Positions 1 through 53,727 of a stretch of 53,727 nucleotides of DNA are shown piece by piece (the stretch's first letter is position 1; every line of letters starts with the position of its first letter). This DNA is from Candidatus Saccharimonadota bacterium (GTDB taxonomy: Bacteria > Patescibacteriota > Saccharimonadia > Saccharimonadales > UBA4665). The notes beneath the pieces were generated by a model. The model was not told the origin of the DNA. It ran no database searches and saw nothing but the letters and a program-made list of their open reading frames with translations. The translations under genes were made by a program, and so were the position numbers. Location: positions 1 through 53,727 of the forward strand of contig DAHWAT010000002.1 of assembly GCA_027327085.1 (NCBI GenBank), read 5' to 3'.

Positions 1-287
1 TGTTGAAATTGGTTTTCGGCTTTGGCGGTATCAGCTACCGAATTAGCGCTTAGTGCATTAGCTCTGGCCTTGGTAACATCTTCGAAAACGGTTTTTTCAT
101 GAGAGGCATAGCCTTTGACGGTATTAACTAAGTTGGGTATCAGATCGTAGCGACGTTTCAGCTGGACATTAATATCGCTCCAGGCTTCGGTAGTCTGCTG
201 GTTGAGGCGAACTAAAGAGTTATAGCTAAGTGCAGCATAACCAGCCAGTAAGACAACCAGAACAATAATAACAACGATAACGACCAT
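1..287 (-). CDS. lemA: LemA family protein (C-terminus cut by window edge)
   Basis: Own reverse translation [79 protein letters not shown]-terminal TM plus the LemA signature [19 protein letters not shown] upstream of ATG at 287. Confidence 0.93.
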
Positions 288-370
288 AATAAACTCCTAA
301 ATTCCTAGTTTGTTAAGCACCTTATAATTATACACGTTTAGCGGCAATCCTGTATCATAATTAGTATCTA

Positions 371-1552
371 ATGAAGAAATCAAAGTTTTTTAGTATTGCT
401 CTTTTGATTTTGCTAGGCTATGGTCTATTTTGTGTTTATTTGCATGTGCCTAGACTTAAACCCACTTACTTAAAGCTAACGGCTGAAGCTCCTTCTAAAA
501 TTGTTTGGCCTACCCAGGGCGAATCAGCCGTGGGCATAAAGGGCACAAATATCTTACAGATCGAGGGGGCTCAGATACCCAAACCCACAGCTTCGACGGC
601 TAAACTAATTACCGCTTTAATGATACTTAAAGCCAAACCTCTAAGCCTAAATCAACCAGGGCCCATGATTACCATGAATGCGAACGATGTAGCCATCTAT
701 AACAATTACCTGGCTAAGGATGGCTCGGTAGCTAAAGTTGCTCTAGGAGAACAGATTAGCGAATACCAGATGCTTGAAGGTATGCTGCTGCCTTCGGCTG
801 ATAATCTGGCCGATAGTCTGGCCATATGGGCCTATGGCTCTTTAGGGGCCTATGCTCAAGCTGCCAATCACTACTTAAGCTCAATTGGCTTGAACTCGAC
901 ACACGTTGGGGCAGATGCTAGCGGCTATGACCCTTCAACTGTTAGCACCGCTCAAGACCTCGTCAAGATTGGTGAAATCATTATGAGTAACCCGGTTTTA
1001 AGCAGTATAGTCAGTCAGCCTCAAGCAACCATACCGGTTGCAGGTGTCGTCTATAACGTTAATAACCTCTTGGGTAAGGCTAACATTATTGGTATCAAAA
1101 CCGGCAATACTAATCAGGCCGGTGGTGTGTTTGTTGGGGCAGCCAAATTTAACAACCCCAATAATCAACCAACTACGATTATTTCTGCCTATATGGGCGC
1201 CTATGACTTAAGTTCAGCTTTAAATTCTAGTCTAGTGTTGCTTCGTTCTGCTCAAACTAATTACACAAGCACCAACTTATTAACTAAAGGGCAGTCAGTT
1301 GCTTCATATAAAGCGCCTTGGTCAAATCAAACCGTAGCGGCTATCGCCAATCAGACAGTTAGTGCAAATTTATGGGGAGGTTATGCATTCAGCTTAAATA
1401 GGGCTCATTTACAAACAATCAATCTATCAACCCCGCCTCAGCAAACTATTGGTAACTTTCAGGATCAAGCTCTCACTACGGCTTCTAGTTCAGTCAGTCT
1501 AGCTACTAAACTAGCCAGGCCACCACTTTGGTGGTCCTTAACCCACCCGTAG
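371..1552 (+). CDS. D-alanyl-D-alanine carboxypeptidase (peptidase S11), membrane-anchored
   Basis: N-terminal TM; penicillin-binding motifs STAKL (SxxK), SADN (SxN) and KTG (IKTGNTNQAG). Confidence 0.9.
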   Translation: MKKSKFFSIALLILLGYGLFCVYLHVPRLKPTYLKLTAEAPSKIVWPTQGESAVGIKGTNILQIEGAQIPKPTASTAKLITALMILKAKPLSLNQPGPMITMNANDVAIYNNYLAKDGSVAKVALGEQISEYQMLEGMLLPSADNLADSLAIWAYGSLGAYAQAANHYLSSIGLNSTHVGADASGYDPSTVSTAQDLVKIGEIIMSNPVLSSIVSQPQATIPVAGVVYNVNNLLGKANIIGIKTGNTNQAGGVFVGAAKFNNPNNQPTTIISAYMGAYDLSSALNSSLVLLRSAQTNYTSTNLLTKGQSVASYKAPWSNQTVAAIANQTVSANLWGGYAFSLNRAHLQTINLSTPPQQTIGNFQDQALTTASSSVSLATKLARPPLWWSLTHP

Positions 1553-1560
1553 CATTTACC

Positions 1561-2640
1561 TTAACGCCTAAGTGTACGCTTTGATAAATAGTGCTTAGCT
1601 ACTAGGCTCTTTAACTCCCGTCTTTCACCCAACCAAAAACTGATGATCATTAAAATAATAATGATGTAGGTAGGCCAAATAAACCATAACAAGTTCTGAG
1701 CCGTTTTAGATTTAATAATAGATAGGCCATTAGCGACTGGGTTATTGTTATTTAAATTAGTTAAACCAACTTGATTAACAGGATTGGCTTTAATAACTGC
1801 GCTTAATTGAGTAACTGCCTTGTAGCCGGCAGAGTCTATCGAGCTAACTATAATTGTGTAGATGCCGCTCTTTTGGTAATGATGTTCAACAGTAAAAGTC
1901 GGATCGGCTTTAAAAAAGAAGTTTGAATAGGTATTGTCCCCCCAGTTAACATAGACAAAGTAAGGCGGTTGACCGCCGCTTAAAGTCATTTGCCAGGCAT
2001 AGGTCTCACCGGTGGTAAATGTCTTATAGCTGCTAGTTGCGCTTAACAGTAGGCTTGAAGGAGCAGGTTGGCTAGGTAAGGTTGAGGTTGAAGGATTAGG
2101 CGGTTGTGGTGAGTTGGCTGCTGGTATGGTTTGGGCAATCGGTGGCTGGGCGCTTGTTGCCGGCACATAAATAACCCGCAAGCTGCTGCCTGCAGGGCCA
2201 GCCTGATTGGTCAGATTATAGTCCTGAGCAAGCAGATTATTACTACCTGGAGTTAAATCAGTTTCTATTTGAAAACTATTATTTTGGCAAACAGCCATGC
2301 CTGACGCATAACCATTCCTAACCAAAACGACATAGGAGTTGGGCGGACAGTTACCTATTACCTTAATTGGTGAAGTAGTCAGTTTTTGATTATTACTTAA
2401 ATTAGTAATTGTAGCTGGGCTAGTTAAGGCCTTGGCTGGCACTACTGCTGAAATATTAATAGTTTGGGCGCTTGAGACAATGGTTGAAGTTGCCAGGATA
2501 ACACCTAGACACAAAAAGATAAATAGCGAAGCGGGACTTAAAAATATTTTTTTATGGGTTGGCCGCTTAGCTTTAATTAACTGCTTTTTTGATTGCTTAA
2601 GCGTCTTGTTAATAGTTGGTTTAGTCTTGGTTTTTTTCAT
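1561..2640 (-). CDS. PKD-domain-like membrane protein (N- and C-terminal TM helices)
   Basis: Lys-rich N-terminus plus TM; GGQPPYFVYVNWGDNTYSNFF...HHYQKSGIYTIIVSSIDSAGY is PKD-like; C-terminal TM followed by a basic tail. Confidence 0.7.
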   Translation of the reverse strand: MKKTKTKPTINKTLKQSKKQLIKAKRPTHKKIFLSPASLFIFLCLGVILATSTIVSSAQTINISAVVPAKALTSPATITNLSNNQKLTTSPIKVIGNCPPNSYVVLVRNGYASGMAVCQNNSFQIETDLTPGSNNLLAQDYNLTNQAGPAGSSLRVIYVPATSAQPPIAQTIPAANSPQPPNPSTSTLPSQPAPSSLLLSATSSYKTFTTGETYAWQMTLSGGQPPYFVYVNWGDNTYSNFFFKADPTFTVEHHYQKSGIYTIIVSSIDSAGYKAVTQLSAVIKANPVNQVGLTNLNNNNPVANGLSIIKSKTAQNLLWFIWPTYIIIILMIISFWLGERRELKSLVAKHYLSKRTLRR

Positions 2641-3647
2641 GGTTTAGGTTTATATTTTATGAACCAAATTCTTTTTGTTAAATAGTAGCATAATAAACCA
2701 AATATAATGATTGTTGAGGCATTAATCAGCGCAAATATTCGGTAATAGCTATCAAAAACGCTTTTAGCTTTAGTGGTCAGAGAGGCAACTGATTGTTGGC
2801 TCGCAAAACTAATCATATAAACCTTGCCATAATTATTAAAATCGATTAATTCGCCTGCGGCGATTACCGACTTACCTAGGTAATTAATTTCCTTACTAAA
2901 AACCGTTTGTCCACTGACGGTCAACTTACTTAGAAGCGGTTCTTTACCCCTTATATTAATAAGGCTGGTACTAGGTATATTGTTGTAGCTTAAGATATCG
3001 CCGTTAGCATCAACTAAGACGTTAGTGTAAGTATGATCGTCCGCTAAAAGATTAAGTTTATGGGCTAAAGTAGATAGACTGGCATGACCGATAATACTGC
3101 CCAGTGGTTGGCCACTGCTAGACATAACAGGAGCAATGAAACTTACAACTAGCCGATTAGTGCCACTTTTAAAAGCCGGTAAAATAGCTGTTTGATGCTG
3201 ATTGAGTGTTTTAGCCTCAGCCGCTGTTGAGCGTTGATTGACTAAACTAGTTGACGCATCTGAAGACACGGCTATTAAGCTATTCTGATTATTGGTAGCC
3301 TCAATGGTGTCCAGCCCCTGATTAAAGGTTCTTTGTTGATCAAATACATTAACTAACCCGACACTATTAGATGAGTTTAAGTAATTATTGATTAACTGGC
3401 TAGTGGCAATATTCTGGATGACACCGATAGTGTTAGAATAGTAATCGTTAACCGAGCTAACATTCCCCTTCTCATAGGTACTAAGCTGTTGCTGATCTAA
3501 AACTTGTTGACTATAGCTATAACGATCAAATAGCTTTTGTTTAAACTCAATCAGATTAAGCGCTATTAAGCCAAGCCCTATAATAATCAGGCTGATGATA
3601 GCCGTCCTATAAAACAAGATCAAGTTTTTGCTTTTTATTTTTGACAT
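2637..3647 (-). CDS. membrane protein with Cache-like extracellular sensor domain and no recognisable output domain
   Basis: Two TM helices flank a ~250 aa ectodomain with FIAPVMSSSGQPLGSIIGHASLSTL and VLVDANGDILSYN; only a short basic C-terminal tail follows. ATGA overlap with the downstream gene. Confidence 0.6.
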   Translation of the reverse strand: MSKIKSKNLILFYRTAIISLIIIGLGLIALNLIEFKQKLFDRYSYSQQVLDQQQLSTYEKGNVSSVNDYYSNTIGVIQNIATSQLINNYLNSSNSVGLVNVFDQQRTFNQGLDTIEATNNQNSLIAVSSDASTSLVNQRSTAAEAKTLNQHQTAILPAFKSGTNRLVVSFIAPVMSSSGQPLGSIIGHASLSTLAHKLNLLADDHTYTNVLVDANGDILSYNNIPSTSLINIRGKEPLLSKLTVSGQTVFSKEINYLGKSVIAAGELIDFNNYGKVYMISFASQQSVASLTTKAKSVFDSYYRIFALINASTIIIFGLLCYYLTKRIWFIKYKPKP

Positions 3648-3686
3648 GAATATATTTTTAGTACCTAGATTATATTATAACAGAGT

Positions 3687-4787
3687 TTATTCGTGTCGCA
3701 CCTTGATGGCTTTCTTCTTAGTTGTTTGAGCTGCTAAATTAGTGTCTGAGGGCGTTATTTTAACCTGAATTTTTTTAACTGGTTTGGGCTTTAATTTAAA
3801 GCTGTAACCCGTTTTGGCTAGTTGTTTTTTCTTTCTTTTATATAAAAGATTGGTTGAAAACTTATTGACATAGGCAGCCAGTAGCAAAATTAACAAACCC
3901 ATAACTAACCCTGGCAGGATCAGATAAGGACTCAGATAGAAAAACTGCTTGGTGTAAGTATAGTTTGAACTTTGATTACTTAAACTGTAACTGACAACCA
4001 GCTTATAGTTAGCCGGTAATAACGAGACTTTGCTAATTGGACTTAGCTTAATATTAAATAAACGGCTGGCACCAGGTAATATAAGGCTGGAATTAGGGTT
4101 AATAAAACCTTGGCTAATAAGCTGGCCTTGATGGCTATAGATCCTGATTAATCCGTGAATAATTGCCTGGGAATTACCAGTGTCTTTAAAGACAAGGTTA
4201 AGTTGGCTTGGAAACCTAGCATAAAACTGGCTAGCAATCGGCAAAAGCAACTGGACGCTAGTACGACCTGCGCCAGATGAGCTTAAAAAGACTAGACTGG
4301 CTAAGGCTTCTTTGATGGCTATCGGTGTTTTACCGTTACCGGTTGCCCCCTGGTTAACACTGTAAATAATAGCGGCATAATGACCACCTGGAGCTAACTG
4401 TCTAATACCGCTTATTTTAACCTGGTCTAATACAGTTTGGTAGCTAGCCAAAACAAGACTAGGCTGACTGAAGCTGATAGAGTTTGCTAGATCATGGTCT
4501 TTATTAATTGCCTGGTCACTAAAGGCTAACCCGCCGTTTAGGCCAAGACTGCCGAAGTTTCTAGCACTTAAGTTAACGGTTGTAGTAGCTTGACTGTTAT
4601 TTTTAATGGTGACATTAAAAACCGTGGTATTTTGGCTTTTATTTACAACTATTTGCTTAATAGCTGGGCTAACACTAATGCTGTGTGGGCTTTGCAAGCT
4701 GTCAGCATGAGCCTTAGTCGTAACTAAAACTAAACCGACTAAAAGCAAACAAAGGCTTAAAGACCTAAAAATTCTTAGGCCGGCCAT
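3687..4787 (-). CDS. secreted/membrane Ig-like protein (DUF916/WxL-partner-like), C-terminal TM and Lys-rich tail
   Basis: Signal peptide MAGLRIFRSLSLCLLLVGLVLVTTKAHA; SVSPAIKQIVVNKSQNTTVFNVTIKNNSQATTTVNLSARNF; C-terminal TM. Internal ATG at 4787 preferred over the track start at 4841. Confidence 0.65.
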   Translation of the reverse strand: MAGLRIFRSLSLCLLLVGLVLVTTKAHADSLQSPHSISVSPAIKQIVVNKSQNTTVFNVTIKNNSQATTTVNLSARNFGSLGLNGGLAFSDQAINKDHDLANSISFSQPSLVLASYQTVLDQVKISGIRQLAPGGHYAAIIYSVNQGATGNGKTPIAIKEALASLVFLSSSGAGRTSVQLLLPIASQFYARFPSQLNLVFKDTGNSQAIIHGLIRIYSHQGQLISQGFINPNSSLILPGASRLFNIKLSPISKVSLLPANYKLVVSYSLSNQSSNYTYTKQFFYLSPYLILPGLVMGLLILLLAAYVNKFSTNLLYKRKKKQLAKTGYSFKLKPKPVKKIQVKITPSDTNLAAQTTKKKAIKVRHE

Positions 4788-5868
4788 GACGACTTGTGCC
4801 TTTTTTTGGTTTTGCAAAATCAAATAAGTTAGTCCAGCCACGCTTAAAACCTCTAATAATTAAGCCTATTATAGCCAATATGAGCAAGATTGTTAGGATT
4901 AGTTCTAAGATTAAAGTCCACGGTATAACCCAAAAAGATACAACAGCATTGACCGGTACCTCTGTTATACCATCGTTATAGACTAAGGCCAAATTGGCAT
5001 AATACTTACCAAATCGGAAATCGGATAATGGCTTGTCGTAGTTCCAATCTAAGTACCTAATCGGCTGTCCTTGTTTGTTGGATATTATCTGACCATGCAG
5101 CGTTTTATCTTTATAGACAGGAAAGCCATTAGTCCAACTGACGCTAAACTGACGACTAGAATTAGGTAGCACATTATTTAAGTCAGGGTTAAACGCTAAA
5201 CTATCTATCGTCTTACCGCCCGGGCGTCGACTAATGTAAACATCACCTTCAGGGGCAATGAATATATTGCCTGGATTTTTAATGGTAATCGTAAAAGTGG
5301 CTGGTAAAAAATTATAGATTTTCTTTGAGGCACTAAAGCTGGTTACCTCGAGTTTTTTCACTTCGTTACTGCTACTAGCATTAACTAGTACAAATATGGC
5401 ATTGGCGCTTTTAAAAGTGGCTGCTTTATCTTTAACGGTTAGGTTATTGCTAGCCGAGAATAGTACGGCGTAGTAATAACCCAGAGCAGCCGTTGGGGGT
5501 AAATTAATTGTCATTTTAAGCGTATTCCAAACATTGGGCTGGGCAATAAAGTTATTCTTAGAAAAATGTACCCAATTCATGCTTGGATCATTTGGTCCTG
5601 GACTATATATGGCGGCTTGGCCATGAATGCCGTAAGCTTTAAACTTTTCAAGCTTAATTGATATTGTAGTCGGACTAGTGCCGTTATTTTGTACCGACAG
5701 ATTGGTTGATGCTGGCTGACCAGGTGTACCCACTAGATCAATAAAAATTGGACTAGTCGTTAAAACTGTTGCACCGCTAATAGCACTGACTAGACCAGAG
5801 CTCAAGCTAATTAAAACTAGGCTAAAAAAAGTAACTGCAAACAAGAATCTTTTAGCTAGACTACGCAT
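4765..5868 (-). CDS. secreted/membrane Ig-like protein (DUF916-like), C-terminal TM
   Basis: Signal peptide MRSLAKRFLFAVTFFSLVLISLSSGLVSA; FIDLVGTPGQPASTNLSVQNNGTSPTTISIKLEKFKAYG; C-terminal TM plus basic tail. Start placed at ATG 5868; track ORF starts at 5913. Confidence 0.68.
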   Translation of the reverse strand: MRSLAKRFLFAVTFFSLVLISLSSGLVSAISGATVLTTSPIFIDLVGTPGQPASTNLSVQNNGTSPTTISIKLEKFKAYGIHGQAAIYSPGPNDPSMNWVHFSKNNFIAQPNVWNTLKMTINLPPTAALGYYYAVLFSASNNLTVKDKAATFKSANAIFVLVNASSSNEVKKLEVTSFSASKKIYNFLPATFTITIKNPGNIFIAPEGDVYISRRPGGKTIDSLAFNPDLNNVLPNSSRQFSVSWTNGFPVYKDKTLHGQIISNKQGQPIRYLDWNYDKPLSDFRFGKYYANLALVYNDGITEVPVNAVVSFWVIPWTLILELILTILLILAIIGLIIRGFKRGWTNLFDFAKPKKGTSRHGRPKNF

Positions 5869-5893
5869 GGTATTTAGTTTCTTAGGAATTATA

Positions 5894-6946
5894 CTAGAAA
5901 CTACCGGCACCAACTAAAGTAATGGTGTCGCTATAATCAGCTGCAGCGGGAGTTGTTGGAGAAATTGAGGCATACTCTTTGACTGTAACAACTGCGCCAT
6001 TGGCTGTTCCATTGGAGCTAGCTAACTGCCTTGGCACAGTATTAAGTCCGCTGCCATTGCCAGTAGCACTTGAAGCATAAGCCGTTGATGCCGAAGTTGT
6101 ACCCGAACCGCTTCCTTGAGTAATACCACTTGCCGGTAGACCGGTCAGATAGCCTTCGCTGCCACTGGTTAGGGTAGCGTTTGTGCCTGGAGTGGTAGAA
6201 GCAATCGTATAGTTTTGGGTTGCAGAAGTTAAGCCGCTGTTACTATCACTGCCCCATAAATACCAGCCGGACTTAGCATTAGTGTTAATGGTAGCTGTTA
6301 CACCATTCGTGCTAGCGATTGAACTACTAGACAAATTAGATGTAAAACTATCGGTATTAGAACTTAAGGCCATTGTAAATGAAGGAGGTACGGTAGCACT
6401 AACCACAACTTGATCATTAGAAATGATGTTGATGGCTACATTGGTAGCTGTATCGCTTCCAGCAGTTACGCTAACTGTTTGTTGCCCAGTAGTTGTGGGG
6501 TTAGCTGTAATGCCGCTAGCTAAGACATAGCAATATGACGTACTGGCTGTCAGGGCCGTAGAGTCGGTTATGGCAATCGTGCCAGTTGAAGCAGTTCCAG
6601 CGGCAGTTGGGCTGCCTGGTAGATCAGCACTGGCTCCAGTAATGGCCGTGCAGTTGGCACCGTTATAGGTACTGGTTACGGTCTGAGAGGTGGCAACTGT
6701 ACCCGTACCACTACTGCCTGTCCAGCCGTTAAAGACTAGGCTGCCATTAGTCCCCGTATTAGTTGATGAAGTTGTAAACTCAACTATAATGGACGATCCG
6801 GCTCCGGCGCTCATATTGGTCAATATGACCGAAGTTTTAGATAAGTAACTTGCCGATACTGAAGGAATAAAAGCCAAACTAGGTAGCAAAAAAGCCACAG
6901 CGGCAATTATCACTTTATAGCGATTTGTAAAGCGTGATTTAATCAT
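5894..6946 (-). CDS. secreted Ser/Thr-rich surface protein with WxL-like C-terminal domain
   Basis: Signal peptide MIKSRFTNRYKVIIAAVAFLLPSLAFIPSVSA; GGAG SD at 6953-6956; C-terminus ...TPAAADYSDTITLVGAGSF shared with the next gene. Confidence 0.7.
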   Translation of the reverse strand: MIKSRFTNRYKVIIAAVAFLLPSLAFIPSVSASYLSKTSVILTNMSAGAGSSIIVEFTTSSTNTGTNGSLVFNGWTGSSGTGTVATSQTVTSTYNGANCTAITGASADLPGSPTAAGTASTGTIAITDSTALTASTSYCYVLASGITANPTTTGQQTVSVTAGSDTATNVAINIISNDQVVVSATVPPSFTMALSSNTDSFTSNLSSSSIASTNGVTATINTNAKSGWYLWGSDSNSGLTSATQNYTIASTTPGTNATLTSGSEGYLTGLPASGITQGSGSGTTSASTAYASSATGNGSGLNTVPRQLASSNGTANGAVVTVKEYASISPTTPAAADYSDTITLVGAGSF

Positions 6947-6992
6947 TAATTTCTCCATGGTTATACATTTTTATATATCTTACTTACCCATA

Positions 6993-7022
6993 AAGATATA
7001 CTAATCTAACTAGTCTTGTCAA
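6993..7022 (-). promoter_or_regulatory. sigma70-like promoter for the surface protein gene
   Basis: Minus strand TTGACA (7017-7022), 18-nt spacer, TATCTT (6993-6998), ~45 nt upstream of the ATG. Confidence 0.55.
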
Positions 7023-7036
7023 CGCTTGTGCTTAAA

Positions 7037-8059
7037 TTAAAAGTTGGCAGCCCCTAAAAAGGTTAAGGTTTCAGAATAATCGCTAGCTGGAGGTGTTGCA
7101 CTGGAAGTAATAGCCTTGGTAAACGCAGTTGCCGAACCATTGGTAATCGGGTAGGCGCTGCTTATAAATTGTGTCGGAATGGTTGATTCTCCACCAACAA
7201 TACTGCTAGTGCCTGCGTATATCGAATTAATCACAAACGGCCCACCACTAGTTTCGGTAGGATTGCTGGCCTGTACGCCAAATCCTTCGCTTAAAGACGA
7301 TAAATTGCCACTGACAGCGGCAATGGTATGATTTGCAAAAGCACTGTAAAGTCCGCCATACTGACCATAGATATAGATAGCGCCTCCGGAATTAGCGTTA
7401 GTGCTTAAGCCTAAGGATAAGCTGGGGCTAGATACTACACTACCAGGCAGTAAACTGCCCATTGCGATAGTGTTGGGACTAACGCCAAAAGATATAGATG
7501 GTGCTACAGTTGAAGCCGTTGCCGCTGCACTAAAATTGGTATCTGAGAATTTACCGGCTTGGGCATCAACTCTAGCCTCATAAGTTGTTGAATTGGCCAG
7601 GCCTACGATATCGATACCGCTAGAACCGCCCCAGGCACTGTAGGATTGATAGACTGGTGTAGTATTTAAACTACCGTCTGCCTGAAGATAGCTGTAAGTC
7701 GTAAAGTTATTGGTGGAAACTTCTACTGAATAGGTTGAGTTAGATGGATCTTGACTACTATTGATTATAAGCAGTAGCTTATTATAAAAGCTGTTGTTAC
7801 CGTTACTAAGACTGGGAGCAGGCGGCGTATTAAGCTGAGACGCATTGATTGAGCCGTTATTTGATTGGTACGTCGTTGAGTTAGTGGTGCCATTAGCTTG
7901 CTCTCCAAGAGCACCTCTTAGTGAATAAGTAGTTGAACTGGCACTATTGGTACCGGCCGGTCCAAGACCGTAACTATTCAACTGGTAATTAGCACTCGCT
8001 GAAAAGCTAGCAAAAAGACCTAACACTAAACCCGTAATAGCCAGCCCAGACCTCATCAT
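7037..8059 (-). CDS. secreted surface protein, FN3-like middle and WxL-like C-terminal domain
   Basis: Signal peptide; STTYSLRGALGEQANGTTNSTTYQSNNGS; FN3-like TPPAPSLSNGNNSFYNKLLLIINSSQDPSNSTYSVEVS; C-terminus ...TPPASDYSETLTFLGAANF. Confidence 0.7.
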   Translation of the reverse strand: MMRSGLAITGLVLGLFASFSASANYQLNSYGLGPAGTNSASSTTYSLRGALGEQANGTTNSTTYQSNNGSINASQLNTPPAPSLSNGNNSFYNKLLLIINSSQDPSNSTYSVEVSTNNFTTYSYLQADGSLNTTPVYQSYSAWGGSSGIDIVGLANSTTYEARVDAQAGKFSDTNFSAAATASTVAPSISFGVSPNTIAMGSLLPGSVVSSPSLSLGLSTNANSGGAIYIYGQYGGLYSAFANHTIAAVSGNLSSLSEGFGVQASNPTETSGGPFVINSIYAGTSSIVGGESTIPTQFISSAYPITNGSATAFTKAITSSATPPASDYSETLTFLGAANF

Positions 8060-8102
8060 AGTTATATTCTATGTTTTTCAACTTATTTAGACAAATGCGT
8101 GT

Positions 8103-8675
8103 CTAATGCCACCGCCAGGAGTTGAGCAACATGTTAAAAACGGTTTGTAGTGAAGGATCATTAAGCCGATTGGCGCTCAAGCTAACGATCGCCTGATTGT
8201 TGTTATTAACCAAGAAGGCTGACTGATTATAGGTTGACGTATTAATCTGTGTCATCACGTTCACGCTTTGATTATTGACCTGTAAAACAGTATGCCTATA
8301 GGCATTGGGGTGAATTTGACGCTCCTCATAGGCGTTATTATCATTTAAATTACCTCCCGGTATCTGCAGGATTGAAATCGCTAAAAACCACTGCTCGCTA
8401 TTATGATCAATAAAATTATAGTCAGCGATTACCTGTCCAGTAGGTGTTTGAGCAGGATAAGTGCTAAAAACTTTTGGATAAGAAAATGATGCGTAAGTGG
8501 TGTTAAAGCTCACTGGGGTTAAGCTATTGGTAGAACTATTGTCTAGACTAGACGTATTAGGATAGATAATTGTGCCCTGTGCTGGACGATTAATGTACCT
8601 AACAACTAAGACCATAACCAAAACTATAAGGATAGAGGATGCTACAACATATTTGGTCTTGTTTGCGCCTACCAT
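8103..8675 (-). CDS. hypothetical membrane-anchored extracellular protein
   Basis: N-terminal TM (YVVASSILIVLVMVLVVRYI) and ~150 aa ectodomain. Confidence 0.6.
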   Translation of the reverse strand: MVGANKTKYVVASSILIVLVMVLVVRYINRPAQGTIIYPNTSSLDNSSTNSLTPVSFNTTYASFSYPKVFSTYPAQTPTGQVIADYNFIDHNSEQWFLAISILQIPGGNLNDNNAYEERQIHPNAYRHTVLQVNNQSVNVMTQINTSTYNQSAFLVNNNNQAIVSLSANRLNDPSLQTVFNMLLNSWRWH

Positions 8676-8816
8676 TTGCCCTAACCGTCCGAAGTTAAGC
8701 TCTTTTTTAGAAAACTTCTACCCTTAAATGCTATATTACAAGCATAGCAAACCGTCTAATTAAAACCTATTGCTAAAGATGAATTAAGGGCACTTCTTAA
8801 ACTGCATCAAATCAAC

Positions 8817-8877
8817 ATCTTTGGCGAACTAAAATTAGCTAGACCTAAGTCATAGCTAATTGAATGCCTAAACTGGT
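8817..8877. repeat. 61-nt imperfect direct repeat, copy 1, containing a hairpin
   Basis: 52/61 identical by eye to 9639-9699; AATTAGCT (8833-8840)/AGCTAATT (8854-8861) stem. Confidence 0.85.
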
Positions 8878-8945
8878 CAGTAGTCAGTCACTTGGGCAGA
8901 GCCCGCTTTTAAAGGGTTTAATGGAGCTAAGCGAAAAGTTGGGAA
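8874..8945 (-). pseudogene. possible decayed tRNA-Val copy (speculative)
   Basis: Beyond the 61-nt repeat, plus-strand pieces (tggt, cacttg, cccgc..taaa, gagctaa) occur in the same order and approximate spacing as in the intact tRNA-Val at 9696-9772. Confidence 0.3.
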
Positions 8946-8980
8946 AACTGGATTTTGTTTATGTTTACGACAAATTAATT

Positions 8981-9008
8981 GTTATAAAATACATAACTAT
9001 TTTATAAC
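8981..9008. terminator. perfect 10-bp inverted repeat overlapping the antitoxin stop codon
   Basis: gttataaaat (8981-8990) - 8-nt loop - attttataac (8999-9008). Confidence 0.55.
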
Positions 9009-9305
9009 TAAATCTTTATGGCCTTTAGCAAAATCATGCAGAAGCGCGCTCAGCATAGTCTGATATGGTATACCATTTCTAGTTGCTTTAGCTTTGATCA
9101 TTATAAGGTCGGCTTGTTTCACTCTAAGAGTAATCGGCTTAGTCTTGTTTAGATCGAGCTGTCTCTTTGCTGCCTTTTGTATAGCCGCTTTAGACTCTTT
9201 AAAATCTGGGTCACTAACATACGCTCCTCTTTTAAGTGCGTCTTCTATAGCTTGCTCTTCCTCGTCTAATACTAGATTGGCAAATGGATCTTTAGGTATG
9301 TTCAT
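8997..9305 (-). CDS. CopG/BrnA-type antitoxin
   Basis: KPITLRVKQADLIMIKAKATRNGIPYQTMLSALLHDFAKG is ribbon-helix-helix CopG-antitoxin-like; ATGA overlap with the upstream toxin gene. Confidence 0.8.
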   Translation of the reverse strand: MNIPKDPFANLVLDEEEQAIEDALKRGAYVSDPDFKESKAAIQKAAKRQLDLNKTKPITLRVKQADLIMIKAKATRNGIPYQTMLSALLHDFAKGHKDLVIK

Positions 9306-9589
9306 GATTTTTCTCCTTTCAAATATAACTTAGTATATCTTCTACTTGGGTAAATGGTCTTTAAAAATATCTCTTGCTTACTCATATTTATGACATATGG
9401 CACTACATAAACATATTCTTCTATTTTAATTAAATAGACCCTTTGGTTAGATCTTTTTGAATCAGGATGCTTTAGGTCATCTAAGACTTGATCTTCATGT
9501 ATAAACTTTAAAACATCTTCAAAGCCTATACCTCTGGTAGATTTAAGTAATTCGTTCTTTTCATCACTGAATCGATATACTAAATCCAT
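9302..9589 (-). CDS. BrnT-like/RelE-fold toxin
   Basis: MDLVYRFSDEKNELLKSTRGIGFEDVLKFIHEDQVLDDLKHPDSKRSNQRVYLIKIEEYVYVVPYVINMSKQEIFLKTIYPSRRYTKLYL. Track start at 9757 lies inside tRNA-Val and is rejected; start at ATG 9589 supported by the promoter position. Confidence 0.78.
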   Translation of the reverse strand: MDLVYRFSDEKNELLKSTRGIGFEDVLKFIHEDQVLDDLKHPDSKRSNQRVYLIKIEEYVYVVPYVINMSKQEIFLKTIYPSRRYTKLYLKGEKS

Positions 9590-9595
9590 ACAATT

Positions 9596-9625
9596 ATAAT
9601 ACATTAGTCGTACATCTTTTGTCAA
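9596..9625 (-). promoter_or_regulatory. TA operon promoter
   Basis: Minus strand TTGACA (9620-9625), 18 nt, TATTAT (9596-9601), 6 nt before ATG 9589. Confidence 0.6.
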
Positions 9626-9638
9626 TACTTTTTTATTA

Positions 9639-9699
9639 ATCTTTGACAAACTAAAATCAGCTAGATCTAAGTCATAGCTGATTGGATGTCTGTACTGGT
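9639..9699. repeat. 61-nt imperfect direct repeat, copy 2, abutting the tRNA-Val 3' end
   Basis: AATCAGCT (9655-9662)/AGCTGATT (9676-9683) stem; on the minus strand the stem is followed by TTTAGTTTG, so it may be the tRNA-Val terminator. Confidence 0.85.
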
Positions 9700-9772
9700 G
9701 GGTGATGAGGGACTTGAACCCCCGACACCCGCGGTGTAAACGCGGTGCTCTAGCCAACTGAGCTAATCACCC
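9696..9772 (-). tRNA. tRNA-Val (anticodon UAC), CCA encoded
   Basis: GGGTGATTAGCTCAGTTGGCTAGAGCACCGCGTTTACACCGCGGGTGTCGGGGGTTCAAGTCCCTCATCACCCACCA folds as a cloverleaf; anticodon loop TTTACAC. Confidence 0.97.
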
Positions 9773-9874
9773 ATATTAATGCCTGTTCAGGGCTGTATTG
9801 TAGCAAAGTTAGTCTACTCTGAAAAGATTTTTTGGGGGTAAACAACCGTTTAAGCTATAATCAATGAAGTTATT

Positions 9875-9958
9875 GCTCGAGTGGTGGAATGGTAGACACG
9901 TCTGTCTGAGGGGCAGATGCCGTAAGGCGTGGAGGTTCAAGTCCTCTCTCGGGCACCA
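9875..9958 (+). tRNA. tRNA-Leu (anticodon GAG), CCA encoded
   Basis: GCTCGAGTGGTGGAATGGTAGACACGTCTGTCTGAGGGGCAGATGCC...GGAGGTTCAAGTCCTCTCTCGGGCACCA; anticodon loop CTGAGGG; TATAAT at 9856-9861. Confidence 0.96.
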
Positions 9959-10086
9959 CTAAAAAATGGCAAACTGGTCAGTCAAAGACCGATTAAACTA
10001 TGTCTGCTCCCGTTATTGTGGCCTAAGTATATGTGGTATTATTACTCTATAGAAAAGATTAGTTAAGCGAGGGGATAAGAGCGACT

Positions 10087-11709
10087 ATGAGCAGTAGGGT
10101 AGCACACTACTTACAGGAACACTTACTAGGGGAAGTTATAGATAGCAGTGATGCTAGGCGATACTTTAGTTGTGACGGTAGCGTATTTCAAATAGCCCCC
10201 TCTTTAATTGTCTACCCACGCAATGAAAACGACATTCGTAAAACCGCCCGTTTCACTTGGCAGCTAGCCGAAAGAGGACGGTTGATACCGATAACTCCTA
10301 GGGGCGCTGGCACGGATGAAACTGGTGCAGCTATTGGTAGTGGTATTATTCTTGCCTTTACGGCTCATATGAACCGTATTTTGGAGCTTAATACCAAAGC
10401 TAAAACAGTCAATGTTGAACCAGGCATAAACTATGGCAAGCTGCAACAAGTCTTACATACGCATGGGCAATATATTCCAGCATACCCACCAGGCATAGAT
10501 TACTCTACTATCGGCGGAGCCATTGCTAATAATTCTAGCGGTGAAAACTCTTTTAAGTTTGGCTCTATTAGGAATTTTGTTAAATCTTTAAGATTTGTCT
10601 TGGCTAACGGCGAAGTTATATCAGTTGGTAATTTGTCTAAAAGAGAGCTCAGCAAAAAGTTAGGCTTAGCTACCTTTGAGGGCGAAATATACCGATCAAT
10701 AGACATATTAATTGAAGAAAATAGCGAGCTGATAGACAGAATGAAACTTCATACCACGCTTAATAATAGTGGCTATGCTCTCAGTGAGGTCAAGCATAAA
10801 GATGGCTCTTTTAATTTAATTCCTTTAATTGCCGGCTCTCAGGGGACTCTAGGTATTATTACCGAAGCCCAGTTAGCTACAGAAGATTATGATCCTGTCT
10901 CCTGTATGGTTATGGCGGAGTTTGATAGTGCCGAAAAGATGCAGCAAGCTGTAGTTGATTTTAATGCTTCAAAAGAAATGGCTGATTCTATCGAGTTAAT
11001 TGACCAATCTTCCTTAGAAGAAGTCTTTAAGCTAAACCCTAATCATTTGAAAGATCTTGTCAGTGTTCCCTTGCCCAGGTTTTTAGTTTTTCTCAGGTAC
11101 GCTAATCAGAAAAAACCGCCAAAAAGTGCCCGTAAGATCTTAGAAACTTATGCTAAATCCTTTGATGTAAGCGACGATCCCGAAGAACAAATCAAGTTTA
11201 TTAAAGTTAAAGAAGCCATTAATTTAGTTATTGCCCATAATGAGGGTCTGCTTAGGCCTTTGCCGTTATTTGACGGTTCTGTGCCCGTCGATAGGTTAAG
11301 AGAGTATCTAGAAGGGTTAGACAACATCAATAAATCCAATCATTTACACGCCGCTATCTGGGGGCATCTAGGGCTAGGGCATTTAACGATGAAGCCACGG
11401 CTTAATTTGGGTCATGTCGGTGACAGACAAAAAATCTTTAGAATTTTAGAGGAATATAATCAGCTGGTGATTGGCCTTGGCGGCACCGTTAGCTCAACTT
11501 CTGGCGATGGTCGCCTAAAGGCCCCCTACACTCAATATGTATATGGCCCGGAGTTATATGCCTTAATGGTTAAAGTTAAACAAATCTTTGATCCTTATGG
11601 TACTTTAAACCAAGGTGTTAAATTTAACTCGTCTGTCGAGGATTTTAAGACGATTTTAAGATCAGATTTTAGCCTTAATCATATATACGATCATCTGCCA
11701 AGGGCTTAG
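10087..11709 (+). CDS. FAD-binding oxidase (GlcD / D-lactate dehydrogenase-like)
   Basis: FAD-binding motif PRGAGTDETGAAIGSGIILAF, PPGIDYSTIGGAIANNSSGENSFKFGSIRNFV, C-terminal DPYGTLNQGVKF; SD GAGGGG upstream. Confidence 0.88.
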   Translation: MSSRVAHYLQEHLLGEVIDSSDARRYFSCDGSVFQIAPSLIVYPRNENDIRKTARFTWQLAERGRLIPITPRGAGTDETGAAIGSGIILAFTAHMNRILELNTKAKTVNVEPGINYGKLQQVLHTHGQYIPAYPPGIDYSTIGGAIANNSSGENSFKFGSIRNFVKSLRFVLANGEVISVGNLSKRELSKKLGLATFEGEIYRSIDILIEENSELIDRMKLHTTLNNSGYALSEVKHKDGSFNLIPLIAGSQGTLGIITEAQLATEDYDPVSCMVMAEFDSAEKMQQAVVDFNASKEMADSIELIDQSSLEEVFKLNPNHLKDLVSVPLPRFLVFLRYANQKKPPKSARKILETYAKSFDVSDDPEEQIKFIKVKEAINLVIAHNEGLLRPLPLFDGSVPVDRLREYLEGLDNINKSNHLHAAIWGHLGLGHLTMKPRLNLGHVGDRQKIFRILEEYNQLVIGLGGTVSSTSGDGRLKAPYTQYVYGPELYALMVKVKQIFDPYGTLNQGVKFNSSVEDFKTILRSDFSLNHIYDHLPRA

Positions 11710-11719
11710 GCCTTAGCCT

Positions 11720-12211
11720 TTAACCCAACAGAAGTTTTTCGGTCTGATCAAGAATTACTTGACGTGATCCAATTATGGTCATATTGCCAAGACACAAAAA
11801 TTTATCTATAACTTGTTTATCAAATCGTTCTAACTTGAGCCCTAGATTTGGCTGTCTAAAAATCGCCTCTCGGTTCCACCATAAAACTTGACCTTTTGAG
11901 AAAAACAAATGCATAAAACTTATGGCTTCGTCTTTAGCGTAAAAGGAAGTCATACTATTAACAAATTCTGCTGTTGAGTTAGGTTGATTATACCCTGAAT
12001 CTGTTTGCTCTAAAACTACTTGCTCAAGCGAAGCTTGGCCTAAGACGGGGGCAATATCAGCAACCGCCTGCTGGATTGAAACATCGGGATCGATAAACAG
12101 GTTTACCGCCTTCTCGCCCTTTTCTACAACTACCGGATAATGGTTAATTTTTAGGTTTAGTACTTCGCTACTACCAGATTGGCTAATTTCACGCTCTAAT
12201 AAAGGCCTAAT
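11720..12211 (-). CDS. hypothetical protein; frame extends 86 codons upstream of the first ATG (11953)
   Basis: Open frame from ATT at 12209-12211 through ATG 11953 to the stop at 11720; extension reads IRPLLEREISQSGSSEVLNLKINHYPVVVEKGEKAVNLFIDPDVSIQQAVADIAPVLGQASLEQVVLEQTDSGYNQPNSTAEFVNS, with no in-frame ATG/GTG/TTG. Confidence 0.5.
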   Translation of the reverse strand: MRPLLEREISQSGSSEVLNLKINHYPVVVEKGEKAVNLFIDPDVSIQQAVADIAPVLGQASLEQVVLEQTDSGYNQPNSTAEFVNSMTSFYAKDEAISFMHLFFSKGQVLWWNREAIFRQPNLGLKLERFDKQVIDKFLCLGNMTIIGSRQVILDQTEKLLLG

Positions 12212-12251
12212 CTACTCCCATTATTTAATCATATTAATAGTTATAAGGCCT

Positions 12252-12338
12252 TGGTGCGGATGAGAGGACTTGAACCTCCACAGGACTAATCCCACTAGCA
12301 CCTGAAGCTAGCGCGTCTACCAATTCCGCCACATCCGC
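12252..12338 (-). tRNA. tRNA-Leu (anticodon CAG), CCA encoded
   Basis: GCGGATGTGGCGGAATTGGTAGACGCGCTAGCTTCAGGTGCTAGTGGGATTAGTCCTGTGGAGGTTCAAGTCCTCTCATCCGCACCA; loop TTCAGGT. Confidence 0.97.
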
Positions 12339-12379
12339 AAGTACGCTTGAAGCTATGGTACTAGCAATCGAGTTTAATC

Positions 12380-14170
12380 TCAAGGTTTGATGTTGACTTT
12401 AGCTGCTTGTATCTCCCAGTTTTGAACGTTATTGAATCTATCAGAAGCAACTGTTAGCTCTTGGTTCTCGAGACCGCTTATTTTGACATTGGTTAAATAG
12501 AGCAGTCTTGGCTGATAAAGCCCTAGGGCGGGATTAGCCTTTTGCCAAGCTTGTAAAAATGGCTTATATTCAATAATCCTTAAGGCTGGGTCAATTCGAG
12601 TTCTGCCAGCTTGTAATGATTCATCGGCTGATGAATTACTAAATTCCGAAAAATTAAGTCTGGTATTAGACTGAATACTGGCCTCTGCGCTATCCCAGTA
12701 AACAAACACATCCGGATCAACACCAATAGAGATTGAGGTTAGAACAGCATCATAATTATGTTGATTAAGCGCACTTAAAAGATCAACTGGGTCAAGTAAT
12801 TGGATATTAAGGTTAAGTCCGACTTGAGACCATTGTTGTTTGAGCATGCTAGTGACCATCCGGTTTTCGGCTGTATTGGCAGCGGTTAGGGTAAAGCTGA
12901 GCGGTTGGCCGTTTTTATATCTAACACCATTTTTAATAGTTGTCCAGCCGTCTGAAGCTAAGGTTTGAATGGCAGCTTTTAAATTGTACCCTGGCTGAGC
13001 ATAGATTGGGTTATAGCCTAACTGACCTGCCAGTAACGGTTCGTTAACTAATTTTGTTGGGTAACCTAGATGCTTAATAATGTCAGGCACATTGGCAGCT
13101 TCTACTAAGGCTGTTCTGACATTTTGGTCGCTTAATACCCCACTAGTAGTCTTAAAAAAGACATAAGTGCCGGCTCTTAGGATAAAGTTGTGTTTGATCA
13201 CACCTGGTGCATTTTGGATGCTTAGCGGCGGGGGTGTAATTGCCTCCATGGCATTAATAGTTCGGTTAGAAAAAGCTGTAATCAGTTGATTTTGATTAGC
13301 ATAAATATCCTCTATGAACTCGTTCAGTTTGGGCTTACCGCCGTTATAGTGGCTGAACGGTTTTAAAGCAATCTGGACTTCCTCCTCACTAGGATTATTG
13401 CCATTTAAAACATCTATGCCAGCCCAGGCAAAAGGTCCGGCACCAACTGGATCAATAGTATTAAAGTTAGCCGCTTTTAAATTGCTAGCTGGGATTGAGC
13501 CAAGAATATGTTCTGGAATTATACCGGTGGTTAATTCATAAGGGAAAGAAGCCAGTACGTCAGGTAGATTAAAGACAACAGTCAAAGGATTTGGGGCGCT
13601 AACCGATATACCTTGCCAATCTGAGAACAAAGGGCTGCCGGCATCGGGGTTTTTGATTGTGTTAAAAGTAAAGACTACGTCTTGACTGGTTAAGGGTTTA
13701 CCATCTTGCCAAGTTAGATGGGGTTTTAAGTAGACAGTGTAAGTTTTACCGTTATTGGAGATACTATAGCTTTTGGCTAAATCACCAACTAACTGACCAT
13801 TGGGACCGTTTTGAAATAGCCCGGCAAAGATTAATGACGAGATAGTTTGATCAGGATCGGTTGAGGCATAAATTGGATTAGCATTGGTATAAGTACCCTG
13901 ACTGCCTTCAGTGTAGATTCCACCTGGTACTGGTTCAAGTCGCTGGTAATAGCCGCTCAGACTAATGAATTGGATGAATACACCAACAATCAGTAAGGTT
14001 ATGGTCCCAAGCCAAATTATGACAAAACGTCTTACTGGGACTAATCTATTCAGCCGATCAAGTAGCTGAACGTCAATGGTTTCTTCGGCTTTAAGACCTA
14101 TGTCTTCAACTTGGCGCTGACTTTTTTTGAGTCTTTTACGCCAAAATTGCTTAAATCTTTTGGTCTGCAT
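12380..14170 (-). CDS. ABC transporter substrate-binding protein family 5 (oligopeptide/dipeptide), TM-anchored
   Basis: YTVYLKPHLTWQDGKPLTSQDVVFTFNTIKNPD, DPVGAGPFAW and QVGLNLNIQLLD are SBP_bac_5-like; basic N-terminus and one TM instead of a lipobox. Confidence 0.88.
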   Translation of the reverse strand: MQTKRFKQFWRKRLKKSQRQVEDIGLKAEETIDVQLLDRLNRLVPVRRFVIIWLGTITLLIVGVFIQFISLSGYYQRLEPVPGGIYTEGSQGTYTNANPIYASTDPDQTISSLIFAGLFQNGPNGQLVGDLAKSYSISNNGKTYTVYLKPHLTWQDGKPLTSQDVVFTFNTIKNPDAGSPLFSDWQGISVSAPNPLTVVFNLPDVLASFPYELTTGIIPEHILGSIPASNLKAANFNTIDPVGAGPFAWAGIDVLNGNNPSEEEVQIALKPFSHYNGGKPKLNEFIEDIYANQNQLITAFSNRTINAMEAITPPPLSIQNAPGVIKHNFILRAGTYVFFKTTSGVLSDQNVRTALVEAANVPDIIKHLGYPTKLVNEPLLAGQLGYNPIYAQPGYNLKAAIQTLASDGWTTIKNGVRYKNGQPLSFTLTAANTAENRMVTSMLKQQWSQVGLNLNIQLLDPVDLLSALNQHNYDAVLTSISIGVDPDVFVYWDSAEASIQSNTRLNFSEFSNSSADESLQAGRTRIDPALRIIEYKPFLQAWQKANPALGLYQPRLLYLTNVKISGLENQELTVASDRFNNVQNWEIQAAKVNIKP

Positions 14171-14178
14171 ATAGCCGG

Positions 14179-14394
14179 TTATTTTATAACAACGTCTAGA
14201 ACAAGTGATATACCGAAAATTAAAGCACTAATAATTGTCATTTGGAAAATAGTTTTCTCGGTACCTCGCCTGGTAGTGTTAACTTCACCGGCTCCACCCA
14301 GTCCGGCGCCTAAACTAGCTCCCCTGGTTTGAATCAGAATTAAAAAGGTTAAAAACGCAGCTGAACCTAGGGTTATGTAATTATATATACTCAT
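14179..14394 (-). CDS. secG: preprotein translocase subunit SecG
   Basis: 71 aa, two TM; LILIQTRGASLGAGLGGAGEVNTTRRGTEK. Confidence 0.92.
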   Translation of the reverse strand: MSIYNYITLGSAAFLTFLILIQTRGASLGAGLGGAGEVNTTRRGTEKTIFQMTIISALIFGISLVLDVVIK

Positions 14395-14775
14395 TTATAT
14401 GCCTTCTAATATTGTGCCTATTAAATAGTTTACCAGGCCAATGACAATACCGGCAAACATTGCTGCCCAAAAGTTGACAATTACCAGGTGTTGGTACAAG
14501 CGACTGACTATATAAACTATCAGGCCGTTAATCACTATCATGAATAAACCAAGGCTAAAAACTAAAGCTGGCAAAGATAGGATGATTAAAATTGGCTTTA
14601 GAAATATATTAATAATTGACAAGATTAAGCCGGCAGCAATTAGGACTCCTGCGTTATTACCATAGGAAATAGCGTTTTTTAAAAAGGCGGCAGCAATATA
14701 TAGCCCCAGGCTACTAACCAGCCATCTAAGTAATAGCCTAACTATAAACGGGTGCTTGCTTAAGCCTTTTGCCAT
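14395..14775 (-). CDS. phage holin family 4_2-like membrane protein
   Basis: Four TM helices; GLILSIINIFLKPILIILSLPALVFSLGLFMIVINGLIVYIVS typical of PF04020. Confidence 0.85.
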   Translation of the reverse strand: MAKGLSKHPFIVRLLLRWLVSSLGLYIAAAFLKNAISYGNNAGVLIAAGLILSIINIFLKPILIILSLPALVFSLGLFMIVINGLIVYIVSRLYQHLVIVNFWAAMFAGIVIGLVNYLIGTILEGI

Positions 14776-14784
14776 AAGTTTATA

Positions 14785-16023
14785 CTAGATTAAGCTAATG
14801 CCTTTAGGCAAGCTGGCGGTTAAGTTTTGTATACCGTCCTCAGTAATGATGACGTCGTCTTCGACCCTAACACCTATGGCTTCGTCTTTGATGTAGATAC
14901 CTGGCTCGACCGTTAAGACAACTCCTGGTTCAAGTGGACGAGCATAATCACCAACGTCGTGAACATTTAAACCTAAGAAGTGTGAAGTAGCACTTGGAAA
15001 ATAGCTCCTGACATTGTCTTGATTAATGATTTTAATTAAGCCCAGTTCGCGCAGTTTCTCGCCCATGTACATAGCCACTTGCTGCTCGTAATCTTTTAAA
15101 ATTACTCCGGGTTTTAAAAGGTTTAAGGCATAGTCCTGGACTTCTAGCACTGCAGCATGAACAACTTGTTGTCTTTTGCTGGCTGATCCTTTTATATAGG
15201 TTCGACTGATATCGGCAGAGTAGTGCTCTACTTCCGCTCCCATGTCAACTAAGACTAGTGATTTATTAGCGATTGTTGATGCATTGGTGGTACTGTGAAG
15301 CGTGCAACCATTAATGCCGCTAGCCACAATTGGGCTAAAGCCATGGCCATTAGCGCCTTTAATTCTAATCAGCCTGGTTAAGTCGGCTTCTAGTTCGTAC
15401 TCAAAATTATAGTTGGCTAGTTTTTTGGGCTTCATAGTAAGCCTAATAGCTTGTTCGGTGATAGTAATAGCAGCCTTAATAGCCTCTAGCTCTGGTGGCT
15501 GTTTAATCATACGCAGTCGGCTTAAGTGAAAGCCTAGATCTAGCAGTTCTAAATTTGGGTTGTAAGATTTTAGCCGGCTGACTAAATAGGTTCTAGCTGG
15601 GCTTGAGTAGAAACGGTAATGCTCTTCATAGGTTGGAAGAGCTGCTAAAGTAGCGGCATGTTTAACTTTTTTGATTCGATTAGCCAGTTTTTTAAAACCC
15701 TCGCTAGAAGGATAGACATCTTTTATGCCAGATATTTGGCTTAAGTGTGAAGGGTCAATGGCTCCGTCAAAAAATTCAGCAACTTTATCTAACTCAGGCA
15801 TAATTAGATATTCTTGGTTCTTATCCATAACCAAAACGACGTCAGAGTGATCAATCCCGGTTAAATACCAAAAACTAGCATCTTGGGCGAATGGGAAGGT
15901 AGTATCACCGCTTCTTTGCATTAATCCATTGGCTGTAAAGATTATCGGCGCGGTTCCGGTGAATAATTGCCTCAAATTGGCCCGATTATTACTAAAAAAT
16001 TGACTCGTAAAAAATGACTTCAT
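14785..16023 (-). CDS. pepP: Xaa-Pro aminopeptidase (M24)
   Basis: VDMGAEVEHYSADISRTY, HFLGLNVHDVGDY, LTVEPGIYI metal-binding motifs. Confidence 0.92.
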   Translation of the reverse strand: MKSFFTSQFFSNNRANLRQLFTGTAPIIFTANGLMQRSGDTTFPFAQDASFWYLTGIDHSDVVLVMDKNQEYLIMPELDKVAEFFDGAIDPSHLSQISGIKDVYPSSEGFKKLANRIKKVKHAATLAALPTYEEHYRFYSSPARTYLVSRLKSYNPNLELLDLGFHLSRLRMIKQPPELEAIKAAITITEQAIRLTMKPKKLANYNFEYELEADLTRLIRIKGANGHGFSPIVASGINGCTLHSTTNASTIANKSLVLVDMGAEVEHYSADISRTYIKGSASKRQQVVHAAVLEVQDYALNLLKPGVILKDYEQQVAMYMGEKLRELGLIKIINQDNVRSYFPSATSHFLGLNVHDVGDYARPLEPGVVLTVEPGIYIKDEAIGVRVEDDVIITEDGIQNLTASLPKGISLI

Positions 16024-16053
16024 CTATAAGTATTAGATTAATAGTATAGCAGA

Positions 16054-17553
16054 TTAGTGTTGGTCGCTGATGTAGCTCTTTAACAAATGGGCTTTATGCT
16101 TGCCAATAATTTGGGCTATTTCATCTTCTGGAATATCTTCAAGTTGCTTGATTGAGCCGTATTTTCTTAAGATTTTTTTTCGGGTGGTCGGGCCGATGCC
16201 TGGTACTTCATCAAACAGACTGGCAGTTTGACGCTTGATTTTAAGAACCGAGTGGTAACTGACCGCAAAACGATGTGATTCATCACGAATCCGCTGGAGT
16301 AGTTTGACTAAATTAGTTGAGTGAGGCAGATTAACTAAAATAAAGTCTTGGCTATAGCTGGCAAAGCCGCCTAAAGACTTTAGGACTGCCTGATTAAGAC
16401 TGACATTAGACCGCTTAAGACTAATGACAATTTGTTCTTGTTTTTTAGCTAGACCGATAAAAGGGATGCTGTGTTGACTGAGTTCATCTCTAGCTCTTAG
16501 GGCGGCATCAAGTTGGCCTTTACCACCGTCTATTAAGATTAAGTCGGGTTTGCCCCAGGCTTTTAGGTTTTTGTCACTTAAACGACGTTTAATCGTTTCG
16601 TTCATGTTATAGAAATCATTATTTTGGTTAATTTTAGTTTTAAATTTACGATATTCGGCTTTATTACTAACCCCGTTAGTGAACACTACCATGCTGGCAA
16701 CCACATCGCTGCCTGACATATGAGAGATATCGTAACCTTCTATTCTTTTAGGATATTTAGATAAACTTAACAAGTTAACTAATTCGGTTAGAGCATGATC
16801 TTTGGAAATATCTAGAAATTCTTTGTCACTAAAAATGACTTGTTTATCTAGACTTTTAAGCCAGCTTAGTCGATTTCTTAATTTAGCGGCTGTTTCAAAA
16901 TCTTGACGTTTGGCTGCTAAGCGCATGTCTTTATCTAAAGCTTTAATGATGCGGATGCGCTTTCCCTGAATAACCGCTATTAATTTTCTTAAGTTAGCGC
17001 GATAATCTTCTAGACTGGTTTTACCCCGTTCAAGCCCTGGGTCCAGTCCTAAATCGTAATTCAAGCTTGAGCGTTGATTGCCGATTGGTTGTTTAGTCGC
17101 ATAGGGGAATATTTTGCGTAAATGTTTAAGCGCGTGACGAATAGCCAAAGTAGAAGAATATGGGCCAAAGTAACGGGCGTTGTCGTCTAGGGGCCTTCGG
17201 GTAGTAGTGACGGTTGGATAGTTACTGTTATAGTCAATACGGATATAGCTCATGGCCTTATCGTCGCGTAATAAAATATTGTATTTAGGCTTATAGCGTC
17301 TAATCATTTCTGCTTCTAAGAACAGAGCTTCCAATTCGCTATCAACAACCATCCAGTCTAGATCATTGATGTCCTTAATTAAAGCTTCGGTTTTAGGGTC
17401 GCGGTGACGACTTTTTTGAAAGTATTGCCTGACACGATTTTTTAGGACTGCAGCTTTACCAACATATATAATCTGCCCTGAAGCGTCTTTATAGAAATAG
17501 ACGCCTGGTTTTTGCGGTAAGCTTGGTAGCTTAAGCGTCAAATTATCTTTCAA
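16054..17553 (-). CDS. uvrC: UvrABC system protein C
   Basis: GIY-YIG start PQKPGVYFYKDASGQIIYVGKAAVLKNRVRQYF; UvrB-binding and RNase H-like regions; C-terminal HhH. Confidence 0.95.
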   Translation of the reverse strand: MKDNLTLKLPSLPQKPGVYFYKDASGQIIYVGKAAVLKNRVRQYFQKSRHRDPKTEALIKDINDLDWMVVDSELEALFLEAEMIRRYKPKYNILLRDDKAMSYIRIDYNSNYPTVTTTRRPLDDNARYFGPYSSTLAIRHALKHLRKIFPYATKQPIGNQRSSLNYDLGLDPGLERGKTSLEDYRANLRKLIAVIQGKRIRIIKALDKDMRLAAKRQDFETAAKLRNRLSWLKSLDKQVIFSDKEFLDISKDHALTELVNLLSLSKYPKRIEGYDISHMSGSDVVASMVVFTNGVSNKAEYRKFKTKINQNNDFYNMNETIKRRLSDKNLKAWGKPDLILIDGGKGQLDAALRARDELSQHSIPFIGLAKKQEQIVISLKRSNVSLNQAVLKSLGGFASYSQDFILVNLPHSTNLVKLLQRIRDESHRFAVSYHSVLKIKRQTASLFDEVPGIGPTTRKKILRKYGSIKQLEDIPEDEIAQIIGKHKAHLLKSYISDQH

Positions 17554-17570
17554 AATTTACCTCTACTAAT

Positions 17571-18464
17571 TTAGTTGGTAAGAGCTGGCTGAGTCTTAAG
17601 ATGATTTAGGCATAAACTATGTAGTTTTTTAGCACATTTAGCGCACATTAAAATTAAGTCGTTACAGGATTTAACGCTACAGTTTTCATAATTGCTAGTC
17701 TTTGCCTTACAGTTAAAGCATTCACCTATGTCTTGAGCTTTATCGCTAAACTTAGTCGCCATTCGTTTATCGAAAACATACAAAGAGCCTTTCCATAAGC
17801 CGTCATCGCCGTACTTCTCACCATATTTAATGATGCCGCCATCAATCTGATAGACTTCCTTAAAGCCTTCTTGTTTCATCAGCATACTTAAAATTTCGCA
17901 GCGTACACCGCCGGTACAATAAGTGATTATCGGCTTATGTTTAAGCTTGTCATATTCAGGTGACTTTAAAACTTTAGGGAAATCCCGGGTATGTTTAGTC
18001 TTTGGAATAACCGCATTGTTAAATCGACCAATGGCTGCTTCGTAGGCATTGCGGCCATCGAAAAAGACTACTTCATCGCCACGTTTTTGTAAGAGCTCAT
18101 GGACTTGATTGGGTTTTAAATGTTTACCACCACCGATTACGCCCGCTTGATTAACTTTGATCTTATCAGCTACACCAAAAGTGACAATTTCTGGACGCAC
18201 TTTAACACTTAATCTTGGAAAGTCATCTCGTTCACCATCGCTCCACTTAAAAACCGTGCCTAAAAAAGCTGAATAAGTTTTAGTTTGTTTAACATATTCT
18301 TTAAGATTATCAACTTCTCCACCTAGGCTGCCGTTAATACCATGGTCGGCAATAATGATCCGGCCCTTAAGATTGAGTTTTTCACAGAGACTTTTTTGCC
18401 ATAGACGTACAGCCTCTGTGTCTTTTATCGGGGCAAACTTATAGTAGCTAATTATTCTTTGCAT
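17571..18464 (-). CDS. trhO: tRNA uridine(34) hydroxylase TrhO-like rhodanese protein
   Basis: IIADHGINGSLGG, YCTGGVRCE rhodanese Cys loop, C-terminal Cys-rich region. Confidence 0.88.
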   Translation of the reverse strand: MQRIISYYKFAPIKDTEAVRLWQKSLCEKLNLKGRIIIADHGINGSLGGEVDNLKEYVKQTKTYSAFLGTVFKWSDGERDDFPRLSVKVRPEIVTFGVADKIKVNQAGVIGGGKHLKPNQVHELLQKRGDEVVFFDGRNAYEAAIGRFNNAVIPKTKHTRDFPKVLKSPEYDKLKHKPIITYCTGGVRCEILSMLMKQEGFKEVYQIDGGIIKYGEKYGDDGLWKGSLYVFDKRMATKFSDKAQDIGECFNCKAKTSNYENCSVKSCNDLILMCAKCAKKLHSLCLNHLKTQPALTN

Positions 18465-18478
18465 AGACTTATTATACC

Positions 18479-20131
18479 TTAACGTTTTAGCAGGACTAGC
18501 AGCAGCACGGCGATGATTAAACCGGCGATAATTGAGAGTAATACGGCATTAATCGCCCTTACCTGCTTGGTTTGTTTAAGCCTGGTTTTAGTCTCAAAGG
18601 AAGCCTTAGCTTTTAAGAAGGCCACCTGTTCTTGCGTGGTAGATAAAGCTGATTCGGCCTGCTTAATCCTATTTTCTAGTTTTTGATGACTGGTCTCGCT
18701 GGATAATTGCTCGGCTGAGCCAGAAACATCACGCATTGCTGGATCTCGTTCAAAATCTATTTGTCTCTCAGTAACTTCGTGCTTTAGTGCCTGGCTTAAA
18801 TCCTTGCCTGCTTGATACTCTGCCACCAAACGTCTTAGGCCTTTTTCGCCAATTAGATGACTGTCATAGATGTGTTTTAAGCTATCTCCTTCAATCATAA
18901 TGGTCTCGCTAACTTTTAAGACTTCGGCTTTGGTCATTGTCTCAGGACTAATAACCTTGGCTTGTTTGGTTTCCATTTTCCTAAACACTTGTTCTGGTTT
19001 TGGCTTAGTGTTGATGGAACTTTCTTTTGGTCTTTCTGACATGATTAATTTACCAATATGAATTTCAGCCGCTGGTAAAACTTCACTTTTAATAACCGGC
19101 CTTTCGATAGTTAGTTTTTCTGGAGTAAGTTTTTTGGGAACAGGTTTCACCTCTATTTTTTGCTTATTGTTTTCACTAGTTTGTTTTTTTACCGCTTGTC
19201 TAATAATCTGTTCATGGATTTGCAATTTTTTATCAATTTTATCAATGCGCTTTTCCAGTTTTTTCTTAACTGACTCTAGCTTGCGTTCGGTTTTAATACG
19301 ACCGCGTCTGTGGCCAACAAAATACCCGATAATGCCGCCGTCCATAAAACCTGACCAATACTCACTATGGTCTTGTCTTATGTGATTATACGACTTTGGG
19401 GCGGCTAGGCCTTGGCGTGGGATAACCTGGTTATTAAAGCGACTGCTCCGCCATGGATTTGGCTGATCTTCATCACCGCTAAAGTTATCTAGAGGCGGCT
19501 TGTTATAACCCCCGCTGCCACCGCTAGATAATGCCTGCTCAGGCTGATTTTCATTAACTTGGCTTAAGTTAAAAACTTCTGCTGCAGTTGGGCTTAACTT
19601 AAATTCACCCTCTTGGCTTGGTTGTCTAAGATCAACCGCTTGATCAATACTGTCTTCTTGTGCAGGCTGATCGATTGGCGTATCCTCGAGGCCAAATTCT
19701 TCTAATGACTCCCTCAGGGCAACCTCTGGTGGCGTATTAGCTTCTATGATTTTCTGGTCATAATTATCTAAAACTTGATTGACTGCTTCTTCGTTAGGAT
19801 CGCTAGTTTCTTCTTGAGATCGAATGTTTCTGGCCTCAGCTCTTAACAGCTGAGCCGCTTCTTGTTCTTCTTCGGGGGATAAATCCTCTAGGGGTGGGGG
19901 ATTAGCTTCCTTAGTCTCACTAGCCTGATCGGCTGCTTTGTCTTTAGTCTCAAGCTTATCTAGACTGAAAACTGGTTGGTCTACTTTATTGGGTTGTTTA
20001 ATTTCTTTATCCAAAAAATTAAACGGTAAACGAATAGAGGTTGACTTCTTCTTAGTCTTCTTGTCTTTATCATCTTCGTCATCGCTTGAGACTGTTTCAG
20101 GTAAAACCGACGGCTTTTCTAGTGAATTCAT
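18479..20131 (-). CDS. hypothetical acidic/coiled-coil tail-anchored protein
   Basis: No signal peptide; charged low-complexity and coiled-coil regions; single C-terminal TM AINAVLLSIIAGLIIAVLLLVLLKR. Confidence 0.7.
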   Translation of the reverse strand: MNSLEKPSVLPETVSSDDEDDKDKKTKKKSTSIRLPFNFLDKEIKQPNKVDQPVFSLDKLETKDKAADQASETKEANPPPLEDLSPEEEQEAAQLLRAEARNIRSQEETSDPNEEAVNQVLDNYDQKIIEANTPPEVALRESLEEFGLEDTPIDQPAQEDSIDQAVDLRQPSQEGEFKLSPTAAEVFNLSQVNENQPEQALSSGGSGGYNKPPLDNFSGDEDQPNPWRSSRFNNQVIPRQGLAAPKSYNHIRQDHSEYWSGFMDGGIIGYFVGHRRGRIKTERKLESVKKKLEKRIDKIDKKLQIHEQIIRQAVKKQTSENNKQKIEVKPVPKKLTPEKLTIERPVIKSEVLPAAEIHIGKLIMSERPKESSINTKPKPEQVFRKMETKQAKVISPETMTKAEVLKVSETIMIEGDSLKHIYDSHLIGEKGLRRLVAEYQAGKDLSQALKHEVTERQIDFERDPAMRDVSGSAEQLSSETSHQKLENRIKQAESALSTTQEQVAFLKAKASFETKTRLKQTKQVRAINAVLLSIIAGLIIAVLLLVLLKR

Positions 20132-20249
20132 AATTACTTGCTCAAATCAACTTTATAGTATACGATAAAGAGTTAATATAAGCAATTTTTGTCTTTGGTT
20201 TTCAGCAAAAAATAAACCGAATACAATTTAAAACATTTTAGGGGTTACT

Positions 20250-22028
20250 TTGAATATTGCAAGCAAAACTTTTAAGTTTTACTGGGGGCATTTAAGGCGC
20301 TTTTGGAAATTATTCTTAGCGTCTATCTTAATTTTGCCAGTTAACTCCTTAGTTGGTAATTATTTACCACCTTTAGTTCTTGCTTCAATCCTTAATAAGT
20401 TAAGTTTGCATCACTATAATGCCCATAATTGGTGGTCGGTCTTTGGTGGACAATTAATTTTGTATTTTATTCTAATATTCTTAGGCTCAACTTTACTATG
20501 GCGACTTTTTGACTTTTTCTATTGGCGTTTAGAAGGTAACGTGGAGCGTTCGATTCAAAAGCAAGTCTTTAACCACTTAGTGGGTCAGAGTGCCGATTTT
20601 CATGCTAACGAATTTGCCGGATCTTTGGTATCTTCTACCAACAAGCTTAGCAGCTCATATGTTCGGTTTGCCGATACGACTATGTTTCAAGTACTGCCGC
20701 TATTTGTGGGACTGCTATTTGTCAGTATTGTCATGTTTTCAAGGTCGTCACTCTATACTGTTTTGCTACTTGGTTTTTCCTTATCTTACATAACACTATC
20801 TTTCTTTGTAACTAAAACTGTTAGACAGCGCGGTGCTGCAGTTGCTGCAGCCGAAAGTCATCAAACCGGCATATTGTCAGATGTTTTAAGTAACGTCATG
20901 GTAGTCAAAAGCTTTACTCAAGAAATTGCTGAAAATAAACAATTTAAGGTAGCCACCAATACAACTTACCAAAAACTAATGTCGATGATGCGTGCCTTTC
21001 AAAAGCAGCAGCTTTTCCTAGGTAGTTTAACCGGTATAATGACTGCGCTGTCTTTGGTTGTGGCAGTACTGAGCGTTGTGATCTATAAAGCTAATCTGGC
21101 CACCGCCTTCTTAATCTTCAACTATACTAGCAGTATCTCTTCTCAGTTGTTTCAGTTTAGCAACAATGCCCTAAGAAACTATAACCGAGCCTTTGGCGAT
21201 GCCTCTAGCATGATTGACATCTTAGCCAAGCCTGCGGAAGTGCAAGATCCGCTTAAGCCAGAAAAATCCAAAATCAAGGATGGTAATATAGTCTTTAATC
21301 ACGTTAGCTTCACACACGCCGGAGCCTTTGATACGATTTTTAATGATTTTAGCCTTGACATACAATCAGGTGAAAAAATCGGTTTAGTTGGTTTTTCAGG
21401 ATCTGGCAAAACCACCCTAATAAGGTTACTACTTCGTTTTTCAGATATCGATAGTGGCTCAATCACAATCGATGGTCAAGACATCTCTTTAATTACTCAG
21501 GCTGATCTTCGCGATAAAATTGCCTACGTTCCCCAAGAGCCACTGTTATTTCATCGAACTATTAAGGAAAATATTGCCTACGCCAAGCCGCAGGCAAGCG
21601 ATCAAACCATAAAGCAAGCAGCCAAGTTAGCTAATGCCGCCAGCTTTATTGATGAACTACCCAAAAAATATGAGACTTTAGTTGGCGAAAGAGGCATCAA
21701 ATTATCTGGTGGCCAACGTCAACGTGTTGCTATCGCTAGAGCTATCCTTAAGAACGCTCCTATCTTACTACTCGATGAGGCTACCTCGGCGCTAGATTCC
21801 GAAAGCGAGATTATGATTCAACAAGCTCTTTGGACTTTGATGGAAGGTAAGACCGCCATAGTTATAGCTCATCGACTCAGTACTGTCCAGAAGATGGACC
21901 GTATTGTGGTGCTTCAAAACGGCAAAATTATCGAAATGGGGACCCATCTGGACTTACTTAAACAAAACGGCACCTACGCTAAACTATGGTCCCATCAATC
22001 AGGCGGTTTTTTAGAGGAAGATAGTTAA
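20250..22028 (+). CDS. ABC transporter, fused permease-ATPase (exporter type)
   Basis: TTG start after GGGG; Walker A GFSGSGKTT, signature LSGGQRQRVAIARA, Walker B ILLLDEATSALD. Confidence 0.93.
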   Translation: MNIASKTFKFYWGHLRRFWKLFLASILILPVNSLVGNYLPPLVLASILNKLSLHHYNAHNWWSVFGGQLILYFILIFLGSTLLWRLFDFFYWRLEGNVERSIQKQVFNHLVGQSADFHANEFAGSLVSSTNKLSSSYVRFADTTMFQVLPLFVGLLFVSIVMFSRSSLYTVLLLGFSLSYITLSFFVTKTVRQRGAAVAAAESHQTGILSDVLSNVMVVKSFTQEIAENKQFKVATNTTYQKLMSMMRAFQKQQLFLGSLTGIMTALSLVVAVLSVVIYKANLATAFLIFNYTSSISSQLFQFSNNALRNYNRAFGDASSMIDILAKPAEVQDPLKPEKSKIKDGNIVFNHVSFTHAGAFDTIFNDFSLDIQSGEKIGLVGFSGSGKTTLIRLLLRFSDIDSGSITIDGQDISLITQADLRDKIAYVPQEPLLFHRTIKENIAYAKPQASDQTIKQAAKLANAASFIDELPKKYETLVGERGIKLSGGQRQRVAIARAILKNAPILLLDEATSALDSESEIMIQQALWTLMEGKTAIVIAHRLSTVQKMDRIVVLQNGKIIEMGTHLDLLKQNGTYAKLWSHQSGGFLEEDS

Positions 22029-22031
22029 AGT

Positions 22032-22730
22032 TTATTTAGAGTCTGCTGTTGCTGAGGTATTTTCGCTAGCTTGAGCTTGATCAGAACCTTCGGTCTCATC
22101 TTCAGGCGTTTGATCAGCTTCAGCGTCACCACCAGCTGCATCATTGGCTGCTGCTAAAGCACTCGGTTCGTAAACTGTGGCAATTGCATGTTCTAGTTCG
22201 GTCATAACTTCAACACCTTCAGGGATAAGAATATCGGCGACTGTCAAATGATCACCAACATTAATTAGTTTTTCGGCATCATACTCTAGATAATCCGGTA
22301 GAGATGAAGGCGTAGCTTTAACTTCCACACTTTCTAGCTGGGCCAGAACAATCAGGCCTGAACGTTCGGCGGGGCTACTATCGTTACCTTCGCTGTAGTG
22401 TGGCCTAAGTGGTATATCAGCCTCAACTTGTTGGTTAAGGTTGACAGCATTAAAAACCATATGGGTCAGTTGGTGTTTCTTAGGATCGAATGTAGCATCT
22501 TTTATAAGGGCGGTGAACTGATGGTCTCCGGTCGTAATACTAATGGCATGGTGTTTGCCAGCTTGACGCCAAATTTTTAGTAACGTCACGGCGTCACCTT
22601 GAACATGGGTTGAGGGTTTGCCGTGATCGTGTATAACTGCTGGGACTAAGCCGGTTTTTCGTAAATGGTTAAGTCGTTTACCGATTGTTTTTCTGGGCTG
22701 TAAATCTAAATTAATTGTATCTTGTGACAT
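22032..22730 (-). CDS. rplY: 50S ribosomal protein L25 (general stress protein Ctc type), acidic tail
   Basis: NLDLQPRKTIGKRLNHLRKTGLVPAVIHDHGKPSTHVQ; C-terminal Ctc domain with acidic tail; SD AAGGAG and TATAAT (22765-22770) upstream. Confidence 0.9.
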   Translation of the reverse strand: MSQDTINLDLQPRKTIGKRLNHLRKTGLVPAVIHDHGKPSTHVQGDAVTLLKIWRQAGKHHAISITTGDHQFTALIKDATFDPKKHQLTHMVFNAVNLNQQVEADIPLRPHYSEGNDSSPAERSGLIVLAQLESVEVKATPSSLPDYLEYDAEKLINVGDHLTVADILIPEGVEVMTELEHAIATVYEPSALAAANDAAGGDAEADQTPEDETEGSDQAQASENTSATADSK

Positions 22731-22842
22731 AGAAACTAAGTCAAACTCCTTATCTGATTATTCTATTATAGCAAATTTTTAAAGATTTTTTGATTAATTG
22801 ATACTAAATTAGGCACGGGAAGCTATTTATTTTGAGTTTGGC

Positions 22843-23196
22843 TTATCTTGGGCTAGATTTAAATAATTTTGAATTTTCATTAAGGCTATAAATAAGCTTT
22901 TGTTGGCGCAATGCTCTAATAGCTTGTCTGGCTACAACCTGCCAGGCATTAGGATTGTCTGGCTCAATTGTTTCACTAGGATCAGCTTTGGCGCGAGTGT
23001 CACAAGCTATAACTAAACTTTCTAAGGCTTGACCAAAAGAATCAATCAATGAACCAGTCTGAGTAAATTGACCATCGGCTACTTCTAAATAAATTAGGCT
23101 GAGATTTTCTCCAGCGACACGGTTAATTTCGTCTAAAGCTAAAACCGCATCTTCGTCTTGGCTATCTAACTGGGTCAATACTTCTCGATGATGCAT
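22843..23196 (-). CDS. hypothetical protein
   Basis: Intact 117 aa ORF between rplY and uvrA. Confidence 0.5.
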   Translation of the reverse strand: MHHREVLTQLDSQDEDAVLALDEINRVAGENLSLIYLEVADGQFTQTGSLIDSFGQALESLVIACDTRAKADPSETIEPDNPNAWQVVARQAIRALRQQKLIYSLNENSKLFKSSPR

Positions 23197-23203
23197 TTAT
23201 TTA

Positions 23204-26014
23204 TTATAGCATTTTTTTAAGATACTGTCCAGTATAGCTGTCTTTAGCTTTGGCAATTTGTTCAGGTGTACCTTCGGCAATTACTTGACCACCTGCGTCA
23301 CCACCTTCAGGCCCCATATCAATAATCCAATCAGCGTTTTTTATAACATCAAGGTTATGCTCTATGACTATCATGCTATTACCGGCATCAACAAGCGCGT
23401 GAAGCATCTTGAGCAATTTGTCGACATCAGCAATATGCAAACCGGTTGTGGGCTCATCTAGAATATAAAGCGTACGGCCAGTCGGGCGACGGCTTAGCTC
23501 ACTGGCCAGTTTAATTCGCTGCGCTTCTCCACCTGATAGGGTTGTGGCTGACTGTCCAAGTTTAATATAGCCAAGGCCAACATCAACTAACGTCTTCAGT
23601 TTCCTTTCAATGCCTGGAATGTGCTTGAAAAAAGCTTGAGCCTGTTCGCAGGTCATATCAAGAACATCAGCTATGGTTTTGGTTTTGTAATGTATTTCAA
23701 GAGCTTCCCGGTTATAGCGCTGCCCATGACAAACCTCACAGGGTACATATACATCTGGCAAAAAGTGCATCTCTATTTTAATGATGCCGTCCCCGGAACA
23801 GTTTTCACAGCGGCCACCTTTAACATTAAAACTAAATCGACCAGCTGAGTAACCTCTAATTTTGGATTCAGGCAAACTGGCAAATAGCTCTCTAATGGGC
23901 GTAAACAGCCCCGTATAGGTAGCTGGGTTAGAACGAGGCGTTCGGCCAATTGGTGATTGATCAATAATGATGGCCTTATCAAGTTGTTTAATTCCCTCAA
24001 TATCGTCATGCCTACCTGGCACAGTGTTAGCTCGGTGGAGTCTAGCCAGTAATTCTTTGGCTAAAATGTCGTTAATTAAACTTGACTTACCTGAGCCGCT
24101 AACCCCACTTATAACAACTAATTTATTAAGGGGAATGCTAACATTGATGTTTTTTAGGTTATTTTCTTTTGCTCCACGGATAACTAATTGCTTATGATTA
24201 CCCTGTCTACGTTTCTTGGGCACACTAATTGTTTTAGTACCGTTTAAATACTGAGCAGTTAGACTATTATTGACCCTTGAAACCTCGGCTGGGCTACCGG
24301 CTGCAACTACCTGACCGCCATGGATACCTGCCCCAGGCCCAATATCAAGTAAGTAGTCGGCAGAGCGGATAGTCTCTTCATCGTGTTCTACAACTATGAC
24401 GGTATTGCCTATCTCTTGAAGGTGTTTAAGTGTACTAATCAGTCTGGCGTTGTCTCTTTGATGCAGACCAATACTTGGTTCGTCCAGCACATAAAGTACG
24501 CCGGTTAGGCCAGAGCCTATTTGGGTAGCTAGCCGAATACGTTGAGCTTCGCCGCCAGATAGGGTTGTGGCACTACGTAATAAACTTAGATAATTTAGGC
24601 CAACGTCGCGTAAGAATTGTAAGCGAGCCATAATCTCTTTAAGAATCAAAGTAGCAATTTTAGTTTCTTTATCGTTTAGTTTTAATGTTTGAAACCATGA
24701 GTAAGCATCGTCAATCGATAATTCACAAACTGCCATGATTGACTTTTGCTGAATCGTAATGGCCAAAACTTCCGGCTTAAGCCGTTTACCATTACAAGCA
24801 TGGCACGGTTTTTCTTGCATAAAGCGTTCTATATCTCGTCTAACAAAGTCACTCTCAGTTTCTTTGTGTCGACGCTCTAAATCATTAACCACACCGCTAT
24901 AGGTCGTTTCAAAACTGCGGTTTGCTCCAAGAGATATGCGGTATTTTTGCTTGCCGGTGCCGTACATGATCAGTTTAATTTGTGCTTCACTTAGTTCTTT
25001 AGTCGGTACATTTAAACTAAAATTATAGGCTGCCGCTATAGCTTGTAATTTTTTTATATACCAGTTATCGACATTAATACGGTTATAGGGCCGAATAGCA
25101 CCTTCCATGATCGTAAGATTACCGTTTGGTAAAACTAGCTCAGGATCGACTTCCAGACGGCTACCCAGACCCGTACAAACTGGGCAGGCGCCATGTGGAC
25201 TGTTGAAGCTAAAGGTGCGAGGTTCAAGTTCAGGAATATTAATTTCTGGATGATTAGGGCAAGCATACATCAGGCTATAGCTAGAGATAGTGTCGCTATC
25301 GACATCTAGTATTTGAACCTTGCCTTCGGCAATATCCAGAGCGGTTTCAACTGACTGAACTAGGCGATTCCTACTAGCTTCATCGCTAATCAGACGGTCA
25401 GTTATAATCTCAATGCGATGTCTATAGGCCTTATCTAAACTTGGGAATTCATCTAGCGAATAGACGATGCCGTCGACTCTGGCTCTGGCAAAACCGGCCC
25501 GCATATACTGTTCAGAGATATGTTCAAACGCCCCTTTCTTATCTATGACTACAGGCGCTAAGACCATAATCCGTTTAGCTTCATATGTTTTAACAATCTG
25601 ATCAATAATACCGGTATTGGTTTGGCGTACTACCGGTAGATTATCTATTGGGCAATGGGGTATGCCAATCCTGGCATAAAGTAATCTTAAATAATCATAG
25701 ATTTCAGTTACGGTAGCAACGGTTGACCTTGGATTATGAGAAGTCGATTTTTGATCAATTGATATAGCCGGTGACAAGCCTTCGATTTGGTCAACATCTG
25801 GTTTTTCCATGAGGCCTAAGAACTGGCGAGCATAGGAACTAAGCGACTCGACATAGCGCCTTTGCCCTTCGGCATAAATAGTATCAAAAGCCAAAGACGA
25901 TTTACCCGAACCACTTAAACCGGTTATGACTACCAGTTTATTTCTCGGTATAATAACGTCGATATTTTTTAGATTATGCTCCCTGGCTCCTTTGACAATT
26001 ATACTGTCGGTCAC
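23204..26014 (-). CDS. uvrA: UvrABC system protein A
   Basis: [60 protein letters not shown]; two ABC modules; Zn CxxC motifs. Confidence 0.98.
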
Positions 26015-26125
26015 TATTTAACTCCGTTGTTTAGGCAGTCAATTATACATTAATTAGCCGATTTAGTCATTAGTAATTGAGGTTACTCCCAAATAGGTTT
26101 AGGTATTGTTGATTATTGTTTTTTA

Positions 26126-26153
26126 ATTATAGTCTCTAAAGGATTTGGGTCAA
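26126..26153 (-). promoter_or_regulatory. putative uvrA promoter
   Basis: Minus strand TTGACC (26148-26153), 16 nt, TATAAT (26126-26131). Confidence 0.5.
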
Positions 26154-27568
26154 TCTAGCTTTTCAAGATAATCAAGATAGCTAGCTAACTGATCAAGCAA
26201 AACACGTTTTGTTTTGGAAGTGGTTTGCTGATAAAGTTGGCTTAATTGTTCCTTATATTGCTCTAAAACCGGTTGATTTAGCTTAGTTTTACGATATTTT
26301 AGCCAGGCTTGTTTTTCTTGATCATTCAGGCTTTCCGGATAATTTCTGGCTTTATATAAGACTAATAAATTTTTTAGTCTTGAATCATTAAGCTTCAGGC
26401 GGAACTCATCTAACTTAGCTGGGGCGGTTGATCGAAGCAGCGGCAATAGCCTAGCGTCTGCTTCGTTTATAAAGCCGCTGTATAGACTTTGGTCAGGTTC
26501 TAATTTTAAACTGAGTTGGTCAACTTGACGTTTTTGATCCATGTCGGCAACAACCTGTTTTAATTTCTGGCTAAAAGCTTGTTTATGCTGGTTAAGCAAT
26601 TCTAGGTTGTGGTTTATTTCGGCCATATTTAGATCAAGCCTAGCTGTTGCCGCTTCATCGATAACACCTAAGGGAGCAACAGCCGGAACTCGGTTAAATT
26701 TTAGTGTTTTAATTGGTAGTCTTAGGAGCGCAGGATCTTTGCTAAATTGCCAGGCTTTAATCAACTCTTGCTTTGACATGGCTAAATATGGCCTAGGATC
26801 ATAGCGTAAGTTATAGACAATTGTAGAGTCATTGATTGGCTCATGATTGAGCGAGGTAACTATGGTTGTGTGTAGATAATCTGACGAGAAATGGCTCGAA
26901 GTATAAACAAATACAAGGTTCTTGGCTATAAATTCAGCTACGGCTTTTTTAGTCTTGAGACTCAAAAGATAGTTGAATATTTTGGGTTGGGATTTTTTTA
27001 TAACCCTAGCTAGTTCAATCGTAGCATGAACATCGCTTAAGGCATCATGGGCCGAAAAATGATCTAAATGGTTAGCTTTGGTTAAATCCTCTAAGCGATT
27101 ACTTGGTTTTTGGTCTTTATCTGGCCAATTTAAGCCACTGGGCCGTAAAGCTCTAGTCATTCTAACCATGTCTAGAATATCCCAACGACTTCTTTGATCC
27201 TGCCAGCTCCAGGAATAGGGATCGTAAAAATTTCTAAAATTTAAAAACCGTATAAACTCGTCGTCAAATCGGACATTATTAAAGCCAACAAAGATGGTGC
27301 CGGGTTGTGCTATGTCATCATAAAATAGTTTGAGGAATTCAGCTTCACTAATACCTTGCTCAAGTGTCATTTGAGGAGTAATACCGGTTAACAAAACGGC
27401 CGTAGGATCAGGTAACACATCTGGCGATAACTTAATCAGCTGGTTAAACGGTTGGCCAATGGCTTTTAGATGCAGATCTGTGCGCTGACCGGCAAACTGC
27501 ATAATACGGTCCTGGCTTGGTCTTAAACCGCTGGTCTCAAGGTCATAGAAGAAAAAGGTCTGGTTCAT
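26150..27568 (-). CDS. sbcB: exodeoxyribonuclease I
   Basis: FFFYDLETSGLRPSQDRIMQFAGQRTD, FVGFNNVRFDDEFIRFLNFRNFYDPY, HDALSDVHATIELA; ExoI C-terminal region. Confidence 0.93.
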   Translation of the reverse strand: MNQTFFFYDLETSGLRPSQDRIMQFAGQRTDLHLKAIGQPFNQLIKLSPDVLPDPTAVLLTGITPQMTLEQGISEAEFLKLFYDDIAQPGTIFVGFNNVRFDDEFIRFLNFRNFYDPYSWSWQDQRSRWDILDMVRMTRALRPSGLNWPDKDQKPSNRLEDLTKANHLDHFSAHDALSDVHATIELARVIKKSQPKIFNYLLSLKTKKAVAEFIAKNLVFVYTSSHFSSDYLHTTIVTSLNHEPINDSTIVYNLRYDPRPYLAMSKQELIKAWQFSKDPALLRLPIKTLKFNRVPAVAPLGVIDEAATARLDLNMAEINHNLELLNQHKQAFSQKLKQVVADMDQKRQVDQLSLKLEPDQSLYSGFINEADARLLPLLRSTAPAKLDEFRLKLNDSRLKNLLVLYKARNYPESLNDQEKQAWLKYRKTKLNQPVLEQYKEQLSQLYQQTTSKTKRVLLDQLASYLDYLEKLD

Positions 27569-27601
27569 ATATATAAGTATGCAACCTATCTTATTAAATA
27601 A

Positions 27602-28057
27602 TTATGAATTATCGGCTGAATCCATTTGATCGGGTAAGCTTAGCATGTATTCAGTTAAAAAAGCATTATCTAAATAATGATTCCAAGTGCATGCCTGTCT
27701 AAACGTCTCGTCGTCCTGAGTTTGGCTGGGTATGTTTACCAGGTTAAGACTAACAAAACGCTCATCTTCTTTTACTAAGAGCCGGCTTAGCCAACTAACA
27801 AATCGGCTCGGTAGCCTGATAGCCATACTTGCTTCACCCACTGGGACAACGTAGTCTTGATCATCTTCTATACCATAGACCGTGCATCTTGACAAAAAAT
27901 AGCCGCTGGCAAACAAACCGGGATTAATATAGGTCGACTTAAGCACCGGTTCTACTATAGTGTTTATGTCTAGGATTAAATCTGGAAAATCGCCATTAAT
28001 TAATTCATAGACGTGTTGCTCTGGGATCAAATAAGTATGCACTATGCTATCTTTCAT
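27602..28057 (-). CDS. hypothetical protein
   Basis: 151 aa ORF in series with obgE. Confidence 0.55.
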   Translation of the reverse strand: MKDSIVHTYLIPEQHVYELINGDFPDLILDINTIVEPVLKSTYINPGLFASGYFLSRCTVYGIEDDQDYVVPVGEASMAIRLPSRFVSWLSRLLVKEDERFVSLNLVNIPSQTQDDETFRQACTWNHYLDNAFLTEYMLSLPDQMDSADNS

Positions 28058-28070
28058 TAGTTTATTTTAT

Positions 28071-29342
28071 CTAATAGATAAGCTCTTGACCATCTGGGAA
28101 AATAATAACTTGTTCTGGCTTAATGCCTTTTCTAACCAGTTCATGCAAAATACCTTGTTTGCGCATAATATCCTTTAGCCTTAAAACAGCTTCGGGGTTG
28201 TTAAAATCAGTCCGTTTAGCAAACTGCTCGATCTTTTCACCGCTAACTAAGTAGTTATGGTTTTGTTTTTTAACCTTGAAGGCCTTGGAGTTATCTTGAA
28301 GCTTAATCACCGGTAGCTGCTGTTTAGGCTGAGACTTAAACTTGGTTTTGGCTTTATCGACCTGTTGTTGGAGTTTGAAAATGAGCTGGCTTAGATTATA
28401 CGACGACATAGACGATATCGGTAAAATGATAGTGCCTCTTTTAACGACTTGTTTTAGCTGGCTGATACAGTCATCAATAATCGCCTGATCTAAGCCTTCG
28501 GTTTTGGTAATAGCCACTATTTCTGGACGTTTAATTAATTTAGGCTGATAGGCTTCGAGCTCATGACGAATAGTTAAATAGGCTTGAGCTATATCGCTAC
28601 TATAGGCATCTATAAGATGTAAAATAACATGGGTTCGCTCAATGTGCCTCAGAAAATCATGGCCCAGACCCTTGCCTTCAGCGGCACCTTCTATGAGCCC
28701 AGGTATATCAGCTACCAATATGGAATGTTGTTTATCGATGTCGACTACACCTAGATTCGGCGATAATGTGGTAAATGGATAATCGGCTATCTCAGGCTTA
28801 GCATGACTGATCCTTGATAGTAAAGTAGACTTACCAGCATTAGGTAAACCGATTAGCCCAACATCGGCAATCATTTTAAGCTCCAGTTGTAATTTAAGGG
28901 CTTCACCTGGTTCACCTTTTTCAGCAAAGTTGGGAGCTTGACGGCGACTAGACACAAAGTGGGCATTGCCAAAACCTCCCTTGCCGCCTTTAAGCACGAT
29001 GGCTATTTGGCCGTTAGTAGTCAGATCGGCTAGGATTTTGCCTGTTTCATTTGTCACCACAGTACCAACTGGGACATCTATAATTAGGTCTTGGCCATTC
29101 TTACCGTGTTGTTTACGTGATCCTCCGGGGGAACCATTTTCGGCCTTGACTGTCTTCTGATAACGTAGCGCCGTTAAAGTGTCCTGATTGTTCGATGCTC
29201 GAAAAACTATGTCGCCACCGTCACCGCCGTCACCACCGTCTGGGCCACCCTTAGCTACATACTTTTCGTGCCTAAAACTTAACTTACCATTACCGCCACT
29301 GCCGGCTTGGGCTTCGATGCTAACTTGATCAACAAAATTCAT
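28071..29342 (-). CDS. obgE: GTPase Obg
   Basis: MNFVDQVSIEAQAGSGGNGKLSFRHEKYVAKGGPDGGDGGDGGD; G1 GLPNAGKST; DIPGLIEGAAEGKGLGHDFLRH. Start at internal ATG 29342. Confidence 0.97.
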   Translation of the reverse strand: MNFVDQVSIEAQAGSGGNGKLSFRHEKYVAKGGPDGGDGGDGGDIVFRASNNQDTLTALRYQKTVKAENGSPGGSRKQHGKNGQDLIIDVPVGTVVTNETGKILADLTTNGQIAIVLKGGKGGFGNAHFVSSRRQAPNFAEKGEPGEALKLQLELKMIADVGLIGLPNAGKSTLLSRISHAKPEIADYPFTTLSPNLGVVDIDKQHSILVADIPGLIEGAAEGKGLGHDFLRHIERTHVILHLIDAYSSDIAQAYLTIRHELEAYQPKLIKRPEIVAITKTEGLDQAIIDDCISQLKQVVKRGTIILPISSMSSYNLSQLIFKLQQQVDKAKTKFKSQPKQQLPVIKLQDNSKAFKVKKQNHNYLVSGEKIEQFAKRTDFNNPEAVLRLKDIMRKQGILHELVRKGIKPEQVIIFPDGQELIY

Positions 29343-29347
29343 GAGCT

Positions 29348-30466
29348 TTAAGGGGTAATAAAGTGCTGGAAGGTTGAGGCTGGCACCCAAGCACTGCCTA
29401 CCCTATCCCAACCGCCACCATCACCGTAATTATTCATGTCTCTAACGTGAATAAGATTACCGTTGACTCCTTCAACTATGGCAACATGGCCTTCTCCTCC
29501 AGCTGCCAGAGCTGTCTGGGCAATAGAACCAACGGTTGGTGTCGTCGAGACGTTCCAGCCGCTTAGACTGGCGTAGTAGGCCCAAGAGCTGGCATTACCC
29601 CAATCACTCGGCACGGCAATTTGGGTAGCAACGTACCAAGTACAATAACCAAAATCGTAGCCGTTGTAGCCATAGGTTGGGCCTGACCAACCGGATAAAC
29701 CGCCTTGGCCTGAAGACTGATACGACGCAGTTTGAATTTGGCCATTAGGCACAATGATTTGCTCGCCAACCTTAAGACCACCAATTTGGGCATTATTATA
29801 GGCTATAATTTGCTGCTCATTAGAGATGAATTTTTGAGCCAAAGACGCCGGTGTATCACCTTGTTTGACAGTATAGACTATGCCGTTAATTGGAGGAATG
29901 ACTAACTTTTGTCCTGCGCTTAAAGTATTAGAGGTTAGGCCATTGGACCACATGATGCTATTACTGGTAACACCGAATTTTTGAGCCAAAGACGCAACTG
30001 TGTCACCGGGCTTAGTTATGTAATAAAATATATCAGCTCTGGATTTAAGAGCTGTTTTTACTACTTCCGGTTTACTGATAACGTTAACTGTGTCAGATGC
30101 CATTGCCTCATTTGCAGCAGCAGTCTGGGCCTGGTTAGCGACTGCTGTTGTCTCTGGCAGGTTAGTAACCTGAGCAACCGTTAAGGCGATATTGGCGCTC
30201 GATGCTTGATCTAGCGGATTAATGGCTGTAGCTGTGCCTGAAACTTGAACGTTATTAACAAATGAGTTAGCGCTAGTTTTATTATCTAGAACAAAAAAGA
30301 CAAAAAAAGCCACTACTGCCAAGTTTAGCAGTAAGGTTAACCGCTTAACTAGCTTGCTCTTAAAACCAAGCTTCAGTTTAAAGCCGAGCCTTTTTCTAGG
30401 CTGTATTTTAGTAGTTAGTCTTACTTGAGGAGACAAACTAACAGATTTAGAAGAGGTTGTACTAAT
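29348..30466 (-). CDS. double LysM + CHAP peptidoglycan amidase/endopeptidase; possible ATT start
   Basis: Two LysM (YYITKPGDTVASLAQKFGV; YTVKQGDTPASLAQKF) and CHAP (GYDFGYCTWYVATQIAVPSDWGNASSW...GHVAIVEGV). Frame open back to ATT 30464-30466, 7 nt after AAGGAG (30474-30479); track start is TTG at 30436. Confidence 0.85.
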   Translation of the reverse strand: MSTTSSKSVSLSPQVRLTTKIQPRKRLGFKLKLGFKSKLVKRLTLLLNLAVVAFFVFFVLDNKTSANSFVNNVQVSGTATAINPLDQASSANIALTVAQVTNLPETTAVANQAQTAAANEAMASDTVNVISKPEVVKTALKSRADIFYYITKPGDTVASLAQKFGVTSNSIMWSNGLTSNTLSAGQKLVIPPINGIVYTVKQGDTPASLAQKFISNEQQIIAYNNAQIGGLKVGEQIIVPNGQIQTASYQSSGQGGLSGWSGPTYGYNGYDFGYCTWYVATQIAVPSDWGNASSWAYYASLSGWNVSTTPTVGSIAQTALAAGGEGHVAIVEGVNGNLIHVRDMNNYGDGGGWDRVGSAWVPASTFQHFITP

Positions 30467-30585
30467 GTATCAACTCCTTATTAAATTCAAAATTACAAGA
30501 ATATCCTCAGTTTCAATTATCGCCTACCTCAGATATTCATTAGTATTTTAACAAACTTAGGCCCATAAATTCAATATGGTTGTCT

Positions 30586-31635
30586 TTATTGACTACATAA
30601 CTTATGACAGTATTCTGCCGTCTGTTGCTGGTGTTGAGCTAGTGTAGTTGAAAAATAAGTAACACCGTTATCCCCTGTTACAAAATAAAGCCAATTGGTG
30701 TTAGCTGGATGAGTGGCAGCATATAGAGCGCTACTACTAATGGTAGCAATCGGCGTTGGCGGTAAGCCTTTATTGATTAAAGTATTATAAGGGGAATTAT
30801 AGGTTAAACTAGGTGGCTGATTGGCAATAACGGAACCGTAGTAAGCGGTCACATCAGAACCTAAACGCATATTGTCTTTCAGACGACTTAAGAAGACTTG
30901 GGCAACTTGAGCTTGCGCCGAGGGTTGACTAACTTCTTGTTGAATAATAGAGGTTAAAATAAGACCTTGGTAGGTGCTTAAGCCTTCATGCGAGAATGCC
31001 TGCTGAACAGCAGAGGTCAAGTGTGATGCCATCTCATTCAGAGATTCTCTAATAATTACCGAAGGATCGGTATTAGAGGTCTTTTGAAATGAATCAGGCC
31101 AGAGTAAACCCTCTAGCGTGTTAACATTAGCCGGCTTAAAAGCTAATACTGGGAGATTACTGTATAGGCTGGGGGTTAAGGCTTGATTAACACTAGTAGT
31201 ACTAAAGCCGTCTTTAACAAAGCTGGCGCTTATTTGGGCTATGGTCTTGCCCGGTAAAATGGTGACTAATTTTGTAGCCACACGACCAGTGGTTAGAATA
31301 TGAAAAATTTCTGGGACAGTTTGACTTGGTGAAAGTGCATAAATTCCAGCTTCAACCTTACTAGATTCGTTATTAAGGTGTGAGTAGATCTGAAAAATTA
31401 AATCACTTCTAATTAGCTTATCCTGCTTGAGTTCAGCAGCTATCTGTTTTACGCTGGAGCCAGTCTGTATGGTGACTCTATAAGTCCTTTGACTATCGCT
31501 AACTGGCTGTAAGTCTAAAATGTAGATTATTACAGCAACAACTAGCGCCAATGGGACTAAGGCGACTAATATCAGAGTCAACTTAGTCAGCTTTTTATAA
31601 ACTCTGTTGGTGGTCCTATTATACTTATATTTCAT
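30586..31635 (-). CDS. mltG: endolytic murein transglycosylase MltG
   Basis: N-terminal TM; YLGC-like core with LILTSIIQQEVSQPSAQAQVAQVFLSRLKDNMRLGSDVTAYYG and SPYNTLINKGLPPTPIATISSSAL. Confidence 0.93.
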   Translation of the reverse strand: MKYKYNRTTNRVYKKLTKLTLILVALVPLALVVAVIIYILDLQPVSDSQRTYRVTIQTGSSVKQIAAELKQDKLIRSDLIFQIYSHLNNESSKVEAGIYALSPSQTVPEIFHILTTGRVATKLVTILPGKTIAQISASFVKDGFSTTSVNQALTPSLYSNLPVLAFKPANVNTLEGLLWPDSFQKTSNTDPSVIIRESLNEMASHLTSAVQQAFSHEGLSTYQGLILTSIIQQEVSQPSAQAQVAQVFLSRLKDNMRLGSDVTAYYGSVIANQPPSLTYNSPYNTLINKGLPPTPIATISSSALYAATHPANTNWLYFVTGDNGVTYFSTTLAQHQQQTAEYCHKLCSQ

Positions 31636-31647
31636 TAGCTGGTTAGC

Positions 31648-32058
31648 TTAGTTAATAGTTGATAAATAATCTTCAAGGATATAGGTTGCGGCCAATGCGT
31701 CAACGTCTTTTTTTGTATAAGGCGCTTTTCCGGCTTTTAGTTCTGCTTCGGCATAAACAGAAGTTAAGCTCTCGTCTTGAAGCTTAATGGTCAGATTAAA
31801 CTGTTTAAGCCGTTCAATAAATTGTTCGACCAGATGGGTTTGTTGAGTGGGCTGACCCTGTTGGTTACGTGGATAACCGACTACCAAAACCGTAACGTTG
31901 TTTTGCTTAATTAACGATTCTAGATTGGTTAGCATACTGGCGTCATTGTTAAGGGTTACTAGAGGGCTGGCTAATCTGGAAGATAAGGAAGCCATAGCTA
32001 CACCTATTCGCTTATCGCCATAATCTAGGGCCATGACTGCAGCATTGCCTGAAGACAT
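31648..32058 (-). CDS. ruvX: RuvX/YqgF Holliday junction resolvase-like
   Basis: VMALDYGDKRIGVAMAS, VVGYPRNQQGQPTQQT, LQDESLTSVYAE. Confidence 0.93.
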   Translation of the reverse strand: MSSGNAAVMALDYGDKRIGVAMASLSSRLASPLVTLNNDASMLTNLESLIKQNNVTVLVVGYPRNQQGQPTQQTHLVEQFIERLKQFNLTIKLQDESLTSVYAEAELKAGKAPYTKKDVDALAATYILEDYLSTIN

Positions 32059-33788
32059 TACTTGTTAGTTGGTTTAGCAATGATTACGTTTATCTTGCTA
32101 AGGTTAGTCGGAGCACTGCTCACCCAGAACGGACTAAAGGAAATGTTCACGCTGGTGACATTGGGGTTAGCCGATATGATCGACTTAATCGTACCGACTT
32201 TCTTGCCGGCCACTTCCTTCTTAATATTAGTAATATTTAAATTAGGTCCAATAACAGCTGTGGTGTCCAGAGTAATCTGAGCGGTTTTATTATTCTGAGT
32301 ATTAACACCAATATTGGCACTACTCAGGCCATAGTTTAGAATGCTTTGAGATTTAGAGTTAATTTGTCCGTTTAGGCTACTCGCAATCAGTTTTTCAAGT
32401 TGACTTTTGTAAATACCGTACATCGAGTAGGTGATGTTTTCGGTAACCGTCACCGTGTTGGCAGCTGAGCCAACTGTAGCTGATGGAGTGATGCTGGGCG
32501 TGCCTGGAGAAAAAGTAGCGACTACCGGATAGTAGCCCTGAGATGTAAGTTGATTCTCAAGATCAGATTTGATCACGCTGGCATTACCAACACTAATCTT
32601 ATTTTCGGCATTAGTAATGTCGTTCTGGTTGACTACCTGTACTAGATCATCGGTGCCACCAGAAGCTGAACCGGTAGCTGAGTATAGATTGCCAGAACTA
32701 TCGTCAATTGTAAATGTCGCATTATTAACGTTATAGGCACTGCCACCACTCTGGGCAACTATGGGGATATTGTTGCCGTTATTAGGATTGGTAGCATCGG
32801 TACCCTGCAACTGACAGTTGCCCTTATTCACTGTTCCGGTTTGGAAGGTGATATCGTCCTCAATAATATAAGTTTGGCCATTAGCGGTTGCACCGGTACC
32901 GGCTGGAATATCTGGAGCACTACATGCACCGTTAACCACAACAGTAATCGTGCCGTTAGCTTTAGCACCCTCGTTCATTTGCCCGGTTGTCGGTACTTGC
33001 TCAGAAAAGGTTTTTTGGGTTTGAACGTACTGAGACGGCAAAGTATCGGTAGATGTGTCTAAAGAGCTAGCTGAAGTTGATAAGTTTAAATTTAAGCTAA
33101 CCGGCACATTGCTAGCATTAGTGCGTATATTGATGGTGGCTTTTTGTAGAGCTGCATTAAGCACAAAAAAGCCAACAATGAGTAGTATTATGAGTAACCC
33201 AAGCAAGCCGAGAATTAGACGAAAACGGTTAAAGTTGGGAATTTTAAGCGATTTATTCTTTTTTGGAGGTTTAGCTTTTGCTGTCTTGTCGTCCGGGTTA
33301 TTGGCTTGGTCAGCTTCATCTGCATCAGAGTTATCAATGGTGACGGTTTCTAAGTCCTCACGACCTAATTTTGCTGAGGTAGCAGCGCTTAAAGCACCGA
33401 CTGGTTTAGTTAAATCAAGTTCAGGCTCGTCGTTAATGGCAAAGTCCGATAGGGCAGCATCTTCATCAACCGCTTCATCGCTATCGACAATAGCATTAGG
33501 CCCAAGCGGAATCTCTGGTTTACTATTTAAAGTTTTAGCAACATGAATTCCAGCAGATCCAGCTAGTGGCAATAGTCCAGCTTCAGCAGTGATTAAAATG
33601 ACATTCTTTTTGTTATTGTCGGCTGCTCTTTTTAAAAGCTTCATGTTAACAATACTCTGAAAAACGCTAGCTCTTTTCGGCAGAACTAGGGCAACAACTT
33701 TAGAGGGCGAATTTTTAACTTTATCTATAACGCCGGTTATTTCGTCATCTATATCAACATAAATTGTGTCTTTAGGTGTTGTTGCCAT
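32058..33788 (-). CDS. hypothetical bitopic membrane protein with conserved cytoplasmic N-terminal domain and extracellular beta-rich domain
   Basis: N-terminus KDTIYVDIDDEITGVIDKVKNSPSKVVALVLPKRASVFQSIVNMKLLKRAADNNKKNVILIT; central TM FRLILGLLGLLIILLIVGFFVLNAAL; beta-rich ectodomain. Confidence 0.75.
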   Translation of the reverse strand: MATTPKDTIYVDIDDEITGVIDKVKNSPSKVVALVLPKRASVFQSIVNMKLLKRAADNNKKNVILITAEAGLLPLAGSAGIHVAKTLNSKPEIPLGPNAIVDSDEAVDEDAALSDFAINDEPELDLTKPVGALSAATSAKLGREDLETVTIDNSDADEADQANNPDDKTAKAKPPKKNKSLKIPNFNRFRLILGLLGLLIILLIVGFFVLNAALQKATINIRTNASNVPVSLNLNLSTSASSLDTSTDTLPSQYVQTQKTFSEQVPTTGQMNEGAKANGTITVVVNGACSAPDIPAGTGATANGQTYIIEDDITFQTGTVNKGNCQLQGTDATNPNNGNNIPIVAQSGGSAYNVNNATFTIDDSSGNLYSATGSASGGTDDLVQVVNQNDITNAENKISVGNASVIKSDLENQLTSQGYYPVVATFSPGTPSITPSATVGSAANTVTVTENITYSMYGIYKSQLEKLIASSLNGQINSKSQSILNYGLSSANIGVNTQNNKTAQITLDTTAVIGPNLNITNIKKEVAGKKVGTIKSIISANPNVTSVNISFSPFWVSSAPTNLSKINVIIAKPTNK

Positions 33789-33797
33789 ATTATTTCT

Positions 33798-35120
33798 TTA
33801 TACACTTAACATTTTATCAATTTTATCGCGAATTGACTCATTTTCTCCAGCTAATTGTTGAGTATCCATGCCTACCCTTAAAAGTCCCATTGCCGTGATG
33901 AAGGTATGGTCCTTCACATCTCCGGTTGAGTCTTTAATGCCAGCCACTTGATCGGGTCTGATATGGTGGACACTTGGTTTACGGGTAAATGGCAAACCTT
34001 TATACCATTCTGATTGTTCTAACTTTTCCATTAGAATTTCCAGTGAGCTTCCACCGCCGCAAAGAAACATGCGGTGTGGTAAATGATCAAGTTTGTCGAA
34101 CTCACTTAAAGCTAACTCAATACCGCCAATCCAAACATCGGCCGTTTTTTCTAGAGAAACCTCTACTGGTGAGCGTTTATTGGCTGGTATTTCATCGGTG
34201 CTTAAACCAACTTTAAGGGTCTCTGCTTCTTCAAAATCGACACCCAAATCTCGTTCTACGGCATGAGTATAGGCTCTACCACCTATACCAAACATTTTAG
34301 TACCTTGTACGCCACCTTCGTTAATGACCGCAATATCGGTAGTGCCGCCTCCTACGTCCATTAAAATGGCACTTAGGTTTTGATTAACATTGTTACCTAT
34401 AACAGCCCTGGCTACGGCAAAGGGTTCAGCGGCAACCGCTAACAGATCAAGGTCTAATTCTTGGGCGGTCTTTTCCAGTGCACCGATATGTATCATCGGC
34501 GCAAAGGCCGTATAGAGCTGAACGACTACGTCCCTGCCCTGAAAACCAATTGGGTTAGTTACCGGATAGCCATCTATTTCAATGCTTACTAGGGCACTAT
34601 TTACTAGTCTTACTTCAACTGTTTTACCGCCAAGTTCCCAAGCTAACTGTTGTTTAGCCTTTTCCTGAGCCCGATCTTGCACTAGATTTATAATCTTTTC
34701 CATTTCGTTGATATCTAGCGCCTTAGTCGGATCTTTTCTGGCCACCCTAACGGTTGTAGTTGTGCCTTTAACTAATTCTCCGGCAATACCTATGATGCAA
34801 TTCCTAACACTAATACCAGCTTGGGTTTCGGCCTGGTTAAGCGCTTTGTCGCAATTTTCTACAACGGCAGCAATATCCGATATGGCCCCAGCCTGCATAT
34901 CCGATAAACCTTGATGTGACCTGCCTACACCAACTATTTCAACTTGTCCGCCACTAGTAATTTTACCTATCAAAGCCTTAACAAACTCGGTGCCGATGTC
35001 TAGAGCCACTAGATAATCGGCTTCGTTTTTGGTTTGACGACTAGAAGCATTATTGACCATATGGCTGACATGCTGAACTAGATCAGTACTAAGCTTCTTG
35101 AATTTATCAAGCATATGCAC
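33798..35120 (-). CDS. ftsA: FtsA-like actin-family cell division protein
   Basis: VALDIGTEFVKALIG, ILMDVGGGTTDIAVINEGGV, MFLCGGGSSLEILMEKL. Confidence 0.85.
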   Translation of the reverse strand: MHMLDKFKKLSTDLVQHVSHMVNNASSRQTKNEADYLVALDIGTEFVKALIGKITSGGQVEIVGVGRSHQGLSDMQAGAISDIAAVVENCDKALNQAETQAGISVRNCIIGIAGELVKGTTTTVRVARKDPTKALDINEMEKIINLVQDRAQEKAKQQLAWELGGKTVEVRLVNSALVSIEIDGYPVTNPIGFQGRDVVVQLYTAFAPMIHIGALEKTAQELDLDLLAVAAEPFAVARAVIGNNVNQNLSAILMDVGGGTTDIAVINEGGVQGTKMFGIGGRAYTHAVERDLGVDFEEAETLKVGLSTDEIPANKRSPVEVSLEKTADVWIGGIELALSEFDKLDHLPHRMFLCGGGSSLEILMEKLEQSEWYKGLPFTRKPSVHHIRPDQVAGIKDSTGDVKDHTFITAMGLLRVGMDTQQLAGENESIRDKIDKMLSV

Positions 35121-35203
35121 TATTTTAGCACAAACAATCTTTAGTGGCTGTTTATATATTAATATTTTGGTTATAATTGAATTTATAATTTAATGAAACA
35201 AAT

Positions 35204-35800
35204 ATGATAAGAGCTATCTTCTTTGACTTTTACAGTGTCTGGACACCAGACAAAATCGGCTATTACTTAGCCTATGCTGAGCTGATCAGCCCCAGTATCT
35301 ATAAAGAGCTATTTGATGCCAGCGAAAAATATTACCAAGGTGATCTAAGTTTAGATGATTTAACCGGTACTTTTAGATATAAGCTGGGAGCAGCCGATAT
35401 AGATCAGACTAGTTTGAAATTGAATGCTAAGGCTATCTCTCCAGAAATAGCTAACTTTATGAAGTCACTCCATGGTCATTTTGTTAAAGTTGGTGTGCTG
35501 GCTAACTTAGGCCCACAGGAATATGAAGTGTTAAAACAATTCAATGATGCTAACGAGATTATAGAGACAGTCATTTCTCCTTACAGTCTAAACTTAAAAT
35601 TACCCCTACTTGATATGGAGGTATTTAATAAGGCTTTCGAATCAATAGGTGAAGATGCTGCCTCTAGTCTTTATATTAGCGGCAATCCTTATCACCTGGC
35701 TTTTGCTAAAGCCATGTCTATGCAGACTTTTCAATATGAAGGCTTAAAACAACTAGAGTCAACGATTGATCAGCTTTTAACCCAGGATGTGGCAGTCTAA
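35204..35800 (+). CDS. HAD-superfamily-like protein with degenerate catalytic motifs
   Basis: Begins MIRAIFFDFYSVWTP (HAD motif I position), later VGVLANLG and ISGNPYHLAFAKAMSM. Confidence 0.65.
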   Translation: MIRAIFFDFYSVWTPDKIGYYLAYAELISPSIYKELFDASEKYYQGDLSLDDLTGTFRYKLGAADIDQTSLKLNAKAISPEIANFMKSLHGHFVKVGVLANLGPQEYEVLKQFNDANEIIETVISPYSLNLKLPLLDMEVFNKAFESIGEDAASSLYISGNPYHLAFAKAMSMQTFQYEGLKQLESTIDQLLTQDVAV

Positions 35801-35812
35801 AACTTTTAGACT
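35794..35812. terminator. bidirectional hairpin between convergent genes
   Basis: AGTCTAA-AACTT-TTAGACT palindrome at the junction of convergent CDSs. Confidence 0.5.
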
Positions 35813-35820
35813 ATTCTATT

Positions 35821-36618
35821 CTACATGTTACTGAGACGAAGATGGGTAGTAGACTGGCTTTGTGGTAACTTACCTGAACCTAACGCTTTTTCTTCAATAG
35901 TATTTTTATGGCCACTGCTATCCGTCGTTGCGTCTCCACCTAGGGTCGCAACATCTTTAGGAGCAGTGGCACCTACGCCGCCGACTCCGCTATTACTGGT
36001 TGCGGGAACTGCGACACTTCCAGGAATATCAATATGTTGGCCAGGGAAAATTAAGTTTGGATTAGTTATACCTTTGTTAGCAGCTTCCAAATTAGCTAAT
36101 GGCACCCCATAATGCTCAGCAATAGCACTTAAAGTATCGCCAGACTTTATAGTATAAGAAGCACTTGTATTGCCGGAGGAAGTATGACTTAAAGATGCAG
36201 GATTAGGTGTTCTTGGAACATTAGCGTATCCGCCATTGCCTGATGGTGCAACTCTAGAAAGAGCAGCATAATTATCATTAGCATTTGAAGCTACACTTAC
36301 GCCATTGGGCATAGTTGTAACAGTAGGGGTTGGGGTTACGGCACTGGCGGTTGAAGCAGATTGTTGGGCGGCCAATAGTTCACTTCTTGCGTCTTTTACT
36401 TGAGCTATATCTGTCTCAGCAGCATTATATCTGGCAGAAGCATCCTTCACTTCATGCATAGTACTAGCACTACTATCTATAACTGCTTTATCCCCTGCGG
36501 CTGCATTTTCATAGTTTTGTATCTGGGTATCTGCTTGAGATACCGACGTAATATTATCGACTCTACCATCAGCTAAATAAGCCTGATAAGTCCCTGGATT
36601 TCCTTGATTGTCTGCCAT
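35821..36618 (-). CDS. LysM-domain protein without an obvious signal peptide
   Basis: YTIKSGDTLSAIAEHYGVPLANLEAANKGITNPNLIFPGQHIDIPG LysM; hydrophilic Ala/Ser/Thr-rich N-terminal region. Confidence 0.85.
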   Translation of the reverse strand: MADNQGNPGTYQAYLADGRVDNITSVSQADTQIQNYENAAAGDKAVIDSSASTMHEVKDASARYNAAETDIAQVKDARSELLAAQQSASTASAVTPTPTVTTMPNGVSVASNANDNYAALSRVAPSGNGGYANVPRTPNPASLSHTSSGNTSASYTIKSGDTLSAIAEHYGVPLANLEAANKGITNPNLIFPGQHIDIPGSVAVPATSNSGVGGVGATAPKDVATLGGDATTDSSGHKNTIEEKALGSGKLPQSQSTTHLRLSNM

Positions 36619-36651
36619 TATTTTACCTTTTTATATTTAACTTATGCTTAA

Positions 36652-36679
36652 AGTGTAGCAAAACGCTCCTTAGAGTCAA
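36652..36679 (-). promoter_or_regulatory. putative promoter of the LysM gene
   Basis: Minus strand TTGACT (36674-36679), 16 nt, TACACT (36652-36657). Confidence 0.5.
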
Positions 36680-36720
36680 TAACAATTTACAACGTTAAGA
36701 TTAGTCTAGTTAATACTAGG

Positions 36721-38628
36721 CTATATTTCACCTTCTTTCTCCATTTGGAACATATATGAGTCAAGCCCACCTAGTTCATTAACATTTATAAAATGATGGT
36801 CTTTTAAAACGTAAATGGTATCCATAAGGTTTAGAAGTGGCAAACGGTGAGTGGCCATCAAAACGGTTTTATCTTGAATAAGCTGGCCGATTGAGCCAAG
36901 AATCAACTTTTCTGACTTATTGTCCAGGGCTGAGGTTGGCTCATCCATACAAATAATTGGGGCTCGCTTAAGTAAGGCTCTAGCTATGGCAATGCGTTGT
37001 TTTTGGCCACCACTAAGAGAAGAGCCGCTTTCGGTGACTTTAGTGTCCATGCCCATCGGTAGATTGCCTAGGAATTCATCAACATTAGCGGCTCTTGAAG
37101 CCCAAGTTAGCTCCTCCGGTGTTATTACCCGATTTATATCACCGTCGCGCATATTATCTATGATAGATTCAGCAAATAACTGTGGCGTTTGAGACACCCA
37201 GGCAATATTACGCCTTAGATCATCAAGACTAACGCTCTGGATATCTATTCCGTCTAATAAAATACGGCCAGCGTCGGGTTCAATGTAGAGATCTAGTAGT
37301 CTAAGTAGAGTTGTTTTACCTGATCCGCTAGGACCAATTATGCCAATCTTTTCTAGCGGGCGAACACTTAAGCTGGCGTTGTGGAGTATAACGGTATCGC
37401 CTCTTGAGTAGCTAATATTTTGAAAGTCGATTTTACCTTGGACAACCGGCAAGTGTCTGTCTTGCCTGGCATACTCAATAGCCTCATGGTCGGATAGTAC
37501 TTCATAAATACGCCTGACATTAACCAGTTTCTGACGACGAATTGTAATCTGGGCCGTTATATCTTGAATTGGCGCAGTGACATAACCCATATAGGTCATG
37601 AAGATAAGTAGCGTACCTAAGTTAAAATGGCCTTTTAAGGCTTCCGTGCCGCCAAGGTAGATAACTATAGCCGTACCGACCATAACTATGAGATTGTTAG
37701 TAAAGCCAAAGAACTTGTTCCAAACTAGGCCGTGTCTGGCTACGTCATAGACTTGCATCCATAAGTTTTTTAGACGTTGAACTTGACGTTCTTCTAGGCT
37801 AAAAGCCTGAACCGTTTCGGTATTATCGATTGATTCGGCGATCAGGGTAGCTGAATCGCTTTGTAAAAGAACCATGGCCTGTCCCCATTTAGCCATGATT
37901 GGGCTAAAGTACCTGACTGATAGGATTAAAAGCGGTACAACGGCAACAGTGACTAAAGTCAGTGGCGCGTTTAAAAACAACATGATTATAATGACACCGC
38001 AAACTAAAATAATAGAACCAATGATCTGGCTGGTGGTATCCAAAATTAAATCAGATAAACTATTAGTTACATCATTTTGGCGATAGATGTAATCGCCTTT
38101 GGGTAATCTTTTATCGTGATAGAGAGGTAGATTTAAAATATGTCGAAAGGCCTCTTCTTTAATCGAACGATTTAACCAATAGCCAATTCTTAGTAAGTAG
38201 TAGTCTTTAAAACTGTTAAAAATAAAGCCAGCTAAAAATATGAAAAGAGTCGCTAGAGCAACAAAGATGATTAAAGCCGGTTTATGAGTTAGGGGTCTTA
38301 GCGGTCCGGGAGCTGGGATATTGCCAAAAACCGAGTTAGCCAGTAAGGCAGTTGGCCAGGGCTGAAGTAGCTCAAAAATCGAGGAAATGGTATTAAGGAC
38401 TACCATAGAAATAACGGCTGGTTTGGCCTGCTTATAGTATTTCTTTAGCCAAACACTGAATTCCGTAGTTTTTGTATTACGGCCATTTTGTTCATTCCAC
38501 TTACTAACAGCATCCTCAACCACGAGTTTAGGCCAGCCAGCTTTCGTCAGGCTATAGACAATAAACTCCATAGGTACGCCTTTACTGACGCCCTCCTCTA
38601 TAGCCATCATTAATCTTTGGTCGGCCAT
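36721..38628 (-). CDS. ABC exporter (permease-ATPase) with extra N-terminal helical domain
   Basis: Walker A GPSGSGKTTL, signature LSGGQKQRIAIARA, Walker B IICMDEPTSALD; N-terminal ~60 aa ISKGVPMEFIVYSLTKAGWPKLVVEDAVSKW-type helical segment. Confidence 0.92.
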   Translation of the reverse strand: MADQRLMMAIEEGVSKGVPMEFIVYSLTKAGWPKLVVEDAVSKWNEQNGRNTKTTEFSVWLKKYYKQAKPAVISMVVLNTISSIFELLQPWPTALLANSVFGNIPAPGPLRPLTHKPALIIFVALATLFIFLAGFIFNSFKDYYLLRIGYWLNRSIKEEAFRHILNLPLYHDKRLPKGDYIYRQNDVTNSLSDLILDTTSQIIGSIILVCGVIIIMLFLNAPLTLVTVAVVPLLILSVRYFSPIMAKWGQAMVLLQSDSATLIAESIDNTETVQAFSLEERQVQRLKNLWMQVYDVARHGLVWNKFFGFTNNLIVMVGTAIVIYLGGTEALKGHFNLGTLLIFMTYMGYVTAPIQDITAQITIRRQKLVNVRRIYEVLSDHEAIEYARQDRHLPVVQGKIDFQNISYSRGDTVILHNASLSVRPLEKIGIIGPSGSGKTTLLRLLDLYIEPDAGRILLDGIDIQSVSLDDLRRNIAWVSQTPQLFAESIIDNMRDGDINRVITPEELTWASRAANVDEFLGNLPMGMDTKVTESGSSLSGGQKQRIAIARALLKRAPIICMDEPTSALDNKSEKLILGSIGQLIQDKTVLMATHRLPLLNLMDTIYVLKDHHFINVNELGGLDSYMFQMEKEGEI

Positions 38629-38688
38629 TACTTATATATAAGCATAACCTTAATTGATCTAGCTTTCCAGTTTAAAATAAGGGCTTTT

Positions 38689-40575
38689 TTAAGCTAAAAC
38701 GGCTTTAATTCTTCTGACTCCAGCACTGCTGGCTTCTTCTTTTATGATTTTAAAACGTTTGTTGCCTTCAGCCAGCTGAGCAGTATGATCGACGTGTGGA
38801 CCACCACATATCTCAAAGCTAAAGGGCTTATCGGCTTGGTCGGCTATCATTTTATAGACTTTAACTGTATCGCCATAGCGGTCACCAAACTGCCCAAGTG
38901 CGCCCATGGCTAAAGCTTGCTTAGTTGGGTACTCCTCAAATGAAACTTTGAGGTCTTGATCAATTTGTTGGTTAACAATATCTTCCACTTGTTTTATTTC
39001 TGCAGCAGTTAATTTTTGAGGGTGAGCAAAATCGAAACGTAATCTTTCTTCAGTAATATTAGCGCCTTTTTGGACCACGTGATCACCTAAAACGTTACGC
39101 AGCGCTTGGTACATGAGGTGTGTAGCCGTGTGGTACTTTTTGTGCTGCAAGCTATTACCTGTCAAACCACCCTTAAACACACCCTTACTGGCCGTCTGGG
39201 AACGGGCACGTTGTTCGTCCATCAGCTTGTTGAAATCAGTTAGCGCTTGATCGTCTACTGCGACATTATGGGTCGCAGCTTCTTCAAAGCTTAGTTCTAC
39301 TGGAAAACCGTAGGTATCATATAGCTTAAAAATAGCTGCTCCGGTTAACTTATCTTTAGACAACCTTATAAATTCATTAAGACCCTTCCTTAAAGTTTGT
39401 CTAAACACTTTTTCTTCTTTAATTAAAACTTCAACTACCTCATCTCTAGCCGCGGCTACCTCAGGAAAATCTTCATGATACAAGTCGCTAATAATCGGCA
39501 CTACTTGGCTAAGAAAGTTTTGTTCTATACCTAGGTCAAAGGCAAACCTAATTGCCCGTCTGATGAGGCGACGCATCACATAACCTTGTTCTTTATTGGA
39601 AGGCCTAACGCCATCAACAGCTAGAAAAGTTGCGGCTCTTAAATGATCGGCAATTACGCGCATGCTTTGGGTATTAGAATCATATTTTTTAGACGAAATC
39701 TGTTCAAGTTTTGCAATAATTGGCCAGAGTAAACTTATTTTAAAGGCGTCAGGATCGTTAATGGCTGCCGCGGCGATACGCTCAAGTCCTCCGCCAAAGT
39801 CTACATTGGGTTTTATAAGAGCCTCAAAGCCATTTTCGGTTCGTCTAAAAGCCATGAAGACGCTATTGGCAATCTCTATAAAGCGACCGCAGTCACAATT
39901 TGGATGACAATACTTTCCCAGCTTAGGATCGTGTTCAATATTGCTAAACTCATAAAAAACTTCACTATCTGGGCCGCAAGGATCACCTATCGGCGTACTT
40001 TCCTCGGCGCCGTTTCGACTCCACCAGTTTTTTGAACCATCATAGAAAAATATACGCTCATTTGCCTTTATGCCACGGTTGTAGCCATCAGCTTCACTGC
40101 CCATATCGGCCATCTCGGCTTTAACTTGCTTGGAGGCGAATAATTGCTGCCAAATGTTAGCTGACTCTTCGTCTTTGGCAATAGCAAATTTTTGATTACC
40201 AATGTAGCAAGTTACATAAAGCTTGCTCGGATCAAGACCAACTGTTTCGGTTAAGAATTCAAACAGCCAAGGTATCTGTTCAGACTTAAAGTAGTCGCCT
40301 AAGCTCCAGTTGCCAAGCATTTCAAAAAAAGTAGTATGCCGATTATCGCCAACTTCTTCTATGTCTTGAGCTCTAAGGCAAGTTTGACTGTCGCTAAGCC
40401 TGGTTCCCTCGGGATGTTTTTCACCAAGTAAATATGGTATCAACGGCTGCATGCCGGCACCAGTAAATAAGGTTGTAGGATCATTGTTAGGCACTAGTGG
40501 CGCTCTTTTAATAATCTTATGCCCCCTGTCAGCATAAAACTTTAAATAGGCCCGTCTAATCTCTTGTGCATTCAT
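38689..40575 (-). CDS. alaS: alanyl-tRNA synthetase lacking the C-Ala region
   Basis: MNAQEIRRAYLKFYADRGHKIIKRAPLVPNNDPTTLFTGAGMQPLIPYLLGEKHPEG; editing motifs HTATHLM and CGGPHVDHT; ends at ASSAGVRRIKAVLA. Start at internal ATG 40575. Confidence 0.96.
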   Translation of the reverse strand: MNAQEIRRAYLKFYADRGHKIIKRAPLVPNNDPTTLFTGAGMQPLIPYLLGEKHPEGTRLSDSQTCLRAQDIEEVGDNRHTTFFEMLGNWSLGDYFKSEQIPWLFEFLTETVGLDPSKLYVTCYIGNQKFAIAKDEESANIWQQLFASKQVKAEMADMGSEADGYNRGIKANERIFFYDGSKNWWSRNGAEESTPIGDPCGPDSEVFYEFSNIEHDPKLGKYCHPNCDCGRFIEIANSVFMAFRRTENGFEALIKPNVDFGGGLERIAAAAINDPDAFKISLLWPIIAKLEQISSKKYDSNTQSMRVIADHLRAATFLAVDGVRPSNKEQGYVMRRLIRRAIRFAFDLGIEQNFLSQVVPIISDLYHEDFPEVAAARDEVVEVLIKEEKVFRQTLRKGLNEFIRLSKDKLTGAAIFKLYDTYGFPVELSFEEAATHNVAVDDQALTDFNKLMDEQRARSQTASKGVFKGGLTGNSLQHKKYHTATHLMYQALRNVLGDHVVQKGANITEERLRFDFAHPQKLTAAEIKQVEDIVNQQIDQDLKVSFEEYPTKQALAMGALGQFGDRYGDTVKVYKMIADQADKPFSFEICGGPHVDHTAQLAEGNKRFKIIKEEASSAGVRRIKAVLA

Positions 40576-40607
40576 GCATAGGATTGTAGCAGATTTGATC
40601 GCATGCT

Positions 40608-41639
40608 TCATCCGATAATACCACCGCCCAGTACTAAATCTTGATCATATAATACGGCTGACTGGCCACTGGCTATACCACGCATTGGCTCATCTAAAAC
40701 TAAAGCGTGATCATTGAGCTGAGCCTTTACTAAAGGCCCACGGTAGCGCAAACGGGCCATTAGACGATTACTCCTCGTAGGCGGCGAATTGATCCAATGC
40801 AGATGAGTTAGCTTAACCTTATCTGTCCATAGGTTTTGATCATCAAGATTGGTAGTTACATAAATTAGGTTATTTTGCATATCCTTTTTGGTGATGTAGT
40901 AAGGTAAACCGCCGCCAATATTAAGACCATGTCGCTGGCCAATGGTGTAAAAAATAGCTCCATCATGTTGGCCAATCACTTGACCGGTTTGGTCAATGAT
41001 CGAGCCTGCTGGCTGTGGGCCAAGCTGACTAAGTAGAAATTCTTTGATCCCAACCTTACCTACAAAACAGATACCTTGACTATCTTTTTTATCGGCAGTA
41101 TATAAGTCTAGTTTTTTAGCTAAGGCCCGGACTTCTGGTTTGGTCATTTCGCCAATTGGCATCAGACCTTTTTGCAGGGCCTGAGATGAGACTCGGTACA
41201 GAAAATACGATTGATCCTTGTTGCTATCTAAGCCGGTATAAAGATGACCGTTTTTGATCCTAGCGTAGTGTCCGGTAGCAATCAAGTCTGCGCCGTCAGC
41301 TAGAGCCGTTTCCAAAAAGAGTTTAAACTTGACTTCTTGATTACACATAATATCAGGGTTGGGTGTACGTCCCGATTGGTATTCTTTGATCATGTAGTCA
41401 ACTACTCTAGCCCGGTAGTCTTTTTCAAAATCATACAGCTTAAAATCTATTTGAAGCTGCGTGGCTACTCTTTTGGCATCCATATAGTCTTCTTGCCAAG
41501 GACAAATAAAACCTGGCAAATCTTGCGTCCAGTTCTTCATATAAACACCTGTGACATGGTAACCTTGTTGCTTGAGTAGGGCTGCCGTAAGCGACGAATC
41601 TACACCGCCGCTCATGCCGACGTATACTTTTTTAGACAT
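40608..41639 (-). CDS. mnmA: tRNA-specific 2-thiouridylase MnmA
   Basis: VYVGMSGGVDSSLTAALL, NPDIMCNQEVKF, SQGICFVGKVGIKEFL. Confidence 0.97.
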   Translation of the reverse strand: MSKKVYVGMSGGVDSSLTAALLKQQGYHVTGVYMKNWTQDLPGFICPWQEDYMDAKRVATQLQIDFKLYDFEKDYRARVVDYMIKEYQSGRTPNPDIMCNQEVKFKLFLETALADGADLIATGHYARIKNGHLYTGLDSNKDQSYFLYRVSSQALQKGLMPIGEMTKPEVRALAKKLDLYTADKKDSQGICFVGKVGIKEFLLSQLGPQPAGSIIDQTGQVIGQHDGAIFYTIGQRHGLNIGGGLPYYITKKDMQNNLIYVTTNLDDQNLWTDKVKLTHLHWINSPPTRSNRLMARLRYRGPLVKAQLNDHALVLDEPMRGIASGQSAVLYDQDLVLGGGIIG

Positions 41640-41659
41640 TGCTAATCATTATAGCTTAT

Positions 41660-42538
41660 TTAATCCAAGCAGGCGGCTATGGCAACTTGAGCAGCTTGAC
41701 GGAATTTAGCCATATTAATAGACCTGATGGTTTCAAGTCGCTGTTGATCTAAATAATAAGTCTGCTGGTTATGTTGAAGAGCGTAAACTGCCTGATCTTT
41801 TGAATCTAAAAAGGCTAGTGGGCTTAAACGGGCTGGCCTTAGACTAAAATTGTTATCGGCCAGAAAAGTTTGAATCAAAAAACCATTAGCTCCACTTGAG
41901 CCGCTTGGTAAAGCGTTGTTAGACTTTTTCAGCTTGCAGATTGAACCCGGAGGTAAATAGATATCATCTACTAGTAGTGGCTCTAGGGTTAAAAGCGTTC
42001 TAGCTTTATGGCTTTTTTGTACGCCAATCGGCTGTTGATTAGGGTCATGTACAACATTGATTATCGGTTGACTTATAAAACGGTTCTGTAGCAGCTGATT
42101 ACAGGTATCGCTAAAGTATCCTTCCGCTTCCGGGCAGGCATCGACATAGTCTGTCCTATGAGCCTTGAACTGATGCTTCTTAGCTGTTTTTGGATCAAAC
42201 TGAAAACTGCCACTACTAAAAATTAAATCGGTTATTTGTTGCAGTTTTGGTCTTAGTGCCTTAACCCGATAATCTTCGGCTAAGGCAAAATCCAGCCAGG
42301 CATTAAAGACTACTCTAGAAAAAACTGTAGGATATAGAGTTGAGTTATGCGACTGAGTGTTACGGCCCTTAATTACATTGGCGATTTCAGAGTCCAGAAT
42401 TGAGTTAGGACTTCTAAGATCCTGGTAGCTTAATAAGCCACCTATTTGACTGGCAATAAAGTCGGTTTGGCTCTGGTTTAATTGATCTAGATGGTCGGCT
42501 ATCTGCTGACTAGCGACACGATTAAGTACTTCTGTCAT
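41660..42538 (-). CDS. hypothetical protein
   Basis: 292 aa intact ORF between mnmA and the atp operon; no family recognised. Confidence 0.55.
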   Translation of the reverse strand: MTEVLNRVASQQIADHLDQLNQSQTDFIASQIGGLLSYQDLRSPNSILDSEIANVIKGRNTQSHNSTLYPTVFSRVVFNAWLDFALAEDYRVKALRPKLQQITDLIFSSGSFQFDPKTAKKHQFKAHRTDYVDACPEAEGYFSDTCNQLLQNRFISQPIINVVHDPNQQPIGVQKSHKARTLLTLEPLLVDDIYLPPGSICKLKKSNNALPSGSSGANGFLIQTFLADNNFSLRPARLSPLAFLDSKDQAVYALQHNQQTYYLDQQRLETIRSINMAKFRQAAQVAIAACLD

Positions 42539-42585
42539 TAATACTTATAGTAATACATTTTTAGGATTTTTACTACTATATGTTT

Positions 42586-45120
<2,535 letters not shown>

Positions 45121-45124
<4 letters not shown>

Positions 45125-46740
45125 GAGGTTTCTACCTTATCTTTTTGTTGATGTTTTTCATGATGCAAAAAATGATGCTTTTTGGCCGGTTCATGAGCAG
45201 CTGGTTTAACTTCTGCTGGTTTGTCTTTAGCTTGGGGTGGTAGCGCAGCCGGTGCAGCAGGCGGTGCTTGCTCGCTAGACGCTGCCTGATTTGTAGCTCC
45301 GGCTGCTGGGACAGACTGGGTCCCACTGATTAGGCAAGCCTGCTTAAGCTCAGCGCTAACTCTGTCGAAATCTTCATCGCTGGTTATTTGCTTAGCATAC
45401 TCGTGAGCTTTGCTTTTAAGATCGCTAACGCTAATCTTTTCATTATCCTGAATGTCTAAGACTATGCTAAAGAGTAACTGTTGAGTTATCAGGTTGTAAG
45501 TTTCGGTTGGACCCTGAGTTAAAACTTCAAAGATTAACTTGCCAATCATGAGAGTGTGCTGAGCTTCAGCCGATAACTCTGCCCCAAATTGAGCATATTC
45601 TTGAGCTTCCCGGTAGCTGGCTAGTAGTTTTAGGGTCCTAGCCGCGTAATCTTTCTGGCGCTTGTTGTGGCCAACTCCACCAGCACGAGTAACACTTAAG
45701 CCGATGTTAAGAGCTGGGCGAATGCCGCTTTTAAAGGTCTTCATGTCCAGCACCCATTGACCATCGGTAATCGACATAATGTTGGTTGGTAAGAAAGCGG
45801 TAATGTCGCCATTTGGTACATGGACCATTGGTATCGAGGTTAAGGCCTTGCCGGTTTTTTCTAAACGACCGGCTCTTTCAAGCAAGGACGAATGGGCGTA
45901 AAAGGCATCGCCAGGATAAGAATCTCTACCCGGGCTAACTCCGGACATTAAGGATATCTCTCGGTATGCTTGAGCGTGGGCGGTTAAGTCATCGTAAATA
46001 ATTACGCTATCTTGGTCACATTTTTGCCATAAATACTCGGCAATGGCACAGGCTACATAAGGTGCGAGGTAGTTATTAATAAGGCTTTCGAAGGCGGTGG
46101 CGATGACGACTATGATTTTCTCCGATGCTCCAGCCTCAGCTATACGGCTTAACACCGTATCTATATCGCTACGGCGTTTAGCAATTAAACAATAGATGCC
46201 AATTTGGTCGGTATTGATCTGATTGATCATGAACTGAGTGGCTATGGTGCTTTTACCGGATTTACCTTCACCAAGTAAAGCCATACGCTGGCCTCTCACA
46301 ATAGGATAAAGAGCGTCGATTGCCACCACGCCAGACTCAACCTGATCTTCAACTAATTTTCGTTCATATAGTTTTGGTGCTTCATTAAAAACCGGCCAGA
46401 CGGCATCGGCCTGAATCGGCCCTTTACCATCAAGCGGATCACCGCTGACATTAACCACACGACCAATAAATCCTTTGCCAACCTTGCATACTAAAGTTTC
46501 GTGTTGAATTACAACTACCATACCGATAGTGATCGGCTCAACACCTAAGTGCAGTATAACGACGTGATCAGGATGAATTTGATGGACATAACCCTTAGAA
46601 CCATTCTCAAACATCACTAAAGAATTAAGGGCACAGGGCTGCAGGCCATTAGCTTTAATTAAAAACTTTTCTACGGCAACAACTTCACCGACTGGGTTAC
46701 CTTTTTTAACAAAAGCTTCAAAATGGCTCTGGTTACTCAT
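45121..46740 (-). CDS. atpA: F1-ATPase alpha subunit with ~65 aa low-complexity C-terminal tail
   Basis: LGEGKSGKSTIATQFMINQ, SLLERAGRLEKTGKALTSIPMV, GLSVTRAGG. Confidence 0.96.
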
Positions 46741-47258
46741 TAGGCAACCAACCCTTCTTGATTAGGCTTAGGTTGAGCGATTAGCTGATTAATCAGTAGC
46801 TGTTTATTGCTCAAAAGAGCGGTTTTTAAGCTTAAATCAAAATATTTATTGGTAGTCCTGACGATACAACCGGCACCAATTGATGGAGCAAGCCCAAAGT
46901 TAACCAGCAAGTAAGGATCAAACGACTGACGCAAATAGGTTATGAGGCGATCTTTAAATTTGTCGCTCGGCTCATCATTAAAACTCATATGCAAAACTGG
47001 GCTATGTTGGCTCAGCTGATCAAGCATACTAGTTAGATGTTGCCTGTCGCTGTCATGGAGTAAGTTTAGTTGATTCAAGGCCACTAAATCTTCCAGGTGT
47101 CTAGAAGTTTTTGGTAGCTTAGCTTGCTCTTCTCCAGCCTGCCTCAGCTTTATCTGAAGCATGGCGTCATTAATATCTGACAGCTCTCTTTTAACCCGCT
47201 TAAGGTCACTGGGGCTAACAATTGAGACGGGTAGCATGAAATTAGCCTCATGCGCCAT
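46740..47258 (-). CDS. atpH: F1-ATPase delta subunit
   Basis: Position; C-terminal domain DPYLLVNFGLAPSIGAGCIVRTTNKYFDLSLKTAL. Confidence 0.75.
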   Translation of the reverse strand: MAHEANFMLPVSIVSPSDLKRVKRELSDINDAMLQIKLRQAGEEQAKLPKTSRHLEDLVALNQLNLLHDSDRQHLTSMLDQLSQHSPVLHMSFNDEPSDKFKDRLITYLRQSFDPYLLVNFGLAPSIGAGCIVRTTNKYFDLSLKTALLSNKQLLINQLIAQPKPNQEGLVA

Positions 47259-47874
47259 TTCTTAAGTCCTCAAGCATAGCTGCCTTATTAGCTTCTAAAT
47301 CGGAGATAATGAAGTCAAGTTGGTCGTTAAGGTCAATTTGATTACCAATGGCTGCTAGCAAATAATGGTTAACTATATCAGTCATATTATTCTCAAAACG
47401 TTCAATGATTAAGGCTTTGGAAGCATCGATGTCTTTATCGACTTGCTCACTTAGGCGTTTTCTTTCTTCGTCAATAGCTTGGTTAGTCTTCTGCAACGAC
47501 TCAACTGCTAGTTGTTTAGCATCATTAATACTCTGTTCATATTTCTCAAATTCGGCTTGTAGCTTAGTAGTAATCTCAGACTTCATATAGTCGTTGATTT
47601 GTGAAATAGTTAGCCTTAAGTCTTGCTGCAAAAACATGGCATTTTCATTAATGATTTTCTCAAAGTTTAAGCGGCCTCGGTTGCGTAGCTCTTCCCTAAA
47701 ATCATCATTAAAAACATGTTCAACATCCTGTTTAGCGGCAGCTTCAATGGAATCGTTAAAGCCGCCGGGCTTAGTACTAGATGACGTTTTCGATAAATAA
47801 ACCACTAGCCAGATAAAGCCACTACCGATTGCTGCGATAGAGCTTAGGATTAAAATCAGCCACCAGATTGTCAT
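47248..47874 (-). CDS. atpF: ATP synthase Fo subunit b
   Basis: N-terminal TM plus long charged helix, next to atpH; 11-bp overlap with atpH. Confidence 0.82.
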   Translation of the reverse strand: MTIWWLILILSSIAAIGSGFIWLVVYLSKTSSSTKPGGFNDSIEAAAKQDVEHVFNDDFREELRNRGRLNFEKIINENAMFLQQDLRLTISQINDYMKSEITTKLQAEFEKYEQSINDAKQLAVESLQKTNQAIDEERKRLSEQVDKDIDASKALIIERFENNMTDIVNHYLLAAIGNQIDLNDQLDFIISDLEANKAAMLEDLRNGA

Positions 47875-47927
47875 ATTATTTTCCCACCTCTAGAAACATC
47901 ATTGCTTTATTTTTTATTTTACCTCTT

Positions 47928-47959
47928 AAGGTTATACTTAACAACTCTAGTATAACCTT
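47928..47959. promoter_or_regulatory. perfect 11-bp inverted repeat in the atp operon leader
   Basis: aaggttatact (47928-47938), 10-nt loop, agtataacctt (47949-47959); minus-strand TATACT could be the -10. Confidence 0.75.
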
Positions 47960-47982
47960 GAATAGAATGATAAGTAAAGCGT

Positions 47983-49128
47983 CTAACTTATAAGTTTAGC
48001 CATAACTTGGGTGACGTGTTTAAGCTCACTGGACATAGTTTTACGACCTAGGCTAAAACGAATTGAACTGCGAGCTTCTAAATCAGATTTACCAATGGCT
48101 TTTAAGACATGTGAAGGCTGGTTACTGCTGGCGCTGCAGGCACTACCGGCGGCAGCTAAAATACCATGAGCATCGAGTTGAATTAGTAACCTTTCGTTGT
48201 CGATATTTGGTAGGCTAACATGGATATTATTTGGCAGCCGCTGTTTGATCGAGCCGTTGATGGTTATCCCTGGTATCGCTCTGGTTAGATCACTTATGAA
48301 ATCCTCTCGTAGTTGGAGCGTCCGTTTGGCTTCCTCGTGTCTTAAGCTTTGGGCTTTATCAAGGGCAGTCGCAAAACCAATAATCGCCGGCACGTTTTCA
48401 GTACCAGAACGCAGATTTCTCTCTTGCCCACCGCCCATAATTAAAGGCTGAAGCTTGACTGAACTTTTTAGATAGAGCAGGCCGCTTTGTTTAGGCCCAT
48501 AAATTTTACCGCCATTTAAAGTCATTAGATCTACACCCAACCTTGCTACGTGCAAGTCTAGATAATTAGCGGCTTGGGTGCTGTCACTATGAAGATAAAG
48601 CGGTAAGCCGCTAGAACCTCTTTGACGTCTAATGCTCTCAATGATCTCAGCAACCTGCTTAAGCGGCTCTATGGTGCCGATTTCGTTATTGGCCTGCATG
48701 ACGCTGACTAAAACGGTTTGATTATCTATTTTTTGGCGTAAATCATTAAGGTCTAAACGGCCATCCTCTAAAACTTTTATTAAGCGGCAATCGTAGAGGG
48801 ACGCTGGACTTAAAACCGATTCATGCTCAATACTGCTAATTACTATATTAGCCTTGGGGTATTGGCTCATGATGCCTGCTACCGCTAAATTATTAGCCTC
48901 GCTAGCGCCGGCAGTAAAAATTATTTCAGTCGGTTTAGCACCTAGCCAGTAGGCAACTTGTTGCCTTGCATGGTTAATGGCTTGCCTGACCTTGATAGCC
49001 GGGCTATAGCTAGCCGATGGATTAAAAAACTGGTCTTGCCAAAATGGCAGCATGGCTTGTTTGACCGATTCATCCAGTGGAGTGGCCGCAGCATAGTCTA
49101 AATAAATATTGGCTTTATCCATAGACAT
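47983..49128 (-). CDS. nifS: cysteine desulfurase (NifS/IscS family)
   Basis: IYLDYAAATPLDESV, IIFTAGASEANNLAV, LNGGKIYGPKQSGLLY, AAGSACSASSNQPSHVLKAIG. Confidence 0.95.
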   Translation of the reverse strand: MSMDKANIYLDYAAATPLDESVKQAMLPFWQDQFFNPSASYSPAIKVRQAINHARQQVAYWLGAKPTEIIFTAGASEANNLAVAGIMSQYPKANIVISSIEHESVLSPASLYDCRLIKVLEDGRLDLNDLRQKIDNQTVLVSVMQANNEIGTIEPLKQVAEIIESIRRQRGSSGLPLYLHSDSTQAANYLDLHVARLGVDLMTLNGGKIYGPKQSGLLYLKSSVKLQPLIMGGGQERNLRSGTENVPAIIGFATALDKAQSLRHEEAKRTLQLREDFISDLTRAIPGITINGSIKQRLPNNIHVSLPNIDNERLLIQLDAHGILAAAGSACSASSNQPSHVLKAIGKSDLEARSSIRFSLGRKTMSSELKHVTQVMAKLIS

Positions 49129-49151
49129 TTTCAGGAGGCTTTGGCCTTGGT

Positions 49152-49514
49152 TTATTTATTCAGGGCCGCTTGATAATTAGGTAGTATTTTAGCAGCGTAT
49201 AGTTTAGCTGCCTGAAGTAGGTTAGCTGCTTCGGTAGAACTAAGTCCCTGATAAGTTCCACCGTTTTTGACTTTAAACACTCCGTTTGGTCTAATTTCGT
49301 AGCGAGTAGTTAGATTGTGCACGCCGTTTTTGTCAGACCAACTTTCGTGCCAAACCCAGCTATGCTCATCTAAGCAAAAAAATTGGCGATCATGTCCTTT
49401 CGCTATTGGCCCAAACAGTTTACCGCCTTCAATTGCTTCCTGTCTGATGAGACTATCCTCTAGAGCTTGTTGTGAAGCAGGACGTTTGGTGGTAATTTTA
49501 GGTAATATTTTCAT
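49152..49514 (-). CDS. hypothetical protein
   Basis: 120 aa ORF in series with neighbours. Confidence 0.6.
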   Translation of the reverse strand: MKILPKITTKRPASQQALEDSLIRQEAIEGGKLFGPIAKGHDRQFFCLDEHSWVWHESWSDKNGVHNLTTRYEIRPNGVFKVKNGGTYQGLSSTEAANLLQAAKLYAAKILPNYQAALNK

Positions 49515-49517
49515 AAA

Positions 49518-49853
49518 TTAACCCTGATTAACTTCACCTTCGACGATTTGATCGATTAAAGCGCGAATTTCATCAGCAGATAATGCTTCGGTTGGGTTAT
49601 TTGGTTGGGCAGCTAGACTTGGTGCCTCAGCCTGAGTAGGCTCGTTGATGAGACTAATTGATTGATTACCTAGTGACATAATAGTTTCGGAATCGGCTGC
49701 TGGTCTGGTTGGTACCAAGCCACCTAAAAAATACTCCAGTGATTCTAGAGAAAGTCTGATATTGCGGTACCGACTTTCAATCGCCCTGAATAAATCCGGC
49801 GATTCGGGTTTTCTCTCTTCGCTTGGTCCGTTGGTGCTTAATAAGTTTTGCAT
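49518..49853 (-). CDS. hypothetical protein
   Basis: 111 aa ORF in series with neighbours. Confidence 0.55.
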   Translation of the reverse strand: MQNLLSTNGPSEERKPESPDLFRAIESRYRNIRLSLESLEYFLGGLVPTRPAADSETIMSLGNQSISLINEPTQAEAPSLAAQPNNPTEALSADEIRALIDQIVEGEVNQG

Positions 49854-49856
49854 AAA

Positions 49857-50666
49857 CTATATCTTAAATAAGTTTCTAGCATTAGACGTGGTTATTTTAG
49901 CTAAATCGTCTAAGTTTTCTCCTCTTAAATCCGCCATAAAGGCCGCGACTGTTGCCACCCTACTGGGTTCATTTATAGTACCACGATATGGCACAGGTGT
50001 CAAGAAGGGTGAATCTGTTTCTAAAAGCAACCGATCCAGTGGAATTTGCTTATACATATTAAGCTGATTTTGCTCTTTAGTAAAGGTCGATATGCCATTA
50101 ACCCCTATATAAAGTCCCCTAGCTAAGGCTTTATCTAAATTGGCTTGATCGTCAGTATAGCTATGCAACACCCCTTTTATACCTTTAAACTGGTCTAGTA
50201 TCGGCCAGAAAGCCGTAAAAGCTTGTCGAACATGAAAGATAACCGGTAAGTTGTGCTTTGATGCCAGATCAAGCTGCAACTTCAAAATATCTAGCTGATC
50301 GTTACTACTAGAGTGATTATAGAAAAAATCTAAGCCACACTCACCGATAGCAATTACCTTTGGTTGATTAACCAGTGCCTTAAAGGCTTCGACTAAGTCT
50401 GGTTTATCGACATAGTTTTTGGCCTCATGTGGATGAAGGCCGATCGAGGCCCAAACATTCTGACGGTCTGATACAAAATTAATCGCTAGCTGACTATCTT
50501 CTAGATCACAACCAACACAAATCAGCTTAGATACCCCTTGTTTTTTGGCTCTATCTATTACCCCGTCTACCGTAAAACCAGACTTTGCCCAATGTTTTTT
50601 AGTGTTGGCTTCTCCGGTTTTAGACCCAATTGACTGAATATGACAATGACTATCGACTAAATTCAT
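49857..50666 (-). CDS. tatD: TatD family hydrolase/DNase
   Basis: LVDSHCHIQSIG, ASIGLHPHEAKNY, IGECGLDFFYNHSS, LLLETDSPFLTPVPYRGTINEPSRV. Start at internal ATG 50666. Confidence 0.95.
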   Translation of the reverse strand: MNLVDSHCHIQSIGSKTGEANTKKHWAKSGFTVDGVIDRAKKQGVSKLICVGCDLEDSQLAINFVSDRQNVWASIGLHPHEAKNYVDKPDLVEAFKALVNQPKVIAIGECGLDFFYNHSSSNDQLDILKLQLDLASKHNLPVIFHVRQAFTAFWPILDQFKGIKGVLHSYTDDQANLDKALARGLYIGVNGISTFTKEQNQLNMYKQIPLDRLLLETDSPFLTPVPYRGTINEPSRVATVAAFMADLRGENLDDLAKITTSNARNLFKI

Positions 50667-50673
50667 AAGGCTT

Positions 50674-52122
50674 TTATGCTTTAGTGTTGCTGCTTTGCTT
50701 GGGAAATAAAGTTGTTGCTGGCGGTTCCAGCTTAGGCGCACTCAGTAATTGTTGGATGCGTTCGGCCGTGTCTGGTAGAAATGGTTCAAGTAAACATGCG
50801 ATCATGTTTAGACTAGAAATCGTATGCCCTACAACCTCTTCAAGATGTTCTTTGTCGTTATTAGCAAACAACACCCAAGGTTTTTCTTCGTCTATAAACT
50901 GATTAAGCCCCCTAATATGGGCCCAAACTTCATCAAGTGCTCGATCAAACCGGCAGGCTTCAAGGGCTTCAGTGTAAAGACTAATGTCATGATCGGAACC
51001 TGGCAGTGTCCTAATCTTGCCATCAAAATACTTGCTCGCCATGTTTAAGCTACGCTGCAGTGCATTACCAAGCTCATTAGCCAGTTCGTTATTATAGGCT
51101 GCTTCTAGTCTCTGCCAGCTAAAATCACCGTCTTCATTAGACGGGATATGACGTAAGAAATAATAACGGAAAGTATCTACACCATATTTGTCGACTATAT
51201 CTTGAGGATGCACGGTATTGCCCAAACTTTTACTAATTTTTTGATCGTTGATGGTTATAAAGCCATGTACATAAAGTTTTTTAGGTAAGCTTAAGCCCAG
51301 ACTCAAAAGCATAGCTGGCCATATAGCCGCATGAAACCTAATAATATCCTTGCCAATAACCTGAATGTCAGCTGGCCAGAAATTTTTAAAGTCGTCTTTT
51401 TCAGGATAGCCTAAAACGGTAATGTAGTTCATTAGAGCCTCAAACCAAACATACATAACCTGTTCCTGATCATCAGGCACAGGAATACCCCAAGAAATCT
51501 TGTCTTTAGGCCGCGATACACTGATATCTTCTAGCCCGCCTCGAATTAAACTTAAAACTTCATTTCTCTTTGATTCGGGCAAGATGATAAACTGTCCACT
51601 TTCAATGGCTTTGAGTATTTGATCTTCGTAAGCCGACAATTTGAAGAAGTAGTTCTCTTCTTCGACCTTTTCGAATGGACGCTCATGATTGGGGCAAATA
51701 CCGTTTAGTTCTTTAACTTCGGTTTCGGTAAAGAAAGCTTCATCGCCGACGCAGTACCACCCAATATAGCTACTTTTATAAATATCTTTCTTGAGCTTTT
51801 GCCAAATTAAGCTTGCCCTACGTTCATGATCTTTGTCGGTCGTTCTAATGAAGCGGTTGTTTGAGATATTGAGTAAAGAGCTTAAGGAACGAAAACGCTC
51901 ACTCATCTCATCGGTAAAATCTTTGGTTGTCATGCCAACTTCTTGAGCTTTTTCGGCTATTTTGCCGCCATGCTCATCGGTACCGGTACTAAAAATAACC
52001 TCATGGCCCTTAGCTCTTGCTTGGCGAGCTAGAACATCGGCAACGGTTAACTCCATGGCAAAACCAATATGCGGCTCGGCATTAGCATAGGGAATAGAGG
52101 TGGTAACGAAATATTTACTCAT
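50674..52122 (-). CDS. metG: methionyl-tRNA synthetase
   Basis: FVTTSIPYANAEPHIGFAMELTVADVLARQARAKGHEVIFSTGTDEHGGKIAEKA; KISKSLGN (KMSKS) motif. Confidence 0.97.
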   Translation of the reverse strand: MSKYFVTTSIPYANAEPHIGFAMELTVADVLARQARAKGHEVIFSTGTDEHGGKIAEKAQEVGMTTKDFTDEMSERFRSLSSLLNISNNRFIRTTDKDHERRASLIWQKLKKDIYKSSYIGWYCVGDEAFFTETEVKELNGICPNHERPFEKVEEENYFFKLSAYEDQILKAIESGQFIILPESKRNEVLSLIRGGLEDISVSRPKDKISWGIPVPDDQEQVMYVWFEALMNYITVLGYPEKDDFKNFWPADIQVIGKDIIRFHAAIWPAMLLSLGLSLPKKLYVHGFITINDQKISKSLGNTVHPQDIVDKYGVDTFRYYFLRHIPSNEDGDFSWQRLEAAYNNELANELGNALQRSLNMASKYFDGKIRTLPGSDHDISLYTEALEACRFDRALDEVWAHIRGLNQFIDEEKPWVLFANNDKEHLEEVVGHTISSLNMIACLLEPFLPDTAERIQQLLSAPKLEPPATTLFPKQSSNTKA

Positions 52123-52162
52123 GTCTTAAGTTATAGCTTAGCAAGTTTAGCCAGTCTCGTCA

Positions 52163-53449
52163 CTATTCCAGACGATCGACATAGTCCTGGCAGAATCTTT
52201 CAAACACCGCATTAGTCCAGCCAAAACCGGTCTGAGAAGGATAAAGTCCTTTCACAGGAGGTTTTTCTGGATCAACTACGTTATATTTTTCTAGGAATAA
52301 ATGCTGTTTATTAAACCAAATTAAATTGGTTTTTAGCCACTTGTTGGCAATCCGTCTGGCTTCTTTATGGTAGCCATAGCGCTCTAGCCCCTTAACTACG
52401 ATGAAGTGTAGTGGAGCCCAACCGTTAGGATAGGCCCATTGTGTCGGTACGCTGCCCATGACAAATTGTTTAAGCGGCAAACTATCGGTGGTAGCAAGAC
52501 CACCCTTATGCTCAAATCTTTTCAGTGATTTGACAAGGCTGGCTGCTCGTTGATCATCAACTAAGCCGGCCCACAGCGGGAAAAAGCTAGCCAGGCTAGC
52601 AACATCGCCTCTTTTTTGCTTGACGTAATTATAGTCAAAGTAAAGGTTTTTGAGTTTATCCCACATTAATTTTTCAATCATTTCGGCTCTTATTCTAGCC
52701 TGGTCCTCCCAGTAAGCCGTTTTTCTTTTATCGCCCAAGATCTTAGACGATCTGGCGAAATCCATTTCGTATTTATATAAAAGACAGTTTAAATCGATCG
52801 GTAAATAATTTAGGGCCCGACGGTTGAACCGTGGTGTCATATCCCAGCCACTTTCGGCTTCGGCCAAATCGTGCAGATAGTTAATGTCATAGTAACGGCT
52901 TAAGCCCTTATACACCTGTCTTTCGTTAGGTTTTTTAACACCTAACCAAACGGTGCGATACTCCTCCTCGGCCACTGCCATATGCTCCTTCAGCCATTGA
53001 TCGCTTTTTTTGTACGCCTGATAAACGTCAAAAATAAACGAGGTGAGTAGAGGAGGCTGGCTTCTGCCGGTTAAATAAGTTCTGGAGGCATTGGGGATGA
53101 CTTTAAACCGTTTGAAGAGGGAGATAAGGTCCTCTAGGATACCGGTTACCAACTCTTCGTGATCTTTGTCAAGTAAGCCTTGAACCATGAAATAACTATC
53201 CCAATAGTAGAGCTCGTTGTAGTCAAAGCCTGTCTTGAGTTTAAACGAGGGCACAAGATATCTATTGGGTACACCAAGTAGACTATCATCATCTTTCGGA
53301 TGATATCTTTCTACTTTTGGCCAATAGTCTTTAATGTAGTCGCGGGCTAACTTGACGTCCTGAGCGGTTAATTCAATGTCTGGACGAAAAGACAGCGGAC
53401 TAAAAAGACGCTTGGCTAGTTTTTGAGTGCGTATAAGTTTAGCCATCAC
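52163..53449 (-). CDS. trehalase-like glycoside hydrolase (GH37 type)
   Basis: SLLGVPNRYLVPSFKLKTGFDYNELYYWDSYFMVQGLL, SGWDMTPRF, QWAYPNGWAPLHFIVVKGL, LFLEKYNVVDP; no signal peptide seen. Confidence 0.85.
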   Translation of the reverse strand: MMAKLIRTQKLAKRLFSPLSFRPDIELTAQDVKLARDYIKDYWPKVERYHPKDDDSLLGVPNRYLVPSFKLKTGFDYNELYYWDSYFMVQGLLDKDHEELVTGILEDLISLFKRFKVIPNASRTYLTGRSQPPLLTSFIFDVYQAYKKSDQWLKEHMAVAEEEYRTVWLGVKKPNERQVYKGLSRYYDINYLHDLAEAESGWDMTPRFNRRALNYLPIDLNCLLYKYEMDFARSSKILGDKRKTAYWEDQARIRAEMIEKLMWDKLKNLYFDYNYVKQKRGDVASLASFFPLWAGLVDDQRAASLVKSLKRFEHKGGLATTDSLPLKQFVMGSVPTQWAYPNGWAPLHFIVVKGLERYGYHKEARRIANKWLKTNLIWFNKQHLFLEKYNVVDPEKPPVKGLYPSQTGFGWTNAVFERFCQDYVDRLE

Positions 53450-53518
53450 CTACTAGCCTAGGCTTGGTTATGCCCGGGGTCAAGACAATTAATGTTGTGT
53501 AAAATTATCTATTTATCT

Positions 53519-53727
53519 TTAGCGATCTTCGCGAGGCTTGGCTTCATTGACGACAATCGAACGTCCGTCAAGCTCTTTTCCGTCTAGTTTAGCAATCGCT
53601 TCTTTGGCCTCTTCGTCTGTTGACATTTCAACAAAACCGAAACCTTTACTGCGACCGCTGTCTCGATCTTTAATAACGTTGGCTGAGACGACGGTGCCAA
53701 CACTTGCAAAAAAGTCACGAAGACTGT
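53519..53727 (-). CDS. RRM RNA-binding protein (N-terminus cut by window edge)
   Basis: Own reverse translation SLRDFFASVGTVVSANVIKDRDSGRSKGFGFVEMSTDEEAKEAIAKLDGKELDGRSIVVNEAKPREDR*: RNP1 KGFGFVEM. Confidence 0.93.
   Translation of the reverse strand, partial: SLRDFFASVGTVVSANVIKDRDSGRSKGFGFVEMSTDEEAKEAIAKLDGKELDGRSIVVNEAKPREDR

Follow-up and report, generated by a model that had tools for sequence, protein, structure and literature searches.

An unusual version of the Pam pilus gene set in a Saccharibacterium

Closest described systems and layout of the locus

The systems closest to the locus described here are the Pam system of CPR bacteria, the WxL clusters of Firmicutes and, by the fold of one of its proteins, the archaic and class 5 chaperone-usher systems with chaperones such as CsuC and CfaA. 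The Pam system combines secreted pilins that end in an aromatic residue with a DUF916-like membrane partner and the RbmA-like protein PamR; our literature search on Pam pili found no source paper, and the label 'pilus' therefore rests on NCBI naming. In WxL clusters, the partner protein WxLIP has a long hairpin loop that is predicted to become ordered by strand addition to WxL (PMC10599100). The locus that we analysed is an unusual version of the newly named Pam pilus gene set, and we put at roughly 60% the probability that this Saccharibacterium locus is of a divergent Pam type and encodes a pilus or adhesin, with two membrane proteins, D and C, serving as strand-donating chaperones.

The window, that is the whole stretch of 53,727 nucleotides under analysis, belongs to an assembly of 636 kb that is 82% complete and represents a tiny, probably host-dependent Saccharibacterium; the first-pass annotation was right to assign it to CPR. 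The locus occupies approximately positions 1561-8675 of the minus strand, more than the 3687-8059 assigned to it by the first-pass annotation, and consists of seven closely spaced genes that, read from 8675 to 1561, are G, F, E, D, C, a dCache-like gene and R. G (8103-8675) encodes a cassette member of 190 aa with an N-terminal transmembrane (TM) segment and an extracellular domain, and its homologues adjoin pilin or partner genes in many loci. F (7037-8059) and E (5894-6946, with an alternative start at 6958) encode secreted pilin-like proteins, F with a PamT-like N-terminus and E with a two-domain beta-sandwich architecture. D (4765-5868), the third gene, encodes a WxLIP/PapD-like partner with two Ig-like domains between its signal peptide and a C-terminal TM helix; its likely start is the ATG at 5868, and a longer reading frame to 5913 would overlap E. 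The fourth gene, C (3687-4787), likely starts at the ATG at 4787 and specifies a second WxLIP-like membrane partner. Next come the gene for a membrane protein resembling dCache (2637-3647), whose match to Pfam dCache_1 (E 1.7e-8) misses the cut-off, and R (1561-2640), which encodes a homologue of the RbmA-like PamR (NCBIfam NF058578) with a C-terminal TM helix.

Of note, G is a conserved single-TM protein with W-x-W at its end and belongs to no known family, and the dCache-like protein, which has an extracellular domain and no kinase part, was found in this window alone among the loci examined. A D-alanyl-D-alanine carboxypeptidase gene (371-1552) adjoins the locus, and genes for LysM/CHAP cell-wall proteins are located elsewhere in the window (29348-30436 and 35821-36618).

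Membrane partners D and C

The first-pass annotation had described two overlapping downstream genes for proteins with a signal peptide, Ig-like domains and a C-terminal TM helix, and had likened them to DUF916 partners. The first description holds, and the likeness is supported at the level of remote kinship. The D and C genes overlap by 23 nt, the two proteins are homologous (BLASTP 3e-8; profile-profile 2e-23), and a hydrophobic segment is present at the N-terminus of either protein and a TM helix at its C-terminus, the latter being kept by 26/26 partners. For comparison with genuine WxLIP and WxL proteins we used plasmid-borne WxL clusters from Enterococcus mundtii, E. innesii, E. raffinosus, Lactiplantibacillus plantarum and Listeria innocua, with a WxL-like sequence as bait that served solely to locate annotated WxL genes. 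Against genuine WxLIP, hhalign gave 97.5% (E 8e-12) for D over its full length, 92% for C and 98.8% for the partners from canonical Pam loci, with decoys remaining below 1%. Pfam WxLIP_PGBD was matched by 8/8 canonical Pam partners (best 1.4e-8) and weakly by 11/26 D family members, D and C of the window falling below the Pfam cut-off. By profile comparison and predicted fold, D and C are thus remote relatives of Firmicutes WxLIP (DUF916/DUF3324). The window partner agrees with its Firmicutes homologue in length, domain order, C-terminal TM helix and hairpin position; it differs in that the NQIDKxxxYFDLK-like segment is missing, as it is from 48/48 relatives.

The model of D (pLDDT 85.9) places Ig-like beta domains between the hydrophobic segment and the TM helix, and Foldseek returned as its top PDB matches the chaperone CsuC, then 9i25 (WxLIP bound to WxL) and CfaA, all with E around 1e-10. 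Ig-like folds are common, and whole-chain TM-scores were modest (target-normalised up to 0.57). D resembles CsuC and CfaA in its predicted two-domain Ig chaperone fold, but is tethered to the membrane, and the genome lacks an outer-membrane usher, as no PF00577 match was found in the 82% complete assembly. Between strands 129-139 and 156-164 of D lies a hairpin loop (residues 140-155; 5404-5451) with a pLDDT of approximately 50, dropping below 50 at residues 146-152, which is the sole internal stretch under 50 beyond the signal-peptide junction. Since the profile alignment superposes the two regions, this loop probably corresponds to the WxLIP hairpin and is a candidate donor hairpin. A LolA match on D was below the cut-off and isolated, and was dismissed.

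Secreted proteins E and F and their kinship with Pam pilins

E and F had been proposed to share a C-terminal domain, and this was confirmed by BLASTP: the two proteins align with 37% identity over 129 aa up to the last residue (44.7 bits, E 1e-9). The domain comprises E residues 184-350 (5897-6397) and F residues 183-340 (7040-7513), and profiles of the two families (28 and 17 sequences) match at 99.2% (hhalign, E 8e-20). Every element listed for the pair is present in E and F, respectively: TNAKSG/TNANSG, NYTIA/NHTIA, GSEGY/LSEGF and the ends DYSDTITLVGAGSF and DYSETLTFLGAANF. The terminal aromatic residue is kept in 28/28 homologues of E and 17/17 of F, as opposed to 22% of ORFs from the same loci, and the DYx(D/E) element together with the final aromatic is retained in all 45/45. 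The AF2 model of E (pLDDT 91.7) has two parts and is beta-rich throughout past the signal peptide; the shared C-terminal domain is a beta domain and most likely serves as the assembly domain. Searches of PDB sequences with E, D and one Pam pilin gave no matches, and a Pfam Tachylectin match on E (0.004), being isolated and below the cut-off, was dismissed.

Comparison with the NCBIfam models and with canonical Pam loci places this gene set among Pam systems. R matched the PamR model NF058578 with E 1.5e-51 and 175 bits (curated cut-off 300), and is hence homologous but divergent, while F matched PamT (NF058579) over residues 15-73 alone (59 residues; E 1.1e-6, 28 bits, cut-off 240). HMMER found no match to CPR_Pam_pilin_C (NF058581) anywhere in the genome, E and F included. 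In profile-profile comparisons the C-terminal domain of F was colinear with that of Pam pilins (87%, 4e-6) and the corresponding domain of E matched them directly at 21% (1e-3), with reversed and shuffled decoys reaching at most 1.2%; this decoy-controlled test is stricter than the 97% that hhalign gave for full-length E against Pam pilins, a figure carried in part by signal peptide and composition. D and C matched the canonical Pam partner at 1e-38 and 4e-35 (hhalign), so that a DUF916-like partner stands beside pilins here as in Pam loci. On these sequence comparisons, E and F are relatives of the NCBIfam Pam pilins, which is why the locus is better classed as Pam-type; it is divergent, with every NCBIfam score below its cut-off and only a remote resemblance of the pilins to those of the Pam system. 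It also differs from the Pam system by the addition of G and the dCache-like gene and by its genomic position.

Canonical Pam loci of two relatives (L033 and L035) comprise pilins, one or two DUF916-like partners, which bear no NCBIfam name, and PamR; six of their pilins, five of them in L033, pass or strongly match NCBIfam Pam models. In these relatives and in a third (L040), atpD-atpC and mnmA-alaS flank the canonical Pam genes. The equivalent site of the window, atpD-atpC-orf292-mnmA-alaS (38689-44270, minus strand), is empty of Pam genes, the sole gene between atpC and mnmA (41660-42538) encoding a 292-aa protein with no Pfam match. As atpD, atpC, mnmA and alaS are all present on the contig, the absence of the canonical locus from its site is not due to a gap in the assembly, and the locus described here is the only one of Pam type that we found in the 82% complete genome. 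Some relatives carry a second PamR-like gene near alaS (L035:16721-17776, L034:15982-17205, L040:15841-16824), followed in L035 by a gene that resembles the PilM-like (by eye) gene at 33798-35120 of the window, a hint that PamR-like proteins may be connected with type IV pili.

Co-occurrence, proposed mechanism and alternatives

Among GTDB species genomes, E was found in 29 loci, with D directly downstream in 24 of them, and the gene order R-G-F-E-D-C recurs, R sometimes being located away from the cassette. In the 195 genomes of Saccharimonadia, full E occurs in 20, full D in 21 and both in 19, so that a D partner accompanies 19/20 genomes with E and only 2/175 without it (Fisher 4e-23, a value inflated by the shared ancestry of the genomes; phylum-wide adjacency points the same way). 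The exceptional genome with E but no full D has its E gene at a contig end. Relatives of E were detected in 51/380 genomes across the phylum, and outside Saccharimonadia a pilin-like gene adjoined a WxLIP-like gene in 20/20 regions examined. Secreted and membrane components therefore pair across CPR genomes, and the pilin-like proteins gain a likely cognate membrane chaperone. Both this pairing and the kinship of the partners agree with the original proposal of a cognate anchoring or assembly system, which is the most likely reading. In three relatives (L047, L049 and L051), the cassette has as neighbours genes for repetitive tail-fibre-like proteins of the GDIIRQYLMKEHYNDDTDN type as well as short genes of transferase-like kind.

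For the locus in the window the analysis shows the kinship of the proteins, the gene order, the co-occurrence and the predicted folds, and we infer strand donation, fibre formation or polymerisation, and host attachment. E and F would be exported as pilins or adhesins whose shared C-terminal domain, with its conserved aromatic end strand, serves assembly, and D and C would be exported and retained in the membrane through their C-terminal TM helices. D, a membrane-tethered PapD/WxLIP-like chaperone by predicted fold, may insert a strand from the hairpin of its first Ig domain (residues 140-155) into the pilin C-terminal domain, by analogy with WxLIP and PapD-type chaperones; a specific contact can thus be proposed between the D hairpin loop and the C-terminal domain of E. 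Strand donation would fold or stabilise the pilin and hold the subunits or pass them on at the cell surface in an usher-less manner, and since neither an usher nor sorting signals were found, handover would take place at the membrane surface itself. R and G would act as accessory membrane proteins.

The first-pass annotation had called the locus WxL-like, and its analogy with Firmicutes WxL loci stands for the membrane half of the locus and fails for the secreted half: D and C match WxLIP, but E and F are unlike WxL. If E and F bound peptidoglycan via a WxL domain and D and C were their WxLIP, the kinship of the partners and the combination of two secreted proteins with a partner, as in Firmicutes clusters (PMC10599100), would be accounted for. 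We consider such true WxL display very improbable and, at the sequence level, largely refuted. Pfam WxL had no match in 28 E family members or in the genome, the E and F domains scored just 0.2-0.4% against genuine WxL profiles, and both proteins lack the second W-x-L and the terminal TWxL that are present in 11/12 and 12/12 genuine WxL proteins, respectively; comparison with genuine sequences from the five species thus ruled out a WxL identity for E and F. Nor does the locus have the LPXTG partner of Firmicutes WxL clusters. A sortase-built pilus, or sortase-anchored adhesins, would fit with the one sortase of the genome, yet its gene lies on another contig and E and F, in which we looked for an LPXTG sorting signal with a C-terminal TM helix and found none, end in a beta strand without an LPXTG-TM-KR tail, and this origin of the structure is extremely unlikely.

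Permanent anchoring of single E and F adhesins on the membrane by D and C, with no polymer formed, deserves more weight, although we still regard it as rather unlikely. The C-terminal TM helix kept in 26/26 partners and the lack of an usher are both in line with such non-fibrous display, as are the Foldseek matches of E to MSCRAMM-like two-domain adhesins. Those PDB matches (adhesins, integrins) reach whole-chain TM-scores of merely about 0.2, however, and are uninformative as to kinship, and E and F are homologous to proteins named Pam pilins, of which relatives encode several per locus.

The Pam-type reading with D and C as strand-donating chaperones suggests how bacteria devoid of an outer membrane might assemble surface fibres and keep them in place, and connects Pam pili with WxL display, which have so far been treated separately. 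Host contact by the surface proteins of the locus is plausible, and the reading bears on how CPR epibionts build host-contact structures. It is possible, if tentative, that usher-less donor-strand pili form a wide class among CPR bacteria, and that their membrane-tethered chaperones share WxLIP ancestry, bringing Pam, WxL and PapD-type systems into one scheme, and that the locus of the window is a distinct second branch replacing canonical Pam. The D, C and canonical branches were grouped in a tree that comprised 85 partners.

Follow-up and report, generated by a model that had tools for sequence, protein, structure and literature searches.

In the stretch of 53,727 nucleotides analysed here (the window), an 822-bp segment next to a tRNA-Val gene is probably a non-autonomous, site-specifically integrated cassette that carries one type II toxin–antitoxin (TA) pair as its cargo and had the 3' end of the tRNA as its target. 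Homologs of the TA pair were found at the ends of different tRNA genes in related genomes, a pattern that, on the sequence comparisons, suggests mobile cassettes of very small size that would dock at tRNA ends and carry no recombinase. The genome of the window (G000) is metagenome-assembled, with 50 contigs, a total length of 636 kb and a completeness of about 82%.

The cassette beside tRNA-Val

The features of the segment, all on the minus strand, are as follows.

8817–8877, minus strand: copy 1 of the direct repeat, the distal junction; R1 model 92.5 bits.
8833–8861, minus strand: hairpin in copy 1, stem AATTAGCTA/TAGCTAATT, identified by folding and with compensated changes.
8878–8894, minus strand: possible degenerate tRNA-Val 3' end before copy 1, CAAGTGACTGACTACTG; 10/17 matches, p 0.51 alone.
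8997–9305, minus strand: antitoxin of 102 aa, CopG/ribbon-helix-helix type; PF12441 at 8.3e-5, below the curated cut-off.
9302–9589, minus strand: toxin of 95 aa, BrnT-like, with a predicted RelE superfamily fold; PF04365 in homologs, AlphaFold (AF2), Foldseek.
9596–9625, minus strand: promoter-like site of the TA pair, TTGACA-18-TATTAT, near-consensus (11/12 match).
9639–9699, minus strand: copy 2 of the direct repeat, the proximal junction, made of the discriminator and CCA of tRNA-Val and a 57-nt trailer; R1 model 96.6 bits.
9655–9683, minus strand: terminator-like hairpin in copy 2, 9-bp stem AATCAGCTA/TAGCTGATT, fold z −3.1, with compensated changes.
9696–9772, minus strand: tRNA-Val (TAC), the target, intact; ARAGORN, Rfam tRNA 67.6 bits.

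The two copies of the 61-nt repeat have the same orientation and a spacing of 822, and are identical at 52 of 61 positions (85%); the nine differences are eight transitions and one transversion. Recomputation of the pair thus agreed with a preliminary description of this DNA in coordinates, orientation, identity and the predominance of transitions. When the repeat was compared by BLAST with the 636-kb genome, the second copy was recovered with E 2.6e-14 and no third copy was seen; a 17-nt match on contig C9, considered as a further copy, had an E-value of 0.28 and was dismissed as chance. A search for extra copies, proposed in the preliminary description, yielded only these two in G000 and none after other tRNA genes. 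Within the window, the core pattern of the repeat had two matches compared to 0.02 expected.

Copy 2 contains the discriminator A and the CCA of tRNA-Val (9699–9696); the earlier claim that this copy exactly meets the CCA end was borne out by the call of tRNA-Val (TAC) at 9696–9772 on the minus strand. The cassette spans 822 bp between this CCA (9696) and the ACCA in copy 1 (8874–8877). There is no integrase gene inside it, as had been noted before. At the far end, the solid part of a displaced tRNA 3' fragment in G000 consists of the ACCA and the trailer repeat only. Similarity extends past copy 1 toward the T-arm side (8878–8894) and is not significant alone; the idea that a complete tRNA, now decayed, preceded copy 1 found no support. 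The genes to the left of copy 1 do not adjoin tRNA-Val in relatives.

Both copies hold a hairpin, a point missed in the first reading, with a 9-bp stem and a 3-bp outer stem. Read on the minus strand, each copy starts with the sequence of the tRNA CCA side and continues into the hairpin. Four of the nine differences between the copies make up two fully compensated base pairs, while no pair is broken (p 0.006 under random transitions). Such a pattern argues that base pairing was maintained in both copies after their divergence. A terminator scan called neither repeat hairpin (its limit on loop length is our guess at the cause), and the terminator role is therefore one that we infer: judged by sequence, the hairpin of copy 2 probably ends transcription of tRNA-Val and that of copy 1 transcription of the TA pair. 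Searches by genome BLAST, in Rfam and with a covariance model spoke against the hairpin being a widespread repeat or an Rfam RNA.

The segment had been described as holding a complete TA operon with its own promoter, and this description held. The two genes, of which the toxin gene is the first, overlap by ATGA and are preceded by TTGACA-18-TATTAT (9625–9596); the TTGACA region is conserved upstream of the TA homologs. The toxin of the window alone matches BrnT weakly, below the Pfam cut-off, but 12 of 16 members of its family match BrnT (PF04365; best 1.2e-7). Its AlphaFold model had a pLDDT of 93.6, and the top Foldseek matches of the model were RelE, HigB and YoeB (probability 0.9–1.0, best E 4e-3). 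By its homologs and its predicted fold, the toxin is assigned to the BrnT family with a RelE-like fold. All 11 antitoxin homologs match CopG_antitoxin (PF12441; best 2e-6). Homologs of the toxin are distributed patchily, in 17 of 392 genomes of the order. The TA pair was not found in known phages, and its matches in plasmids are distant (<60% identity).

Occupied and empty tRNA-Val loci in relatives

A genome of a different genus of the same family (G017) carries the TA pair and the hairpin at the same tRNA-Val locus, in a neighbourhood of tRNA-Val, tRNA-Leu and GlcD that is shared with G000. Here the module is situated 3.6 kb downstream of the tRNA-Val of that genome. Between the two genomes, the DNA of the TA pair and hairpin together is about 80% identical, coding and noncoding parts alike (80–81% for toxin, antitoxin and promoter), compared to 64–65% for neighbouring core genes (GlcD and an ABC substrate-binding gene). 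The higher conservation of the module indicates that it moved horizontally. The presence of the same module at the same locus in an independent assembly, together with the mid-contig position of the segment and its intact operons in G000, makes an assembly artefact very improbable, even for a metagenome-assembled genome in 50 contigs and about 82% complete.

The unit in G017 is 829 bp long and runs from the junction of CCA with GTTTAGACATCC to GGGGTTCCATCCATCTCCCTCACAACCCACCA, a tRNA-Val-like 3' end (p 0.005). It starts with CCACCAGTTTAGACATCC and a hairpin of the same kind, with a T6 tract immediately 3' of the stem. This proximal hairpin is the only one in the unit; the distal tRNA-Val-like CCA end has none. 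Three insertions are stacked at the locus, of 3.6 kb, 0.83 kb (TA) and about 0.75 kb. The 3.6-kb block between tRNA-Val and the TA cassette (L024:6637–10261) has a GC content of about 0.55 compared to 0.49 in its flanks, and contains a P-loop-like fragment, ORFs that are either short or broken, and a candidate immunity gene with a match to Imm26 that stays under the cut-off (E 0.007); no integrase was seen in the block.

The proximal position of the hairpin in G017 bears on the origin of copy 1. If the hairpin is the left end of a cassette, as it looks to be there, copy 1 could be the proximal hairpin end of an older cassette whose cargo has decayed, and the TA cassette would have been added later between it and tRNA-Val. 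We regard such tandem accretion, a variant that overlaps with our preferred explanation, as quite possible; the three stacked insertions in G017 and the cassette arrays present in G026 and G180 (below) are in line with it. On the other hand, no second cargo is recognisable between 8676 and 8816, and a single insertion into a hairpin-bearing site would look the same.

In a genome from the genus of G017 (G063), the TA module is absent while both flanks are conserved, which makes the locus an empty site. The order in G063 is GlcD, tRNA-Leu, tRNA-Val and then directly a membrane-protein gene and DacA. The part of the membrane-protein gene shared with G017 begins about 96 bp past tRNA-Val in G063 and 5.2 kb past it in G017. 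A terminator-like hairpin lies right after tRNA-Val in G063. At about 20 further Saccharibacteria tRNA-Val loci both the TA pair and the hairpin are absent. The trailers of these syntenic genes are all different, and we rejected the idea that the hairpin is the ancestral trailer of tRNA-Val. A covariance model of the hairpin, run on 392 genomes, found the two copies in G000 and the copy in G017 at E <= 1e-12. In the other 390 genomes no match was better than 7e-4; among the next matches were one in an apparent ribosomal protein L4 gene and others resembling ordinary terminators. Since the hairpin is convincing in G000 and G017 alone, it belongs to the TA module and not to tRNA-Val.

The preliminary description had predicted an empty site in which a single repeat copy, without the TA pair, would follow tRNA-Val. 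Such a site was not found; the empty sites have no repeat at all, and the genomes compared include none near enough to G000 to offer a clean empty site for its own locus. Two outcomes had been set against an insertion by the same description, and neither was seen: the 61-nt sequence does not follow other tRNA genes, and the arrangement is not common to relatives.

These loci also bear on the explanation that no site-specific insertion took place, i.e., that the TA pair is old at the locus and the repeats stem from duplication of a terminator whose copies were kept alike by selection or gene conversion. The base pairing preserved in both copies and the presence of TA at the same locus in G017 would fit it. 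But it does not agree with a module much more conserved than the neighbouring genes, with the lack of TA at the tRNA-Val locus of G063 and at about 20 more such loci, or with the recurrence of TA at other tRNA ends; this explanation is already disfavoured, and we consider it unlikely.

Cassettes at the ends of other tRNA genes

The recurrence was observed in several genomes. In G096, a TA homolog starts about 30–50 nt after tRNA-Arg(TCG), and its far side bears a tRNA-Arg 3' fragment with a score unmatched by any shuffle; a displaced tRNA 3' fragment is thus significant in both G017 and G096. The TA pair of G140 is flanked on both sides by tRNA-Gln 3' fragments, and that of G102 is adjoined by one. 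The order in G008 is an intact tRNA-Gln, a small-ORF cassette, a fragment and TA. In G026, four tRNA-Gln-like 3' fragments separate small cassettes arrayed beside this TA pair, with a 93-aa ORF, a nucleotidyltransferase, MazE-like/Fic and GNAT as contents. Overall, a match of at least 19/29 to a library of tRNA ends was found for 9 of 31 TA flanks compared to 16 of 300 random windows. Several TA relatives show no tRNA end nearby.

Two other kinds of neighbourhood were noticed. Similar coiled-coil-like ORFs of 86–94 aa adjoin TA in G008 (L102:4358–4642) and G025 (L025:4276–4536). In G056 (L061), a TA homolog is located between nearly identical 160-nt direct repeats unrelated to tRNA (−247..−87 upstream and +389..+549 downstream of TA), which resemble a duplicated gene start; judging by these flanks, this is a second way of insertion.

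Exchange of cassettes could be followed in two sister species of one genus, G180 and G124, with flanks 92% identical. A ParE-type TA cassette beside tRNA-Gln(TTG) is common to both (98% identical). It is preceded by a cassette with a 76-aa ORF in G180 and by an SDR gene in G124, and followed in G180 by a unit of 2.8 kb, absent from G124, that carries a 540-aa gene. The switch points coincide with the acceptor/CCA of tRNA-Gln fragments.

Taken together, the comparisons of genomes showed horizontal spread of the module, its recurrence at tRNA ends and an empty site in a relative. The earlier suggestion of a minimal tRNA-associated insertion gained support from the G017 locus, the high conservation of the module, the empty site of G063 and the recurrences at tRNA-Arg and tRNA-Gln. 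Its alternative, a decayed integrative element, was not favoured: homologous units recur at 822 and 829 bp with the same gene pair and no integrase remnants, which gives decay no advantage over an element that has always been small.

Small noncoding units, roughly 130–260 nt long, were also observed immediately downstream of tRNA genes (Leu, Gly, Val, Gln). Their layout is tRNA-CCA, a terminator-like hairpin, an antisense copy of the T-arm, a body and a sense copy of the tRNA 3' end; the antisense copy lies mostly 42–50 nt after CCA (p <= 0.02 in 10 of 10). The units are located at L073:4586–4845 and 7977–8237, L125:1276–1500 and L084:10376–10516, and in L080, L007, L021, L018, L114 and L174. 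At loci not chosen for it, 7 of 108 tRNAs had such a unit downstream and 0 upstream, and 3 were counted in reverse orientations. In L125, the fragment is followed by an exact repeat of the 63 nt downstream of CCA. The body of one unit (L174:9812–9924) is a dispersed repeat, 74–86% identical over 60–130 nt in several Saccharibacteria genomes; the similar stretches (L129, L128/L141, L142, L098, L134, L111, L079, L080, L126) are often near tRNA genes. Five sources with small noncoding units had no match in Rfam, and a group I intron was rejected as their identity on this ground.

Recombinase and route of integration

G000 has a single tyrosine recombinase (PF00589), a 304-aa Xer-like protein encoded beside an Ndk-like ORF and on a different contig from the cassette. 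Most cassette-bearing genomes likewise have one Xer-type tyrosine recombinase. Large serine recombinases are present in some of them; serine recombinases were rejected as the common enzyme, being missing from several cassette-bearing genomes. In G000, a resolvase-family PF00239 protein at C23:5458–5910, within a 505-aa open frame, is by its sequence probably a large serine recombinase, which suggests an integrated element at another site in the genome. Use of tRNA genes as targets is known for tyrosine integrases only (PMC4383910). No parent ICE or IME with the same att was seen in the loci examined.

We propose that the ends of the cassette, which carry the discriminator-CCA of the target and a hairpin, would be recognised by a recombinase acting in trans. 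In assemblies that are incomplete (82% for G000), candidates may be the single Xer-type enzyme of the cell or the tyrosine integrase of a passing phage, plasmid or other element. The cassette, which we infer to have a circular form, would recombine at the CCA end of the tRNA and leave the tRNA intact or rebuilt. The displaced end with its downstream hairpin would stay behind as copy 1, unless copy 1 derives from the proximal end of an earlier cassette of this family that has since decayed. Two hairpin terminators would make the cassette self-contained in transcription, and its loss would presumably be penalised by the TA pair (addiction).

Transposition by an enzyme that recognises hairpins (IS200/IS605-like, or acting on a site folded from a single strand, like attC of integrons) instead of a tRNA-targeting integrase is, in our estimate, quite improbable. 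The ends form imperfect palindromes in which changes are compensated, and the arrays of cassette and site resemble integrons, as this mechanism would have it; still, insertion at tRNA CCA ends fits a tyrosine integrase that targets tRNA genes, the tRNA ends of other TA cassettes lack this hairpin, and no integron integrase was identified, the one PF00589 protein of G000 being of Xer type.

A broader and rather doubtful generalisation is that Saccharibacteria possess a cassette system analogous to integrons. In this system many tRNA genes (Val, Gln, Arg, probably others) would provide recombination sites at their 3' ends, and a recombinase in trans, possibly the one Xer-type enzyme of the cell, would insert, stack and exchange sub-kilobase cassettes with a TA pair, a single enzyme or no gene. 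No account of such cassettes in Saccharibacteria was found in the literature searched, with subscription papers mostly outside its reach. Such units escape island finders whose criteria include an integrase and a minimum of 2 kb. If the units are common, they would be a route by which reduced symbiotic genomes such as Saccharibacteria acquire and swap single accessory operons, TA included. They also raise a testable question, namely, which recombinase moves a cargo that brings none.

Comparison with known systems

Type II TA systems of the BrnT/BrnA and BrnT/CopG kinds likewise have a RelE-fold toxin, a ribbon-helix-helix antitoxin and overlapping genes with the toxin first. The toxin of the window differs in falling under the Pfam cut-off, as a divergent Saccharibacteria branch. 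Integron cassettes carry one or two genes with a palindromic recombination site, form arrays and include TA cargo, all features seen here. However, the sites in our case are tRNA ends with CCA; there is no IntI among the PF00589 proteins of G000 (one, Xer-like), and inspection showed no attC R-box consensus.

Islands targeted to tRNA or tmRNA genes are defined in Islander by an integrase inside and a length of 2–200 kb (PMC4383910). As in these islands, the tRNA gene is intact and the cargo is downstream; the same-orientation duplication at the far side may correspond to their displaced tRNA 3' end, its solid part in G000 being the ACCA and the trailer repeat. In contrast to them, the cassette is only 0.8 kb (822 bp) long with no integrase, which makes it invisible to the Islander method, and its duplicated block is mostly trailer and not tRNA.

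CIMEs, cis-mobilizable elements with attL and attR and no recombinase, are defined as decayed remnants of ICEs or IMEs (PMC5704250). The cassette is similarly flanked by att sites and has no genes for recombination or transfer, with tandem accretion at one target as a further parallel. Unlike CIMEs, it is one operon that recurs at a constant size, and the loci examined yielded no parent element sharing its att. Without their defining integrase, size or parent element, the cassette would work like tRNA-targeted islands and CIMEs, which are the nearest known kinds.
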